Source: Nostoc sp. PCC 7524
Lineage (GTDB): Bacteria > Cyanobacteriota > Cyanobacteriia > Cyanobacteriales > Nostocaceae
Direction: 5' to 3'
Length of the DNA stretch: 64,000 nt
NCBI RefSeq assembly: GCF_000316645.1
Contig: NC_019684.1
Span: 3,377,501-3,441,500, forward strand
The notes under the pieces were generated by a model that worked only from the letters and a program-made list of their open reading frames with translations, was not told the DNA's origin and searched no databases. The translations under genes were made by a program, and so were the position numbers. Positions 1-64,000 of the stretch are shown in pieces (within the stretch, counting starts at the first letter, position 1; each line of letters opens with the position of its first letter).

Positions 1-63
1 ACTAGCAGTAACCAAACAAGCAGCGCCTATGACCATACTTGATTTGTTAAACCCACACCACAT
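1..63 (-). CDS. N-terminal fragment of a probable secreted or membrane protein (partial)
   Basis: Only the first 21 codons of this leftward gene lie in the window. They begin with ATG at 63 and stay open to the left edge. An AGGAG sequence lies about 9 bases upstream of that ATG, which supports the start. The peptide begins MWCGFNKSSMVIGAACLVTA, a short polar or basic head followed by a hydrophobic run, as in a signal peptide. A second Met at codon 10 is an alternative start. The function cannot be told from this fragment. Confidence 0.5.
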   Translation of the reverse strand, partial: MWCGFNKSSMVIGAACLVTAS

Positions 64-303
64 AATTTAAAACTCCTGCGGATTAAATAAACAGCATTAT
101 AAAGGTTAACAGACACAACTGAGCTTTTTTCTGGTTTTCTTGAGTTATTAATAATGACCAATTTCCAGAGCCTATATCAGGATAAGTTCGGGAGTTATCA
201 ATCAATATATTTGACATCTATCGCAGGTTATAATTTTCCGCAAAAACAATAATTAATTACAATAATCTCAAAAATTATAAGCCAAAATTTTTAATATTAT
301 AAA

Positions 304-1785
304 ATGTATAAATTACAACTAAATATGATGAACATAAAAACAACAAAAAAGCGCAATTTATACTTTGAAAGACTAATGGCAACTATTGCCACATTCAACT
401 TATGCTTAGTTGCCTTTGATTTGACTTACGTACCCTGGAGAGATTTTTATTTACGGAGACTTCCTCAAATTACCCAAATTTACGACCCCATTAAAGGTAT
501 TGAACCTCACAGAGAAACAGCAAATTACCTAGAAAAAGTCAATGCACTAGAAGAAAAAGTTAGTCAGACAGGTTTAACATCACCACAAGCCAATGCTCAG
601 TTAGAAGATCTGAGGCGGCTCAGTCGAGAAATGATTGACAGCAATCCCTTTGCAGCCGTTGGTAAAAGTGGAACTTTAGAAAAAATCAAAAACCGAATGC
701 GCGATCGCATCGGTCAAGAATCCGCCAAACAATCCTTCGCGACCTTTTGGAGTCAGTCTTATTTAACTAATCGAGGCTGGAAACAAGAAATCAATTTCTT
801 CAATCAGAAAATTAGACCGTTAATTGCTACCAACTACTACCGTCCCATCGGAGAAAACAGCGAATTTTTTGACTTATTTTGGTTGATTGATTTACCCTTT
901 ATCTTGTTATTTGGTACAGAGTTATTAATTCGTGTCTTTTATATCAAACGGAGTCATATAGGTTTTAGTTGGTTAAACGCTATATTGTGGCGTTGGTATG
1001 ATTTATTTTTGCTGCTCCCCTTCTGGCGATGGTTGCGAATCATACCTGTAACTATTCGTTTAGATCAAGCAGAATTATTGGACTTGCAACCAATTAACTG
1101 GCAATTTCATCAAACATTTTTAGCAAACTTTGCCGAAGAAATTACAGAAATTGTAGTGATTCGAGTGATTAACCAAATCCAGATTTCGATTCAACGGGGT
1201 GAACTAACACGTTGGTTGTTACAAAAAGAGAACCTACGCCCCTACATCGATATCAATGATGTCAATGAACTAGAAGCGATCGCAGGTCTTTTGGTAAGAA
1301 CCATTGTCTATCAAGTTTTACCAAAAATTCAACCAGAACTCGCTGCGATCGTACACCACAACATTGAAAGCGTATTACATCAAGTTCCTCTCGCTCGTAA
1401 CCTGCAATTATTACCTGGAGTCACTAAGGCACAAAATCAACTCAGTGAACAACTAGCAACTCAACTCACCACCAATCTCTACAATGCCCTAGTCAACGCC
1501 GTCGAAGATCCCGTAGCTGCCAAACTCACAACTCAACTTGTAGAAAGTTTCAGCAAGGCACTAGGCACTGAAATCCAGCAAAAGCAAGTAATTTCCCAAA
1601 TCCAAAGCTTACTCGTTGACTTTCTAGAAGAAATCAAGCTCAACTACGTAAAACGCCTATCTCAAGAAGACTTCGACCAAATTCTAGAACAAACCCGACA
1701 ACTCAAAACACAAGGGAGCATCCAGCCAATAGTGGAACAACGTACTACTCTCCCAGAGATTAGATATCAGCGTCGTGGTAAGTGA
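304..1785 (+). CDS. conserved membrane protein of unknown function, 493 aa
   Basis: I do not recognise a named family. The protein has a basic N-terminus, a hydrophobic segment at about residues 24-44, a soluble charged region (about 60-185), and two more hydrophobic segments at about 189-209 and 222-246. The last is followed by an arginine-containing stretch (WRWLRIIPVTIRL) that loosely resembles an S4-like helix of channel folds. The C-terminal half is hydrophilic and helical, with many Gln, Glu and Leu residues and no catalytic motif that I can see. The first ATG (304) follows an AT-rich region without a clear ribosome binding site; Met8, Met9 or Met25 could be used instead. It lies 193 bp upstream of rimP in the same direction, with the rimP leader and terminator between them, so it is probably a separate unit. 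Confidence 0.7.
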   Translation: MYKLQLNMMNIKTTKKRNLYFERLMATIATFNLCLVAFDLTYVPWRDFYLRRLPQITQIYDPIKGIEPHRETANYLEKVNALEEKVSQTGLTSPQANAQLEDLRRLSREMIDSNPFAAVGKSGTLEKIKNRMRDRIGQESAKQSFATFWSQSYLTNRGWKQEINFFNQKIRPLIATNYYRPIGENSEFFDLFWLIDLPFILLFGTELLIRVFYIKRSHIGFSWLNAILWRWYDLFLLLPFWRWLRIIPVTIRLDQAELLDLQPINWQFHQTFLANFAEEITEIVVIRVINQIQISIQRGELTRWLLQKENLRPYIDINDVNELEAIAGLLVRTIVYQVLPKIQPELAAIVHHNIESVLHQVPLARNLQLLPGVTKAQNQLSEQLATQLTTNLYNALVNAVEDPVAAKLTTQLVESFSKALGTEIQQKQVISQIQSLLVDFLEEIKLNYVKRLSQEDFDQILEQTRQLKTQGSIQPIVEQRTTLPEIRYQRRGK

Positions 1786-1810
1786 AGGGCAAGGGTAGCA
1801 CAGGAGAATA

Positions 1811-1860
1811 AACTATTGCCTATTGCCTACTAACTATTAACTAATGACTATTGACTATTA
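1811..1860. repeat. heptanucleotide tandem repeat (STRR type)
   Basis: A run of related 7-mers (CTATTGC, CTAACTA, CTAATGA, CTATTGA) fills the space after the 493-residue gene. Degenerate heptad arrays of this kind are typical of intergenic regions in Nostoc and Anabaena. Confidence 0.6.
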
Positions 1861-1880
1861 AAGAAATGCGCTACACTCAA

Positions 1881-1965
1881 ATGAGGGCGAACCACTACTG
1901 GTTCGTCACAAGACTTCTTGGAAGATATCCCTATCGCAGGAAGTGGGTTGATGCCCACTTTTTTT
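1881..1965 (+). promoter_or_regulatory. rimP leader with hairpin and intrinsic terminator
   Basis: Two perfect hairpins lie just before rimP. The first pairs 1888-1894 with 1899-1905 (CGAACCA/TGGTTCG). The second pairs AAGTGGG at 1941-1947 with CCCACTT at 1954-1960 and is followed by five T (1961-1965), giving a complete intrinsic terminator only 13 bases before the rimP ATG. A terminator inside the leader rather than after the upstream gene suggests transcription attenuation of the rimP-nusA-infB operon. Comparable terminator-like hairpins before rimP are known in other bacteria. It could instead simply end the upstream transcript. Confidence 0.6.
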
Positions 1966-1978
1966 ATTGATTTCGCTC

Positions 1979-2440
1979 ATGGCTCATCCTCTAGTTCCAC
2001 AAATTACAGATTTGGCAATACCAGTAGCAGAACAACTGGGTTTAGAAGTCGTTGGCATTGTTTTTCACACCAACCAACGCCCACCAGTATTGCGGGTAGA
2101 TATCCGCAATCCCCAGCAAGATACCGGTTTGGATGATTGTGAGCGCATGAGCCGTGCTTTAGAAACATCCTTAGATGCTGCGGAGATCATTCCAGATGCT
2201 TATGTTTTGGAAGTGTCTAGTCCTGGTATTTCGAGGCAACTTGTAACCGACAGGGAATTTATTTCCTTTAAAGGATTTCCTGTCATTGTCTCCACTGCCC
2301 CACCCCACGAAGGACAACAAGAGTGGAATGGTCAATTGATTCGCCGGGATGAGACAAAAGTTTACTTAAATCAGAAAGGTCGTGTCATCGAAATTCCTCG
2401 CTCCCTAATTACCAGGGTGCAGTTAGATGAGCGCCGATAA
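1979..2440 (+). CDS. rimP: ribosome maturation factor RimP
   Basis: RimP assists 30S ribosomal subunit maturation. The product is 153 residues if translation starts at ATG 1979 ([12 protein letters not shown]); an upstream in-frame TTG at 1967 would add four residues but overlaps the terminator region. The family signature is visible: an N-terminal GLEVVGI segment, the LRVDIRN strand, [11 protein letters not shown], then the very conserved [12 protein letters not shown] motif (about residues 75-86) and a C-terminal SH3-like part. The length is usual for the family. It is first in the rimP-nusA-ylxR-infB order conserved across bacteria. Confidence 0.95.
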
Positions 2441-2636
2441 ACAAGCAGCGAGGAACTAGAGGCTAGGGACGCTTAGGCTAGCAGTTAGGGACTAGAGTCA
2501 AACTTTTCTCTAATCCCTATTGTCTAATGCCTAGTTTTTTATCTTGCTTAATTCTTCATCCCCAATTGCTCCTAATCCCCAAAAGGAGCCTAGAATTCCC
2601 CAATTTTCAATCCCTAATTTTTAAAGGAGATTGCTT

Positions 2637-3935
2637 ATGTCAATGGTGAGTTTACCAGGATTAAAAGATTTAATTGAAAGTATTAGTCGTGAACGTAATT
2701 TACCTCGGTTAGCAGTGCAATCAGCAATTAGAGAAGCACTCCTCAAAGGCTATGAACGTTACCGTCGCGCTCAAAACTTAGAACGCAAGCAGTTCGATGA
2801 AGATTATTTCGACAACTTTGAAGTCGAACTCGATATTGACGGAGAAGGTTTTCGCGTGCTTTCCACAAAAACTATTGTGGAAGAAGTGAATAATACTGAT
2901 CATCAAATCTCTTTAGATGAAGTACAACAAGTAGCTCCAGAAGCGCAGTTAGGCGACTCTGTAGTTCTGGATGTTACCCCAGATCAGGGAGAGTTTGGGC
3001 GCATGGCAGCAATGCAAACCAAGCAGGTGCTAGCCCAAAAACTGCGGGATCAACAGCGCCAGATGGTACAAGAAGAGTTCCAAGATTTAGAAGGGACGGT
3101 ACTACAAGCCAGAGTTTTAAGATTTGAGCGCCAGTCAGTAATTTTGGCAGTCAGTAGCGGTTTTGGTCAACCAGAAGTAGAAGCTGAACTACCAAAGCGG
3201 GAACAACTACCAAACGATAACTATCGTGCTAATGCTACATTTAAGGTGTATCTTAAAAAAGTTTCCCAAGGACAACAACGTGGGCCACAACTCCTCGTAT
3301 CTCGCGCTGATGCTGGGTTAGTAGTTTACTTATTTGCCAACGAAGTCCCAGAGATTGAAGACGAAGTAGTAAGAATTGTTGCCGTAGCACGGGAAGCCAA
3401 TCCTCCCTCCCGATATGTAGGCCCACGGACTAAAATAGCTGTAGATACCCTTGATCGAGATGTAGACCCAGTAGGCGCGTGTATTGGTGCTAGAGGATCA
3501 CGGATTCAGGTAGTAGTGAACGAATTACGCGGTGAAAAAATAGACGTAATTCGTTGGTCTCCAGACCCAGCAACATATATTGCCAATGCTTTGAGTCCAG
3601 CGAGAGTAGACGAAGTGCGGCTCATGGACCCTGAAACCCGACAAACTCACGTATTAGTAGCTGAAGATCAACTGAGTTTAGCCATCGGTAAAGAAGGGCA
3701 AAATGTCCGTTTGGCAGCCCGCTTAACTGGTTGGAAAATCGACATTAAAGACAAAGCCAAATATGATCACGCAGGAGAAGATGCCAAATTCGCTGCTGCC
3801 CGCGCCCAATATAAACTAGAGGAAGATGAAATAGAACTAGAGGAGCTAGAGGATGAAGAAAATCAAACAGAAGAACTAGAAGAACTAGAAGAATTAGAAG
3901 ATGAAGCTTTAGATACTGAATATGATGACGAGTAA
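2637..3935 (+). CDS. nusA: transcription termination/antitermination factor NusA
   Basis: NusA binds RNA polymerase and modulates pausing, termination and antitermination. The protein has 432 residues from ATG 2637, which follows a good AAAGGAGA site at 2623-2630; an in-frame TTG at 2631 is less likely. Domains in order: polymerase-binding N-terminal domain (about 1-125), S1 domain (about 130-200), and two KH domains with the GARGSRI and GKEGQN loops. The C-terminus is a very acidic Glu-Leu-Glu-Asp-rich tail (last 45 residues or so), not the acidic repeats of the E. coli protein. The last part is repetitive at DNA level (GAAGAACTA units). Confidence 0.96.
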   Translation: MSMVSLPGLKDLIESISRERNLPRLAVQSAIREALLKGYERYRRAQNLERKQFDEDYFDNFEVELDIDGEGFRVLSTKTIVEEVNNTDHQISLDEVQQVAPEAQLGDSVVLDVTPDQGEFGRMAAMQTKQVLAQKLRDQQRQMVQEEFQDLEGTVLQARVLRFERQSVILAVSSGFGQPEVEAELPKREQLPNDNYRANATFKVYLKKVSQGQQRGPQLLVSRADAGLVVYLFANEVPEIEDEVVRIVAVAREANPPSRYVGPRTKIAVDTLDRDVDPVGACIGARGSRIQVVVNELRGEKIDVIRWSPDPATYIANALSPARVDEVRLMDPETRQTHVLVAEDQLSLAIGKEGQNVRLAARLTGWKIDIKDKAKYDHAGEDAKFAAARAQYKLEEDEIELEELEDEENQTEELEELEELEDEALDTEYDDE

Positions 3936-4083
3936 TTTATGAGCCTGAAGAAAGTTCTGGTAGGATGGACATCAGTACCAGTCTTCATGATTACTTCAAA
4001 TCAGGCAACTTTTTATGAATAGAGATTGGCCAAGCCAACTTTATGATTACCAACAACATTTCTGTTAAATTCTCAGAAAACCG

Positions 4084-4359
4084 ATGAAACCCAACTATCG
4101 GCGTTGTGTTAGTTGCCGCAAAGTAGGCTTAAAAGAAGAGTTTTGGCGGATTGTCCGAGTATTTCCTTCGGGAAAGGTACAATTGGATGAGGGCATGGGG
4201 CGTTCAGCTTACATTTGCCCAAACCATAGCTGCTTGCAAGCAGCGCAGAAAAAAAATAGACTAGGGCGATCGCTACGTGCATCAGTACCAGAAACACTGT
4301 ACCAGACATTGTGGCAACATCTAGCCCAAAAAAATCCCCAAAATCAAAATTTAGGTTGA
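4084..4359 (+). CDS. ylxR: YlxR family RNA-binding protein
   Basis: This 91-residue basic protein has the CVSCRK motif near the N-terminus (residues 8-13) and the GRSAYICPN motif (about 39-47) of the YlxR/DUF448 family, which lies between nusA and infB in most bacteria. The family is RNA-binding, and in Firmicutes its member has been linked to RNase P; the role in cyanobacteria is not settled. Start ATG 4084; no strong ribosome binding site is seen. Confidence 0.9.
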   Translation: MKPNYRRCVSCRKVGLKEEFWRIVRVFPSGKVQLDEGMGRSAYICPNHSCLQAAQKKNRLGRSLRASVPETLYQTLWQHLAQKNPQNQNLG

Positions 4360-4839
4360 AAAGCATTCTTGGCGGTAATCCGCAGAGGAATTGTGTCAAA
4401 AGCCGAAATATTCGCGCTATTACACACCCTCTGCATTTATTAAGGTTAGTGCCAAAATAGTAAATGGGTGTAGTTAGCAAACGGCTCTCCCAGAATTGAG
4501 GAGCGAAGCAGTACTCCCAACAAATTTAACTAGATTGTGTTGTGGAAGACTCAGAATCACCAAAGCAAACAACAACAAAATGGCAACCTGGTAGCGTTCA
4601 GGCGCAAAGCGGCATCACCAGCAACTATAAAAAAATTTGCTCGCAAAAGTTTTTATGGTTGCCTGTTAACTACAGTCCTCAGTGGGGATGCCAGCATTAA
4701 ACCGAAACATCTCTCTTTCCTGATTGGAGGCACCGGCAAAATCACCAAGGGCAACCTAAAAACAGTAATCGAAGGATGGAGATGTCGCACTTCCAGGCAA
4801 CCATCCGCAAAAAAGCTGTAAATTAAAGGGGAAGAGTGG
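4360..4839. other. 480-bp spacer between ylxR and infB
   Basis: No gene can be supported here. Two overlapping frames are open: one from TTG 4537 to 4821 (94 codons) and one from GTG 4543 (about 50 codons). Neither has a ribosome binding site or a recognisable motif, so the stretch may be a long leader for infB. Confidence 0.4.
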
Positions 4840-7800
4840 ATGAACAACGGCAAAGTAAGAATCTACGAATTATCAAAGGAATTGAATTTGGATAACAAAG
4901 AGCTATTAGCAATTTGCGACCAGCTCAATATTGCGGTCAAAAGCCATAGCAGTACAATTTCAGAAACAGAGGCAGAAAGCATTCGGGCGGCTGCTGAAAA
5001 ACTGGCAGCTACAAATGGAACGCCCAAAAAAGAATTAGGTACAATTAGTCATAAACCAAATTCGCCACATAGTGGCTCGCGCAACCGACCTGCGCCCACC
5101 CAAAAACAACAACAAATTTTGGAAATTCGCAAACCCAAAATATTGAGAAATCCTAACTCCAACGCCCCAGATGCGTCAGCTGCGTCTGAAGCTAATCCTC
5201 CTTCACCTCCAAAGCCCATCGCTACACAAGTCTCACCCATGAAGCCGACGGCACCAACTCGACCTGTACCCCGGAATCACTCGGAGACCAGCCAACAACC
5301 TGCTGCCACAGATACGGAGCCAGCACCTAAGTCACAGGCACCTGAAAAAATTGCAGCAGAGAAGCCAGAGAAAGTTGCTCCAGCTAGACCAAAACCGGAA
5401 AAACCCCAAAAACCTCAGCTGGTAGCTCCACCCGCTAGACCTGTGGCAGAAACGGCAGATGTAGCTGAACAGGTGAGTGTGGCAGAAAAACCGATCCTCA
5501 AACGAGAACGTCAACGGCGTGTTGAAGAAGATCGAGACCAGCCCAGACCAAAAGCCTCTAAACCTACACAAACAGATACATCTCAAGCTCCTGTACAAAA
5601 ACAGGCTCGTCCCAGTCTATCCCCAACTAAACCGGAACATCGTGGCAATAGACCAGGCACACCGTCTGGAGATGGGCAACGTCCCACCAGACCAATGCGC
5701 CCGGCTGAAGTGGCAGCAGCGATGCCGGTGGCAACTCCACCAAGACAGATGGCAGGGACAGCCAACAGAGCCGAAACTCCAGATGCTACGGTCACACCTG
5801 ACTTACTGGATTTGAAACGCCCCATGCCACCTCGTCCACCTAAAGGTGGCAAGAAATGGCAGGAAGAAGAAATCATTGACGAAATTAAAGAAAAAGCTGG
5901 GAAGGCAGGCGTTAAAGGTAAGCGCGTCAAGCCCATCTTGGATGATGATTTTGAAGAAGATGATTTCCTCGATGATGACAAACTGGAAATCCCAGCAGCA
6001 GTTCAGGTCAGCCTCTCCATCGCCCGTCCTCCCAAACCAAAAGCAGCGCGACCAGTACAGGCTCCTGGTGCAACCGTAGCTATCGCTCCAACTACTAGAA
6101 AGAAAAAGTTTGGCTCCCGTGACCAAAATCGCCGTCAGCAAGAAGTCGAGGTAAAACGCGAGCGTCCAAGTAAATTGGTAGTCACAGGCCCCATGACAGT
6201 GCAGGAACTCGCCGATGGGTTAGTAGTAGCTGATACAGAAATTGTGAAAATCCTGTTCATGAAGAGCATGGCAGTGAGTATCACTCAAAATCTGGACATC
6301 CCGACCATTACTTTAGTAGCCAAAGAGCTAGAAGTAGAGATCGAAACTGCTGAACCAGAAGCAGAAGCCCGCAAAGTTACAGAAATGATTGATATTGGGG
6401 ATCTAGAACACCTCCATCGTCGTCCACCTGTTGTGACAATTATGGGTCACGTAGACCATGGTAAAACTACACTACTCGACTCGATTCGGAAAACTAAAGT
6501 CGCAGCCGGTGAAGCTGGTGGTATTACCCAGCATATCGGTGCTTACCACGTCGATATAGAACACGAAGGTCAGAAACAGCAGATTGTCTTCCTAGATACC
6601 CCTGGTCACGAAGCCTTTACCGCCATGCGAGCTAGAGGTGCTAGGGTGACAGATATAGCCGTATTAGTAGTAGCTGCTGATGACGGTGTACGTCCCCAAA
6701 CAATTGAAGCCATCAGCCATGCCCAAGCGGCAGGAGTGCCAATTGTTGTCGCCATCAACAAGATTGATAAAGAAGGCGCACAACCCGATCGCGTCAAACA
6801 AGAACTCACCCATTATGGTCTCACCCCAGAAGAATGGGGCGGTGAGACAATTATGGTACCTGTCAGCGCCATCAAGGGTGAAAACCTCGACACACTCCTA
6901 GAGATGATTCTCTTGGTTGCAGAAGTAGGAGAACTCTCGGCTAACCCAGATCGTCTGGCTAAAGGCACTGTCATTGAGGCGCATTTGGATAAAGCCAAGG
7001 GTGCAGTTGCTACCTTGCTGATTCAAAATGGTACTCTCCATGTAGGAGACATCCTAGTTGCCGGTTCAGCCTTTGGTAAAGTCCGGGCGATGGTTGACGA
7101 TCGCGGCAGACGCGTCGAAGTCGCTTCTCCTTCCTTCGCCGTTGAGGTGCTGGGTTTAAGTGACGTACCAGCAGCAGGTGATGAGTTCGATGTCTTCGAC
7201 AACGAAAAAGAAGCCAGAGCGATCGCCTCAGACAGAGCAGACAAACAACGCCTCTCTCGTCTATTACAAGGACGTGTCACCCTCACAACCCTATCAGCTC
7301 AAGCCCAAGAAGGCGAGTTGAAAGAACTCAACTTGATCTTGAAAGCCGACGTGCAAGGTTCTGTCGAAGCCATTGTGGGATCACTCAAACAAATCCCCCA
7401 AAACGAAGTCCAAATTCGGATGCTATTGGCTACAGCAGGTGAAATCACCCAAACAGACATCGACCTCGCCGCCGCCAGTGGCGCAGTCATCATCGGCTTT
7501 AACACCACCTACGCCAGTGGAGCCAGACAAGCGGCTGACGAAGCCGGTGTAGATGTGCGGGAATACAACATCATCTACAAACTCTTGGAAGACATCCAAG
7601 GAGCCTTGGAAGGTCTGTTGGAACCAGAATTGGTAGAAGAACCTTTGGGTCAAACCGAAGTCCGTGCCGTCTTCCCAGTCGGTCGCGGTGCTGTTGCCGG
7701 TTGTTACGTTCAAACTGGCAAACTGGTGCGTAACTGTAAAATCCGGGTACGTCGTGGCGGTAAAGTCATCTATGAAGGTGTGCTGGACTCCCTCAAACGG

Positions 7801-7941
7801 ATGAAAGAAGATGCGCGTGAAGTTAACGCTGGTTATGAATGTGGTGTCGGCCTGGATAAATTCCACGACTGGGTTGAAGGTGACATCATTGATGCCTTCC
7901 AAATGGTAACTAAACGCCGCACCCTGGCGTTAACAAGATAG
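4840..7941 (+). CDS. infB: translation initiation factor IF-2
   Basis: IF-2 is the GTPase that brings initiator tRNA to the 30S subunit and promotes subunit joining. The product is 1033 residues. It begins with an IF2_N fold (about 1-55, [19 protein letters not shown]), followed by a long low-complexity linker rich in Pro, Lys, Ala and Gln (about 60-400), a second IF2_N-like region (about 440-500), and the G domain. GTPase motifs visible are GHVDHGKTT (about 535), [15 protein letters not shown] and NKID. The usual beta-barrel and C-terminal domains complete it. The ATG follows AGGGGAAGAG. The long disordered N-terminal extension is normal for cyanobacteria. Confidence 0.97.
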
Positions 7942-8068
7942 TGCTGAGTCACGAGTGCTGAGTCATGAGTATAGATGAGTATAGAGTTATGAGAATTACC
8001 TCAGATAAATATACTCAATCTAACAATCACAACTCAGCACTCAAAACTCAAAACTCAGGACTTTAACT

Positions 8069-8680
8069 ATGCCCTCATTTCGTTCTGAACCTATTTTGTG
8101 GATTCATGTCGCTGGATTAGCGACATTGCCCGTTTTTTTGCTCATGTGCTTATTATTTCTGTCCGTAGGTGAACCGTTTTTACCTGTATGGATGGAAATT
8201 TTGTTAGTATCCATCATTGGCGTAATGCCGCTGTTGTGGATGCAACTACGTCGTCCTTTTTATATATTTGCTCTGTTGGGAATAGCCCTTAAACCAGAAA
8301 ATCTGACTGAGCAGCAAAGAAAAATTCTCTGTTTAATTAATACAAAATTAAATCGTGTGCTAGCACTGCTGGCTGCCATTCTATCCATTGGTATATTGTG
8401 GCAGCTGTATCAAGCCACCCCATTGGTAGTACATCTAGCCAGATTTCTTCCTCAATGGCGCATTTTGGCATTACTGATGGCTGGATTAACTTTTTTAGCC
8501 AGTAATTTATTCTTGCAAATTCCAGTCAGTGTAGCACGAGTTTTGGTGACGGATGACACAGAATTTGCTGCCATAGAACCGTTACCTTTAGAAAAGATTA
8601 ACCAGGATTTCACAATTTTAGGGGTGCGGGTTAATAAAATCTTGCCCCAGTTGACTGTTGAAGTTAAAACTGAGGAATAA
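8069..8680 (+). CDS. cyanobacterial four-helix membrane protein (low-complexity-tail family)
   Basis: The 203-residue protein begins MPSFRSEPILWIHVAGLATL and has hydrophobic segments at about 13-33, 42-60, 108-128 and 135-155. The start and the pattern FRSEPxLWxHxAGLA...PFYIF...ALKPExLTExQR match a cyanobacterial family named for a low-complexity C-terminal tail; here the protein ends with a short charged tail (KTEE). No biochemical role is known to me. It follows infB by 127 bp of repeat-like sequence and is followed after 6 bp by a 59-codon gene, so the two probably share a transcript. Confidence 0.8.
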   Translation: MPSFRSEPILWIHVAGLATLPVFLLMCLLFLSVGEPFLPVWMEILLVSIIGVMPLLWMQLRRPFYIFALLGIALKPENLTEQQRKILCLINTKLNRVLALLAAILSIGILWQLYQATPLVVHLARFLPQWRILALLMAGLTFLASNLFLQIPVSVARVLVTDDTEFAAIEPLPLEKINQDFTILGVRVNKILPQLTVEVKTEE

Positions 8681-8686
8681 AGAACT

Positions 8687-8866
8687 ATGGTGAAAATTAC
8701 AGCTTCTCGTGATCCTGAAATTTGGCAAAATCTTCAATACGCGATCGCAGCTAGTTCTGGTTTTCAACGTTGGCAGCTAGAAAGCTATACCCAACTACGA
8801 GAACTACACCTAGAGCAACAAGTACAACGTTACTTGCGGGAAACTTTAGAAACTTTAGCTTATTAA
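8687..8866 (+). CDS. small hypothetical protein, 59 aa
   Basis: ATG 8687 lies six bases after the stop of the preceding membrane-protein gene; GAGGAATAAAG ahead of it can serve as ribosome binding site. The predicted peptide begins MVKITASRDPEIWQNLQYAI and is helical, with Gln-, Leu- and Glu-rich C-terminal half (YTQLRELHLEQQVQRYL). It contains a HIP1 octamer read as AIA. Tight spacing and natural composition support a real gene. The function is unknown. Confidence 0.7.
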   Translation: MVKITASRDPEIWQNLQYAIAASSGFQRWQLESYTQLRELHLEQQVQRYLRETLETLAY

Positions 8867-9263
8867 AAACATCATAAATTTTCCAATTTGGCTTGTAAGT
8901 GACTAAATTGACTGAAAGCTGTGGGAAACTCCATCCCGTTTTAGGTGGTTGAGGTTGCTCCCCCACCACATGGGATATAGGAAATTGGCAACTTTTTTCC
9001 CATTACCCATACCCAAAAACTCCATCCCTTAGTAGGTGGAGTTTTTCCTTTGCTTAAGGTATAAATACTTAGCACTCTTCATCTAAGCCCTGATCAAATT
9101 TAATTTTTAGCTCTGATCTCAAAAATTTCTTTGATTTCTTGCAAAACTGGGCGAAACTTAGCGGCTGATGTGTTAGTCATCCGGTATAGTTTGGCATGGT
9201 TTTTGTAGCCATATATTTGCTATATCGACCATACTATACTTAACCAACATTCAGTGAAACACA
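8867..9263. other. 397-bp spacer with two related hairpin units and an inverted repeat
   Basis: The motif AAACTCCATCCC...TAGGTGG occurs twice (from about 8928 and from about 9018). An inverted repeat GTATAGT (9184-9190) / ACTATAC (9233-9239) lies just upstream of the next gene and overlaps a likely -10 region (TATACT), so it could be an operator. No gene is seen. Confidence 0.4.
9015..9046 (+). terminator. intrinsic terminator
   Basis: AAAAACTCCA at 9015-9024 pairs perfectly with TGGAGTTTTT at 9037-9046, leaving a 12-base loop and a T-rich 3' side. It probably ends the transcript carrying the two small genes at 8069-8866. Confidence 0.6.
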
Positions 9264-10934
9264 GTGATAAAAATGAAACATCAGGGCTTTGACATTTCTT
9301 CAGTAAAATATCTGTTCTCAACAGCATCCGTACCTACAGCTTTGGTATTTGTTGCTAGTGGTTTGATGCTTATACCCAGTGCAGTCAATGCTGGTGCTAC
9401 TAACCAAAGAGCGATCGCTCCCACTGTCATAGCGCAAGTTCCTACATCTGCACCAGTAATTTATGTCAACCCAGCCACCGGCACAGATAGAACTGGTGCT
9501 GGTGCTACCGCCGCCACAGCTTACAAAACAATTACCTTCGCGCTGAATCAAGCTCAACCTGGTACAGTCATTCAATTAGCACCGGGAACTTATAACAGTG
9601 AATCTGGAGAACAATTTCCCCTCATACTCAAGCCAGGGGTGACATTACAAGGTGATGAATCTACTAAAGGTCAAGGAATATTAATTATAGGTGGTGGGTT
9701 CTATACCAGTCGTACCTTTGCCAGACAAGACATTACCATTTTGGCAAATGATAATACTGCGATCGCAGGTGTAACCGTCACTAACCCCAATCAACGTGGT
9801 ACTGGTGTCTGGGTAGAATCCAGTAATCCTGCCATCAGAAACAATACTTTTACGAAAAGTGTCAGAGATGGGGTTTTTGTCACTGGTACAGGAAATCCCA
9901 AAATTGAAAACAATATTTTTGTGCAGAACACTGGTAATGGAGTTTCTGTTGCTAAGTCTGCTCAAGGTGAAATTCGCAATAACTTATTTCAAGACACAGG
10001 TTTTGGTATAGCCATTGGTGGTACTTCTACGCCTTTGGTTATAGAAAACCAAATTGTGCAGAACCAAGATGGACTATTCATCTCAGAATCAGCCCAGCCT
10101 ATCCTGCGTAAGAATGTCATTCAAAACAATAAGCGAGATGGCGTTGTAGCAACTGTTTCTGCTCAACCTGATTTAGGGACTAATGAAAATCCCGGTGGTA
10201 ATTTGATTCGCAGCAACACTCGCTTTGATGTGAATAACGCTACCAGAAGCAATCGTATTCTGGCTGTTGGTAACGATATCGACCAGAAAAAAATTGCTGG
10301 TCAGGTAGATTTTGTTGCCGCCACCGTTGATCAACCACCAGGTCAAACAACAGCATTTAGAGATGTAGCCGCAAATTACTGGGCTAAAAATTATATTGAA
10401 GCTTTAGCTTCACAAAATATTATTGCTGGCTTTCCTGATGGTACATTTAGACCCAACGAGCCTGTAACCCGCGCCCAATTCGCTACCATTATCACCAAAG
10501 CTTTAACACCACCAGCTAAACGTTCAGCCATTGAATTTCGAGATGTTAGCAGAAATTTCTGGGCTTATGCTGCTATACAAGCGGCTTATCGGAGTCAATT
10601 TGTTTCTGGTTATCCCGATGGCACCTTTAAACCACAGCAAGAAATCCCCAGAGTTCAAGCTCTAGTTGCTCTCGCCAATGGACTAGGTTTATCTGCTGAT
10701 AATCAAAATGTTATTTCTGTTTATGCGGATGCGGCTCAAATCCCCACTTATGCAATAGGGCCAGTTGCCGCCGCTACCTCCAGACAATTGGTAATCAACT
10801 ATCCCAACATCAACCAACTCAACCCCAATCGTCAAGCAACTAGAGCAGAAATCGCTGCCTTTGTATACCAGGCATTAGTTAATGCTGGACGCGCTCAACC
10901 CTTGCCCTCATCCTATATAGTCAGAGTTCCTTAA
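9264..10934 (+). CDS. DUF1565 beta-helix surface protein with SLH domains
   Basis: The 556-residue protein is probably exported and attached to the cell envelope. A signal-peptide-like hydrophobic segment spans about 22-42. A DUF1565/parallel beta-helix region follows (about 64-330) with repeated Asn-rich turns such as IRNNTF, IENNIF and IRNNLF. Three SLH modules follow from about 365, 430 and 490 (FRDVAANYWAKNYIEAL, FPDGTFRPNEPVTRAQFA, YPDGTFKPQQEIPRVQA), which normally bind secondary cell-wall polymers. The start may be GTG 9264 or, more likely, ATG 9273. The ligand of the beta-helix is unknown; such helices are often carbohydrate-binding or carbohydrate-cleaving. Confidence 0.88.
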   Translation: MIKMKHQGFDISSVKYLFSTASVPTALVFVASGLMLIPSAVNAGATNQRAIAPTVIAQVPTSAPVIYVNPATGTDRTGAGATAATAYKTITFALNQAQPGTVIQLAPGTYNSESGEQFPLILKPGVTLQGDESTKGQGILIIGGGFYTSRTFARQDITILANDNTAIAGVTVTNPNQRGTGVWVESSNPAIRNNTFTKSVRDGVFVTGTGNPKIENNIFVQNTGNGVSVAKSAQGEIRNNLFQDTGFGIAIGGTSTPLVIENQIVQNQDGLFISESAQPILRKNVIQNNKRDGVVATVSAQPDLGTNENPGGNLIRSNTRFDVNNATRSNRILAVGNDIDQKKIAGQVDFVAATVDQPPGQTTAFRDVAANYWAKNYIEALASQNIIAGFPDGTFRPNEPVTRAQFATIITKALTPPAKRSAIEFRDVSRNFWAYAAIQAAYRSQFVSGYPDGTFKPQQEIPRVQALVALANGLGLSADNQNVISVYADAAQIPTYAIGPVAAATSRQLVINYPNINQLNPNRQATRAEIAAFVYQALVNAGRAQPLPSSYIVRVP

Positions 10935-10949
10935 ATTCAGGAGATTAAA

Positions 10950-10997
10950 ATCACTAGCGCCAGAGCAAGATTTGACTTGTCTGGCGCTGGTGATTTT
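10950..10997 (+). terminator. intrinsic terminator after the SLH protein gene
   Basis: ATCACTAGCGCCAGA pairs with TCTGGCGCTGGTGAT across a 15-base loop with one mismatch, and T residues follow. It begins about 15 bases after the stop codon. Confidence 0.75.
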
Positions 10998-11309
10998 TGG
11001 TGTTTTCTTAACACTAGGGTCTTTAAATGTATTTGACCCCATTTAAATGTACGGCTTTATAGTCAGGGTCTTTATATGGGCTGACCCCGTTTGAACAATT
11101 ACCAGTGTCTCAGAAATTTTGAGATTTCCTGATTTCCTAATATTTTTTTTATTTTTTCTCTCTTTATATTTCGGAATGTTTAAAAACGTAAACTATTTTA
11201 AACAAAATAAAGTTATGTAACAAGTATTGTGTTTATGTCTCTAGAATTAATAAGCAATTTTACCTAAAACTATTTTAGGTTGTTTTTGCTAATTCTGAAG
11301 ATGCAATGA
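10998..11309. repeat. AT-rich spacer with two tandem GGGTC...GACCC units
   Basis: Two similar units, 11017-11040 and 11066-11088, each begin GGGTCTTTA and end TGACCCC, so each can fold on itself. The rest (11100-11309) is AT-rich with no gene visible. Confidence 0.4.
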
Positions 11310-11576
11310 TTATCGATTTTGCCGACGTTGTTCCCAACGCCAAAGGAAAATCATGAGTATAACGATTCCTACTTGGAGAGCAAAGTTAGGTAAAGTGTGT
11401 TCAATATCTTTGCCAGCCAGCAGTTTAAAAAAGAAGGTAAATGCACCAATGAAACCAGAAGCACCCACACCGAAATAGATAAATTGCCGTAAACCACGAT
11501 AAGGGGCTACCATTTCTGCTTTCAAGCGATTATATTGCTCAGGGTTTAAGCGGTTTTTAGGATTTGGTTCTACCAT
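11310..11576 (-). CDS. DUF3493 family small membrane protein
   Basis: The 88-residue protein begins MVEPNPKNRLNPEQYNRLKAE and carries the RLKAEMVAPYRGLRQFIYFGVGASGFIG pattern of DUF3493 in two parts around residue 30, then two hydrophobic segments (about 32-50 and 63-80). The family is restricted to cyanobacteria and plastids; its plant relative LPA3 is linked to photosystem II assembly, so a role in photosynthetic membrane assembly is possible but inferred. The gene is divergent from the tRNA-Thr gene. Confidence 0.8.
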   Translation of the reverse strand: MVEPNPKNRLNPEQYNRLKAEMVAPYRGLRQFIYFGVGASGFIGAFTFFFKLLAGKDIEHTLPNFALQVGIVILMIFLWRWEQRRQNR

Positions 11577-11589
11577 AGGTGAATAATGC

Positions 11590-11595
11590 TATAAT
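11590..11595 (+). promoter_or_regulatory. -10 box of the tRNA-Thr promoter
   Basis: A perfect TATAAT lies 14 bases before the first base of the tRNA. No good -35 box is visible 17 bases upstream. Confidence 0.55.
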
Positions 11596-11609
11596 TCTGT
11601 ATCGTGTGC

Positions 11610-11681
11610 GCCGATGTGGCTCAGTGGTAGAGCAGCTGATTCGTAATCAGCAGGCCACGGGTTCAAATCCCGTCATCGGCT
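11610..11681 (+). tRNA. trnT-CGU: tRNA-Thr (CGU anticodon)
   Basis: The cloverleaf is complete: acceptor stem GCCGATG/CATCGGC, D arm with GGCTCAGTGGTAGAGC, anticodon stem GCTGA/TCAGC with loop TTCGTAA (anticodon CGT at 11642-11644), and T arm with GGTTCAAATCC. The terminal CCA is not encoded. It reads ACG codons. Confidence 0.95.
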
Positions 11682-11797
11682 TTGAATAAAATATGACTGC
11701 GGAAACTGTCTAAAATTATCATCGGATATTTTTGACCGATAAATTTTCTGGAGCTAGGGGAAGACCAAAAAATAAATTATCCAGAATTGACAGTTTA

Positions 11798-11862
11798 GTA
11801 GGGTGCGTCAGTGTCAGAAAACCTAACTACACCAAGAAATTATTCATACTGACGCACCCTAC
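11798..11862. repeat. 65-bp MITE-like repeat, copy 1
   Basis: The unit begins GTAGGGTGCGTCAG and ends with its exact reverse complement (14-bp perfect terminal inverted repeats). A second 65-bp copy with identical ends and a similar core lies at 33646-33710. No coding capacity; this is a miniature repeat that must be moved in trans, if it moves at all. Confidence 0.8.
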
Positions 11863-11933
11863 ATTGGGAATATTTTTTTCTCTGGAAGTCCCTATTGGCT
11901 TCAGTTTTGTAAAGATTCAGTAAAAATACTTAG

Positions 11934-11974
11934 CTTAACATTTAGTTAACCCTAGCTTATTTATTCGTTAATCT
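11934..11974 (+). promoter_or_regulatory. candidate Pho box (four direct repeats)
   Basis: Four 8-bp units repeat with exactly 11-bp periodicity: 11934-11941, 11945-11952, 11956-11963 and 11967-11974. Three contain the core TTAA (CTTAACAT, GTTAACCC, GTTAATCT) and the third is degenerate (CTTATTTA). The cyanobacterial PhoB/SphR site is described as direct repeats of PyTTAAPyPy(T/A) spaced by 3 bp, so spacing and core both fit. It would place the next gene under phosphate control. Confidence 0.6.
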
Positions 11975-12192
11975 AAAAGTCATAAATTTTGCGGATGTAC
12001 CTATGATTGATGATTCGTCTAACTCAGTGTGATAACTTCCAGCTAATTTAGTCTACTCGACACAGAAACCAGAAAAATCCACAGAGCTAGTTATAGCCTA
12101 GTGGGGATATTTTTGTGTGCTTAATTGGCGGTAAGGAGTACACCGTGTCTGACTGACATCAGGAAGTTAAACATTTAACATTCAATCAAATC

Positions 12193-13872
12193 ATGACTAT
12201 CCAAAAGTTAATCGGACTCATAGCTCCATCTGCCATTTTGTTGGGAGCAATGGCAACTCCAGCAGCAGCCTTTACACTTAAACCTATTGGAACTTATAGT
12301 ACAGGTTTGTTTAATGTAGGAGGTGCAGAAATCCCAACTTATGACCCTGTGACTCAACGGTTGTATGTGGTCAATGGTCAAAATAAGAGTATTGATATCA
12401 TTAGCATTAGTGACCCTACTCAGCCTTCACTCTTTAAAAGTATCGATATTACCGCCTATGGTGGTGGAGTAAATAGCGTCGCTTTTAAGAATGGCTTGCT
12501 AGCAGCAGCAGTGGAAGCACCTGTTAAACAAAATCCAGGCTTGGCTGTATTTTTCAACCCTAATGGTGACTTTATTAATTCTGTAACTGTGGGCGCACTG
12601 CCTGATATGCTCACCTTCACACCCGATGGAACTCGTGTGTTAGTAGCTAACGAGGGTGAACCAAATAGTTACAGCCAACCAAATAGCGTTGATCCAGAAG
12701 GCTCAGTCAGTATTATTAATCTTGGTAATTTTAGTGTAATCAACGCTGCCTTTACCCAATTTAACAGCCAGATTGATCAGCTACGAGCAGCAGGAGTGCG
12801 AATCTTTGGCCCCAATGCTACCGTAGCTCAGGATTTAGAGCCAGAGTACATTACTGTTTCTCAAGATTCTACGAAGGCTTGGGTGTCCTTACAAGAAAAT
12901 AACGCGATCGCTGTATTAGACCTGGGGAATAATGAGTTTACAGACATTATTCCTTTTGGCTTTAAAGATCACAGCCTACCAGGAAATGGTTTTGATGCTA
13001 GCGATCGCGATAATACTATTAATATTGCTAACTGGCCTGTCCTGGGGATGTACCAACCCGATGGTATAACTTCCTATACAATTAATGGCAAAACCTATAT
13101 TGTCACAGCCAACGAGGGTGATGCTCGTGACTACACTGGTTTTTCAGAAGAATTAAGGGTGGGTAATTCTGCGTATCAACTTGACCCCACAGCTTTTCCT
13201 AATGCTACTGTTTTAAAACAAGTTGCCAACCTGGGTCGTTTAAATGTCACCAGAACTCTTGGTGATCATGATGGCGATGGTGATTTTGACGAAATTTACG
13301 CTTTTGGTAGTCGTTCTTTCTCAATTTGGGAGTGGGATGAAAATACAGGAGAACTGAAGCAAGTCTACGACAGTGGCGACAGCTTTGAGAAAATTATTGC
13401 CGAACGTCTACCTAACTTCTTTAACTCTAATCATGAAGAGAACAGCCTTGATGACCGCAGCGATAACAAAGGCCCAGAACCAGAAGATGTGAAAGTTGCT
13501 GAAATCAACGGCCGCTTTTACGCCTTCATTGGATTAGAGCGTGTTGGTGGTGTGATGGTTTATGATATCACCGACCCACTCAAGCCTACTTTTGTTAATT
13601 ACGTTAACAATCGTGATTTCACAGTTCCTACAACTCTAAATGGCAGAACTAATCCATTAGTAGGAGACTTAGGTGCAGAAGGGCTTCTCTTTATTTCAGC
13701 GACAGATAGCCCCAATGGTAAACCTTTGTTAGTGACAGCAAATGAAGTCAGTGGTACTACAACCATTTTCTCAATTGATGATGGTGTGAAATCTGTACCT
13801 GAGCCTGGATTTATCTTGGGCTTTTTGGCAACTGCTACGATGGGTATCTTGAAATTTAAACGTCAGCGTTAA
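12193..13872 (+). CDS. choice-of-anchor I family exported protein with PEP-CTERM tail
   Basis: The 559-residue protein has a signal peptide (about 1-26, ending TPAAA), a large beta-propeller-like body of the choice-of-anchor I family (motifs GGAEIPTYDP, LYVVNGQNKSIDII, VLVANEGEPNSY, ANEGDARDY, GPEPEDVKV) and a C-terminal PEP-CTERM sorting signal (VPEP at about 535, hydrophobic stretch, then KFKRQR). This family is often annotated as alkaline-phosphatase-like and found extracellularly. An upstream candidate Pho box supports a phosphate-related role, but I see no phosphatase catalytic motif that proves it. Confidence 0.88.
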   Translation: MTIQKLIGLIAPSAILLGAMATPAAAFTLKPIGTYSTGLFNVGGAEIPTYDPVTQRLYVVNGQNKSIDIISISDPTQPSLFKSIDITAYGGGVNSVAFKNGLLAAAVEAPVKQNPGLAVFFNPNGDFINSVTVGALPDMLTFTPDGTRVLVANEGEPNSYSQPNSVDPEGSVSIINLGNFSVINAAFTQFNSQIDQLRAAGVRIFGPNATVAQDLEPEYITVSQDSTKAWVSLQENNAIAVLDLGNNEFTDIIPFGFKDHSLPGNGFDASDRDNTINIANWPVLGMYQPDGITSYTINGKTYIVTANEGDARDYTGFSEELRVGNSAYQLDPTAFPNATVLKQVANLGRLNVTRTLGDHDGDGDFDEIYAFGSRSFSIWEWDENTGELKQVYDSGDSFEKIIAERLPNFFNSNHEENSLDDRSDNKGPEPEDVKVAEINGRFYAFIGLERVGGVMVYDITDPLKPTFVNYVNNRDFTVPTTLNGRTNPLVGDLGAEGLLFISATDSPNGKPLLVTANEVSGTTTIFSIDDGVKSVPEPGFILGFLATATMGILKFKRQR

Positions 13873-13962
13873 GATACTGCTACCAATGTAGGGGCTGACG
13901 TATTGATCAGCTCCTACTCATTGACATAATTCTTGGTCACGGAACTACCTGGGACTGAGCAA

Positions 13963-14505
13963 CTAACTCTCTAATCTTTTTTCTAAATACTGACCAATCA
14001 TCAACTGTTCACCAGCACGAGAAATAATGGTTTGTCTGGTGCGATACTTACTGCCAATTAGCTTTAACTCTTCCTCAAACACTGAACCGTTATATTCAGT
14101 TCGCAGACATAGTGTTTGGGGATTGGGAAAATGATATTGGGCAGTGACTGGTTTAGATGTGGCAAAACCGCGATCGCGATACAATGTACTACCTAACGCT
14201 CCAAATAGTGTAGAACCTTGTGACTCATGGCGATTTTTTAGCACATCTGTACTGCACCAATTCACCTCTGCACCACAAATAAACATTACTGACTCAGGTA
14301 AATCGTGTATCTGAGCCAATCTTTGTAATTCATTGCATCCTGGCTCTAAAAATTTGATGCTGATCAAACTCTCCATCTCTTTTGTGTCACCGGCTGGCAG
14401 AGTATAGTAACGTCTTTCCGAACGCCACTGACCGACTGACTGCTGGAAAAATTCAATGATTTGGGATTCATCCGTGGTGTGTGCAACTTGTAGCGGTGAT
14501 GTCAC
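13963..14505 (-). CDS. CpcS/CpeS family phycobiliprotein lyase
   Basis: Lyases of this family attach bilins to conserved cysteines of phycobiliproteins in the phycobilisome. The 180-residue protein has the family's N-terminal motif FFQQSVGQWRSERRYY (about 19-34), the segment STLFGALGSTLYRDRGFA and the C-terminal sequence RTRQTIISRAGEQLMIGQYLEKRL. The length is typical. From sequence alone I cannot tell whether it is the general beta-84/alpha-84 lyase or a CpcU/CpcV-like paralogue. The gene stands alone, facing an RND operon across a 547-bp divergent spacer, with an AT-rich promoter-like TATTATAT on its strand near 14552. Confidence 0.88.
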   Translation of the reverse strand: MTSPLQVAHTTDESQIIEFFQQSVGQWRSERRYYTLPAGDTKEMESLISIKFLEPGCNELQRLAQIHDLPESVMFICGAEVNWCSTDVLKNRHESQGSTLFGALGSTLYRDRGFATSKPVTAQYHFPNPQTLCLRTEYNGSVFEEELKLIGSKYRTRQTIISRAGEQLMIGQYLEKRLES

Positions 14506-15052
14506 TCGTAATTTTCCTCACCTAAAGGGCATAAAATTTAGGGTTTCTTATATAATACATGAGTACAAAAGGCAATATTAGTTTATATTTTTTAATATAT
14601 TTTCTATATACCGAAAATTACCAGTGACTTCGCTGCTGTTTTTGCTACTATATTGTGTGTATATTTAGTAAAGCTAAATATTTTGATTTCAAATTGAATA
14701 TGGGACAAATTGGCAGAGAAACTTAGCCGCATATTTTGGCTTATATTCAGTCTTTTGTCTTGAACTTAATTTCTAGTAACCATGAAAATGGCTACCAAAA
14801 TAATAGTCGAATCAACCGTCAAAGATGATTCTAGTTCTGCGTACATAGAGTAGCAGGAAAAATTACTTTGACTTTATGGAATAAACGTAGTAAGGTTTGA
14901 CACAAAAAGTCTTTTTACAAAATTTTTATATTCTTCCTATTCCTCATCTGGCAATACATACAGAATTGCTTAGTTTTAAAAAGCTGTTATGTCGAAAAAG
15001 GCTTTATTAAAGCAAAATAGATGATTTTCCCGAAAAAATACAGTAAAAAGCA
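14506..15052. other. 547-bp divergent spacer, no gene seen
   Basis: AT-rich region between the bilin-lyase gene (leftward) and the efflux operon (rightward). It should hold both promoters. No repeat, RNA or open frame of interest is visible. Confidence 0.5.
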
Positions 15053-16483
15053 ATGAAACATCCAACTTATACAATGCCGTGCCAGGTAATGAAAAAACAG
15101 TTAAGTTTAGGTGTAAATATTCATCCCCCCAAAGGTAGATGTTTCTATTACCCATCGGGGAAATCTATCTCATTAATTATTTGTCTAATGAGTATGGGAC
15201 TACTCACAGCCAGTTGTGGATCTTTACCTAGAGAATCTGCTACAGCGCAATCCCAGGAGCGTAGTAGAAGAGAAGGTGGTGAAGCGACACCTGTAGATGT
15301 AGCGATCGCCCGCATAGATCGACTGCAACCACAACCAGAATACACAGGTACAACTACACCATACCGCACCATTTCAGTGCGATCGCAGGCAGAAGGGAGG
15401 CTGTTATCTTTGAGCTTAGATGTCGGTGATACAGTCAAAAAAGGACAAATCGTCGGACAACAAGATGACACCTTGCTATTAACTGATTTAAAGCAGGCCG
15501 AAGCCGAACTAGCAGCCTTACAGTCAGAAGTAGCCAGAGCTACCAATCAAGTCAGTAATGCCCGCACGGCAGTCGAACAAGCGCGGCTAGAACTCGTACA
15601 AGCCCAAGCAGATGCTCAACGCCAGCAGCAACTATTTAAAGAAGGTGCGATCGCCGAACAAGCGGCGGAACAAGCCAACACCCAAGCAAAAACAGCAGAT
15701 CAAGCCCTAAAAGCTGCAACTGAACAAGTCCGCACCGCACAGCAAGCCGTCGCCGCCGCTCAAGGTAGAGTATTAGCTCAAAAAGCAGTAGTAGCCCAAG
15801 CCAAAGAGCGTAGATCCTATACTCGGTTAACATCTCCCATCACTGGCGTAGTTACAGAAAAAGTCACTGAGCCAGGTAATCTCTTACAAGCAGGTGGTGA
15901 AGCCTTAAAAATTGCCGACTTTAGCCGTGTAAAAGTTGTCGTGCAAGTTTCCGAATTAGAATTAGCGCAAATTCAGGTAGGGCAATCAGTCCAGGTACGC
16001 TTAGATGCCTTCCCCCAGGAAAAATTAATTGGCAGAGTGACCCGCATTTCCCCCACAGCTGATGCTACGGCTCGTTTGATACCAGTGGAAGTAGTGATTC
16101 CCAACAGTAACAACAGCATTGGTAGCGGACTACTAGCAAGAGTTAATTTTGAAACCCAAACACCGCAGCGAGTGGTGGTGTCCCAAACAGCCATTCAAAA
16201 GCCAGCCAAATCTCAAGAGGCTGCTGCTAGCACAGCAGAAACCGAAGCACAAAATGGCAAACTCTACGTAGTTACAGACTCAGCAGGTAAAGCAACAGTA
16301 ACAGCCCGTCCTGTAACCCTAGGGAAAAAAGTGGATGGCAAAGTAGAAATTTTATCCGGCTTACAACCAGGAGAACGCTATGTCGTTCGCAGTGGTAGAC
16401 CTTTAAAAAATGGTGCAGCTGTACGCCTTTCAATTCTTTCAGAAACACCAAAGGGTAATTCAAATTTCAAAAGGCCAAATTAA
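15053..16483 (+). CDS. RND efflux periplasmic adaptor (membrane fusion lipoprotein)
   Basis: The 476-residue protein is the periplasmic adaptor of the pump encoded next. It has a hydrophobic signal at about 39-54 ending in a lipobox (LTASC, Cys55), so it is probably a lipoprotein. A biotinyl-lipoyl-like half (RSQAEGRLLSLSLDVGDTVKKGQIVGQQD) and an Ala/Gln-rich coiled coil (about 140-235) follow, then the second lipoyl half (YTRLTSPITGVVTEKVTEPGN) and beta-barrel. Start ATG 15053 or ATG 15089 (MKKQLSLG) would both keep the signal. The next gene begins within 22-40 bp, so the two form an operon. Confidence 0.9.
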   Translation: MKHPTYTMPCQVMKKQLSLGVNIHPPKGRCFYYPSGKSISLIICLMSMGLLTASCGSLPRESATAQSQERSRREGGEATPVDVAIARIDRLQPQPEYTGTTTPYRTISVRSQAEGRLLSLSLDVGDTVKKGQIVGQQDDTLLLTDLKQAEAELAALQSEVARATNQVSNARTAVEQARLELVQAQADAQRQQQLFKEGAIAEQAAEQANTQAKTADQALKAATEQVRTAQQAVAAAQGRVLAQKAVVAQAKERRSYTRLTSPITGVVTEKVTEPGNLLQAGGEALKIADFSRVKVVVQVSELELAQIQVGQSVQVRLDAFPQEKLIGRVTRISPTADATARLIPVEVVIPNSNNSIGSGLLARVNFETQTPQRVVVSQTAIQKPAKSQEAAASTAETEAQNGKLYVVTDSAGKATVTARPVTLGKKVDGKVEILSGLQPGERYVVRSGRPLKNGAAVRLSILSETPKGNSNFKRPN

Positions 16484-16504
16484 CAATTAATTTTTGAATT
16501 TTGA

Positions 16505-19500
16505 ATGGGAGCAGCGACACAAATGCAGCAAGTGAATAACGGCGGTGGATTTAGTATCAGTGCCATATCCATTCGCAAACATATCGGCACACTCATGCTT
16601 ACCCTAGCAGTGATAGTTTTAGGTGTATTTTTCATTGCCAAACTACCTGTAGATTTATTACCCTCAATTACCTATCCTCGCATTGGTGTACGGATACAAG
16701 CACCTGGTATTTCCCCAGAGGTAGCGATTGATGAAGTGACAAAACCCCTAGAAGAAGCTTTTTCTGCTACTGAGGGCGTGATCCAGGTTTTTTCCCAAAC
16801 TCGTGAGGGGCAAGTCAGTATAGATTTGTACTTCCAACCTGGAGGTAATATTGACCAAGCCTTGAACGATGCCACAGCCGCCTTTAATAGAGCTAGAAGC
16901 ACCTTACCAGACACCATTGAATCGCCGCGCTTATTTAAAGTAGACCCTTCCCAGCTACCTGTCTACGAAATGGCACTCACTTCTCCATCCTTGACAGGAG
17001 TTGATTTACGAGTGTTTGCCGAAGAAGAACTCGCACGGGAATTAGGTGTTGTCCCTGGAGTGGCTGGGGTAAGTGTATCGGGAGGTTTACAAGAAGAAAT
17101 TAGAGTCAATCTTGATTTAGACCGCTTGCAAGCTTTAGGTATAGGTTTAACTGATGTTCTAGATGAGTTGAGAAACCGCAACCAAGATATTTCCGGCGGT
17201 CGGCTTTTGGGAGTCAATTCTGAGCCACTCACCCGGACTGTAGGACGCTTTAAAAATGCAGATGAAATTAGAAACTTATCTTTTGCAGTTTCCTCCAGTT
17301 CAGCTTCCCCAGTCCCCACTCGCCGTGTCTATCTGCGAGACTTTGCTGAAGTTATCGATGGTTCAGAACAACAAAGGATTTATGTTTCCCTCAACGGTGA
17401 ACCAGCCGTCAAAGTCAGTATTCAAAAGCAGCCAGATGCGAATACGATCAATGTGGTTGATGCTGTCAAAATCCGTTTAGAACAATTGCAAGAATCTGGT
17501 GTCGTTCCTGAAGGGACGATCATGACACCCACTTTAGATGAATCCAAATTTATCCGCAATTCTATCTCCAATGTTACAAGTTCTGGGTTGATTGGTACTG
17601 GATTGGCGGCGATCGCAGTTCTCTTATTTCTCGGTTCTCTACGACAAACTTTGATTATCGTTGTTGCCATCCCCTTAGCCACCCTAGCAGCAATCATCTT
17701 GATGGGGTTATTTGGCTTATCCCTCAACGTTTTTAGTTTGGGTGGTTTAGCCTTGGGTGTGGGTATTGTCGTAGACAACTCCATCGTTATGTTAGAAAAC
17801 ATTGCCGAGGGTGTCGGTATGACTCCTGGTAAGGATAACAAAAGCCGTTTGCGTCCACAACAATTAATTGATCAAGCAGAACAAAGTAGCAGAGAAGTAG
17901 AATCGGCGTTGATTGCTTCCACTAGCACTAACTTAGTAGCAGTATTACCATTCTTGCTGATTGGCGGTTTTATCGCTCTATTATTCAACGAATTAATTCT
18001 TACTATTAGCTTCTCGGTGGCTGCTTCCATTTTGATTGCAGTTACGGTTGTACCGATGCTCTCCTCCCGGTTATTAGGATGGAAATTTTCGAGTAATTTG
18101 GGCAAATTCTGGCTGTTGCAGCAGTTCAATCGCCGCTTTGCAGACACTACCAGGATGTATGGTGGCTTCTTAAGGATTATATTACGCTGGCGGTTAGTAG
18201 TAATTGCGATCGCCATTATCCTCTTTGGTGGCAGTAGCTTATGGATGGTTCCTCAAATCCCTCAGCAAATCCTTCCCCGGATTAGTACAGGACAAGCTAA
18301 TTTATTTGCCCAGTTTCCCCCAGGTACACCCTTAGAAACTAACCGTAAAGTTATGAATGCGGTGGATAAAATCCTCCGCCAACAACCAGAAACAGAATAC
18401 GTCTTCTCTACCTCTGGCGGTGCGCTGTTTGGGACTAATACAAATGCTAATCCCCTACGTGGTACGAGTAACATTACCCTCACACCCGGTACAGATATCG
18501 ATGCTTACATTGAACGAGTCACCCAAGCTTTTAACAAGTTAAATTTAGCAGGCATTCGTCTCCGCCTAGCTCCTGGTCAAGTACGAGGTTTAATAGTTAA
18601 TAATTCCCCTGTCCGCAATGCTGATGTTGACATCATTCTTCAGGGTAATGACTCACAAGCTTTAGAACAAGCTAGTCGTCAAGTCCTCACAGCCTTAGAA
18701 GAACGTGCCACCCTAGCTAGATTTCGTCCCGATGCCGATGACAGACAGCCAGAAATTCAAATCCGTCCCGACTGGGAAAGAGTCGCAGCTTTAGGATTAA
18801 CTACCCAAGATATCGGCAATACAATTCAAACTGCCCTAGAAGGTAGCGTACCCACTCAACTACAACGTGGCAACCGTTTAGTTGATGTCCGAGTCCAGTT
18901 AAATGAAACATCTGTACAAACACCGTCTCAACTGGAGAGATTACCTTTATTTGTAGATGGCAATCGTCAAGTCCGCTTAAGCGACGTTGCCCAAATTGCC
19001 GAAGACCAAGCCCCCGGAGAGATTCAGCGCATCAATCAACGCCAAGTGATTATCTTTGCAGGCAATTTAACCGAAGGTGCTAGCTTGAGTGCAGCCTTAG
19101 CACAAGTACAAGCAGTAGTAGATAGCCTCAACTTACCAGAAGGTGTCAGCATCTTACCCAGTTCAGCCGCCGCATCCAATCAGCAACTACAAGATTCATT
19201 GCAACTGTTAGGTGGGTTAGCTACCTTCCTAGTTTTTGTAGTGATGGCAGTACAATACAATTCACTTATCGACCCCTTAGTAATTATGTTCACAATTCCT
19301 CTAGCATTAGCTGGTGGGATTTTTGGACTCTACATTACTCAGACTGCCATTGGTGCAACTGTCATAGTTGGTGCAGTCTTACTGGTGGGTATTGTGGTGA
19401 ACAACGCTATCATCATGGTGGAATTAGCCAACCAAATTCGGGAACGGGAAAAAGTAGACCGCAAAACTGCTATTTTGCAAGCAGCCCCGCAACGTTTACG

Positions 19501-19750
19501 TCCAGTTTTAATGACTACCATCACCACTGTTTTAGGGATGTTTCCCTTAGCATTAGGAATTGGTGAAGGCTCAGAATTTCTCCAACCTTTGGGTATAGTA
19601 GTATTTTCAGGTCTATCCCTAGCAACACTACTGACACTGTTTATTATTCCCTGCTTCTATACCCTACTTCACGATTTACTCGGTGGAACTTGGAGCAAAC
19701 CTGTGTTAGTTTGGCTACGCTTATGGAAGAAAAATTTCAATAAAGCCTAG
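16505..19750 (+). CDS. RND family efflux permease (HAE1/AcrB-like)
   Basis: A 1081-residue inner-membrane proton-driven pump. The N-terminal helix (about 28-46) is followed by the conserved LPVDLLPSITYPRI, a large periplasmic loop, a helix block with LSLNVFSLGGLALGVGIVVDNSIVMLENI split about residue 415 carrying the Asp that relays protons, and a second repeat of the same architecture with GVVVNNAIIMVEL-like GIVVNNAIIMVEL near 965. The length is normal. ATG 16505 has no ribosome site; ATG 16523 (MQQVNNGGG) follows GGGAG at 16507-16511 and may be the true start. The substrate cannot be deduced. No outer-membrane TolC gene is nearby. Confidence 0.92.
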   Translation: MGAATQMQQVNNGGGFSISAISIRKHIGTLMLTLAVIVLGVFFIAKLPVDLLPSITYPRIGVRIQAPGISPEVAIDEVTKPLEEAFSATEGVIQVFSQTREGQVSIDLYFQPGGNIDQALNDATAAFNRARSTLPDTIESPRLFKVDPSQLPVYEMALTSPSLTGVDLRVFAEEELARELGVVPGVAGVSVSGGLQEEIRVNLDLDRLQALGIGLTDVLDELRNRNQDISGGRLLGVNSEPLTRTVGRFKNADEIRNLSFAVSSSSASPVPTRRVYLRDFAEVIDGSEQQRIYVSLNGEPAVKVSIQKQPDANTINVVDAVKIRLEQLQESGVVPEGTIMTPTLDESKFIRNSISNVTSSGLIGTGLAAIAVLLFLGSLRQTLIIVVAIPLATLAAIILMGLFGLSLNVFSLGGLALGVGIVVDNSIVMLENIAEGVGMTPGKDNKSRLRPQQLIDQAEQSSREVESALIASTSTNLVAVLPFLLIGGFIALLFNELILTISFSVAASILIAVTVVPMLSSRLLGWKFSSNLGKFWLLQQFNRRFADTTRMYGGFLRIILRWRLVVIAIAIILFGGSSLWMVPQIPQQILPRISTGQANLFAQFPPGTPLETNRKVMNAVDKILRQQPETEYVFSTSGGALFGTNTNANPLRGTSNITLTPGTDIDAYIERVTQAFNKLNLAGIRLRLAPGQVRGLIVNNSPVRNADVDIILQGNDSQALEQASRQVLTALEERATLARFRPDADDRQPEIQIRPDWERVAALGLTTQDIGNTIQTALEGSVPTQLQRGNRLVDVRVQLNETSVQTPSQLERLPLFVDGNRQVRLSDVAQIAEDQAPGEIQRINQRQVIIFAGNLTEGASLSAALAQVQAVVDSLNLPEGVSILPSSAAASNQQLQDSLQLLGGLATFLVFVVMAVQYNSLIDPLVIMFTIPLALAGGIFGLYITQTAIGATVIVGAVLLVGIVVNNAIIMVELANQIREREKVDRKTAILQAAPQRLRPVLMTTITTVLGMFPLALGIGEGSEFLQPLGIVVFSGLSLATLLTLFIIPCFYTLLHDLLGGTWSKPVLVWLRLWKKNFNKA

Positions 19751-19756
19751 TTAGCA

Positions 19757-19782
19757 GTAGCGCGGCGTTGAGCCGCGTGCTG
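19757..19782 (+). terminator. hairpin after the RND operon
   Basis: GCGCGGC and GCCGCGT pair around a GTTGA loop just after the stop codon. The T tract is weak, so termination is only likely. Confidence 0.4.
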
Positions 19783-19969
19783 AGTAAAAAACTCTAGTTT
19801 CTCGTCTCTTTACCCTCTGTTATGTAGCTGTAGCCAATGAGATTAGGACATCAGGAAATCATAAAACCATTACCATCAGAGGCTTTTAAACCTGTCCCCT
19901 ATCCCCTGTCACCTGTCACCTGTCCCCTGCTATACTTGTCCGTCACACTAGACATCTCCAAACAAGAAT

Positions 19970-19998
19970 GTAGAGACGTAGCATTGTTACGTCTCTAC
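19970..19998. repeat. 29-bp perfect inverted repeat
   Basis: GTAGAGACGTA at 19970-19980 is repeated inverted at 19988-19998 around a 7-base loop. It lies between convergent genes and can act as a two-way terminator; a related 24-bp palindrome (AGAGACG...) lies at 45417-45440. Heptad repeats of the type CCTGTCC/CCTGTCA precede it (about 19890-19929). Confidence 0.6.
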
Positions 19999-20020
19999 TG
20001 ATTTCATCAGAACGCCTTGT

Positions 20021-20965
20021 TTAGGCTTCCATTAATACAAATTTATCAATATGGGAATTGTACATATTTAAACGACGTGAATACACAACTTTCCACAAAA
20101 GCCACCAAGTGGAAAGATAAAAAATTGATTTATCTAGCATTTTAGAAAAGATTCGTAAGTCTCGTTTTTTCAACGCTACTAGAATCCAATGTAATTTCAG
20201 GTAATTTTTGATGTCTTGCAGAGTGGGTAAATAAGATTGGTGTTTTTCATCGATGAAAGTGTAAATCTTCTCTTTCATCATAATGTTTGTATTTAGACGT
20301 TGGAGAAAAGAAAATTTTTGGTTATAAGCACCAGTCCAAATTGTGCGGTAAGCCAGGCACTGATTGAGAAAAATGGCATGGCCAAACTGAGCAATGCGAA
20401 TCCAAGAATCAATATCATCACAGTTGGTATCTAGTTGAGAATCCCAACCACCAGACTGCAAGAAAGCATCTCGGCGACACGCAACCTGAACTGGTGTACC
20501 AAATGGTACCAATTCCAAAAGCATACCGTAGTGAATATCAGCTTGGGGAATATAAAAAGCTAAACCAGGGCCAAACCGAGGAGTAAGACTAAGTTCAACT
20601 TCATTCTGGTCTACTTGAGCCGCAATGCAAGAACAAATGACAGCATCAGGACACAATGCGATCGCCTTTGTCATTTGTTCAATACAATTAACATCTAAAT
20701 AGTCATCATCATCTAAAAACTTAATCCAATCACCGCTAGCTTTCTGCACGCCAGCATTAACTGTAGCTGCATGGCCTTGATTGACTTCATTACGGTGATA
20801 AACAACGGCATCACCTAAACTTTTAACATACTGTTCTGTTTCATCAGAAGAGCAGTCATCAGCCACCACTACCTCACAAGGAATAGTCTGTTTAAGTGCA
20901 GAGTCAATAGCACGGCGTAGCAAATCTAAGCGATTGTAGGTAGAGATAACAATACTAAATGTCAT
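20021..20965 (-). CDS. family 2 glycosyltransferase
   Basis: The 314-residue protein begins MTFSIVISTYNRLDLLRRAI, the nucleotide-sugar-binding start of GT-A fold family 2 enzymes. VVVADDCSSDET (about 35-46) and WIKFLDDDDYLD (with the DxD metal motif, about 85) follow. The acceptor and sugar are not predictable. ATG 20965 is preferred to an in-frame GTG at 20974. Upstream is a free-standing promoter region; downstream it converges on the RND operon. Confidence 0.9.
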   Translation of the reverse strand: MTFSIVISTYNRLDLLRRAIDSALKQTIPCEVVVADDCSSDETEQYVKSLGDAVVYHRNEVNQGHAATVNAGVQKASGDWIKFLDDDDYLDVNCIEQMTKAIALCPDAVICSCIAAQVDQNEVELSLTPRFGPGLAFYIPQADIHYGMLLELVPFGTPVQVACRRDAFLQSGGWDSQLDTNCDDIDSWIRIAQFGHAIFLNQCLAYRTIWTGAYNQKFSFLQRLNTNIMMKEKIYTFIDEKHQSYLPTLQDIKNYLKLHWILVALKKRDLRIFSKMLDKSIFYLSTWWLLWKVVYSRRLNMYNSHIDKFVLMEA

Positions 20966-21235
20966 AAATCTCACACCTGTGGCAAAATTATGGTTTTTGT
21001 AATATAGCTCTTATGCTCAGATTCCTGTATCAGTAATTTCATCAGTTTTTTAGGACTACTACACAGGGCAACGATAAATTACTACTTAAGGAGCAAATTA
21101 GGGATTAAAGAGATAGAGGATTGGGAAATGGCTAAGTCCGGAAAAAATTTCTTCCATCCTTAACCTAAACCAGTGGACTGAAAGATGATTCTGGATTTAT
21201 GATGGATGATCGTGAGTTTTTTAAGCAGACTAGCT

Positions 21236-21598
21236 ATGAGTGCTCAAGAAATTATTCGCTCCATTGAAGCGGAACAACTAAAATCAAATTTGCCTCAAAT
21301 TTACGTGGGTGACACCGTAAGAGTAGGCGTGAAAATTAAAGAAGGCGATAAATACCGCGTCCAACCCTACGAGGGAGTTGTAATTGCCATGCGTAACGGC
21401 GGTATTAACGAAACTATTACAGTTCGTCGAGTCTTCCAAGGGGTGGGCGTTGAGCGGGTATTCTTATTACATTCTCCCCGCATTGACAGTATTAAAGTAT
21501 TACGTCGCGGTAAAGTCAGACGTGCTAAACTCTACTATCTGCGCGGTCGTGTCGGTAAGGCTACACGGATTAAGCAACGTTTTGACCGTGCTTTGTAA
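21236..21598 (+). CDS. rplS: 50S ribosomal protein L19
   Basis: L19 sits at the 30S/50S interface. The conserved body is complete ([50 protein letters not shown]). ATG 21236 ([14 protein letters not shown]) gives 120 residues as usual for cyanobacteria; an in-frame ATG at 21206 would add ten residues that do not look conserved. It precedes tRNA-Trp and secE, an order often kept in cyanobacteria. Confidence 0.95.
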
Positions 21599-21653
21599 CT
21601 CTTTGTTCAGGGTAGGGGGAAAATCTCGGTTAGCAGGCGGCATCTGCCGCTAG

Positions 21654-21682
21654 TTTACTCACTAAAAAAAATGTGATATAAT
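21654..21682 (+). promoter_or_regulatory. promoter of tRNA-Trp/secE operon
   Basis: TTTACT (21654-21659) and a perfect TATAAT (21677-21682) are separated by 17 bp. Transcription would begin about 7 bases later, some 55 bases before the tRNA. Confidence 0.65.
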
Positions 21683-21743
21683 CGCGATTGTGCATTAAAC
21701 TAAAAAAAGTTTCAGCACCGCCAACAAACCCAACCCAGCTTGT

Positions 21744-21816
21744 GCGCTCTTAGTTCAGTTGGTAGAACGCAGGTCTCCAAAACCTGATGTCGGGGGTTCG
21801 AGTCCTCCAGGGCGCG
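21744..21816 (+). tRNA. trnW-CCA: tRNA-Trp (CCA anticodon)
   Basis: Acceptor stem GCGCTCT/AGGGCGC (one G-T pair), D arm GTTCAGTTGGTAGAAC, anticodon stem CAGGT/ACCTG with loop CTCCAAA (anticodon 21777-21779) and T arm GGGGGTTCGAGTCCTCC are all present. No CCA is encoded. The gene lies upstream of secE-nusG, as in many bacteria. Confidence 0.96.
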
Positions 21817-22012
21817 CTCGAAAGTAAAAACACAACCCGAATCAGTAGCACGCCTGCTAACATAGCAGATAGTGCTGTTGGTTTCGGGTATAGTTGTTTG
21901 ATACTTGCAGCTTTTTTGTTTCCAGTTAATTTTTGATGGAGTCAAAGCTGTCAACCTGGATGAAAATTAGCAAAGTATAGCTGTATTGAAAAAGATGGGG
22001 GGATAAACGATC

Positions 22013-22234
22013 GTGGCCAAAAAAAATGAGGCAGAAATCGCAGAAAACGCTGGTGGGTTTAACTTTCTCAATTTCTTTCAAGGAACAAGAGAAGAATTAG
22101 AGAAAGTAGTTTGGCCTAGCCGGAAGCAACTTGTCAGCGAATCAGCCGCCGTATTGCTGATGGTGACACTCTCCGCTTCTTTGATCTATTTGGTCGATGG
22201 ATTGTTTTCTTGGGCAGCAAAACAGGTATTCTGA
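22013..22234 (+). CDS. secE: preprotein translocase subunit SecE
   Basis: SecE is an essential component of the SecYEG channel. The 73-residue protein starts at GTG 22013 (GGGGGATAAACGATC before it). It has the amphipathic motif FFQGTREELEKVVWPSRKQL (about 22-41) and one transmembrane helix (about 45-65), typical of the short cyanobacterial form. Its stop (TGA 22232-22234) overlaps the nusG ATG by one base, so the two are translationally coupled. Confidence 0.94.
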   Translation: MAKKNEAEIAENAGGFNFLNFFQGTREELEKVVWPSRKQLVSESAAVLLMVTLSASLIYLVDGLFSWAAKQVF

Positions 22235-22866
22235 TGACTTTTGCAACAGACGAACCAATGGACTCGGCGTTGCAGTCAGAGGAAACAGCAGAAGCAGCGT
22301 CTAATGAAGCACGCTGGTATGCCGTACAGGTGGCCTCAGGCTGCGAAAAGCGGGTAAAAACAAATTTAGAACAGCGCATCCAAACTTTTGACGTGGCTGA
22401 TAAAATTCTCCAGGTAGAGATTCCCCACACGCCAGCAGTAAAAATCCGCAAGGATGGTAGCCGCCAGCACACAGAGGAAAAAGTTTTTCCGGGCTATGTG
22501 CTAGTAAGGATGATGATGGATGATGATACCTGGCAGGTGGTACGTAACACATCCCATGTAATTAACTTTGTGGGAGCCGAACAAAAACGTGGTAGCGGCA
22601 AAGGTCGCGGTCACGTTAAACCAGTACCTTTAGGTCACTCAGAAGTAGAGCGGATATTCAAACAAACCACCGAACAAGAGCCAATTGTCAAAATTGACAT
22701 GGCAACTGGTGATAAGATAGTCGTGCTTTCTGGCCCATTTAAGGACTTTGAAGGTGAGGTAATTGAAGTTAGCCCTGAACGGAGTAAACTCAAAGCCTTG
22801 CTGTCAATTTTTGGGCGAGACACACCAGTAGAACTGGAATTTAATCAGGTAGAAAAACAGAGCTAA
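22234..22866 (+). CDS. nusG: transcription termination/antitermination factor NusG
   Basis: NusG binds RNA polymerase and links it to the ribosome or other factors. The 210-residue protein starts at ATG 22234, overlapping the secE stop. It has an acidic N-terminal extension, the NGN domain (WYAVQVASGCEKRVKTNLEQ, VFPGYVLVRM), and a C-terminal KOW motif (GDKIVVLSGPFKDFEGEV, about 153-170). An upstream in-frame start inside secE is unlikely. The rplK gene begins 6 bases after the stop. Confidence 0.95.
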   Translation: MTFATDEPMDSALQSEETAEAASNEARWYAVQVASGCEKRVKTNLEQRIQTFDVADKILQVEIPHTPAVKIRKDGSRQHTEEKVFPGYVLVRMMMDDDTWQVVRNTSHVINFVGAEQKRGSGKGRGHVKPVPLGHSEVERIFKQTTEQEPIVKIDMATGDKIVVLSGPFKDFEGEVIEVSPERSKLKALLSIFGRDTPVELEFNQVEKQS

Positions 22867-22872
22867 ATCCAA

Positions 22873-23298
22873 ATGGCAAAGAAAGTAGTAGCGGTCATTA
22901 AACTGGCCTTGAATGCTGGAAAAGCCAACCCAGCACCCCCAGTTGGCCCTGCGTTGGGTCAACATGGTGTTAATATCATGATGTTCTGCAAAGAGTACAA
23001 CGCCAAAACAGCAGACCAAGCTGGGATGGTAATTCCTGTAGAAATTTCGGTTTATGAAGACCGGAGTTTTACATTTGTACTCAAAACACCTCCAGCATCA
23101 GTATTGATTCGCAAGGCAGCGAAAATTGAAAGAGGTTCCAACGAACCTAATAAAAAGAAAGTTGGTTCAATTACCACAGCGCAACTGCGGGAAATAGCTC
23201 AAACCAAACTTCCTGACCTCAACGCTAACGACATAGACGCGGCGATGAAAATTGTGGCAGGAACCGCCAAGAACATGGGTGTAACCGTCCAAGATTGA
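22873..23298 (+). CDS. rplK: 50S ribosomal protein L11
   Basis: L11 forms the stalk base and the GTPase-associated region. The 141-residue sequence is canonical: [23 protein letters not shown], the [15 protein letters not shown] motif and the C-terminal RNA-binding domain ending [12 protein letters not shown]. It lies directly behind nusG and ahead of rplA. Confidence 0.97.
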
Positions 23299-23409
23299 TT
23301 GAATTTTGAGTGAGCAATTAGACTCAATTTATAATCAATTTCCCATCTAAAATCCAAAAATTACATTGGGGGAGAGGCATAGCTTCGTCAACAACCCCTG
23401 GAGATAAAA

Positions 23410-24126
23410 ATGACACAAAAAGTATCACGTCGCTTGCGAGAATTGCAAGCAAAAGTAGAAGATAAAGAATACGCACCTTTAGATGCTTTAGCCCTCCTGA
23501 AAGAGACCGCTACAGCCAAATTTCCCGAAGCTGCGGAAGCACATATCCGTCTAGGTATTGATCCAAAATATACAGATCAACAATTGCGTACCACAGTAGC
23601 ACTACCCAAAGGCACAGGGCAAGTGGTAAGGGTGGCAGTGATTGCCCGTGGTGAAAAAGTTACAGAAGCCTCCAACTCTGGCGCTGATGTAGTTGGTTCT
23701 GAAGAACTAATTGACGAAATCCAAAAAGGCAGAATGGATTTTGACAAATTGATTGCTACACCAGATGTCATGCCACAGGTAGCAAAACTTGGTAAATTGT
23801 TAGGTCCTCGTGGTTTAATGCCATCACCAAAAGGTGGTACAGTCACATTTGACATCGCCAGTGCGATCGCGGAATTTAAAGCTGGTAAATTAGAATTCCG
23901 GGCTGACCGTACAGGCATAGTTCATGTTATGTTTGGAAAGGCATCCTTCTCGCCAGAAGATTTATTGGTAAACCTGAAGGCGTTACAAGAGACGATTGAC
24001 CGTAACCGTCCTTCAGGAGCCAAAGGCCGTTATTGGCGTTCAATTTATGTGTCCGCCACAATGGGGCCATCCATTAGAGTCGATGTTGCTGCTCTGCGAG
24101 ATTATAAACTGACTGAAGTTGCTTAA
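23410..24126 (+). CDS. rplA: 50S ribosomal protein L1
   Basis: L1 forms the mobile stalk near the E site and usually represses its own operon. The 238-residue protein has the conserved [19 protein letters not shown] stretch (about 118-137) and [20 protein letters not shown] near the C-terminus. ATG 23410 follows CCTGGAGATAAAA. The 111-bp gap after rplK could hold an L1 binding site, but I could not identify it. Confidence 0.97.
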
Positions 24127-24229
24127 TTAGGGACTGGTAATTACGGACTGGGGACTGGGGAATAGGGAAAAAACAGAAAGTTAATCTTTTTAAACCTTAC
24201 CTTTTTCCCTGAAACTGATGTCCAATGCT

Positions 24230-24392
24230 CAATGCCCAAAATTGAATAAGCAAAGCCGGAGACAGCAGGTGCTAATTGCTTAATATCCTGCCGAGGTAGA
24301 AGTTCTATTGCCGAAAGTTGCACGAAAATTGTGTGTAACTGTGGCCGCAATAGTCTTGATACTAAACCCCGGCTGAGATAGCTGGGGTTTAT
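24230..24392 (+). ncRNA. L10 leader RNA (rplJ-rplL autoregulation)
   Basis: The 336-bp rplA-rplJ gap contains a sequence resembling the ribosomal protein L10 leader, with CCTGCCGAGGTAGAAG near 24289. A perfect 7-bp stem AAACCCC/GGGGTTT (24364-24370 with 24384-24390) extends inward by a G-T pair and three more pairs, giving an 11-bp hairpin. The T tract after it is weak. In other bacteria the L10-L12 complex binds such a leader and controls the downstream genes. The exact ends are approximate. Confidence 0.65.
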
Positions 24393-24462
24393 TGTTATGC
24401 CCTAGTCAGAAAAAACATCACAAAAGAGAAATCGACGATTGTTTTGAGGAGGTGAAACCGAC

Positions 24463-25011
24463 ATGGGTAGAACACTAGAAAACAAAAAAGAGATAGTAGC
24501 TGAACTCAAAGAAACTTTGAGTGAGTCAACTTTGGCATTGGTAATTGACTATCAAGGGCTGACAGTTGCGGAAATTACAGACTTACGGCGGCGGTTGCGT
24601 CCCACTGGCACTATCTGTAAAGTGACGAAGAACACTTTTATGGGTATTGCCATTCAAGACGATGAAAAATGGCAACCCCTGTCGGAGTTGCTGAAGGGTT
24701 CATCTGCCTTCTTATTGGTTAAAGAAGATTTTTCTTCTGCAATCAAAGCTTACCAAGATTTCCAAAAAGCCTCCAAGAAGACAGAACTTCGTGGCGGCGT
24801 TATGGAAGGTCGCCTACTCAAAGAACCGGATGTCAAAGCTTTAGGAGATTTGCCATCCAAAGAACAACTTATGGCTCAAATTGCTGGAGCTATCAACGCT
24901 TTGGCGACAAAGGTAGCCGTAGGTATCAACGAAGTTCCCAGTGGTTTGGCGCGGGCTTTGCAAGCTGTCGCTGATAAGGAAAATAGTGGCGCTGACAGTG
25001 CTAGTGAGTAA
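24463..25011 (+). CDS. rplJ: 50S ribosomal protein L10
   Basis: L10 anchors the L7/L12 dimers on the ribosome. The 182-residue protein begins [19 protein letters not shown] and contains [21 protein letters not shown] and [13 protein letters not shown] 24463 follows GAGGAGGTGAAACCGAC, a strong ribosome binding site. The C-terminal helical arm ([21 protein letters not shown]) binds L12. The gene is followed 73 bp later by rplL. Confidence 0.96.
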
Positions 25012-25084
25012 TAGGTAAAGCGGTTATATCCAACCAATTACCTAATTAGCAATTACTAAATCAACAATTACAGGAGTTATATCA

Positions 25085-25474
25085 ATGTCTGCTGCAACCG
25101 AACAAATTTTAGAACAATTGAAATCTTTGACTCTGCTAGAAGCTGCTGAATTAGTTAAGCAAATTGAAGAAGCTTTTGGCGTAAGTGCTGCTGCACCAGC
25201 TGGTGGCATGATGATGATGGCTGCTCCTGCTGCTGCTGCTGCTGAACCAGTAGAAGAAAAAACCGAGTTCGATGTAATTCTTGAATCTGTTCCAGCTGAT
25301 AAGAAGATTGCTGTACTGAAAGTTGTACGGGAAATCACTGGTTTAGGTCTGAAAGAAGCAAAAGACTTGGTAGAAGCTGCACCTAAACCAATCAAAGAAG
25401 CTATTGCTAAGGAAGCTGCTGAAGACGCTAAGAAGCGGATTGAAGAAGCTGGTGCTAAGGTAACAGTTAAGTAA
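25085..25474 (+). CDS. rplL: 50S ribosomal protein L7/L12
   Basis: The 129-residue stalk protein has an N-terminal dimerisation helix, a flexible hinge (Met- and Ala-rich, about 40-56) and the conserved C-terminal factor-binding domain ([20 protein letters not shown]). ATG 25085 follows AGGAG. The hinge with four consecutive Met is a little unusual but within the family range. Confidence 0.97.
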
Positions 25475-25513
25475 TTAAGGCACGGGATTAATTACTGAAA
25501 CGTTCTTGTGATG

Positions 25514-25543
25514 AAAAAAGGAGTCTAAGAAGACTCCTTTTTT
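25514..25543 (+). terminator. intrinsic terminator after rplL
   Basis: AAAAAAGGAGTCT pairs with AGACTCCTTTTTT around an AAGA loop; this is a textbook terminator that ends the ribosomal operon. Confidence 0.9.
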
Positions 25544-25801
25544 GTTGGCTGTTTAATAACTTGTTTTCAATACAGTTTAGTTAAGATAATCTCTCTACCG
25601 TTCCAGGAGAGAGGTTTGGAGAGAGACCAGAGTCTATACAATACAAAAGCGATCGCCTAAAATCTCTCTATTAGGCGATCGCTTTCGTTTTTACTGAATT
25701 TGGGGTTGGCGATCGCATGACCAATCTTCAAGATGCGATCGTTCTCTTTCTTCCCTTAGTTTAAAGGTGCGTTAGCCTTGCCACGCCAATACCGAAGTTG
25801 A
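25544..25801. other. spacer with HIP1 palindromes between convergent transcripts
   Basis: A 15-bp inverted repeat containing HIP1 octamers (25646-25660 with 25671-25685) lies between rplL and the adaptor gene on the other strand. It can form a two-way terminator. Further GCGATCGC copies occur near 25710 and 25735. No gene is seen. Confidence 0.6.
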
Positions 25802-27298
25802 TTACCTCACAGAAAATGCCTCACTGAATCGGCGAGTTACTGGTTCCATAATGAAAGTCAAAATTGACTTTTTACGAGTGACTATTTCCCCAGTAGCAAC
25901 CATTCCAGGAGTAAATGCCACTTCTTGACCTCGAACATTCAAAGTGTGTTTATGCAATTGGATTCTGGCGGGAAAAACCAAGCCTAAATCTTTATCGACA
26001 ATGGCATTGGGGCTGACTTGCACAACTTCACCATCAATTGTGCCGAATTCTTGAAAGGGAAAGGTTGCCATTTTCACTTTTGCTTTCATCCCTTTTTGGA
26101 TAAAACCAATATCACGGTTGAGGACTTTCACCTCTAGTAATATTTCTTCCCCCTCCGGTAAGATGGACAGCAATTCCTCTCCTGCTTGTACTGGCCCCTT
26201 GGTGGCTTTAATTTTATAGATTGTGCCTGCAACGGGAGCTTTAATAGTTTCTCCTTCTTTTTGTTTTCTGGCTTGTTCTAACTGACCAGCTACACCAGTT
26301 AGTTCTTCTTGACGCTTATTTATCTGGGTTAAAATTTCACTTTGGCGCTCGGATGCCACACGTTGCAGCTGATTACGGGCTGCTTGATATGCTTCTTGTG
26401 CTTGGCGAATTTCTTGTACTTGGGCAGCAATATCTTTTTCTAAGGATGTAACTCTGTCTTGAGCCTCTGTTAAACGATTTTGGGCATTTGTCACTTCATC
26501 TTTTGCCCTAGTAATTTCTGTTTGGGTGCGAGTTAATCGTTCTTTAGCTTCTAGGTAATCTACTCTGGGAACAGCACCAGGAGTAATCAGAGTGCGGAGA
26601 TTTTCTTCTCTACTTTGAGCAATTTCTAAATTGCCTTCAACTTTGGCACTGATGTTTTCTGCATTGACAAGGTTAGTTTGAGCATTAGCAACACTTTTTT
26701 TCGCACTGAATAAATTATCTTTTAATCGGGTGAGACGCACTTTGGCTTGATCAATCAGCGCCCGTTGGCGATTGGCTTCTGCTTCTGCTGCTGCTTGACG
26801 TGCTTGGTAGTCTTGCAGACGAGATTTTAATAGTTCATCTTGTATGGCACTACCGGTGTTATTAGCACCTGTGCGTTCTGCTTGTAAGCGTTGTAAATCT
26901 TCTTGAATTAATTTAGTAGCTTGGGCTAGGCGGGTGACATCAGTTTGTTTTAAGTCTGGGTCACGCTGAATAATAACTTGATCTTTGGTGACGCGATCGC
27001 CTTCTTTGACTTTAATGGCGACAATCTCCCCATTACCCAGAGATGTCACAGGACGTACTTGGGTGGAAGCGATTAATTCCCCTTGTGCTACTGCCACCTC
27101 ATCGATTTCGGAGAAATGCGCCCAGGCGATCGCACCAAATACAACTAAGCTAATCGTTCCTGCTAGCAATCTAGTATAAAGTGCAGGTAATTCTTTAACT
27201 GCTTTACCCAGTTCATAGGACAGTTGGTCTTCGGGTCTAGCAAATTGCTGTTTTGTTTGACGTGCTTGAGCTGCATTAGCTAATAGGGAATATTTCAT
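25802..27298 (-). CDS. HlyD family periplasmic adaptor
   Basis: The 498-residue protein resembles type I secretion or export adaptors. The first ATG that fits the family is at 27298 (MKYSLLANAAQARQTKQQ); an upstream in-frame extension to 27352 is built from repeat DNA and is unlikely. A single transmembrane helix (about 44-62, LLAGTISLVVFGAIAWAHF) anchors it in the inner membrane. A lipoyl-like segment (LGNGEIVAIKVKEGDRVTKDQVIIQ), a long coiled coil (about 125-325, Gln-, Glu-, Ala-rich) and a second lipoyl plus beta-barrel part follow. No ABC transporter or peptidase partner is adjacent, so the cognate pump is elsewhere. Confidence 0.88.
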   Translation of the reverse strand: MKYSLLANAAQARQTKQQFARPEDQLSYELGKAVKELPALYTRLLAGTISLVVFGAIAWAHFSEIDEVAVAQGELIASTQVRPVTSLGNGEIVAIKVKEGDRVTKDQVIIQRDPDLKQTDVTRLAQATKLIQEDLQRLQAERTGANNTGSAIQDELLKSRLQDYQARQAAAEAEANRQRALIDQAKVRLTRLKDNLFSAKKSVANAQTNLVNAENISAKVEGNLEIAQSREENLRTLITPGAVPRVDYLEAKERLTRTQTEITRAKDEVTNAQNRLTEAQDRVTSLEKDIAAQVQEIRQAQEAYQAARNQLQRVASERQSEILTQINKRQEELTGVAGQLEQARKQKEGETIKAPVAGTIYKIKATKGPVQAGEELLSILPEGEEILLEVKVLNRDIGFIQKGMKAKVKMATFPFQEFGTIDGEVVQVSPNAIVDKDLGLVFPARIQLHKHTLNVRGQEVAFTPGMVATGEIVTRKKSILTFIMEPVTRRFSEAFSVR

Positions 27299-27367
27299 AA
27301 TTGGGGATTGGGGATTGGGGAAGCAGGGGATGGGTATTCTGTTATATCCCATGCCCCTTGAGCGAAT
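27299..27367. repeat. heptad repeat GGGGATT
   Basis: Repeats of GGGATTG lie between the SDR gene and the adaptor gene (about 27303-27323). They are STRR-type and do not appear to be coding. Confidence 0.55.
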
Positions 27368-28243
27368 TCAAACTGCTAAATAGCGCCGCAAAAAACTTTC
27401 CAATGTTTCTAATTGGAAGTTGAAAGTTTGCTCTAAGTTAGCTATTTCCTCTTTTCTACAGAAAAATTCATCTGACAGCAATGTCCGAAAAGTTCCCAAA
27501 GCCTTTTGTGCTTCGGGATTCATTAGTCCCAATACACTCCGTAATCCGTCAACCAATAATAAAGGCGAGTTAATCACTATTGGCTCTTTATTAAAGATGC
27601 GGCTAAAGATGTGAGGGATGTCCTCACGGAATAAAATCTCTGGGCCTCCAACTGGAAATATTTGGTTACGAGCGCCTGTAACCTTGACTGAATCTACTAC
27701 TATCCTGGCTAAATCATCTGTACTCACAATCGAAGTGCGGTTTTTAGGATCACCAATGAGTAAATATAACCCTGTTTCTCGAAATCTTTCCGCCAAAGGC
27801 AGCAAATTAGATGCTAATCCGGCTGGACGTAAAATAGTGTAATTTATACCACTAGCAGCTAAATAGCGTTCTACAGCTCGTTTGGCTTTAAATACGGGAG
27901 CGTCTTCATAACCTCGGTCAGAGCCGAGTACAGAAATGAAGACAAAGTGCTGTACTCCCATAGCTTTTGCCTGATCAATGAGTGCAATATTAGCACGGTA
28001 ATCTAAGGAAAGAGCATCGCTATCCGAACCGTGGGTGCTGATGATATATTGAACGCCCTGACAAGCTTTGACGATATCTTTGTCACACTTTAAATCACCG
28101 ATAAAGATATCTGCTCCTCGGTGTTCTAATTCACCGTAACGCGAGGTAAGGCGGACAAATGCTCGCACAGTCTGCGCCTGTTGGCGTAAGAGTCTTACAA
28201 CCCGGCGGCCAATGTCTCCTGTTGCTCCTGTGACTAAAAACAT
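27368..28243 (-). CDS. NAD(P)H-binding SDR family protein (Ycf39/NmrA-like)
   Basis: The 291-residue protein begins MFLVTGATGDIGRRVVRLLRQ, the glycine-rich Rossmann motif of atypical short-chain dehydrogenases. It contains FVFISVLGSDRG and YTILRPAGLASNLLPLAERFRETG, typical of the Ycf39/NmrA group. Catalytic Tyr-x3-Lys is not obvious, so it may be a redox sensor or assembly factor. Chloroplast relatives help pigment-protein assembly. Upstream spacer carries heptads; downstream is the adaptor gene in the same direction, about 70 bp away. Confidence 0.8.
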   Translation of the reverse strand: MFLVTGATGDIGRRVVRLLRQQAQTVRAFVRLTSRYGELEHRGADIFIGDLKCDKDIVKACQGVQYIISTHGSDSDALSLDYRANIALIDQAKAMGVQHFVFISVLGSDRGYEDAPVFKAKRAVERYLAASGINYTILRPAGLASNLLPLAERFRETGLYLLIGDPKNRTSIVSTDDLARIVVDSVKVTGARNQIFPVGGPEILFREDIPHIFSRIFNKEPIVINSPLLLVDGLRSVLGLMNPEAQKALGTFRTLLSDEFFCRKEEIANLEQTFNFQLETLESFLRRYLAV

Positions 28244-28559
28244 AATGATTAGGGATTAGGGATTGGGGATTGGGCATGGGACATAGGGAATGGGGCATAG
28301 GGTATCAACAGTCGTCAATTATCAGTTATCAAGTGGCTGATAACTGATAACTGATTTTAGTTTCCCCTGCTTTTTCCTAGTCCCTAGAGGATCGATTCAG
28401 TCATGAAAAACCTAACCCCCCAACCCCCTTCCCTAGTAGGGAAGGAGGAGAAAAACTCCCCTCTCCTTGCAGGGGAGGGGCTGGGGGAGGGGTTCTTCTA
28501 GGTATACTGAATTGGTGTTCTCGTCCCTAGTACCCAATATCTAATCTAAAAGCTCAACT
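28244..28559. repeat. heptad repeats and a 118-bp palindromic MITE
   Basis: Heptads of type GGGATTG/GGGCATA fill about 28246-28310, followed by an inverted TCAGTTATCA/TGATAACTGA stretch. A 118-bp unit spans 28395-28512: it starts ATTCAGT and ends ACTGAAT, and its interior is palindromic (AACCCCCCAACCCCC opposite GGGGGAGGGGTT). No gene is seen. This matches the size and structure of cyanobacterial MITEs. Confidence 0.65.
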
Positions 28560-29342
28560 TTAAAATTCAACAATCACTGGTGCGTGGTCACTTGGTTGGG
28601 GTAACTTTCTGGGGGAGATATCAATGGTGCAGCTGGTGGCTCGTTCGTAGAGAACTGGTGTGAGATAGTGATGATCAATTCGCCAACCCATATTGCGACG
28701 GAAGGCGGCGGTGCGGTAATCCCACCAACTAAAGTGTCCGCCTTCAGTGGTGAATTTGCGAAAGGCATCAGCAAAGCCTAATTCTAGAACATCTCGTAAA
28801 GCTTGACGCTCTGCTGCCGATGCCATGATGTGATTTTCGGCTTTGACTTGTTCGTGAATATCTCTGGCTTCTAGGGCAATATTAAAGTCCCCACATACGC
28901 AGATTGCAGGTTCTGCTTGTAGGAGTGTTTGCAAATACTTTCGTAGCACTGTCAGCCAGCGTAACTTATATTCATATTTCTCACTAGCGATCGCTGAACC
29001 ATTGGGAACATAGAGGTTCACAACCCGAATTCCATCCCATACACCCGTAATTACTCGTTTTTGCTCATTCCAGACTGGATCAATCTCTGGCAAAATCGGC
29101 GTGAATCCGTGACTCACATCCTCAAGTGGTTTGAGGCTAATTAAGGCTACGCCGTTATAAGCTTTTTGTCCTGAAATATAAAGGTGATAGCCTAATTCTT
29201 CTATGGGCGATCGTGGAAAATCAGCATCTATCACTTTGGTTTCTTGCAAACAGAGAACATCAACGGGATTTTCCTTTAACCAATCAATAACCTGTTCCAA
29301 ACGAGTCCGAATCGAGTTAACATTCCAAGTGGCTACTTTCAT
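28560..29342 (-). CDS. xth: exodeoxyribonuclease III / AP endonuclease
   Basis: The 260-residue enzyme cleaves abasic sites and degrades DNA ends in base excision repair. It begins MKVATWNVNSIRTRLEQVIDWL and has the motifs VLCLQETK (metal ligand Glu), NLYVPNG, CGDFNIA (Asp/Asn of the active site), and SDHAPVIVEF at the very C-terminus. The length is as expected. The gene stands alone between repeats and a pseudogene. Confidence 0.95.
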   Translation of the reverse strand: MKVATWNVNSIRTRLEQVIDWLKENPVDVLCLQETKVIDADFPRSPIEELGYHLYISGQKAYNGVALISLKPLEDVSHGFTPILPEIDPVWNEQKRVITGVWDGIRVVNLYVPNGSAIASEKYEYKLRWLTVLRKYLQTLLQAEPAICVCGDFNIALEARDIHEQVKAENHIMASAAERQALRDVLELGFADAFRKFTTEGGHFSWWDYRTAAFRRNMGWRIDHHYLTPVLYERATSCTIDISPRKLPQPSDHAPVIVEF

Positions 29343-29801
29343 TAGTTGCTTAACAGTCTATAAATGAATAATCAATTTTCAATTTAGATTTTTTTAGAAT
29401 TATTTAATATTTACCATTTTTCTTTATTTTTTACCATTTCCTCTAAATCAGCAATGGAAAAAATTGATCCCATACTAGATTTTTAGTATTTTAAACTACA
29501 AAATCTATTTTTTTGTCAGCTATACTACAAAATGTTTGACTTACTTATGACTCTCCAGGCAGATTTAACTAGAAAAGGTTAGCCCTATATTAAAAAGAGT
29601 GGCACAGTGGCTAAACTAATGTTTTCTTATATATCTGTCATACTCATAATTTTTGAGGTAGGATTAACTTAGATGACGCTTTTAGATGTTAGTTAGGTTA
29701 ATTTAAATTTCAAAAAAGTAAGTAATAATTTTTCTCCTCATAAAATGAGGATGTAAATATTAATTTTGGGGAGAATCTGATCGCCGAAAGCAAAATAATT
29801 T
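29343..29801. other. 459-bp AT-rich spacer
   Basis: No gene or strong structure seen. It lies between xth and a glycosyltransferase remnant and contains many stop codons in all frames. Confidence 0.5.
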
Positions 29802-30220
29802 ATAAAAATTGCTCAAGTTGCCCTGAAGGAGTTCCACCTCCTAGTTACGGAGGGACTGAACTGGTAGAGAGTGACTTGACTAATGAATTATTGCGTCGCT
29901 GGTCATGCGTTAAAGTTGTTTGCCTCTGGTAGTTCTCAAAAACTTGGCTGATTTAGCAGCAGTTTATCTGCGTGCATTACGCTTAAATAAACTTTTCAAG
30001 AGTATGCTGTGGAAGAGATGCTAGAACTTAGCCGAGTGTACTAACAACAGGTGTAATTCGATATTATCCATTGGCAAAGTTATGAGGAAATGTTAGAAAC
30101 GATTCCTACTACTTTGGAATTAAATCACCGCAGTTGTAGAGAATATGTAGAAAACAAATTTAGCGTTACCTAAAAAGTTGACGAATATAAAACGATTGAT
30201 GCACAAATTAGCAAAAGCCG
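29802..30220 (+). pseudogene. decayed family 4 glycosyltransferase
   Basis: Pieces of a family 4 (group 1) glycosyltransferase are readable only by switching frames. The first piece is KIAQVA at about 29805. VPPPSYGGTELVESDLTNEL follows, then, one frame over, GHALKLFASGSSQK, then EYAVEEMLELSRVY. A C-terminal piece (TIPTTLELNHRSCREYVEN) follows near 30090-30160, so about 250 internal residues are missing. The initiator ATG is ATA, and in-frame stops are present. This looks like a gene long inactivated by an internal deletion and several indels. Coordinates are approximate. Confidence 0.75.
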
Positions 30221-30320
30221 CTTCAATCTAAATAGTTATATCCATCAGCTAAAATTCCAATTTTAAACAACAAAATTTTTTAACTTTTTTCAACAACAAT
30301 TTTTTGAGGAGAACATTGGT

Positions 30321-30506
30321 ATGAATATGCGAGCCAACAATTGCCCTTGTTGTGGCGGTTCTCTTCTCCGCCATGTCCGTCACGGGGAACTATATTGGTT
30401 TTGTCTGTCTTGCCGACAAGAAGTCCCATTATTAAATGTTAATCGTTTGCCGAATGTGGATACCCGCAATACAGGTGTAGTTTCCCAATCAGCTGTCAAC
30501 ACTTAG
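30321..30506 (+). CDS. small zinc-ribbon protein, 61 aa
   Basis: ATG 30321 follows TTGAGGAGAAC, a good ribosome binding site. The peptide has CPCC (residues 8-11) and CLSC (28-31) pairs separated by a basic and aromatic loop (RHVRHGELYWF), a zinc-ribbon signature. The C-terminal half has no motif. Role unknown; such proteins often bind nucleic acid or another protein. A 12-bp hairpin lies just downstream. Confidence 0.75.
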   Translation: MNMRANNCPCCGGSLLRHVRHGELYWFCLSCRQEVPLLNVNRLPNVDTRNTGVVSQSAVNT

Positions 30507-30522
30507 ATAAGCATAAATTTTG

Positions 30523-30550
30523 GCTCTACCTGATAAAATCAGGTGGAGCT
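30523..30550 (+). terminator. hairpin between the zinc-ribbon and dehydrogenase genes
   Basis: GCTCTACCTGAT pairs with ATCAGGTGGAGC (one G-T pair) around AAA. It ends 20 bases before the dehydrogenase start, so it may also sit in that leader. Confidence 0.45.
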
Positions 30551-30570
30551 GAATTTATAGGTCTATAGCT

Positions 30571-31593
30571 GTGTTAGCAGCATTATTATATGGTCAGGAA
30601 GATTTACGCCTAGAACAAGTGGCTGACCCTTCTCCAGAGGCTGGGGAAGTAGTGATTCAAGTAGGAGTAGCTACAACTTGTGGCACAGATTTAAAAGTTT
30701 GGCGGCGTGGTGGTCATGCCAAAATGTTGAAACCGCCAACTCTATTTGGCCATGAAGCCGCAGGAGAGATTATAGCAGTAGGTGCGGGTGTGACGGGTTG
30801 GCAAGTAGGCGATCGCATCGTCGCCAATAACTCCGCTCCCTGCATGAAATGCTTTTTTTGTCAACGTGAAGAATATTCTCTTTGTCCCCATTTAACCTGG
30901 AATAACGGCACATTTGCCGAATATTTAAAAATTCCTGCTCCTATTGTGCAGCATAATATGTTGCGCGTTCCCGATGAATTGGCGTTGGAATTAGCAGCGA
31001 TAACAGAACCCTTAGCTTGTGTGCTGCATGGAGTTGCTCGTTCTAACGTTAAACCTCAAGATAGAGTTGTAGTTTTGGGGGATGGCGCGATTGGGTTGAT
31101 GTTTGTTGCAGCTTTAGCAGAAAATACTGAGGTGTTGCTGTGGGGAGGTAACGACAGCAGACTAGAAATTGGGGAAAAACTCGGTGCGGCTAAGACATTT
31201 AACTATCATCAAACATCAGATATTCCGGGTGTAGTGAAAGAACTTACCGACGGTTGGGGAGCAGATGTGGTGATTGAAGCGACAGGAGTACCTAGCGTTT
31301 GGGAAACTGCGATCGCCTGCGCCCGTCCTGGTGCTACTGTGAATTTATTCGGTGGTTGTCCTAGAGATACGACAATTACAGTCAATACAGAACAATTACA
31401 TTACAGCGAACTCACCTTAAAAGGTGTTTTTCACAACACACCTAAATATGTTAGGGCTGCGCTGGCATTAATTGGTAGTCGTAAAATACCTTTTGAATTA
31501 TTGATTAGTGAACAGCGACAATTAAAAGAATTAGAACAAGTTTTTCACGATATGAAAGCACGCAAAGTTATTAAAGTGGGTATTACACCTTAA
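30571..31593 (+). CDS. zinc-dependent alcohol dehydrogenase (MDR family)
   Basis: The 340-residue enzyme has the catalytic zinc ligands (Cys37, His61 in FGHEAAG), the structural zinc Cys set (Cys91, 94, 97, 105 in CMKCFFCQREEYSLC), and the NAD(P)-binding VVLGDGAIGL motif (about 167-176). It is closest to the L-threonine/sorbitol-type dehydrogenases; the substrate cannot be fixed. Start GTG 30571 gives the usual N-terminus. The gene converges with the HEAT-repeat gene, whose stop is only 6 bp away. Confidence 0.88.
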   Translation: MLAALLYGQEDLRLEQVADPSPEAGEVVIQVGVATTCGTDLKVWRRGGHAKMLKPPTLFGHEAAGEIIAVGAGVTGWQVGDRIVANNSAPCMKCFFCQREEYSLCPHLTWNNGTFAEYLKIPAPIVQHNMLRVPDELALELAAITEPLACVLHGVARSNVKPQDRVVVLGDGAIGLMFVAALAENTEVLLWGGNDSRLEIGEKLGAAKTFNYHQTSDIPGVVKELTDGWGADVVIEATGVPSVWETAIACARPGATVNLFGGCPRDTTITVNTEQLHYSELTLKGVFHNTPKYVRAALALIGSRKIPFELLISEQRQLKELEQVFHDMKARKVIKVGITP

Positions 31594-31599
31594 TTGGGA

Positions 31600-33156
31600 T
31601 TAATTTGGTTTCGACTTGATTAGCTCCTGTAAAGTCATGTTCAGTGCCTCTATTTCTTGTTGTGAGAAAAGATTTTTTTGATTTCGCAATGTTTTTAAAG
31701 TTGTCTCAAAATGAGATATTACTATTTCGGCATCAGATTTAGATAAAGTATTTATTAGCTGTGCAGAGCTATAAAACAATTTTGAACCAGCAGTATTACG
31801 TACTTCAACATCTGTATCTTGAAGAGCAGATATGAGTTCTAAAAAAACAGTTTTTGGTTCAACACCAATTTTTGTTCCATAAAACTCACCAAAACTGGAG
31901 AAAACTATTCCACGTTGAATATTTAAATTTGGCCATTGTTCTTGGATAGCCGAATTTAGTGTTGGCAGAGGTAAATTAGTTTTTGCATTAATTATTGCCG
32001 ATCCAATATATCCCAAAATACTAATAGCATTTGGTCGTACCTTTGGTACAGGAGATTTGAGAGCCGCTTGAAGTTCTTTGCCAAAAGTTTGATATTCTTC
32101 TTGTACTAAAGCATAAATAGCGTTAAGGCGTACTTGCTCATCCGAATCATTTAGTGCAGTAAAAATAATCTCTGATAACAAATCAGTAGGTTTTATTTCT
32201 ATATTCGCTAAGGCAAAAGTAGCATTAGCACGTAAGCTTGGATCTGGATGTCGGAGAGTCGCTCTGAGTTCAGGGAAAAGCGCAGAGGTTTCTGCACCTA
32301 TTAAACCCAAAGTTATAGCTGCATGACGACGCACATCAGGATCTGGATCTTTCAGAGCATCTCTCAGGTATGGTAGTGTTTGTTTGTGCTTTATATCTAT
32401 GAATGCTAAAGCATCAATAACCAGAATACGTATATTCTTATTTGGGTCTTGAAGGGCTTTAATCAGCACTGGTACAGCATTCATCTTAACCAAAGCTAAA
32501 GCAGCAAGGGTACGTACATCCGGTTCTGTGTCTTGGAGAGCAAAAGTGAGTTCTGGCACAGCTAATAACGTTTGATTGTCAACAAATGACTCCAAAGATA
32601 GGGCTGCGAAAATACGCACATCTCTATCCTGGTCTTTCAGAGCTATAGCAAGGTGAGGTGCAATAGTTTGTTTTTTGGACACGGGCGTAGATAAAGGCAT
32701 CTGACTCAATGCAAAAGCAGCACTGCGGCGTACTTCTACTTCTGAGTCTTTGAGCGCAACAATCAGACTAGGTACAGCAGCAGAGGCATCATCAGCAGAG
32801 GCTTCAGTGTAAATTCTACCCAAAGCGTTGCTAACTCCACTACGTACTCGCTTATCTGGGTCTTTTAATGCTTTGATCAAAGTAGGAATTGCCTCTTGAC
32901 CAATTGCCGCTAACTTTACCAGGATTTTTTCCCGGTCTTCTCTGTTGTCAGTTTTCAACTGTTCAATTAGAGGTGTAACTTTTGTGCTGTTAGTATTAAC
33001 TTGTGCTAGTGGTGATGTTGATTCTGTGTCGGAGGAGACTGAAACCAACGAAAGTTTACTCTGAATAGGGGTTTGTCCCGCTACAGACATCACTTGAGTT
33101 AACAACGACAGCACTAATGTAACCGTAGCAACAACTGTTGAGCCTAAATACTTCAT
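31600..33156 (-). CDS. secreted HEAT-repeat protein
   Basis: The 518-residue protein has a signal-peptide-like N-terminus (about 1-28) and then many HEAT-type repeats (about 60-400), each near 31-37 residues with the pattern ALKDPDxxVRxxAxxALGxI (for example ALKDPDKRVRSGVSNALGRI). It resembles PBS-lyase HEAT proteins, but export suggests a scaffold or inhibitor in the periplasm. Repeats are less regular at the C-terminus. It is a probable monocistronic gene converging with the dehydrogenase gene. Confidence 0.85.
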   Translation of the reverse strand: MKYLGSTVVATVTLVLSLLTQVMSVAGQTPIQSKLSLVSVSSDTESTSPLAQVNTNSTKVTPLIEQLKTDNREDREKILVKLAAIGQEAIPTLIKALKDPDKRVRSGVSNALGRIYTEASADDASAAVPSLIVALKDSEVEVRRSAAFALSQMPLSTPVSKKQTIAPHLAIALKDQDRDVRIFAALSLESFVDNQTLLAVPELTFALQDTEPDVRTLAALALVKMNAVPVLIKALQDPNKNIRILVIDALAFIDIKHKQTLPYLRDALKDPDPDVRRHAAITLGLIGAETSALFPELRATLRHPDPSLRANATFALANIEIKPTDLLSEIIFTALNDSDEQVRLNAIYALVQEEYQTFGKELQAALKSPVPKVRPNAISILGYIGSAIINAKTNLPLPTLNSAIQEQWPNLNIQRGIVFSSFGEFYGTKIGVEPKTVFLELISALQDTDVEVRNTAGSKLFYSSAQLINTLSKSDAEIVISHFETTLKTLRNQKNLFSQQEIEALNMTLQELIKSKPN

Positions 33157-33290
33157 AGATTTCTCTGTAATGTTTCATTGAACCAAGAATCCCCTGCCTT
33201 TTCAAGCAAGTGAGCGAAAGCGAAACCTGGTTAGGTAAGGGGAGTGTCAATGACATTCTCTCCCGCTAAATGCCAGTAGTGTAGCGGTAA

Positions 33291-33437
33291 ATTTTCAAGC
33301 CTCAAGCTGAAGAACCGTATTATCATCGTGCCAATTCCGACTATAATCTTGGTAATTATCAAGCCGCAGTGGTAGATTATACGGAAGTAATTAGACAAAA
33401 TACAGCTAAGTCTGGTTTCAGTCGATTTAAGCGGTAA
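33291..33437 (+). pseudogene. TPR-repeat protein fragment
   Basis: An open stretch reads EEPYYHRANSDYNLGNYQAA followed by VVDYTEVIRQN, one TPR repeat (YNLGNYQAAVxDYTExI pattern), and ends in TAA. There is no start codon in frame and no upstream TPRs. It is a remnant of a longer TPR gene. Confidence 0.6.
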
Positions 33438-33645
33438 TTGTGGCAGTGTTATGATAGATGGAAGATATCAACAAATATTAGAGCAAGTTAGAGTTGAATT
33501 GTTAGAAATAAACTCTTAACTAATGTGATTTATTTTGCTGTGTGAAGGCATGAATTATTCATCGATTTGCCATCACACACAACTATATAATTAGGTACTG
33601 AACACTGCGTTATTACGGACTTTGAAATCACACAATATCTCAAAT

Positions 33646-33710
33646 GTAGGGTGCGTCAGCACGATAAAACCTAAATACACGAAGAAATCATTCATACTGA
33701 CGCACCCTAC
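33646..33710. repeat. 65-bp MITE-like repeat, copy 2
   Basis: Ends are identical to copy 1 at 11798-11862 (14-bp terminal inverted repeats GTAGGGTGCGTCAG); the 37-bp core differs at about nine positions but keeps the same length and general sequence. Two copies in one window fit a multi-copy mobile family. Confidence 0.8.
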
Positions 33711-33840
33711 TGAACCGTCAATTTTAGATCATGTATTGTTTGATGTGAGTTTATAGTCAATGCAATAATTTTGCTGAAAAACGGGAAGACTATGATTACT
33801 CCCTTATAGGGTAATTTCTCTGTAATTCCCGTATAGGAAA

Positions 33841-34452
33841 ATGCTAAAAAAATCTCAGCTTAACTTGTTGGTTTGTGCCTGTACTCTGGTTTCTGGGCTA
33901 GGTGTGGGAATGCTATTGGATACCAAAGCCAATGCTTTACCAGGACAAAGTACAGAGGAAGTTGGTACTTGGATGAAAGCCCATCCCACACTACGCCCTA
34001 GTCGTGGAGAGAAACTATATGTGCAGAAAAGTGATACAGCAGCCCAGCGATTTACTTTTCAGGCTTCCGTTTTACCTCCTGGTAGAGTAGCATTCACCAA
34101 AGATAGAAGTAGAATCCGCTATGAGCGTCTAGCGATGTATGATGCCATTAACGGCATGAGTTTTCAGCGTTTGCAAGAGTCTTTAAGAGTAATTTACGGT
34201 TTAGATATTTATCAAGACTTTAAAAACGCCCAAACTGTATATGAGTATCCTAACCAGAGTGCAATTAACTCAGCGCGGTTTGCCAAAACTCCCATTAGAG
34301 AAGCTTTAAAAGGAGAATTACGAATAGGCGATCGCTACGCCTATTGGGTAGAAATTGCCCAACCACGCAACGGTAAAGCTTTCACCGGACAAATGACGGT
34401 TTTACTCAAAAGCGACTTAGATAAATTAGAAGCAGAACTGCGAAATCGTTAA
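33841..34452 (+). CDS. secreted protein of unknown function, 203 aa
   Basis: A signal-peptide-like N-terminus (about 1-32, MLKKSQLNLLVCACTLVSGL) is followed by an all-soluble body with no Cys. The text TWMKAHPTLRPSRGEKLYVQKSDT and GDRYAYWVEIAQPRNGKAF suggest a beta-rich exported domain found in cyanobacteria, but I know no name. An AT-rich promoter region precedes it. Confidence 0.7.
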   Translation: MLKKSQLNLLVCACTLVSGLGVGMLLDTKANALPGQSTEEVGTWMKAHPTLRPSRGEKLYVQKSDTAAQRFTFQASVLPPGRVAFTKDRSRIRYERLAMYDAINGMSFQRLQESLRVIYGLDIYQDFKNAQTVYEYPNQSAINSARFAKTPIREALKGELRIGDRYAYWVEIAQPRNGKAFTGQMTVLLKSDLDKLEAELRNR

Positions 34453-34488
34453 TTCAGATATGGCAGTTTTAATTGTTTTGAAAACTAC

Positions 34489-34520
34489 AACCCCAATTTT
34501 TGAAAAAAAGTCGGGGTTTT
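34489..34520 (+). terminator. hairpin after the secreted-protein gene
   Basis: AACCCC (34489-34494) pairs with GGGGTT (34513-34518) and T residues continue after it. The stem is short, so it is a modest candidate. Confidence 0.4.
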
Positions 34521-34634
34521 GTGATGAAATTCTTGAATATTGCACTTGCTAATAATCACATACTCACTTCTATTGTCTAAAATCAGCAATTAGTGTATGA
34601 ATTGACGTTGTTTGCTCAGTAGGACTCATTTCCA

Positions 34635-34970
34635 TTGGTTTTAATTATCCGTGAAGCTGCTACCCCTCAAGAGATAGAGGAAATGCTGAAAACCTGGGAT
34701 GTATTTATTAAAATAGCAGTAGATATAGAACGTCAAATTCTAGCAGGTGGTGGCGTTCGCCATTACGAATGTGAACAAGAATTGCTTAAAGACGGTAGCA
34801 AACAACGATATATTTGGGGTGCTGATTGGTCTCCTTACACTCAAGAGATCGTATTTGAGTCAATTATTAACATTCGCCCCAGTCAAAACAATCGTAGTAT
34901 GATCATCCAATCTCCACAAATTCGAGAACAAGTTAGTCAAATTACCCAGCAATTGCTAGGAGGACTGTAA
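34635..34970 (+). CDS. DUF5674 family protein
   Basis: The 111-residue protein has the DUF5674 pattern: VDIERQILAGGGVRHYECEQ, LLKDGSKQRYIWGADWSP, then EIVFESIINIRPSQNNRSM. The only start that fits is TTG 34635, because no ATG lies upstream in frame. The domain is small and of unknown function; its conserved Glu, His and Cys residues suggest metal binding. The stop overlaps the ATG of the next gene by one base (TAATG at 34968-34972), so the two are translationally coupled and probably work together. Confidence 0.75.
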   Translation: MVLIIREAATPQEIEEMLKTWDVFIKIAVDIERQILAGGGVRHYECEQELLKDGSKQRYIWGADWSPYTQEIVFESIINIRPSQNNRSMIIQSPQIREQVSQITQQLLGGL

Positions 34971-35332
34971 TGCCTAACTGGAGTGCAATTGAAGCTAGTT
35001 TTGTCAACCAAACCCATGCACAACAGTTGGGAGAATTAGCAGCTTGTTTAGCACGTCTCAATTCCTGGTTAGAAAAGAGTGCTAATCGTGAATTAGTTCC
35101 GCTTTTAATTGAAGAAAGTTTGGTGTATTTATCTTTGATAAAACAAAAAAACGAAATAAATAATTTTGAATTAAATGAACTTCAAGACTTGCTACAGGCT
35201 TGGAAACAAGAGTGGATAAATATTTGGGACAAACCAACAGAAACAGCACGTATTGCGGTAACTGCATCTAATTGGTCACAGTTAATATTAGATATGTCTG
35301 GATTGTTGACATCTGAATCCATGAGTGCTTAA
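34970..35332 (+). CDS. hypothetical helical protein, coupled to DUF5674
   Basis: The 120-residue protein starts at ATG 34970, overlapping the stop of the DUF5674 gene. It is predicted helical (HAQQLGELAACLARLNSWLE, LQDLLQAWKQEWINIWD) with no Cys-rich or catalytic motif. It could be an antitoxin-like or scaffold partner. I cannot name a family. Confidence 0.65.
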   Translation: MPNWSAIEASFVNQTHAQQLGELAACLARLNSWLEKSANRELVPLLIEESLVYLSLIKQKNEINNFELNELQDLLQAWKQEWINIWDKPTETARIAVTASNWSQLILDMSGLLTSESMSA

Positions 35333-35333
35333 T

Positions 35334-35693
35334 TTAAAAACTTCCAGGTGGAGGAGTTTGCCAAACACCAGAAAAGATACTTTCCACAGCTAAAGAAATT
35401 CTCACTAAATCTTCCTTAAGTAATGGTGGCCAATCAACACCAACTCTACGTCCAGCAATAAATAACTGTTGCGTTTTCACACTTAATTGATAAAGAGCAA
35501 AAGTTAATTCTCTATCTAGACTGGGAGATTCTTTTAAGGCTTCAAACACAACTTTTAAAGCTAACAAAATTGAGGTAATTTGACCAGGAACGGGTGGTTT
35601 ACCCTGTTTCATTCGCATCAACAGAGCATCTGGGTTTTCCTCAGTTGCGATTGTTTGACCTACTAGGAGTTTGCGAGCTGTTTCGTAATTCAT
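35334..35693 (-). CDS. conserved cyanobacterial protein of unknown function, 119 aa
   Basis: The sequence begins MNYETARKLLVGQTIATEEN and includes QGKPPVPGQITSILLALKVV, which I recall from a small cyanobacterial family sometimes labelled as dethiobiotin synthetase in older annotations. The label is doubtful because no P-loop is present. The stop lies one base from the stop of the gene facing it. Confidence 0.65.
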   Translation of the reverse strand: MNYETARKLLVGQTIATEENPDALLMRMKQGKPPVPGQITSILLALKVVFEALKESPSLDRELTFALYQLSVKTQQLFIAGRRVGVDWPPLLKEDLVRISLAVESIFSGVWQTPPPGSF

Positions 35694-35770
35694 CTATCCA
35701 GCGTAGTGTGGTTTTTTACAATCCCGTCAGTCTAGGTTAAATATATCTTTAGATGTTGTGTGTAACATTA

Positions 35771-37282
35771 TTATTGTGCCTGAATTTGTCTAACTACTGT
35801 CAAGGCGGAATAACTTACCCCGGCTGTACCTTCGCCTGGATGGGTGGAGTCACCGACTAACCATAAACCCTGAATGGGTGTACGATTAGCAAAACCAAAG
35901 GGGCCAAAGGTGGGGATTCTTTGACCGATACCGCCAACTATACCGCGATCGCGCCCAGTATAGTAAGCAAAAGTTCGGGGTGTGGCGGCTTCTTGATAAA
36001 CTATGGTTTCCGGTTTGAGATAAAAGTATTGGGCTAGTTTAGCGATCGCATCTTGGGTATACTGCTGTTTTAATGCGGGGTAATCTTCAGTACGCCACCA
36101 CTGTTCAGCATCTACAAAGGAGGAAGCAATAATTGTGGCTTTCCCTGCTGGTGCGCGTCCATCACCCCCATGACTTACCGACACAAATAAAGAATTATTC
36201 TCCCCAATGACTCCATCTGCATCATACATAAACTGTAAATGCGGCGGACAATCGTAAGGAATCGCGCTAGCATCTACACCCAAATACACCACAAACGCAC
36301 CGGATGCTGGGGGTAGCTTTTCTACACGTTGTTTATAGCCAATGGGGGCCTTTTCTCCCAATAGTTGCACTAAGTTCTGTACAGTGACATTAGCAACTAC
36401 ATGATCTGCGGCTTCCGTCCAGACTTCGCCTGTTTTTTGATTTCTAATCACCACAGCCGTAGCTTTGCCTTTTTCAACTTTGATTTGTTCGACAGTGTGG
36501 CGCATTAATAATTTACCACCGTCTCTTTCTAAGGCTGAGACTAGGCGATCGCTCAATACCTGCATACTACCTTGGAGGTGAAATAATCCTTGGGGTAGTT
36601 GGGACACACTCAAGGCTGTAGCGGCGTAAAGTAAAGCTGTTTCTTCCGCGTTGACTTGAGAATATAGCTTGAGTTGTAAATCTAAAAATGTCCTGAGTCG
36701 CCTGTCATTTCCTAAACCAAATAACCTTAAAGCATCACCTACAGTTAAAAAAGTAAAAGGTGCAGTAATAAAGGTACTCGGACGCACTGCTTGAATTAAC
36801 TGCCCTAAATCCCATAAATTACGGGGTGGCAACACAGGATCACGTCCCTGGAACTCCCAACTAGCGTTAAATAAAGTCGCCATCAGTTGCCAAAATGGTT
36901 CGCTACCAGGAAACTGTCTTTGTCGTTCTTCCCGCCATTTCTCAGGATCACGCCAAACATTAATCGGTGTGCTTTCCCCAGGTAAATAGACTGCACAAGC
37001 AGGATCACAAGGGGTAGCCTCTGGTAAATCTATTTCTAGTTCCGCAAATATCCGATGATGAATACCCCCTGGTTCTAACCCTGCAACTTGGGTTGCACCG
37101 ACATCAAACGTAAATCCTTGGCGTTTAAATGTGGAAGCACATCCGCCTGGGACAATGGCTTGGTCGAGAATTAACACGCTGTAACCACTATGGGCTAACA
37201 ATGCACCAGCCGTCAGTCCGCCAATTCCAGCACCGATGACGATTACACGGGGTTTTTGTAGGTTAACAATAATATTAGACAT
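35771..37282 (-). CDS. crtD: carotenoid C-3',4' desaturase (CrtD-like)
   Basis: The 503-residue FAD/NAD(P)-binding oxidoreductase begins with the dinucleotide-binding VIVIGAGIGGLTAGALLAHSG motif (about 13-33) and the carotenoid-desaturase body (FDVGATQVAGLEPGGIHHR, LQGSMQVLSDRLVSALERDGG) with the C-terminal GDSTHPGEGTAGVSYSAL motif. It resembles CrtD, used in myxoxanthophyll synthesis, more than the CrtH isomerase. The precise step is inferred. The gene is alone on this strand. Confidence 0.78.
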   Translation of the reverse strand: MSNIIVNLQKPRVIVIGAGIGGLTAGALLAHSGYSVLILDQAIVPGGCASTFKRQGFTFDVGATQVAGLEPGGIHHRIFAELEIDLPEATPCDPACAVYLPGESTPINVWRDPEKWREERQRQFPGSEPFWQLMATLFNASWEFQGRDPVLPPRNLWDLGQLIQAVRPSTFITAPFTFLTVGDALRLFGLGNDRRLRTFLDLQLKLYSQVNAEETALLYAATALSVSQLPQGLFHLQGSMQVLSDRLVSALERDGGKLLMRHTVEQIKVEKGKATAVVIRNQKTGEVWTEAADHVVANVTVQNLVQLLGEKAPIGYKQRVEKLPPASGAFVVYLGVDASAIPYDCPPHLQFMYDADGVIGENNSLFVSVSHGGDGRAPAGKATIIASSFVDAEQWWRTEDYPALKQQYTQDAIAKLAQYFYLKPETIVYQEAATPRTFAYYTGRDRGIVGGIGQRIPTFGPFGFANRTPIQGLWLVGDSTHPGEGTAGVSYSALTVVRQIQAQ

Positions 37283-37557
37283 TAATATTAGCTTTACAAA
37301 AATTTATATTCTTACTCATAATTTTACACTTTTTAATTTATTCTCGGCATTTATTTATTTTTGTTGGTAAATTTTTAAATCCTATGAACAGCTACTCAAT
37401 TGGGAGTAAAGCATCTATGACATTGGTTTAAAATGATGAATACCTGATTGAGCCGTGATATTTTACATCCTGATCAAAAAAACTTCTGCTATCCTCAGAC
37501 AGAATAAATACTTGGATTTTTAGTTTAAATTAATACTTTAAGATTTGAGGTATCACA

Positions 37558-38476
37558 GTGTACCTAGACAAATATCTTCATCCCACGATTCAGCCAAACC
37601 TGAGTTTGGCAAATAATTCCACAGCCACCATTCCCACTCAACTGGCGGGGGCAATTCTGGAGCAACCACTGCCATTAATCACAGATATCATTCATGATGT
37701 GGCAGATTGTGGGAGTTGGCTGAGTGTGCATCAGATTTGGGGACAATTGCCACCAGAAGCACTACAAGCGATCGCCAATTCGTTTCATTACTTTCGCGTC
37801 GCACCCCAAACCCTCATCTACCAAGAGGGACAAACCCCCACAGGCCTTTACTTGTTAAAGTCGGGCAAGGTGGAGATATTTCGAGAATCTTTGATTGGTC
37901 AATTGCTGATTCGGTATCGCCATGCAGGGGATTTGTTTGGTTATACTTTAATTGCGAATGCAGTAGAGGGACATTATCAAACAAGTGCGATCGCTCTCAC
38001 GCAAAGCGAAGTTTTATTTCTACCGAAAGCAGCATTTCAGCGTCTCATTGTTGAACACCCTACAATTCAACAGGTGATTCATTCCCAGCTTTCTCAAGAT
38101 TTGCATGAGTATGCCATTCGGATTGCTTGGTCACAAGTGCGGATTCAATCGTTACAATCTTACATCCAGCCAGTACCCAGTCAGACAGATATTATCGGCA
38201 GTAGTAAAGCAGCACAAAAGCTGACACAACAGATTAATCAAGCAGCCGCAAATCTCAAGCCTGTAATCTTACAAGCACAGGTAGGCACAGGTAAAACATT
38301 CGTGTCAGGTTTAATTCATGCTCACTCAGAACTAGCATCTCAACCCTTCGCGGAAATGGACTGTGCAAATTTACCGCGTGCAGAGGATGGCCGACTGAAT
38401 ACAGATGCCTTGTTTGGTAGGGTAGAGGAGCAACCGGGGATTTTAGAACTTTTGGAGCGAGGTACACTGCTGTTAG
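37558..38476 (+). pseudogene. 5' half of a cNMP-binding/AAA+/polyferredoxin gene, disrupted
   Basis: The first 306 residues comprise a variable N-terminus, a cyclic-nucleotide-binding domain of CRP type (about 68-185; PEALQAIANSFHYF, GLYLLKSGKVEIF) and the start of a sigma54-activator-like AAA+ domain (Walker A AQVGTGKTFVSGL near 239; DALFG near 282). Start GTG 37558 follows GAGGTATCACA. A 594-bp element beginning at 38477 brings in a stop at once. The GAFTGA loop expected between the LFG motif and the following ERGTLLL is absent, so the domain lacks the sigma54-contact loop. Confidence 0.75.
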
Positions 38477-38573
38477 CTTGAACTGACAGAAGCCTCTCAC
38501 TTACCGCAATAGCGGAAGTGATGAGATGAATGGCAGGGCGGTGAGGAGTCCCACCCCCGACCAATAACGACTA

Positions 38574-38732
38574 TCACTCGTTGAGGGAGTGGGGTGGGCG
38601 ACGAATCGCCAAACTTTGGACTAAGGTTCTCAACGCTTCAGACATCGGGATATCCAGAGTCTCTGCGAACTCTTTTAAAAGTCCCAATTCCCTGTCGTTA
38701 AGTCTTGTTTCAACCCTGTGTTTTCTTGACAT
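38574..38732 (-). CDS. ribbon-helix-helix protein of the IS605-type element
   Basis: A 52-residue protein starting at ATG 38732: MSRKHRVETRLNDRELGLLK, then EFAETLDIPMSEALRTLVQS and a short Pro-rich tail. A beta strand (RVETRL) and two helices with a central SEALR motif match RHH/CopG-like DNA-binding proteins. Similar small genes are carried by cyanobacterial IS607/IS605-type elements, often divergent from tnpB, where they probably regulate or shield the element. Its reading direction is opposite to that of the missing tnpB. Confidence 0.72.
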   Translation of the reverse strand: MSRKHRVETRLNDRELGLLKEFAETLDIPMSEALRTLVQSLAIRRPPHSLNE

Positions 38733-38799
38733 AATTACGACAAATCACCGTAACCATGATATACTTAAGTCGTACAGGTTTAATCAAATTAATAGCTAA

Positions 38800-39070
38800 C
38801 CGCTTCCTGTGCGCCGAACCTTGACAACTCAGAGTATGGGGTTCTACCCAGTAACAGACATTTGTTTGTCGCTTCTGTGGGTAGGTAAAACTCTGACAGT
38901 ACAAAGGATTGAACATTTTTGTACTTGTTCAAGTCTGCGGAGGGGCATCTCGTGGACTCAAAACAAAGCTCATCGCCTCCGTTCGCGTAGCGTCTCCGTC
39001 AGGAGAAGCAATAGCTGGATTGGATGAGAAGCCCACACTGTATGCTTGCATCAGTGTGGGAGTATGTCAC
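38800..39070 (+). ncRNA. candidate omega-RNA / tnpB 3' remnant
   Basis: In IS605-family elements the RNA that guides TnpB (omega RNA) covers the 3' end of tnpB and the right end of the element, and the guide is the sequence immediately outside the right end. Here the tnpB tail and the right-end hairpin are kept, with a short, structured region upstream (pairing of ACCCAGTA... with ...TGTGGGTA near 38850-38885). The outside sequence begins ATAATGTGCAGGTATTGAG, inside the host gene. Whether the RNA is made is unknown. Confidence 0.35.
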
Positions 39071-40887
39071 ATAATGTGCAGGTATTGAGTGAAGGCGATC
39101 GCACTCGCTTAATCCACTACCTCAAAACCGGATTAATTCTACCCAATCACGGTATTGTGGGCAAAATTAATCTCGCTACTACACCTCCCCAACCTGTTCA
39201 ATCTTGGGTGCGCCTCATCTTAGCATCACCCAACAAACTAGAATTACCTGATATTGATGCCATCACCATCAAACTTTTTAGCCTACCCCAACGCAAAGCC
39301 GACATTCCAGATTTCGCCCGCCACTTCTTAAATCAGTTTTGCCGGGAACAGAATCGCCCCTTGTTAAAACTAGATCAATCTGATTTGCGCCGCTTGATTA
39401 GCTACGACTACCCCGGAAACTTGGCGGAACTAGCAGAGATTTTGCACCGAGCCGTGACTATGACACCACAGGGACATTCAGTCATCCCAGAACAAGTATT
39501 ATGGTCGGTGCAATCAACCAAAAACGCTTTTCGGCTTGACTTATTAACTCATGTACCCTGGTTGCGGCAAGTGTTGCTAAGTCGTTGGTATCCTGACGGC
39601 ATCTGGATATTAATGATGGTAGTTTTTGTACCTGTGATTATCCTGGGTTTTATCGGCTCTCAAGAACGAGATAGCAGCGTCACCCTGAATTTATTTTGGG
39701 CTTGGTGGTGGCCTGGTTATCTGTTCCTATTTGCCTTTGTTGGTCGTCTTTGGTGTGCCGTTTGTCCATTTATGATCACCGGAGAATGGATACGGCGAAT
39801 TTCTCTATGGCTATTTCCCCGCCAACAACTCACCTGGAACACCCAATGGTTGAACCGTTGGGGAGGTTGGATTGTGTTCAGTGGCTTTGTAGCAATTTAC
39901 CTATGGGAAAAACTTTGGGACTTACCCCACCATGCTTACCTGTCTGCATGGTTGTTGTTGACAATTGCAGCCGGAGCAGTGATTTTCAGCCTGATTTACG
40001 AACGTCGATTATGGTGTCGGTATCTTTGCCCCATCGGTGGGATGAACGGGATGTTCGCCAAACTATCAATGATTGAGTTGCGCTCAACTCAACAAGTGTG
40101 CGGCAGTCAGTGCAACACCTTTGGCTGTTATAAAGGTACAGAAAAAACCCCTATCACCTTTGCCGAAGCCTTAGAAAACGAAGGACAAGCCACGGGGGGA
40201 TGTCCACTCTATTCACATCCAGCGCAATTACAGGACAACCGCGATTGTATGCTGTGCATGACTTGCCTGAAAGGTTGCCCCAATCGCTCCGCACAACTGA
40301 ATTTACGATTTCCGGCTTCGGATTTATTGGACAATCATCAAGGATTTTGGGCAGAAGTCGCCTTGTTACTGTTGTTATTAGGTGGTGTGTTCATGCACCA
40401 TTCTCAGACGATTTTAGAATGGTTGGGATGGGCTGCTGTTCCTGTGGATGCTGATCATTTGCCGATCAGTATTCCTGTTGCTCTTGTACTCTTGAGTATT
40501 CCTGCTGTATTGACTTATTTTACTCATGCGATCGCTCGTCTCCTCGATGCAGAGCAACCGGACTATCTCACCGTCATCTATGCCTATCTCCCCTTAACCC
40601 TAGCAGCCAATCTCACTCATTACATCCCTGCTGCGCTCACTGAAGCGGGGCAAATTATCCCAGTGTTAGCCAGGACACTAGGTTACAGTGGTGCAGGCTT
40701 ACCGACACTCACCTGGAATTTAGATGTAGCGCAATTCTTGCAAGGTGTGACTCTACTTTCAGCGATGGTATTTAGTCCTTATCCATTATTGCGGATTACG
40801 AGGCGATCGCTATTCCAAAACATTCCCCATCTGTTGCTGATGTTGGGTTTGACGGCATTCTTTTTTAAGTTGATGCTAGCAAATTAA
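39071..40887 (+). pseudogene. 3' half of the cNMP-binding/AAA+/polyferredoxin gene
   Basis: The reading frame resumes at 39071. The end of the AAA+ domain (SYDYPGNLAELAEILHRAV, a C-terminal lid motif as in sigma54 activators) is followed by a NapH/NosR-like membrane part: transmembrane segments from about 39600, Cys motifs GRLWCAVCPF, RRLWCRYLCPIGG and CGSQCNTFGCYKG, then CMLCMTCLKGCPN (4Fe-4S ligands), and more transmembrane helices. Without the element the whole protein would be about 911 residues. The ATG at 39046 belongs to the element, so a separate 3' product of about 613 residues is possible but not expected to be natural. Confidence 0.75.
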
Positions 40888-40944
40888 GATCAAGAACTTC
40901 CCATACTATTCTGGATAGTAAAGTGAATTTGATAGGAACTGCCG

Positions 40945-41991
40945 ATGCAGTCGTTTGAACCGGGCTTTATTGAAAGTCAACCGATTACTCAAAATCTACT
41001 GCGTACCATTCGCCTGATTGGTGAGTATAAAGGCAAACAAGATTTATTCAAAGAACAGTCACCTCAAGTATTGGAAACATTACGTCAAGCTGCGGTTATT
41101 CAAAGTACCGAATCTTCTAACCGTATAGAAGGTATCACAGCACCCTTAGAACGTATCAAAAAACTGGTAGCAGAAAAAACCACACCGCGCGATCGCTCCG
41201 AACAGGAAATTGCTGGCTATCGAGATGTACTCACAACCATTCACACCAGCTATACTCATATCCCTTTCACCCCTGGAGTTGTCTTACAGCTGCATCGTGA
41301 CCTTTATCAATTTACGGCGGCTGAGGGTGGACGCTGGAAGTCAGTAGATAATGAAATTAGCGAAACTTACCCCGATGGCAGAAAAATTGTCAGATTCCAG
41401 CCAGTTCCAGCCTATGGAACTCCAGACGCAATGCAACGTTTGCACGAAAAGTTCAATCGTCTGTTTGAGTCAGAAGAAATCGAACCGTTATTGCTTATCC
41501 CCACATATATTTTAGATTTTCTGTGCATCCATCCTTTTACTGATGGCAATGGACGGATGGCACGACTGTTAACACTACTGTTACTGTATAAAGCTGGTTA
41601 CGAAGTTGGTCGGTTTATTAGTTTGGAACGGATTGTAGAAAGTACAAAAGAAAGTTACTACGATACACTTTATCAATCATCGCAGAACTGGCATCAAGGA
41701 CAGCATAGCTTGTTGCCGTGGTGGGAGTATTTTCTGGGTGTAATCATGCTCTCACCGTACCGGGAGTTTGAGCAGCGAGTCGGGTTAGTCAGTTCAGCCA
41801 AGGGAGCTAAAACAGCTATGGTGCTAGATGCGATTAGCAATATACCCGGAGATTTTTCGATCAAGGATTTACAAGAACGATGTCCCACAGTGGGCATAGA
41901 CCTCATTCGCCGCATTTTACGCCAGGAGCGTAATTTAGGACGATTGGAATGTTTGGGTCGAGGCCCCGATGCACGTTGGTGCAAGAAATAG
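40945..41991 (+). CDS. Fic family protein (class II inhibitory helix)
   Basis: The 348-residue protein transfers AMP (or another nucleotide) to target proteins. The active-site motif HPFTDGNGRMAR is at about residues 196-207. An N-terminal inhibitory motif S-x3-E-G (SNRIEG, residues 58-63) marks a self-inhibited class II Fic. A winged-helix-like C-terminal region (DFSIKDLQERCPTVGIDLIRRIL) follows. Target proteins are unknown. It begins 57 bp after the interrupted gene, with its own weak ribosome site. Confidence 0.88.
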   Translation: MQSFEPGFIESQPITQNLLRTIRLIGEYKGKQDLFKEQSPQVLETLRQAAVIQSTESSNRIEGITAPLERIKKLVAEKTTPRDRSEQEIAGYRDVLTTIHTSYTHIPFTPGVVLQLHRDLYQFTAAEGGRWKSVDNEISETYPDGRKIVRFQPVPAYGTPDAMQRLHEKFNRLFESEEIEPLLLIPTYILDFLCIHPFTDGNGRMARLLTLLLLYKAGYEVGRFISLERIVESTKESYYDTLYQSSQNWHQGQHSLLPWWEYFLGVIMLSPYREFEQRVGLVSSAKGAKTAMVLDAISNIPGDFSIKDLQERCPTVGIDLIRRILRQERNLGRLECLGRGPDARWCKK

Positions 41992-42039
41992 GTACTGTAC
42001 CTATTAAATAGGTACTGAACGGCTGTCCAGTACCTATTT
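41987..42039 (+). terminator. palindromic AATAGGTACTG units after fic
   Basis: A perfect palindrome AATAGGTAC/GTACCTATT spans the fic stop codon. The motif is then repeated as a second hairpin (42006-42017 with 42028-42039, 12-bp stem). The pair can stop transcription or serve as a repeated binding site. Confidence 0.5.
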
Positions 42040-42185
42040 ACTTGAAACACTTGATCTGTTTTCTACATAATGCTCAATACACATGCAACGACATCACAGG
42101 TTGATTCAAACAGATTCAGTGTATGAACTTGTCAAAAGAAAAGGCAATCAACCGCCTACTTATATGTGATTGCCTAAACCTCTTT

Positions 42186-42587
42186 TTAATTCAATCCAGA
42201 CTGTTCTTTAGTTTTGAGTTGGTCGTTTTCAAAAGTAACAGTAATTTTAGAATCGTCAGGATTTTTCCACTCAAAGGTTGCTGTTGTTGCAGAACGCCTA
42301 ACTTCAGTACCTAGACCCAAGATTGATCGCACATCAGTTAACGACATTCCTATTATTAACTGTTCGTACTCCAGACGACTAATGCGACGAAGTTGAGATT
42401 CTTGCACAGATTGTTTAGAGTGCTGAGGATAGAAACCAGCTTGAGGGAAGCCAGGGGGTAAAAAACGAGGTATCATTCCTACTGCGGCGGCTGTTGCTAC
42501 TCCTGAAATAACTATCTTCACTTTTAAGCAGTCGAAAGTATTATTGGATTGATTGGGGTTACTTTTATTAACCATTGTTAACTCCAT
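42186..42587 (-). CDS. SmpA/BamE-like small protein
   Basis: The 133-residue protein has a hydrophobic N-terminal segment (about 23-40) and an SmpA/BLIP-like C-terminal half: YEQLIIGMSLTDVRSILGLG and then TFEWKNPDDSKITVTFENDQL. The family is typically anchored in the periplasm or outer membrane. Start ATG 42587 or ATG 42575. No lipobox Cys is seen (the only Cys is near residue 20), so the anchor is uncertain. Confidence 0.7.
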   Translation of the reverse strand: MELTMVNKSNPNQSNNTFDCLKVKIVISGVATAAAVGMIPRFLPPGFPQAGFYPQHSKQSVQESQLRRISRLEYEQLIIGMSLTDVRSILGLGTEVRRSATTATFEWKNPDDSKITVTFENDQLKTKEQSGLN

Positions 42588-42644
42588 AAAATAGATGATT
42601 TAAGTAGATTGTTTGATGCTGGTCTGATTGCCGCCAGAACAGCT

Positions 42645-42731
42645 TTAACTGTCCAAGTTGTTGTACATGACAGGCTCTTCGCCAATAGTCCGCAAATTAG
42701 AACCTCCTTGATCTTGTTGATCCATATACAT
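42645..42731 (-). CDS. possible 28-residue peptide gene
   Basis: ATG 42731 opens a frame of 28 codons (MYMDQQDQGGSNLRTIGEEP at the start) ending in TAA at 42645-42647. It lies 57 bp upstream of the SmpA-like gene on the same strand. Composition is natural and highly acidic, but the ribosome binding site is weak and no family is known, so it may be chance. Confidence 0.3.
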   Translation of the reverse strand: MYMDQQDQGGSNLRTIGEEPVMYNNLDS

Positions 42732-43075
42732 CGAGTCTGCCTAAAACTCTTTTGACTTCAAAATGAAACCAAGTGAATGGATTCATGGACTTATGTTGAA
42801 ACGAACTAAAGCCTTACAAGGTAGGCGACCCAGTTTTCCACTGTGATCGCCTCACAAATACTTATTTAGCAGTAACCCAAAAAGTTTTTCCCAAATCATG
42901 AAAAATAAATGTAGTTCGCACTCAGTAATCGATAATATTTCTAACAATTTTCGCTGGACTCAAGTAAGTTTCATTTTTGACCAACTTTAAACTGTAAGTC
43001 CCCTTAAAACTTCACTGGGGTTCTGCTGGCAAATTAAGATATAGAAGTAAGAGCTATCTTCACTCACCACTACCC
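42732..43075. other. 344-bp spacer, promoter region of the M16 peptidase gene
   Basis: Between divergent units. No gene, tRNA or repeat is clear. Sequence is AT-rich and should hold the promoters of both sides. Confidence 0.45.
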
Positions 43076-44353
43076 ATGACCTCAACCCTGTTAAAATTTC
43101 CGCGTCTTAACGCCCCAAAAATCCATCAATTGCCCAATGGCTTAACTATCATTGTTGAACAAATGCCGGTGGAAGCGGTGAACCTCAACTTATGGATCAA
43201 CATTGGTTCAGCAGTAGAATCTGATGAAATTAACGGCATGGCTCACTTTTTAGAGCATATGATTTTTAAGGGAACTGAGCGAATCGCTAGCGGTGAGTTT
43301 GAACGAAAAATAGAAGAACGTGGTGCTGTCACCAACGCCGCCACTAGCCAAGATTACACCCATTACTACATCACCACCGCCCCCAAAGATTTTGCTGAAC
43401 TAGCTCCTTTGCAAATGGATGTAGTATTAAATGCCAGTATTCCCGATGCAGCCTTTGAACGGGAACGATTCGTAGTCTTAGAAGAAATCCGACGTTCGGA
43501 AGATAACCCCCGTCGCCGCACCTTTCGCCGGGCGATGGAAACGGCATTTGCAGAGTTACCCTACCGTCGTCCAGTGTTGGGGCCGGAATCAGTAATTTCC
43601 CAACTAACAGCCCAGCAAATGCGAGATTTTCATCAAACTTGGTATCAACCCCGCTCGATGACGGCTGTAGCTGTGGGTAATTTACCAGAGGAAAAATTAA
43701 TCGAAATTATCGCTGAAGGATTCACCTCACAGAAGAGTCAACAGTCAACAGTCAACAGTCAACAGTTTCCCAACCTCGAACCCGCATTTACCGAAATTGT
43801 CCGCCGGGAATTTATTGATGAAAGCCTCCAGCAAGCGAGGCTAGTTATGGTTTGGCGAGTTCCAGGGATGAATCACCTAGAGCAAACTTATGCTTTGGAT
43901 GTGTTAGCAGGGATTTTGGGACATGGAAGAACATCAAGATTAGTTCAGGATTTGCGGGAAGAACGGGGATTAGTCTCCTCTATTGGTGTGAGCAATATGA
44001 GTCATCGCCTACAAGGAACGTTTTATATTTCTGCTAAGTGTGCAGTAGAAAATTTAGCAGAAGTAGAAACCGCGATCGCCCAACACATCCGCAGGTTACA
44101 AACAGAATTAGTCACTGAAAAGGAAATCTCCCGTGTTCAAAAGCGCGTCGCCAATCGATTTATTTTTGGTAACGAAACACCAAGCGATCGCACAGGCTTA
44201 TATGGTTTTTATCACTCCCTCATCGGCGATTTAGAACCAGCATTCAACTACCCAGCCCATATTCAAGCCCAAGCCGCCCAAGATTTACTCCTAGCAGCCA
44301 ATCAATACCTTTGTCCAGAAGCTTATGGTGTAGTGGTACTTAAACCAGCTTGA
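43076..44353 (+). CDS. M16 family zinc peptidase
   Basis: The 425-residue protein has the inverted zinc motif HFLEH (about residues 58-62, in MAHFLEHMIFKGTE) with the downstream Glu at EEIRRSEDNPR expected near 137, so the first subunit-type domain is catalytic. It matches processing-protease-like members. A 28-bp heptad array (43736-43763) is translated as part of a Gln/Ser-rich linker (QKSQQSTVNSQQFPN) at about 220-235. Product length is normal for a single-chain bacterial M16 protein. Confidence 0.9.
   Translation: MTSTLLKFPRLNAPKIHQLPNGLTIIVEQMPVEAVNLNLWINIGSAVESDEINGMAHFLEHMIFKGTERIASGEFERKIEERGAVTNAATSQDYTHYYITTAPKDFAELAPLQMDVVLNASIPDAAFERERFVVLEEIRRSEDNPRRRTFRRAMETAFAELPYRRPVLGPESVISQLTAQQMRDFHQTWYQPRSMTAVAVGNLPEEKLIEIIAEGFTSQKSQQSTVNSQQFPNLEPAFTEIVRREFIDESLQQARLVMVWRVPGMNHLEQTYALDVLAGILGHGRTSRLVQDLREERGLVSSIGVSNMSHRLQGTFYISAKCAVENLAEVETAIAQHIRRLQTELVTEKEISRVQKRVANRFIFGNETPSDRTGLYGFYHSLIGDLEPAFNYPAHIQAQAAQDLLLAANQYLCPEAYGVVVLKPA
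43736..43763 (+). repeat. in-frame heptad repeat (4 x AGTCAAC)
   Basis: Four exact copies of AGTCAAC lie inside the M16 peptidase coding region. It resembles the intergenic STRR heptads but is translated. Confidence 0.75.
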
Positions 44354-44439
44354 TTGACGTGGTAAAAATGCTGAGTAAAGAGTGAGATAATATACAATAA
44401 TCTCAAATCTCTATCTCTTATCACTCAGCAATTCTTTAA

Positions 44440-44474
44440 TTTTGAATTTTGAATTTTGAATTTTGAATTTTGAA
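44440..44474. repeat. heptad repeat (5 x TTTTGAA)
   Basis: Five tandem TTTTGAA units lie just upstream of the fructosamine kinase start. Confidence 0.75.
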
Positions 44475-44483
44475 TTTTTTAAA

Positions 44484-45347
44484 ATGTGGACTGAAATCGA
44501 TGCCCATATTAGCCGAGTCACTGGCGAAAAATTTCACAGTCAACAGAGGCGATCGGTTAGTGGTGGTTGTATTAACCAAGGTTATTCTGTCTCTGATGGT
44601 AAAATAACGTACTTTGTCAAGCTCAACCAAGCGTCTCAAGTCTCCATGTTTGAGGCAGAGATGCTGGGATTACAGCAGATGTACGATACTCACACAATTC
44701 GCGTACCGCAACCGATATGCTGGGGGATAGCCGGTAACTCTGGTTACATTGCTCTGGAATGGTTGGAAATGGGAGGCGGTAACAACAAATCCTGGGCAGA
44801 AATGGGACGCAAGTTAGCAGGAATGCACAAAGCCACCAGCAAAAAAGGTTTCGGCTGGGAGATGAATAACACTATCGGTTCTACACCCCAAATCAACACT
44901 TGGACAACAGACTGGGTAGATTTTTATACTAAGTATCGTCTAGGTTATCAGTTCCAATTAGCCAGAAGACGGGGCGGTAATTTTCCTAAACAAGATGATT
45001 TACTAGCAGCTATTCCTGATTTATTAGCAGATCATCAAGTCCAACCTTCCCTAGTACATGGTGATTTGTGGGGTGGTAACGCTGGGTGTACTGTTGCTGG
45101 CGAACCAGTAATATTTGATCCAGCAACTTATTTTGGCGATCGCGAAGTCGATATCGCCATGACAGAATTGTTTGGTGGGTTTCCCGCAGCTTTTTACCAA
45201 GGTTATAACGAAGTTTGGCCTTTAGGTGCAGGCTACGAAAATCGCAAAACGTTGTATAACCTGTACCACATTTTAAATCACTTCAATTTATTTGGAGGTG
45301 GTTACGCTTCTCAGGCAAATCGTATGATTGAGCAGATTTTGCCATAA
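44484..45347 (+). CDS. fructosamine kinase family protein
   Basis: The 287-residue kinase-like fold protein has the motifs HGDLWGGNAG (catalytic loop, near residue 193) and VIFDPATYFGDREVDIAM (DFG-equivalent region). Members phosphorylate fructosamines or ribulosamines to help remove glycation. ATG 44484 (MWTEIDAH) is preferred, since the longer frame from 44463 runs through the heptad repeat. The gene follows the peptidase gene in the same direction. Confidence 0.9.
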   Translation: MWTEIDAHISRVTGEKFHSQQRRSVSGGCINQGYSVSDGKITYFVKLNQASQVSMFEAEMLGLQQMYDTHTIRVPQPICWGIAGNSGYIALEWLEMGGGNNKSWAEMGRKLAGMHKATSKKGFGWEMNNTIGSTPQINTWTTDWVDFYTKYRLGYQFQLARRRGGNFPKQDDLLAAIPDLLADHQVQPSLVHGDLWGGNAGCTVAGEPVIFDPATYFGDREVDIAMTELFGGFPAAFYQGYNEVWPLGAGYENRKTLYNLYHILNHFNLFGGGYASQANRMIEQILP

Positions 45348-45416
45348 TTTCCTGTTCACGCTCAGATGAGCTATTGCTTTCCCCTCTGTGACTGTGCGTG
45401 ATCTAAAAATTAATCA

Positions 45417-45440
45417 AGAGACGCGAAATTTCGCGTCTCT
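45417..45440. terminator. 24-bp perfect palindrome between convergent genes
   Basis: AGAGACGCGAAA is followed directly by its reverse complement TTTCGCGTCTCT. It sits between the kinase gene and a leftward gene, so it can terminate both. It shares the AGAGACG core with the inverted repeat at 19970-19998. Confidence 0.55.
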
Positions 45441-45445
45441 CAAAA

Positions 45446-47491
45446 CTACTGCTCATTAATTACAGTTGACGGCTGAAATTGCTGTGGTGGTTCAGGGTTG
45501 AGCAACTGCTGCCATATCTTAATTTGCTCTTGTGCTGCACTGTAAGCAGAGCTACTGCGTGGGACTAAGCGAGCTGTTTCAATGGCTCTAGCAATATCAG
45601 AGCTACCTTGCGAACGGGCAGTATCTAATATTTGCTGGCTCCATTGGTCAATAGCAATATTTGCATCCATACGCAAGATACTGCTGTTCGGTACATTATC
45701 AGCTAATCGTATTGCTTGGAGCAAAGCTTCCGGTGTGCCAGCAATTGCTACTTCCTTGGCTCGTCTCCAGTTTTCTCTAGCACGAATTTGGGCTTCCCAT
45801 TCTGCTATGGCTGCTTGCGCTTCTCCAGAGAGCGATCGTCCAGAAGATGCAATTGGTCTAGCTGCATTAATTGCAGCTGCTAAATCTCCAGTTTGAGCTA
45901 AATCTCTTGCCTGATCTAAGAAAGGTTGGTCTTGGATGCGCTCTACCCTACCTACCCAAGTCCGAATTCTGCGGCGTGCTTCGGGATATAATGCCCGACC
46001 CTGACGAATTTGACTAGCTTCGGCGATCGCGGCCTGCAAAGAATTAATATCTCCCAAGAACGCTATTTGTTCAGCTCTTTCTAGGTAAGGTCGGTCTTCA
46101 ATCGTTTCTACCTGAGCTTGCCAACGATTGATATCTTGTCTAGCTTCCGAGCCACGGGGATTGCTAGTAGGCACCATCTGTGCTTCGGCGATCGCGGCTG
46201 TTAAATCGTTGATTGTGCCTCGACTAGCCAGTGTTCTGGCTTTTTCTAGACGGGCAACATCTTCAATTTCCAACTGCCATTGCGTAATTAGTTGTTGGGC
46301 TTTGTCATAGACTGGCCGTGATGGATCAATTTGTTGTGCCTGGGTAATTGCTGATTCTAAACCTGCTACATTACCTATCCACGCACTCCTTTGGGCATCA
46401 GCCAAGGCAATGAAGTCTTCTACTTCTGCCTGTAATCCCGTAATTTCGGGAATTTGTCTGGCAATGTCTAGAGCTGTATCGGCATCGCGCTCATCCATTT
46501 TCGCTTGCGCCAAATCCAGCATTTTCCGTCCGTATGCCGGAATTAGTTCTTGAGCTTTTTGATGTAGGTAGCTCTTGTTGCCAATTGATTGAGCTATCTT
46601 GATTGCTTCTAGTAAATTATCTACTACCTTACTCTTGGCTAGTCTTTCGGCTTGGGCTAGCTTATCAACGTCTTCTTTTGATGAGGTAATAATGCCGTGC
46701 AATTGGTCATATTTGGTCGTCGCCCAATATTGATTATCTACACGCAACAATTTAGCTGCTACCATAAACGCCGATTGCCAACGTTTTTGTCGTAGCTCTT
46801 CTTCTGCGTCCTTGTATATACCGTCTGCTTTAGCCCAAATTGTTTCCCATTTGGTAATTTGCTCATCTACCAATTTATAAGTTGGCAAGTCTTGGGGTAT
46901 TTTGCGAGCCGTGGCGATCGCCTCTTCTAAATTCCCTGATTGAAAATTTTGGTCAGCCAGCTTCAAAATATCCCGTGACCATTCCTCTAAAAAACGTTCT
47001 ATTTCTCCCCGCAATGGGTGGTCTGATGGCAGTTGTCTTACTAAGGCGATCGCTTGCAACAGGTCATTAACTGTCTGTTTAGAGGCTGCCAGTTGAGCGC
47101 AATGTAGCCGCACAGAAGCACTTGCCAGAGGCCAAAAAATTGCCGGGCAATTAGGTGCAGACGGTAACTTCAAAAGCATTGCCGTTGCCATAAATGCCAC
47201 ACTGCCAGGGATGAGCGTTAACAATAAAGCCCATCCTATCCAACTTTTCATCCAGCGTGGCAACTTATTTGCACCGTTACTGAGTATATTATTTGCTTCT
47301 GATTGACTGTTAATAGGTAATCCTTCGGTATTATTATCTGTTCGCTGCTTCACTGAATTAGAGGAACCAGTCGCTGGGACACCAGACCCGTGGGGTTCAC
47401 CAAAATTTTGCGTTGGGGAGAATCCTGCCGCATCATCTGGATTTCTTCCTCTGGTTGGATGCCAACTTTCTGGGATATCCCGCTCTGTCAT
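45446..47491 (-). CDS. membrane-anchored helical-repeat protein, 681 aa
   Basis: The N-terminal ~75 residues are low-complexity and polar, followed by a hydrophobic segment (about 84-106), so the C-terminal ~570 residues probably face the periplasm. These consist of about eight to nine imperfect repeats of around 60 residues, with the pattern LxxAIAxAxxIPxxxPxYxEAxxxIxxWxxxI (for example LEEAIATARKIPQDLPTYKL and LQAAIAEASQIRQGRALYPE). Similar cyanobacterial proteins are often labelled chromosome segregation ATPase-like, which is not supported here because there is no P-loop. Likely a scaffold. Confidence 0.8.
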   Translation of the reverse strand: MTERDIPESWHPTRGRNPDDAAGFSPTQNFGEPHGSGVPATGSSNSVKQRTDNNTEGLPINSQSEANNILSNGANKLPRWMKSWIGWALLLTLIPGSVAFMATAMLLKLPSAPNCPAIFWPLASASVRLHCAQLAASKQTVNDLLQAIALVRQLPSDHPLRGEIERFLEEWSRDILKLADQNFQSGNLEEAIATARKIPQDLPTYKLVDEQITKWETIWAKADGIYKDAEEELRQKRWQSAFMVAAKLLRVDNQYWATTKYDQLHGIITSSKEDVDKLAQAERLAKSKVVDNLLEAIKIAQSIGNKSYLHQKAQELIPAYGRKMLDLAQAKMDERDADTALDIARQIPEITGLQAEVEDFIALADAQRSAWIGNVAGLESAITQAQQIDPSRPVYDKAQQLITQWQLEIEDVARLEKARTLASRGTINDLTAAIAEAQMVPTSNPRGSEARQDINRWQAQVETIEDRPYLERAEQIAFLGDINSLQAAIAEASQIRQGRALYPEARRRIRTWVGRVERIQDQPFLDQARDLAQTGDLAAAINAARPIASSGRSLSGEAQAAIAEWEAQIRARENWRRAKEVAIAGTPEALLQAIRLADNVPNSSILRMDANIAIDQWSQQILDTARSQGSSDIARAIETARLVPRSSSAYSAAQEQIKIWQQLLNPEPPQQFQPSTVINEQ

Positions 47492-47642
47492 CTCTCACAC
47501 CACAATAAGGGAATAGCGATCTGTTTTAGAATGATAATTCTATTTTTGCCATAGTAACTTTCTCATAATTAAAAAGCTACTTGTTACATTATCCTTCCCA
47601 CAGATAACATTAATAATTAGCAGATTCAGCTACCTTTTATAC

Positions 47643-48548
47643 CTATCCAGAAACAGAAGATTCTGCTTGCAAATCAACAATGAGTTGAGCTAAATGATCG
47701 CTGCTGGCCTGATATACTCTGCCACAAAAGTCACAGGTTGCTTCAGCTCCATCATCTTTCACAATCATGTCTTGTAATTCCGCCTCTCCCAACATCTTTA
47801 ATGCTCCTAACACCCGATCAAAAGAGCATCCACAGTGGAAGCGTAAAATTTGGCTTTCTGGGAAAATATTTAAACCCATGTCGCCTAGTAAATCATGAAA
47901 GATTTCTGGCAAAGTCTTACCAGCTTGCAATAACGGCGTGAAACCAGATAAAGCTGCTACCCGCGATTCTAATTTCGCCACTAATTCTTCATCTCTGGCG
48001 GCTTTCGGCAATACCTGCACCAACAACCCACCGGATGCTGTTACTCCACCAGCACCGACGAACACACCTAATACCAATGCAGAAGGTGTTTGCTCCGAAT
48101 TGACGAGGTAGTGAGCTACATCATCACCAATTTCCCCAGAAATCAGTTCTACTGTACTAGAGTAGGGGTAGCCGTAACCGATATCTCTGACTACGTAGAG
48201 GTAGCCATTACCCACAGCACCACCAACATCTAGTTTGCCCTTAGCATTAGGAGGCAATTCCACAGAGGGATTACCCACATAACCCCGGACTGTGCCATCT
48301 AAACCAGCATCCACTAAGATGCCACCCAAAGGCCCATCACCCTTAACCCGGACATTAACCCTAGATCCAGGCCTCTTCATACTGGAAGCCATCAACAAAC
48401 CTGCTGCCATTGTCCGCCCTAGAGCCGCCGTTGCTACGTAAGAAAGCTGGTGGCGTTGCCGTGCCTCTTCTGTCAAACGCGTGGTGATCGCACCTACTGC
48501 ACGAATTCCACCGTCGGCTGCTGTGGCGCGAATTAATTGATCCGCCAT
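47643..48548 (-). CDS. hslO: redox-regulated chaperone Hsp33
   Basis: Hsp33 is a cytosolic chaperone activated by oxidation. The 301-residue protein has an N-terminal substrate-binding domain and the C-terminal zinc-binding Cys motifs FHCGCSFDRV (about 239-248) and TCDFCGRVY (about 272-280), whose four cysteines form the redox switch. Start ATG 48548. It stands alone. Confidence 0.94.
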   Translation of the reverse strand: MADQLIRATAADGGIRAVGAITTRLTEEARQRHQLSYVATAALGRTMAAGLLMASSMKRPGSRVNVRVKGDGPLGGILVDAGLDGTVRGYVGNPSVELPPNAKGKLDVGGAVGNGYLYVVRDIGYGYPYSSTVELISGEIGDDVAHYLVNSEQTPSALVLGVFVGAGGVTASGGLLVQVLPKAARDEELVAKLESRVAALSGFTPLLQAGKTLPEIFHDLLGDMGLNIFPESQILRFHCGCSFDRVLGALKMLGEAELQDMIVKDDGAEATCDFCGRVYQASSDHLAQLIVDLQAESSVSG

Positions 48549-48647
48549 GAAAACCTTACCAATAATAATGTCTCAACAAAGGCCCTTGCTCTTCAGCGTC
48601 GGGTTTCAAGTAATATCTAGTATAACAAAACTTAACTTATACAAAAG

Positions 48648-49880
48648 TTACGTAAGTGTTATTTGCTGAATCGGAAGTCTAATATCGATTTCAGTTCCCT
48701 GGTTAGCAATGGAAGTACATTTGATAGAGCCACCATGTTGCTCAACGATAATTTGATGGCTAATAGACAAACCTAAACCAGTTCCTTGACCAACGGGCTT
48801 AGTAGTAAAAAAAGGTTGGAAAATGCTGCGGCAAATCTCTTCACTCATGCCACAACCATTATCAGAGATTGTGATATTAATTTGATTATCCTCAGACTGA
48901 AATGTACGAATCCAAATAGTTGGTGTTTCTTCTGTAGTTTGTCCGAGAATTGCTGTTTTTTGAATCAAGGCATCGATAGCATTATTAATTAAATTTAGAA
49001 ATACTTGGTTTAAAAAACGAGGATTACAGAAAATATGAGGAATTTTTCCGTATTTTTTAATCACTGAAATAGGTTGGCTATTACTAGCACAACATTTAAG
49101 CCGATGCTGCAAAATTACGAGTGTACTATCAATACCTTGATGGATGTCAGCTTTTTTATAGTCAGCTTCATTCAAACGTGAGAAATTTGATAGGGATTCT
49201 ACAATCTCCATAATCCGAATTGTGCCAACCTGCATTGAGTTCAGCAGCTTTGGCAAGTCGCTCTGGATAAACTTCAGTTCACTGTTAGCAAGAGCATTAA
49301 CGATTTTGAGATCTGGATTCGGATATACAGCAGCATAATTAGCTAGCAGGTTGAGTAAGTCTTGGGTATACTGACGAAGATATTCTAAATTGCCATGAAT
49401 AAAACTCACCGGATTATTAATTTCGTGAGCAACTCCAGCCACCATCGTTCCCAAGGCTAACATAGTTTCCCGTTGAATTAATTGCATTTGAGCTTGCTGA
49501 GTTTGTTTTAATTGAAATAAAGCTGACTCTGCATTTTCTTTTGCTGTACGGTATTTTTCTTTGACTATAAATAGTCTTTGCAGTGTTTGGTAGTAGATAG
49601 TAACGCTAAAAAATACGAATAATGCTCCGAAAAAGAAAACCATGCCAGTGAGCAATGGTATCCATTCAATTAGCCTAGCAATTGTTAAATAGATACATAA
49701 CGAATAACCACCCAGAAAAAAAATCATTAGCAAAAACATGATTCGCCAACTTAGTTGCTCTGGTTTTGTATTGAATAATTTGAGAATTTTCTGCGTCCTA
49801 AGAATGGATAGCCCCATGATTCCAGCACCAAGAGTAATCATGGTGACAATAAAATACAGAAAAGTTGAAGAACTTAGCAT
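48648..49880 (-). CDS. membrane sensor histidine kinase
   Basis: The 410-residue protein has three N-terminal hydrophobic segments (about 7-25, 45-66, 73-95), a coiled linker (about 105-135), the H-box VAHEINNPVSFIHGNLEYL (His about 151) and the ATPase domain with NLINNAIDAL (N box), ISDNGCGM (G1) and GTGLGLSI (G2). No sensory PAS or periplasmic domain is seen. A response regulator is not adjacent, so the partner is unknown. Confidence 0.9.
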   Translation of the reverse strand: MLSSSTFLYFIVTMITLGAGIMGLSILRTQKILKLFNTKPEQLSWRIMFLLMIFFLGGYSLCIYLTIARLIEWIPLLTGMVFFFGALFVFFSVTIYYQTLQRLFIVKEKYRTAKENAESALFQLKQTQQAQMQLIQRETMLALGTMVAGVAHEINNPVSFIHGNLEYLRQYTQDLLNLLANYAAVYPNPDLKIVNALANSELKFIQSDLPKLLNSMQVGTIRIMEIVESLSNFSRLNEADYKKADIHQGIDSTLVILQHRLKCCASNSQPISVIKKYGKIPHIFCNPRFLNQVFLNLINNAIDALIQKTAILGQTTEETPTIWIRTFQSEDNQINITISDNGCGMSEEICRSIFQPFFTTKPVGQGTGLGLSISHQIIVEQHGGSIKCTSIANQGTEIDIRLPIQQITLT

Positions 49881-50444
49881 AGCCTTGAGCCGAAATAGAC
49901 TTAAAAAACGGCAAGATCATCTGTAGGTTCTACCCACTAAAATCTTAATTCACGTAAAAACAAGAGAAATAGTTGTAGTAGATTTCGTTTTTAATAAAAC
50001 TGATTATTTTGCTGTAAATAATAAGTTACTACCTTTTTCAATGAAAATTTTATTTATAGATGCTTTTTATCAAAATTTTATTGAATTCCATGCTATATAA
50101 AGCCAGATTTTACGAATAGAACCTACTATATAAAGTTTTTAATTTAAACTCGAAAGATGATCATCATATATTCAAGAAAATAGAAATTATTTATAAGTGA
50201 TAATGCTGAATTGGAATTAACAGATAATCTAAATCTTTTTTGGCATTAGCAATTGTATTAAAAGGGAATAGGGAATAGGGAAAAGACTGGTTTTGGACGA
50301 TCGCGGTAGCGTGCCGTAGGCAAAGTTACTGTTGCCTGTTGCCTGTTCCCTAACCCGAAGGGGTTGGTGACGTTTTCCATGTCTATTGTTGTTTACCCAT
50401 GATTTAGGATTACTATAGAAACTTCTTTTATTGAGCTTCTACAA
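49881..50444. other. 564-bp AT-rich spacer with repeat fragments
   Basis: No gene seen. GGGAATA heptads (about 50261-50281) and a GTAGCGTGCCGTAGGC fragment (from about 50306), a common cyanobacterial dispersed repeat, lie in the right half. Confidence 0.5.
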
Positions 50445-50837
50445 ATGCTAGGTAATTTTCAACACAGCCAACTGCGAATCGAAATAGAAGCATCAGCTAG
50501 CGCCATTCATGATAGTCTCTTACGAACTGAGAAGCTGGAAAAATGGCTGATAGGGCAAAGATTTGCACCAGGAATACCAGATGAACTAACCACAGGAGTA
50601 GAGTTTACTACCTGGACTGGAGCGATCGCTATTCATCATCGGGTAGATGTCGCCAAAGCCAACTGTCTACGGTTGTTACTTAGTGGCGGGATTGATGGAT
50701 TTCATGAATGGTATTGGGGAGACGGTTGGGTGCAATCTCGAATTGAAGGTATATCACTACTACCCCTCAATTTAGGACAAACCATCAGTTTATTGAGTTT
50801 ACGTCAGTTTCTTGCTGAGTCTCATAGCAAGGTTTAA
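50445..50837 (+). CDS. SRPBCC-like small protein, 130 aa
   Basis: The sequence (IEIEASASAIHDSLLRTEKLEKWL, then PGIPDELTTGVEFTTWTGAIAIHHRV and IDGFHEWYWGDGWVQSRIEG) has the secondary-structure pattern of the SRPBCC/polyketide-cyclase fold, which binds hydrophobic ligands. Family assignment is by pattern only. The gene converges on a short leftward frame with no gap. Confidence 0.6.
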   Translation: MLGNFQHSQLRIEIEASASAIHDSLLRTEKLEKWLIGQRFAPGIPDELTTGVEFTTWTGAIAIHHRVDVAKANCLRLLLSGGIDGFHEWYWGDGWVQSRIEGISLLPLNLGQTISLLSLRQFLAESHSKV

Positions 50838-50993
50838 TTACTGCTCATCACCCGCAGAAAATACTTGCTCGACTTTTAATTGTAAGTCTGGAAAAGTAGA
50901 AGATTGAATGCGTTCTGCACCAACAAATTCCGCAGGTTCGTACAAATCCTCAATTAAGGTAAATTTATGAGCGACTACCGGAGTTTTAGTCAT
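50838..50993 (-). CDS. 51-residue Uma2-like C-terminal fragment
   Basis: ATG 50993 to TAA 50838-50840 encodes MTKTPVVAHKFTLIEDLYEP and AEFVGAERIQSSTFPDLQLK. This resembles the C-terminal part of the Uma2 (DUF820) nuclease-like family that is expanded in cyanobacteria, but it lacks the catalytic part. It is either a truncated remnant or a small gene of its own. Confidence 0.5.
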   Translation of the reverse strand: MTKTPVVAHKFTLIEDLYEPAEFVGAERIQSSTFPDLQLKVEQVFSAGDEQ

Positions 50994-51077
50994 GAGTTAT
51001 TAGTCATTAGTCAACAGTCATTAGTTAAGGGAAATGGAATTTTTTCCCTTGTCTCACCTACACCCCTACACCCGATT

Positions 51078-51503
51078 TTAACTAGGCTTGACTACCAACA
51101 CAGAACAAGCCGCCTCTTCTACCACTTGATTACTTACAGAACCCAAGACAATCCGTGTCATACCTGTTAAACCACGACTGCCAATAATAATTAAATCTGT
51201 TTTGTGAATATTAGCCAAACGAATAATTTCTTCAGATGGTTCACCAGCAACCAGTTCTATTTCACTTTGAACTGATAACTGTTCCTGAAAAGATTGCAAT
51301 TGTTTTTCTATATGGAAAGAGGAAAATCGAGAAGATTCAGGTTGAGGCCGATCAGCTGGCAGTTCTGTTTCTGACTCGGCTGTGGGAAACACATGACAGA
51401 GTATAACTTTAGTTTCTGGGGACAAAACCAAACTATCTAAAGTCTCAATGACTCGTGTGGCGATTTCTGAACCATCTATAGCTACCAAAATAGTTTTGAG
51501 CAT
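51078..51503 (-). CDS. universal stress protein (UspA family)
   Basis: The 141-residue protein begins MLKTILVAIDGSEIATRVIE and contains the ATP-binding pattern GSRGLTGMTRIVLGSVSN (G-2x-G-9x-G-S/T) near the C-terminus. It is a single-domain nucleotide-binding UspA protein; the signal it responds to is not visible. Start ATG 51503. Confidence 0.92.
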   Translation of the reverse strand: MLKTILVAIDGSEIATRVIETLDSLVLSPETKVILCHVFPTAESETELPADRPQPESSRFSSFHIEKQLQSFQEQLSVQSEIELVAGEPSEEIIRLANIHKTDLIIIGSRGLTGMTRIVLGSVSNQVVEEAACSVLVVKPS

Positions 51504-51726
51504 TGCTGTTGCCTCTTCAGATGTAGATCCCTGATATCAGGAAGTGATATGGATAAGCTTATTGGCAGCTATACCAACAGTTTCTCAGAAAATGACCGAG
51601 TTTACATGGTAGAGACTTTGCTGTACAAAGCTTTCCGACCTTGAGGCGACAGCTGCCTAGACTTTTAGTTTGATACCACTGAGTATTTTTTTTCCAAAAC
51701 TATAGGAAAAAATTAAGCATTCTTAA

Positions 51727-53028
51727 TCACTCTTCTTGCTGAATTCGGCGGCGTACTGAATCAGCATGAGAAGGTAAGCCTTCAGCCGTTGCTAATGCGT
51801 CAATTGCACCTGCTACTTTTTGCAATGCTGTGGGTGAATATTGAATGATATTAGAATGCTTGAGAAAAGTTTCCACTCCTAAAGCTGAAGCATAGCGAGC
51901 CGCACCGGAAGTAGGTAAAGTGTGGTTGGGACCGGCTATATAATCCCCTACAGCTTCCGGTGTGGAATAACCCAGGAATATCGCCCCAGCATGACGAATG
52001 TTTGGCAGTAATGCCCAAGGGTCTTTAATTTCTAATTCTAGGTGTTCCGGTGCGAATTCGTTGGAGAGTTCGGCAGCTGCTTCTAAAGATTCCACCAAGA
52101 CAATTAAGCCGTAGTGAGCGATCGCTTTTTCGGTATCGATCCGCCGTGGGTGATCTACTAATTGTCTTTCTACAGCGACTTGCACATTTTTGGCTAAAGC
52201 GGGATCTGTAGTTAACAAAATCGCCGCCGCCATTGGATCATGTTCCGCTTGCGCCAATAAATCCGTTGCCACATGGACAGGATTGGCTGTTTCATCGGCA
52301 ATGATCAATACTTCACTGGGGCCTGCTAAACAATCAATACCCACAGTGCCGTAAACTAACTTTTTCGCTAGGGTGACGTAGATATTGCCTGGCCCGGTAA
52401 TCACATCTACCTTGGGAATTGTTTCTGTACCATAAGCTAAAGCGGCGATCGCTTGCGCTCCCCCGACGCGATAAATTTCTTTGATTCCCGCCTCTTGCGC
52501 CGCTACTAAAACTGCGGGGTTAATGACTTTATTGGCTCCTGGTGGAGTTACCATAATTACACGCGGTACACCAGCTACCTTGGCCGGAATGGCATTCATC
52601 AGTACCGTACTTGGATAGGCAGCACGGCCGCCAGGGATATACAAACCCGCTTTGTCTACGGGATTATAGCGTTTACCTAACACTACATCATCATCGCCAA
52701 AGTGTACCCAGCTTTTGGGGACTCGCTGACGATGAAAGGCTTCAATTTGGCCACAAGCCAGCCGAATCGCCGCCAATAGTTCCTGAGATACCTGTTGATA
52801 AGCTGCATCCAGTTCCGAACCTTTGACACGCAGTTCTTCCGGCTTGAGGTTTTGATTGTCAAATTCGGCAGTATAATGTAGCACAGCTTTATCGCCTTGG
52901 CGTTTGACTGCTTGCAACACTTCCCGCACTGTGGCTTCTTTATGAAGCACTGGTTCGTCACTGGTGCGATCGCAGATACGTTTTAGTTCTGCTTTAACGT
53001 CTGCCTGCTGAGTAATGATTCGCAGCAT
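51727..53028 (-). CDS. hisD: histidinol dehydrogenase
   Basis: HisD carries out the last two steps of histidine biosynthesis, oxidising L-histidinol to histidine with NAD. The 433-residue protein has the conserved IPGGRAAYPSTVLMNAIPAKVAG, the zinc and substrate region YRVGGAQAIAALAYGTETIP, GPGNIYVTLAKKLVYG, AGPSEVLIIADETANP, DLLAQAEHDP and GAIFLGYSTPEAVGDYIAGPNHTLPT pieces. Start ATG 53028. It is not clustered with other his genes, which is normal in cyanobacteria. Confidence 0.96.
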   Translation of the reverse strand: MLRIITQQADVKAELKRICDRTSDEPVLHKEATVREVLQAVKRQGDKAVLHYTAEFDNQNLKPEELRVKGSELDAAYQQVSQELLAAIRLACGQIEAFHRQRVPKSWVHFGDDDVVLGKRYNPVDKAGLYIPGGRAAYPSTVLMNAIPAKVAGVPRVIMVTPPGANKVINPAVLVAAQEAGIKEIYRVGGAQAIAALAYGTETIPKVDVITGPGNIYVTLAKKLVYGTVGIDCLAGPSEVLIIADETANPVHVATDLLAQAEHDPMAAAILLTTDPALAKNVQVAVERQLVDHPRRIDTEKAIAHYGLIVLVESLEAAAELSNEFAPEHLELEIKDPWALLPNIRHAGAIFLGYSTPEAVGDYIAGPNHTLPTSGAARYASALGVETFLKHSNIIQYSPTALQKVAGAIDALATAEGLPSHADSVRRRIQQEE

Positions 53029-53693
53029 GGAGTAAGGACAATGCCAAAATTTTAGAATATACCGCCTCAGAATTAGTTCTGCTGTTTACCCACGGGGTAC
53101 AAAGCCAACGCTAATTCTCCTCTCTAGCTTAACCTGGATTTTTTTGATACTCCCAAGACATCCAGCACTTGATTTGCTTGAGGAGGCGATTTAATTACTC
53201 ATGCCGATTTGCCTAGTTGGCTGTGGGCAGAGAAGAGGAGTACCAATCCCTACTACCCTTAAACCACTACACAATCTCTCTGGGAGCATAGCCGATGCTG
53301 ATACACATCCAGGTTGGCCCAATCCAGAAACTAACTTTAGAAGTTGAGTATAATTTGTACTGATTTTTTACTTGACTGTGAGCTAATTTCCTGAATTCTA
53401 GCTATTTGCAGCCTTTGTCTTTTCACAATACATCCTGATTAGGGGACGTACTCCATGACTGATGTATTTAGATCAGGTTTTGCAGAAATTCAGATGGCTA
53501 TTTTTATGATTAAAGTTTCTTATGATAGCGTTTTTTCTCAGGTTTAGTAAATACCTAAAAAATTAGGCATCAGTTAAGTTAATGAGCAACCCAACAGTAA
53601 TTTTTTTTCAGAAACCATAACATTGGCAATCTAGATGCTATATTAGTAAGTCTAGTAGTGTGTGTACATATAATAGTCTTTTTGGAATCGACT
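53029..53693. other. 665-bp divergent spacer, promoter of rpsT included
   Basis: The spacer holds the rpsT promoter (TATAAT at 53669-53674, about 20 bases before the start). A 30-codon frame at 53455-53547 begins MTDVFRSGF behind a GGGGA sequence but has no further support. A TATAAT-like site also appears near 53348. No other structure is clear. Confidence 0.5.
53669..53674 (+). promoter_or_regulatory. -10 box of the rpsT promoter
   Basis: A perfect TATAAT lies 19 bases before the GTG start of rpsT, giving a very short leader. No clear -35 box is visible. Confidence 0.45.
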
Positions 53694-53987
53694 GTGGCGA
53701 ATACAAAGTCTGCTCTCAAGCGCGCCAAAATCGCAGAACGCAATCGGCTGCGTAACAAAACCTACAAATCAGCCGTGAAAACGCTGATTAAAAAATACTT
53801 GAATGCGGTAGAAGTCTATGCAGCTAATCCTACCCCGGAATCTCAACAGGAAGTACAAGTAAGACTTTCTGAGGCTTACAGCAAAATTGATAAAGCTGTG
53901 AAGCGGGGTGTTCTGCATCCCAACAACGGGGCAAGGAAGAAGTCTAGACTGGCTCACAAGCTCAAGCCACTCACCCAAACAGCATAA
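53694..53987 (+). CDS. rpsT: 30S ribosomal protein S20
   Basis: The 97-residue basic protein begins [20 protein letters not shown], so the start is GTG 53694, giving the usual S20 N-terminus. Longer frames would add [12 protein letters not shown], which is not part of the family. The C-terminus contains the conserved [15 protein letters not shown]. It precedes tatD in a typical cyanobacterial order leading to rpoB. Confidence 0.95.
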
Positions 53988-53995
53988 GCAGTTAA

Positions 53996-54057
53996 TTAGT
54001 CATCAGTCATTAACTAATGACTAATGACTAATAACTAATGACTAATGACTAATGACC
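53996..54057. repeat. heptad repeat (TAATGAC type)
   Basis: About seven TAATGAC-like units precede tatD; the last one supplies an ATG just before the annotated start. Identical heptads lie before rpoC2 (61035-61049). Confidence 0.75.
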
Positions 54058-54843
54058 ATGCAGCTGATTGACACCCACGTACATCTCAATTTTGATGCCT
54101 TCCAGGCAGATTTAACAGCAGTGCGATCGCGATGGCAAGAAGCAGGGGTAGTGCGTTTAGTACATTCCTGTGTCGAGCCAAAGGAATTTTCCAGTATACA
54201 AACCATAGCCCACCAGTTCCCGGAAATCAGCTTTGCTGTAGGCTTGCATCCATTAGATGCCGCTCAATGGCAAAGTGATACAGGGGAGCAAATATTATCC
54301 TTAGCGCGTTCTGACTCTAAGGTAGTAGCAATTGGTGAAATGGGGCTGGATTTTTACAAAGCCGACAATTATCAGCAACAGTGCATGGTATTGGAAGCCC
54401 AATTAGCGATCGCCTCTGAACTCAACTTACCCGTAATTATTCACTGTCGAGATGCAGCAGTTGCTTTGAGAGAAATACTCAAAACATGGCAGGAGCGAAC
54501 AAATCATCAACTCCGGGGTGTAATGCACTGTTGGGGAGGAACACCAGAAGAAACTCAATGGTTTATGGATTTAGGCTTTTATATTAGTTTTAGCGGGACA
54601 GTTACCTTTAAAAACGCCAAAGCCATCCAAGCTTCTGCTCAAATGGTGAAAAGCGATCGCCTGCTAGTGGAAACAGACTGTCCATTTTTAGCACCAGTTC
54701 CCAAGCGGGGTGAAAAGCGGAATGAGCCTGCCTATGTGCGCTATGTAGCCGAGCAAGTAGCCCAGCTACGAGGAGAGACATTAGAGGCTATTTCCACTCA
54801 AACTACCCAAAATGCTTGCGAATTATTCGGTCTAGCACTATAA
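54058..54843 (+). CDS. tatD: TatD family DNase/hydrolase
   Basis: The 261-residue metal-dependent hydrolase begins [15 protein letters not shown]. Metal ligands are visible in [24 protein letters not shown] and [10 protein letters not shown]. TatD proteins are 3'-5' DNases or D-aminoacyl-type hydrolases; substrate is uncertain. ATG 54058 is preferred over ATG 54052, which lies in the heptad array. Confidence 0.9.
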
Positions 54844-55570
54844 AGTTTTGCCGATTATCTTCTAGGTTGCATCAAAAAATCAAAAGCTAGGAGGAAAAAA
54901 ATATGCTAAGATTAATCCCTCCAAAACATTTTGTGTGCGTCATAATGATAAATAAAGGAACTGAGAACTCCTAAACTTGATTTTGTACAGTTATCAACTT
55001 GACCATCCTCACATCTCTACAAACGGATGCTCTCAATGTTATAAAAAACCTCACAAACAACATTGAGATAAACTTTGACCACAACCACCTGCCTTGTATT
55101 TAACCTATAGAAAATTGTTAAAAGAAATTGTCTTGTGATCACAATCCAGAACAATCAAGCCATTTTGACCCATAACCTCCCAACTAAGGCTCATTTTCCC
55201 CATTTCAGGCTATCACCATGAGTATCTCTGGTGTGTGCAGACGATTTTAGGAGCTGCGTCAATTTAGTTAACGCACTTTTGGGAGGGGAAGTGAGGCAGA
55301 CAAACCAAATTCAGGCATATCTCAAACTACTGCTGTTGAGGAATCAATCAAATAGCTGGATAGTAGCAGCTTTTGCTGGGTTTCAGGGGCTATTACCCCC
55401 TTGTCAAAATCGCCCTCTCCAGATTCAATTGCTGCGTTTACCCACACTTGTAGATCATCGGGTGACATTGAAGGAGAAGTTCCCACACGGCTAAGGACAC
55501 TGGCTAGCGACAGGAACAGTACCCCATCTGTGTCCGTGAAAAATTTAACCAGGTTGACAAAGGTAGAGGC
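54844..55570. other. 727-bp leader region before rpoB
   Basis: Holds a short leader peptide candidate (54903-54974). The 264-base frame at 55231-55494 lacks a ribosome site and any family signature, so I do not call it a gene. A promoter and possible attenuation region for rpoB must lie here. Confidence 0.45.
54903..54974 (+). CDS. possible 23-residue leader peptide upstream of rpoB
   Basis: ATG 54903 follows a perfect AGGAGG at 54889-54894 with 8-base spacing and opens a 23-codon frame (MLRLIPPKHFVCVIMINKGT) ending in TAA. The GGAGG (54890-54894) can pair with CCTCC at 54918-54922 inside the frame, so translation might be self-controlled. It may be a chance frame. Confidence 0.3.
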   Translation: MLRLIPPKHFVCVIMINKGTENS

Positions 55571-58500
55571 ATGACTAGCGAAAATTACATTGAACCCGCC
55601 TTTCTATTGCCCGACTTGATTGAAATCCAGCGTTCCAGCTTTCGCTGGTTTTTAGAAGAAGGGCTAATCGAAGAACTTAACTCCTTTAGTCCTATTACAG
55701 ACTATACCGGCAAATTAGAACTGCATTTTTTAGGACAAAACTACAAACTCAAGGAGCCAAAGTACAGCGTTGAAGAAGCCAAACGCCGGGATAGTACCTA
55801 TGCTGTACAAATGTATGTCCCCACCCGTCTGCTGAATAAAGAAACTGGGGATATTAAAGAGCAAGAAGTATTTATTGGTGATCTACCTTTGATGACCGAT
55901 CGCGGTACCTTTATCATTAACGGAGCCGAGCGGGTAATTGTCAATCAAATCGTGCGATCGCCTGGAGTTTACTACAAATCAGAAATCGATAAAAACGGAC
56001 GACGTACCTATTCTGCCAGTTTGATCCCCAACCGGGGGGCATGGCTGAAATTTGAAACAGACCGTAACGATTTAGTGTGGGTACGGATCGATAAAACCCG
56101 GAAACTCTCAGCCCAGGTATTACTCAAAGCTTTAGGGTTATCAGATAACGAAATTTTTGATGCTCTGCGCCATCCCGAATATTTCCAGAAAACCATCGAG
56201 AAAGAAGGGCAATTTTCTGAAGAAGAAGCCCTCATGGAGTTATATCGCAAACTCCGCCCCGGTGAACCACCCACAGTCCTCGGTGGGCAACAACTTTTAG
56301 ACTCCCGATTCTTCGACCCCAAACGTTATGACTTGGGTCGTGTTGGTAGATACAAACTTAACAAAAAATTACGCCTATCTGTACCTGAGACGGTGCGGAT
56401 TCTCACCCCTAGCGATATATTAGCCGCAGTTGATTACCTGATCAACCTGGAATATGACATTGGTAGTATTGACGACATCGACCACTTAGGCAACCGTCGC
56501 GTCAGAAGTGTCGGTGAGTTGTTGCAAAACCAAGTCCGAGTAGGATTAAACCGCCTAGAGAGGATCATTCGGGAACGGATGACCGTATCTGACGCGGAAG
56601 TCCTCACCCCTGCTTCCCTGGTGAACCCCAAACCCTTGGTAGCAGCCATCAAAGAATTCTTTGGTTCTAGCCAATTAAGTCAGTTCATGGATCAAACCAA
56701 TCCCCTAGCAGAACTGACCCACAAACGCCGTTTATCAGCCCTTGGCCCTGGCGGTTTGACCCGTGAACGGGCAGGGTTTGCCGTGCGAGATATCCATCCT
56801 TCCCACTACGGGCGGATTTGTCCCATTGAAACACCAGAAGGCCCCAACGCTGGTTTGATTGGTTCCTTGGCAACCCACGCCCGCGTTAACCTGTATGGCT
56901 TCTTAGAAACTCCCTTTAGACCAGTAGAAAATGGTCGAGTGAGATTTGACCTGCCAGCAGTATACATGACGGCAGATGAAGAAGACGACCTGCGGGTAGC
57001 ACCTGGAGATACCCAACTAGATGAAAATGGCTACATCCTGGGTCCACAAGTACCTGTACGTTATCGCCAGGATTGGTCTACCACAACCCCTGAGCAGGTA
57101 GACTACGTAGCTGTGTCCCCCGTGCAGATTGTATCTGTAGCTACTAGCATGATTCCCTTCTTGGAACATGACGACGCTAACCGCGCCCTCATGGGTTCCA
57201 ATATGCAACGGCAAGCAGTCCCCCTACTCAAACCAGAGCGGCCATTGGTAGGTACAGGCTTAGAAGCCCAAGGTGCTAGAGACTCTGGGATGGTGATTAT
57301 CTCCCGGACGGATGGGGATGTCACCTATGTAGATGCCACAGAAATTCGTGTCCGTCCTAAACCCAATGCCCCAGAAATTAAGTACACGATTTCCAAATAC
57401 CAGCGTTCTAACCAGGATACCTGTCTCAACCAAAAGCCCCTCGTGCGGATGGGTGAACGTGTAGTGGCAGGTCAGGTATTAGCTGATGGTTCCTCTACTG
57501 AAGGGGGCGAATTGGCCCTGGGACAAAATATCGTCGTTGCTTATATGCCGTGGGAAGGCTACAACTACGAAGACGCAATTTTGATTTCCGAGCGCCTGGT
57601 ACAAGATGACATTTACACCTCAATTCACATTGAAAAATATGAAATTGAGGCACGCCAGACCAAACTCGGACCAGAAGAAATCACCAGAGAAATTCCCAAC
57701 GTCGGGGAAGATGCCTTACGTCAGTTAGATGAACAGGGGATCATTCGCATTGGGGCGTGGGTAGAAGCTGGAGACATCTTAGTAGGTAAAGTCACACCCA
57801 AAGGAGAATCTGACCAACCCCCAGAAGAAAAGCTGTTGCGGGCGATTTTCGGGGAAAAAGCACGGGATGTGAGAGATAATTCCCTGCGCGTCCCTAACGG
57901 TGAAAAAGGGCGGGTAGTTGACGTGCGTCTATTTACCCGTGAACAGGGTGATGAATTACCACCAGGTGCCAACATGGTAGTCCGGGTATATGTTGCCCAA
58001 AAACGGAAAATCCAAGTTGGAGACAAAATGGCAGGTCGCCACGGGAATAAAGGGATTATTTCTCGCATATTGCCGATAGAAGATATGCCTTATCTGCCCG
58101 ATGGCGCACCTGTAGATATCGTGCTGAATCCCCTGGGTGTACCTAGCCGGATGAACGTCGGACAAGTATTTGAGTGTCTGTTAGGTTGGGCTGGTTACAA
58201 CTTAGGTGTGCGGTTTAAGATTACCCCCTTTGATGAAATGTATGGGGAAGAATCATCTCGAAAAATTGTGCATGGCAAATTGCAAGAAGCACGGGATGAA
58301 ACCGGTCGCAACTGGGTGTATAACCCCGATGACTCTGGCAAAATCATGGTGTTTGATGGTCGGACTGGAGAACCATTCGACCGACCAGTTACAGTAGGTG
58401 TCGCTTATATGTTGAAGCTGGTACACCTAGTAGACGATAAGATTCACGCTCGTTCTACAGGACCATACTCCTTAGTAACGCAGCAACCCTTGGGTGGTAA

Positions 58501-58870
58501 AGCGCAACAAGGTGGTCAGCGATTTGGGGAAATGGAAGTGTGGGCATTGGAAGCCTTTGGTGCAGCGTACACCTTGCAAGAGTTGCTGACAGTGAAATCC
58601 GACGATATGCAGGGACGAAACGAAGCATTAAATGCGATCGTTAAAGGTAAGGCGATTCCCAGACCCGGTACACCAGAGTCCTTCAAAGTATTGATGCGAG
58701 AACTGCAATCCTTGGGTTTAGATATTGCTGTCCATAAGGTAGAAACCCAAGCCGATGGTAGTTCCTTAGATGTGGAAGTTGATTTGATGGCAGACCAAGC
58801 CAACAGAAGAACACCACCTCGACCAACCTACGAATCGCTTTCCCGTGAATCATTGGAAGACGACGAATAA
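55571..58870 (+). CDS. rpoB: RNA polymerase beta subunit
   Basis: The 1099-residue subunit is complete, from [20 protein letters not shown] to the C-terminal clamp. Signatures include [21 protein letters not shown] (rifampicin region), [37 protein letters not shown] in two parts, and [12 protein letters not shown]. The ATG at 55571 follows AGGTAGAGGC. It is the first gene of rpoB-rpoC1-rpoC2. Confidence 0.97.
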
Positions 58871-58891
58871 ATTTAGGGACTGGGGACTGGT

Positions 58892-58970
58892 GAGCCAGCG
58901 CGGTCTTGGGGGTTTCCCCCATGTTGGCGTAAGCCTTCCCGTAAGGGTGCGACTGGCGAACCCGAAGGGG
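58892..58970. repeat. dispersed repeat with GAGCCAGCGCGGTC and GCGAACCCGAAGG ends
   Basis: The gap between rpoB and rpoC1 (202 bp) contains a known cyanobacterial dispersed repeat, GAGCCAGCGCGGTCTTGGGG...GCGACTGGCGAACCCGAAGG, with a GGGGGTTTCCCCC palindrome inside, flanked by heptads. Confidence 0.6.
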
Positions 58971-59039
58971 GACTAGGAAATAATCCCCAGTAACCAATAC
59001 CGAGTACCCAATACCCACTCCCCAAGGTTCTAAAACTAA

Positions 59040-60950
<1,911 letters not shown>

Positions 60951-61050
60951 GGAGTAGGGAATAGGGAGTAGGAAATATCACCACTCACTACTCCCCATTC
61001 ACCACTCCCCACTCCCTACCATTGACTAAGGACTAATGACTAATGACTAA
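60951..61050. repeat. heptad repeats between rpoC1 and rpoC2
   Basis: GGGAGTA, CACTCCC and TAATGAC heptads fill the 92-bp gap. The TAATGAC units run up to and into the rpoC2 start. Confidence 0.65.
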
Positions 61051-64000
61051 CGAAAAGATGATTTTTCGCAATCGCATCGTTGACAAAGGTCAACTGAGAA
61101 ATTTGATTTCTTGGGCATTTACCCACTATGGAACGGCGCGAACCGCAGTAATGGCGGATAAATTGAAAGATTTAGGGTTTCGCTATGCTACCAGAGCGGG
61201 GGTTTCTATCAGCGTTGATGACTTGATGGTACCACCAACGAAGCGGAGTCTGTTGGAGTCAGCCGAGGAAGAAATTCGCGCTACCGAGGCTCGTTACCAA
61301 AGGGGTGAAATTACGGAAGTAGAACGCTTCCAAAAGGTAATTGATACCTGGAATGGTACCAGTGAAGCCCTCAAAGATGAAGTAGTCACCCACTTTAAAC
61401 AGACTAATCCCCTCAACTCTGTATACATGATGGCGTTTTCTGGGGCGCGGGGTAATATCTCCCAAGTACGTCAGTTGGTAGGGATGCGGGGACTGATGGC
61501 AGATCCCCAAGGGGAAATTATTGACTTACCTATCAAAACTAACTTCCGTGAAGGACTGACTGTCACCGAGTACATTATTTCCTCTTACGGTGCGCGCAAA
61601 GGGTTGGTAGACACCGCTTTACGTACCGCCGACTCTGGTTATCTCACCCGTCGTCTAGTTGACGTATCCCAGGATGTGATCATTCGGGAAATTGATTGTG
61701 GTACTACTAGAGGGATTCCCCTACGGGCGATGACTGAAGGTAGCAAAACCCTAATCAAGTTGTCTACACGCTTGTTAGGACGGGTAGTAGGAGAAGATGT
61801 GATTCATCCTACTACTAAGGAAGTAATTGCACCGCGCAATACCCCAATTTCTGATGACTTAGCTAAAGAAATTGAAAAGGCTGGGGTGACAGAAGTCGTA
61901 GTGCGATCGCCTCTTACCTGTGAAGCTGCCCGTTCAGTATGTCAACATTGCTACGGCTGGAGTTTAGCCCACGCCAAAATGGTAGATTTGGGGGAAGCGG
62001 TAGGGATTATCGCTGCCCAAAGTATTGGGGAACCTGGAACCCAGCTCACCATGCGGACATTCCACACTGGGGGTGTATTCACAGGGGAAGTCGCCCAACA
62101 AGTACGTTCCAAAATCGATGGTACTGTCAAGCTACCTCGCAAACTGCGGACAAGACCCCATCGTACCCGTCACGGTGAAGATGCCTTGTATGTCGAGAGC
62201 AACGGGACTTTGATTCTAGAACCCCGTAAAGATGGGGCAGAAACTCCAGTTCCCCAAGAAATTAATGTTACCCAAGGTTCAACATTATATATAGTTGATG
62301 GGCAGCAGGTAAAAGTGGGTCAGTTACTGGCCGAGGTTGCCCTCGGTGGACGCACCACCCGTGCCAACACAGAAAAAGCTGTAAAAGATGTGGCATCTGA
62401 CTTAGCTGGTGAAGTTAAATTTGCTGAGGTAGTTCCGGAACAAAAAACCGATCGTCAAGGCAACACCACCACTACAGCCGCACGGGGTGGTTTGATTTGG
62501 ATTTTGTCTGGGGAGGTTTATAACTTACCACCAGGGGCAGAATTGGTGGTCAAGAACGGCGACTCCGTAGCAACTAACGGCGTGTTGGCGGAAACCAAAT
62601 TAACTACCTTACATGGTGGTGTAGTCCGTTTACCAGAGGCTACCCCAGGCAAGAGTACCAGGGAAATTGAAATTATTACGGCTTCTGTGGTTTTAGACCA
62701 AGCCACAGTTACCGTCCAAAGTTCCCAAGGGCGCAACAACTACCTCATCACCACAGGTAATAACCAAGTATTTAACTTGCGGACTACTCCAGGCACAAAA
62801 GTTCAGAATGGTCAAGTAGTAGCTGAGTTAATTGATGACCGCTATCGTACCACCACAGGTGGATTGCTCAAGTTTGCTGGTGTAGAAGTCCAGAAAAAAG
62901 GCAAAGCCAAACTAGGTTACGAAGTGGTGCAGGGAGGTACACTGTTATGGATTCCCGAAGAAACCCACGAAGTCAACAAAGATATCTCCTTGTTGTTGGT
63001 AGAAGATGGTCAGTATGTCGAAGCTGGTACTGAAGTTGTTAAAGACATTTTCTGCCAAAACAATGGTGTAGTTGAAGTCACCCAGAAAAACGACATTTTG
63101 CGGGAAGTTGTGGTTAAGCCTGGGGAACTGCTGATGGTAGATGATCCAGAAGCAGTAATCGGTAAAGATGACACCATCCTCCCCGCAGGTGAAGAATTAT
63201 TGGGACGAGTCTTCAATGAACTGCGTTATATCCAGTATGTGGAATCACCAGAAGGCCCAGCATTGTTAAGCCGTCCCGTGGTAGAGTTTGCTGTACCTAC
63301 TAATCCTGATGTACCATCTACTACATCTGTCAGCCAACAAACCGGACGTTCAATTCAAATGCGGGCAGTACAGCGACTGCCTTACAAAGATTCTGAACGT
63401 GTCAAGTCTGTGGAAGGTGTAGAACTGCTACGTACCCAATTAGTTTTGGAAATTGAGCAGGAAGGTGAACAAGAACATAATGCTTCACCTCTAGCCGCAG
63501 ATATTGAATTAGTACCGGATGCTGAAAATCCAGACATTCAACGCTTACAGTTGGTAATTTTGGAGTCCTTGGTGATTCGGCGCGATATTGCTGCTGATGC
63601 GACTCAAGGCAGTACCCAAACCAGTCTGGAGGTAAAAGACGGAGACACTATCGCACCTGGTGCTGTGGTAGCACGTACCCAAATCTTGTCTAAAGAAGGT
63701 GGGATTGTGCGGGGCGTACAAAAGGGTACTGAAGCAGTGCGTCGTTGTTTAGTGCTGCGCCACAATGACATGGTAACGCTGAATGCTACCGCCCAACCCA
63801 CCGTCAAAGCAGGTGACTTAATTGTTGCAGGTGCAGCAATTGCTCCTGGTGTCTTCGCTGAGGAATCTGGCCAAGTTGTGTCAGTGAAAAATGCTAATGC
63901 GGCATCTGCTGGTAGTGAATCAGCACTCAGCGTCCAAAATTACTCAGTCACAATCCGTGTTGGTCGTCCCTACCGAGTTAGTCCTGGTGCAGTGTTACAG
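61043..64000 (+). CDS. rpoC2: RNA polymerase beta-prime subunit (RpoC2), partial
   Basis: RpoC2 is the C-terminal part of beta-prime in cyanobacteria. The frame begins at ATG 61043 ([20 protein letters not shown]) and is open for 986 codons to the window edge, so the 3' part lies outside. Conserved pieces are [42 protein letters not shown] [20 protein letters not shown], zinc ligands [13 protein letters not shown], and [21 protein letters not shown]. From about residue 360 it enters the long lineage-specific insertion (SBHM repeats) typical of cyanobacteria. ATG 61058 (MIFRN) is an alternative start. Annotated separately because it runs off the right edge. Confidence 0.96.

What the first reader, a model, noticed from the sequence alone, without database searches (positions are those of the whole stretch)
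37558..40887. A ~911-residue cNMP-binding/AAA+/membrane polyferredoxin gene, disrupted by a mobile element
Joining 37558-38476 to 39071-40887 restores one open frame of 912 codons. It fuses a CRP-like cyclic-nucleotide domain, a sigma54-activator-like AAA+ domain and a NapH/NosR-like membrane protein with four Cys clusters. Such a chain could link a second messenger, ATP hydrolysis and a membrane electron-transfer module. I know no described function for this architecture.
Basis: partly seen in the sequence, partly recalled or inferred. Interest (0 to 1): 0.72.

Follow-up and report, generated by a model that had tools for sequence, protein, structure and literature searches.

The report
Broken sulfide-linked membrane redox protein
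A filamentous cyanobacterium carries a large membrane iron-sulfur protein, freshly cut in two by a small mobile element, whose intact relatives often occur in genomes that can oxidise sulfide (sometimes right beside those genes) and which looks like an undescribed electron-transfer protein fused to a switch with a dead ATPase.

Summary
A 594-bp element (38477-39070; three more identical copies in the genome, each after TTAG, no target duplication) splits one gene. Uninterrupted orthologues are plentiful.

The architecture is real: CRP-like domain, sigma54-activator-type AAA+ domain, polytopic NapH-like membrane domain. The reading needs changing. In 97 full-length homologues twelve cluster-type cysteines are invariant, while the Walker-B glutamate and the cNMP-cassette glutamate are absent and the GAFTGA stretch is missing; sigma-54 is absent in 20 of 20 genomes. 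ATP hydrolysis, sigma-54 activation and canonical cyclic-nucleotide input are therefore unlikely.

New here: the window gene belongs to a patchy clade A linked to sulfide. cysK lies near it in 21 of 46 loci (0 of 33 for clade B). Sulfide:quinone reductase co-occurs (order: 18 of 29 versus 25 of 213, p=9e-9) and is close by in a few genomes, with psbA and petC. Clade B also co-occurs with it across the phylum, so lifestyle confounds part of this.

Best reading: a sulfide/low-oxygen isoform of a quinone-pool Fe-S electron-transfer protein gated by a hydrolysis-dead AAA module. Function is inferred; the window's own subclade lacks the cysK linkage.

The parts
37558..38476 (+). 5' part of the broken gene: CRP-like (cNMP_binding-fold) domain about 37795-38055 and first part of the sigma54-activator-type AAA+ domain about 38191-38476
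38272..38298 (+). Walker-A-like motif QAQVGTGKT (first Gly of GxxxxGKT is Ala; Lys and Thr kept)
   Evidence: translation; motif table over 97 homologues
38477..39070 (+). 594-bp non-autonomous IS200/IS605-like element; TTAG on the left, no target duplication, hairpin near each end
   Evidence: three further identical copies in the genome; single-strand fold z -4.0 and -3.0
38574..38732 (-). 52-codon ORF inside the element; weak match to DUF6290 (below cut-off)
   Evidence: E 5.9e-4, 20.4 bits, cut-off 27
39071..40887 (+). 3' part of the broken gene: rest of AAA+ core, AAA lid (about 39289-39483), membrane Fe-S domain
39493..40884 (+). membrane domain: NapH-like helical unit plus a C-terminal helical bundle
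   Evidence: AlphaFold model pTM 0.80; hydropathy; napH_ model 3.4e-11 but 43.2 bits against a cut-off of 213.05
39754..39765 (+). CxxC of the CAVCP motif (C237, C240 of the C-part ORF)
   Evidence: conserved in 97 of 97 homologues
40015..40029 (+). CxxxC of the CRYLCP motif (C324, C328)
   Evidence: conserved in 97 of 97 homologues
40099..40278 (+). eight Cys that would ligate two [4Fe-4S] clusters (C352, C356, C361, C386, C401, C404, C407, C411)
   Evidence: conserved in 97 of 97 homologues

Best explanation
Shown: the gene is a recently split member of clade A of a cyanobacterial family with a CRP-fold domain, a bEBP-derived AAA+ domain that has lost its catalytic and sigma-54-contacting parts, and a polytopic membrane domain with twelve invariant cysteines. 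Clade A is statistically linked to cysK and to sulfide:quinone reductase (SQR); links to psbA, petC and rhodanese are weak statistically and rest mainly on examples. Inferred: the membrane domain works like NapH/NosR, moving electrons between the plastoquinone pool and its cytoplasmic Fe-S clusters (and then a ferredoxin-like partner). The CRP-like plus dead AAA module is a ligand-driven gate (nucleotide binding without hydrolysis) or assembly platform. Clade A is the version used when SQR fills the quinone pool from sulfide under low oxygen, beside exchanged versions of D1 and Rieske. In the window's strain the gene is interrupted by a fresh IS200/IS605-like insertion and clade A function is probably lost; the clade B paralogue is intact.
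Against: No biochemistry. 11 of 29 clade A genomes in the order sample lack SQR at the threshold used. Clade B also co-occurs with SQR across the phylum (24 of 99 versus 10 of 287, p=9e-9), so genome size or lifestyle confounds; among the genomes holding A or B the A effect is weaker (7 of 11 versus 20 of 94, p=0.006). Within 8 kb sqr itself was found at only 1 of 46 clade A loci. None of the eight nearest rows of the tree has a cysK neighbour, and no island gene was found in the window. No PDB fold match for the membrane domain, so quinone binding is untested. That the psbA and petC copies are low-oxygen forms was not tested here. Most source names say 'transcriptional regulator' or 'cyclic nucleotide-binding'.
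Confidence: 0.5

Rival explanations
1. A membrane redox sensor and signalling protein, not an electron carrier: the Fe-S clusters read the quinone pool, sulfide or oxygen, and the CRP-like and dead AAA parts are the output, binding a partner regulator such as ArsR or RNA polymerase with a non-54 sigma factor.
For: Regulatory-type cytoplasmic domains; arsR and sqr neighbours in L139, L141 and L143; AAA fold kept without catalytic residues; neighbouring psbA/petC copies suggest a switch.
Against: No DNA-binding domain found by Pfam; ArsR is already the proposed regulator of sqr (PMC5061849, passages); an invariant set of 12 Cys in a membrane setting looks like an electron path; CNB-less versions that appear to keep AAA and membrane parts exist.
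Confidence: 0.3
2. A sulfur-handling reductase: electrons pass through the Fe-S clusters to persulfide or sulfane sulfur partners (rhodanese, DsrE, Hdr-like proteins), giving sulfide for CysK.
For: cysK downstream; rhodanese at 8 of 46 A loci versus 1 of 33 B loci (p=0.07); Hdr-like genes upstream of A in L142 (Pfam CCG and Fer4) and, by eye, in L047.
Against: Only cysK and (weakly) psbA reach p<0.05 singly; no sulfur-binding motif identified; almost no sulfur neighbours at clade B loci.
Confidence: 0.1
3. A sigma-54 enhancer-binding transcription activator, as many source names have it.
For: Pfam Sigma54_activat and AAA_lid_14 matches; product names.
Against: GAFTGA stretch missing, Walker-B Glu absent in 97 of 97; sigma-54 absent in 20 of 20 genomes and in 29 cyanobacteria (PMC3162934, passage); no DNA-binding domain by Pfam.
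Confidence: 0.01
4. In the window's strain the split gene still works: either the element is excised, or two polypeptides assemble.
For: IS200/IS605-type elements excise precisely (recalled); both halves still carry the mark of strong past constraint; identical copies mean recent activity.
Against: The insertion lies inside the AAA core at Walker B, leaving a 307-residue N part that ends there; no transposase-sized ORF in this copy; no expression data.
Confidence: 0.09

Closest known systems
NapH/MauN family membrane ferredoxins (TIGR02163)
   Same: CxxCP and CxxxCP and two four-Cys sets (that these mark the family is recalled); best electron-transfer model hit, 3.4e-11
   Different: Scores 43.2 bits against a cut-off of 213.05; fused to CRP-like and AAA domains; extra C-terminal helical bundle
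NosR (NF046105)
   Same: Weak match in the Cys region (3.1e-05); membrane Fe-S protein long called a regulator (recalled)
   Different: 22.5 bits against a cut-off of 1000; the N-terminal half here is CRP-like plus AAA, not NosR's flavin domain (the latter recalled)
Sigma-54 activators (NtrC1, NtrX, NifA)
   Different: No GAFTGA stretch, no Walker-B Glu, no DNA-binding domain by Pfam, no sigma-54 in the 20 genomes searched
CRP/FNR and PKA-R cyclic-nucleotide domains
   Different: Phosphate-binding-cassette Glu absent in 97 of 97; no DNA-binding domain by Pfam
Cyanobacterial sqr-psbA and sqr-petC2 clusters (PMC5061849, PMC11304991; passages read)
   Same: Same kind of island
   Different: The passages read name ArsR, arsenic genes, psbA or petC2 and do not name this protein

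Membership tests
Sigma-54 activator (bEBP) | GAFTGA loop | tested here: not met
   16-22 residues between LFG and GTL in 97 of 97 and no GAFTGA in the consensus of either clade; the usual loop length is recalled
Sigma-54 activator (bEBP) | Walker-B catalytic Glu | tested here: not met
   Asn 94, His 2, Gln 1 of 97
Sigma-54 activator (bEBP) | sigma-54 present in host | tested here: not met
   PF04552 in 0 of 20 genomes, own genome included; controls positive in 4 of 14
Sigma-54 activator (bEBP) | AAA+ fold | tested here: met
Canonical cAMP/cGMP receptor | phosphate-binding-cassette Glu and Arg | tested here: not met
   Glu in 0 of 97; the column that I read as the Arg holds R in 6 of 40 A and 4 of 57 B
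NapH/MauN family | score over curated cut-off | tested here: not met
   43.2 bits against 213.05
NapH/MauN family | CxxCP, CxxxCP and two four-Cys sets | tested here: met
   97 of 97; that these motifs define the family is recalled
NapH/MauN family | quinol oxidation | not testable with these tools
   needs purified protein
NapH/NosR fold | structural match | tested here: inconclusive
   no significant PDB match for the membrane model; whether a NapH or NosR structure is in the library was not checked
IS200/IS605-type non-autonomous element | fixed left target, no target duplication, end hairpins | tested here: met
   4 of 4 complete copies after TTAG; hairpins
IS200/IS605-type non-autonomous element | mobilised by a Y1 TnpA | not tested
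   no TnpA search was run

The most novel reading that the evidence does not exclude
A transcription-activator AAA+ domain has been taken over to gate a membrane electron-transfer protein directly. Clade A/B is then a new plastoquinone-linked Fe-S oxidoreductase of cyanobacteria, with clade A the isoform exchanged, like D1 and Rieske, when cells run photosynthesis on sulfide.
Probability: 0.3. Interest if true: 0.85.

Novelty: new variant of a known kind. Interest (0 to 1): 0.62.

Why it matters
How cyanobacteria rewire electron flow when sulfide replaces water is an old open question; parts already discussed in print are SQR, low-oxygen D1, PetC2 and ArsR (passages of PMC5061849 and PMC11304991). 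A large, conserved, misleadingly named membrane Fe-S protein found in some of the same islands gives a concrete gene to delete. It also looks like a case of a sigma-54-activator AAA module surviving in a phylum without sigma-54, with its catalytic residues gone.

Tried and rejected
Chance frame or two unrelated neighbours: rejected. Group II intron: considered only by eye and dropped, because the ends behave as IS200/IS605. My early reading of an Ala at the Walker-B Asp came from reading into the element; the junction at 38476|39071 removes it. Clade B as the sulfide partner: hardly any sulfur neighbours (arsR 1, rhodanese 1, YgaP-TM 1 of 33; cysK, sqr, psbA, petC 0 of 33), and my check by eye of B and SQR places found 0 of 24 genomes with both within 20 kb. 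By the same kind of check, 3 of 21 distinct clade A plus SQR genomes had them within 12 kb (G327, G476, G495). In one search I set that against 24 kb in 5 Mb, p=1.4e-4; the 12-kb limit was chosen after seeing the data. Fold searches of the membrane domain gave nothing usable. Literature: searches returned no paper; others gave listings, from which I read passages of six papers (PMC5776472, PMC12466478, PMC5061849, PMC8002359, PMC3162934, PMC11304991), none whole.

Rows dropped: 13 of 110 loci (11 A, 2 B) whose best ORF was under 800 aa were left out of the 97-protein counts; a few rows are the same gene fetched twice (98 tree rows with the window's C part, 95 different). Clades were first cut at 55% identity and then checked by tree. 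In the clade B control, 'B' means every family-positive genome that is not clade A only, including the short forms of family f36, which no tree has placed. One search used loci L032-L110 only (79 of the 110), whose flanks differ in length.

Full report
WHAT IS IN THE SEQUENCE. Two ORFs, 37558-38481 and 39046-40887, flank a 594-bp insert. The genome holds three more complete, identical copies of the insert; all four start at the same base after TTAG and end at the same base, with different right flanks and no duplicated target. Hairpins lie near both ends. This is how non-autonomous IS200/IS605 elements behave (family knowledge recalled; no transposase search was made). Identity of the copies means a very recent insertion. 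Both halves carry the mark of strong purifying selection against five intact orthologues, dN/dS 0.08-0.22 for the N part and 0.07-0.11 for the C part.

THE FAMILY. Intact single-frame orthologues are common; where a source gives a name it is 'sigma 54-interacting transcriptional regulator', 'nitrogen assimilation regulatory protein', 'cyclic nucleotide-binding domain-containing protein', '4Fe-4S binding protein' or the like. Two clades exist, separated by one branch with support 100. Clade A holds the window gene. Clade B is about 45% identical. Of 59 genomes (own included) 52 matched the C part; five of these hold a clade A match (69% or more: G000, G003, G031, G039, G057), and most of the other matches are of the clade B kind. 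The window's genome keeps an intact clade B gene at C2:6450892-6453414. In a draw of 386 genomes of the phylum (Cyanobacteriota, going by the record titles) clade A is in 11 and the family as a whole in 105. In that list the B query matches only from about residue 121-153 in many small genomes, mostly with ORFs of about 660-810 aa, so the CRP-like part appears to be missing there. Five of the 11 clade A genomes also show a clade B gene and six show only A.

THE SULFIDE LINK. cysK is found at 21 of 46 clade A loci and 0 of 33 clade B loci, p=1e-6 (clustering gave 24 of 46 and 0 of 33). psbA 6 versus 0 (p=0.04), petC 5 versus 0 (0.07), rhodanese 8 versus 1 (0.07), YgaP-TM 6 versus 1 (0.23); sqr 1 versus 0, arsR 1 versus 1; the remaining baits were not significant. 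Eighteen baits were tested, and only cysK would survive a correction for that. Flanks differ in length because of contig ends. On plasmid pPg_03 of Pseudanabaena galeata clade A lies with DsrE, cysK, rhodanese, petC, psbA, a NifX-like gene, sqr (10 kb downstream) and arsR (SQR match 3.6e-103 to a solved SQR). On Aulosira laxa plasmid2 it lies with petC, cysteine synthase, a 2-nitropropane dioxygenase and psbA. In G495 (L141) sqr, arsR, a hypothetical gene, a Tll0287-like gene, DUF3122, a NUDIX-like gene (by eye), clade A and cysK lie on one strand in close succession; in G327 (L143) sqr, arsR and the genes up to clade A and cysK lie on one strand over about 15 kb, with a cydAB-like pair (by eye) between; in G476 (L142) sqr converges on clade A, which follows Hdr-like genes. 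Operon membership is inferred from spacing and strand. That the psbA and petC copies are low-oxygen isoforms is taken from the papers on such clusters and was not tested here.

CO-OCCURRENCE AND ITS LIMITS. Order draw (242 genomes): clade A 29, SQR 43, both 18, p=9e-9; by genus (overlap counted by eye) 14 of 19 versus 15 of 88, p=3e-6. Phylum draw (386): 11, 34, both 7, p=6e-6. Control: clade B also goes with SQR across the phylum (24 of 99 versus 10 of 287, p=9e-9), so lifestyle or genome size contributes; among the 105 genomes with A or B the A effect is 7 of 11 versus 20 of 94, p=0.006. The draws overlap and relatedness is corrected only by counting genera. Thresholds (A 1e-230, SQR 1e-70) were chosen before these counts were seen, to keep clade B and other flavoproteins out; they miss fragments and distant SQRs, and one or two SQR places carry a stop.

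THE WINDOW'S STRAIN. It has an intact SQR with ArsR-, PsbA- and PetC-like genes and a nitropropane-dioxygenase-like gene (by eye) in one island 2.1 Mb away, but its clade A gene is broken and lies between crtD and a Fic gene. The eight nearest relatives in the tree show no cysK neighbour; one of them, L070, has psbA and rhodanese hits. So for this subclade the sulfide link rests on the clade, not on its own neighbours.

MECHANISM. Shown: architecture, invariant cysteines, missing ATPase residues, linkage. Inferred: quinone-linked electron transfer as in NapH/NosR; gating by the CRP-AAA module; an isoform role for clade A beside other copies of D1 and Rieske. In print already (passages read): sqr near low-oxygen or anaerobic psbA in 15 genomes, with arsR as its likely regulator (PMC5061849); sqr flanked by petC2, and arsR beside sqr (PMC11304991); cysK2 induced by polysulfide in Synechococcus PCC 7002 (PMC12466478); a type II sqr and arsR in Phormidium pseudopriestleyi (PMC8002359), whose genome also holds a clade A gene, read as two ORFs here (L064). 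None of the passages I read names this protein. Searches returned no paper, so I found no description, within an open-access library only.

Noticed in passing
L134 (G000:C2:176000-180300); a like pair at C2:4147361-4151338: About 3.9-kb versions of the same element: its first ~40 bases and the remaining ~560 are separated by about 3.3 kb that, in L134, holds ORFs of 366, 529 and 146 aa, the first looking like a tyrosine recombinase by eye.
   Followed up: partly
L147 (G000:C2:1277000-1293000): Island with ArsR-, PsbA- and PetC-like genes, SQR, and by eye a nitropropane-dioxygenase-like and a thioredoxin-reductase-like gene, in the window's own genome.
   Followed up: yes
many genomes of family f36 and a few others: Shorter relatives in small genomes that appear to lack the CRP-like domain but keep the AAA and membrane parts.
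   Followed up: no
L048 6419-9129, L064 3998-6670, L071 3039-5761, L073 5608-8502: Other clade A genes read as two or more ORFs (frameshifts, gaps or assembly errors), so loss of clade A may be repeated.
   Followed up: no
window 40945-41991; L075 11613-12638: A Fic-family gene follows clade A in the window; a gene whose start looks much alike follows clade A and cysK in an Oscillatoriales genome.
   Followed up: no
window 24238-24402: Ribosomal protein L10 leader (Rfam RF00557), plus tRNAs at 11610-11681 and 21744-21816.
   Followed up: no
L141 8539-9774, L143 5131-6396: DUF3122-like and Tll0287-like genes recur between sqr and clade A (DUF3122 confirmed by Pfam in L141 only) and may be further undescribed parts of the sulfide island.
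   Followed up: no
NZ_CP021082.1 507370-508647: A Deinococcus ficus plasmid encodes a 4Fe-4S binding protein 26% identical over half the query, so a relative of the membrane part exists outside cyanobacteria.
   Followed up: no
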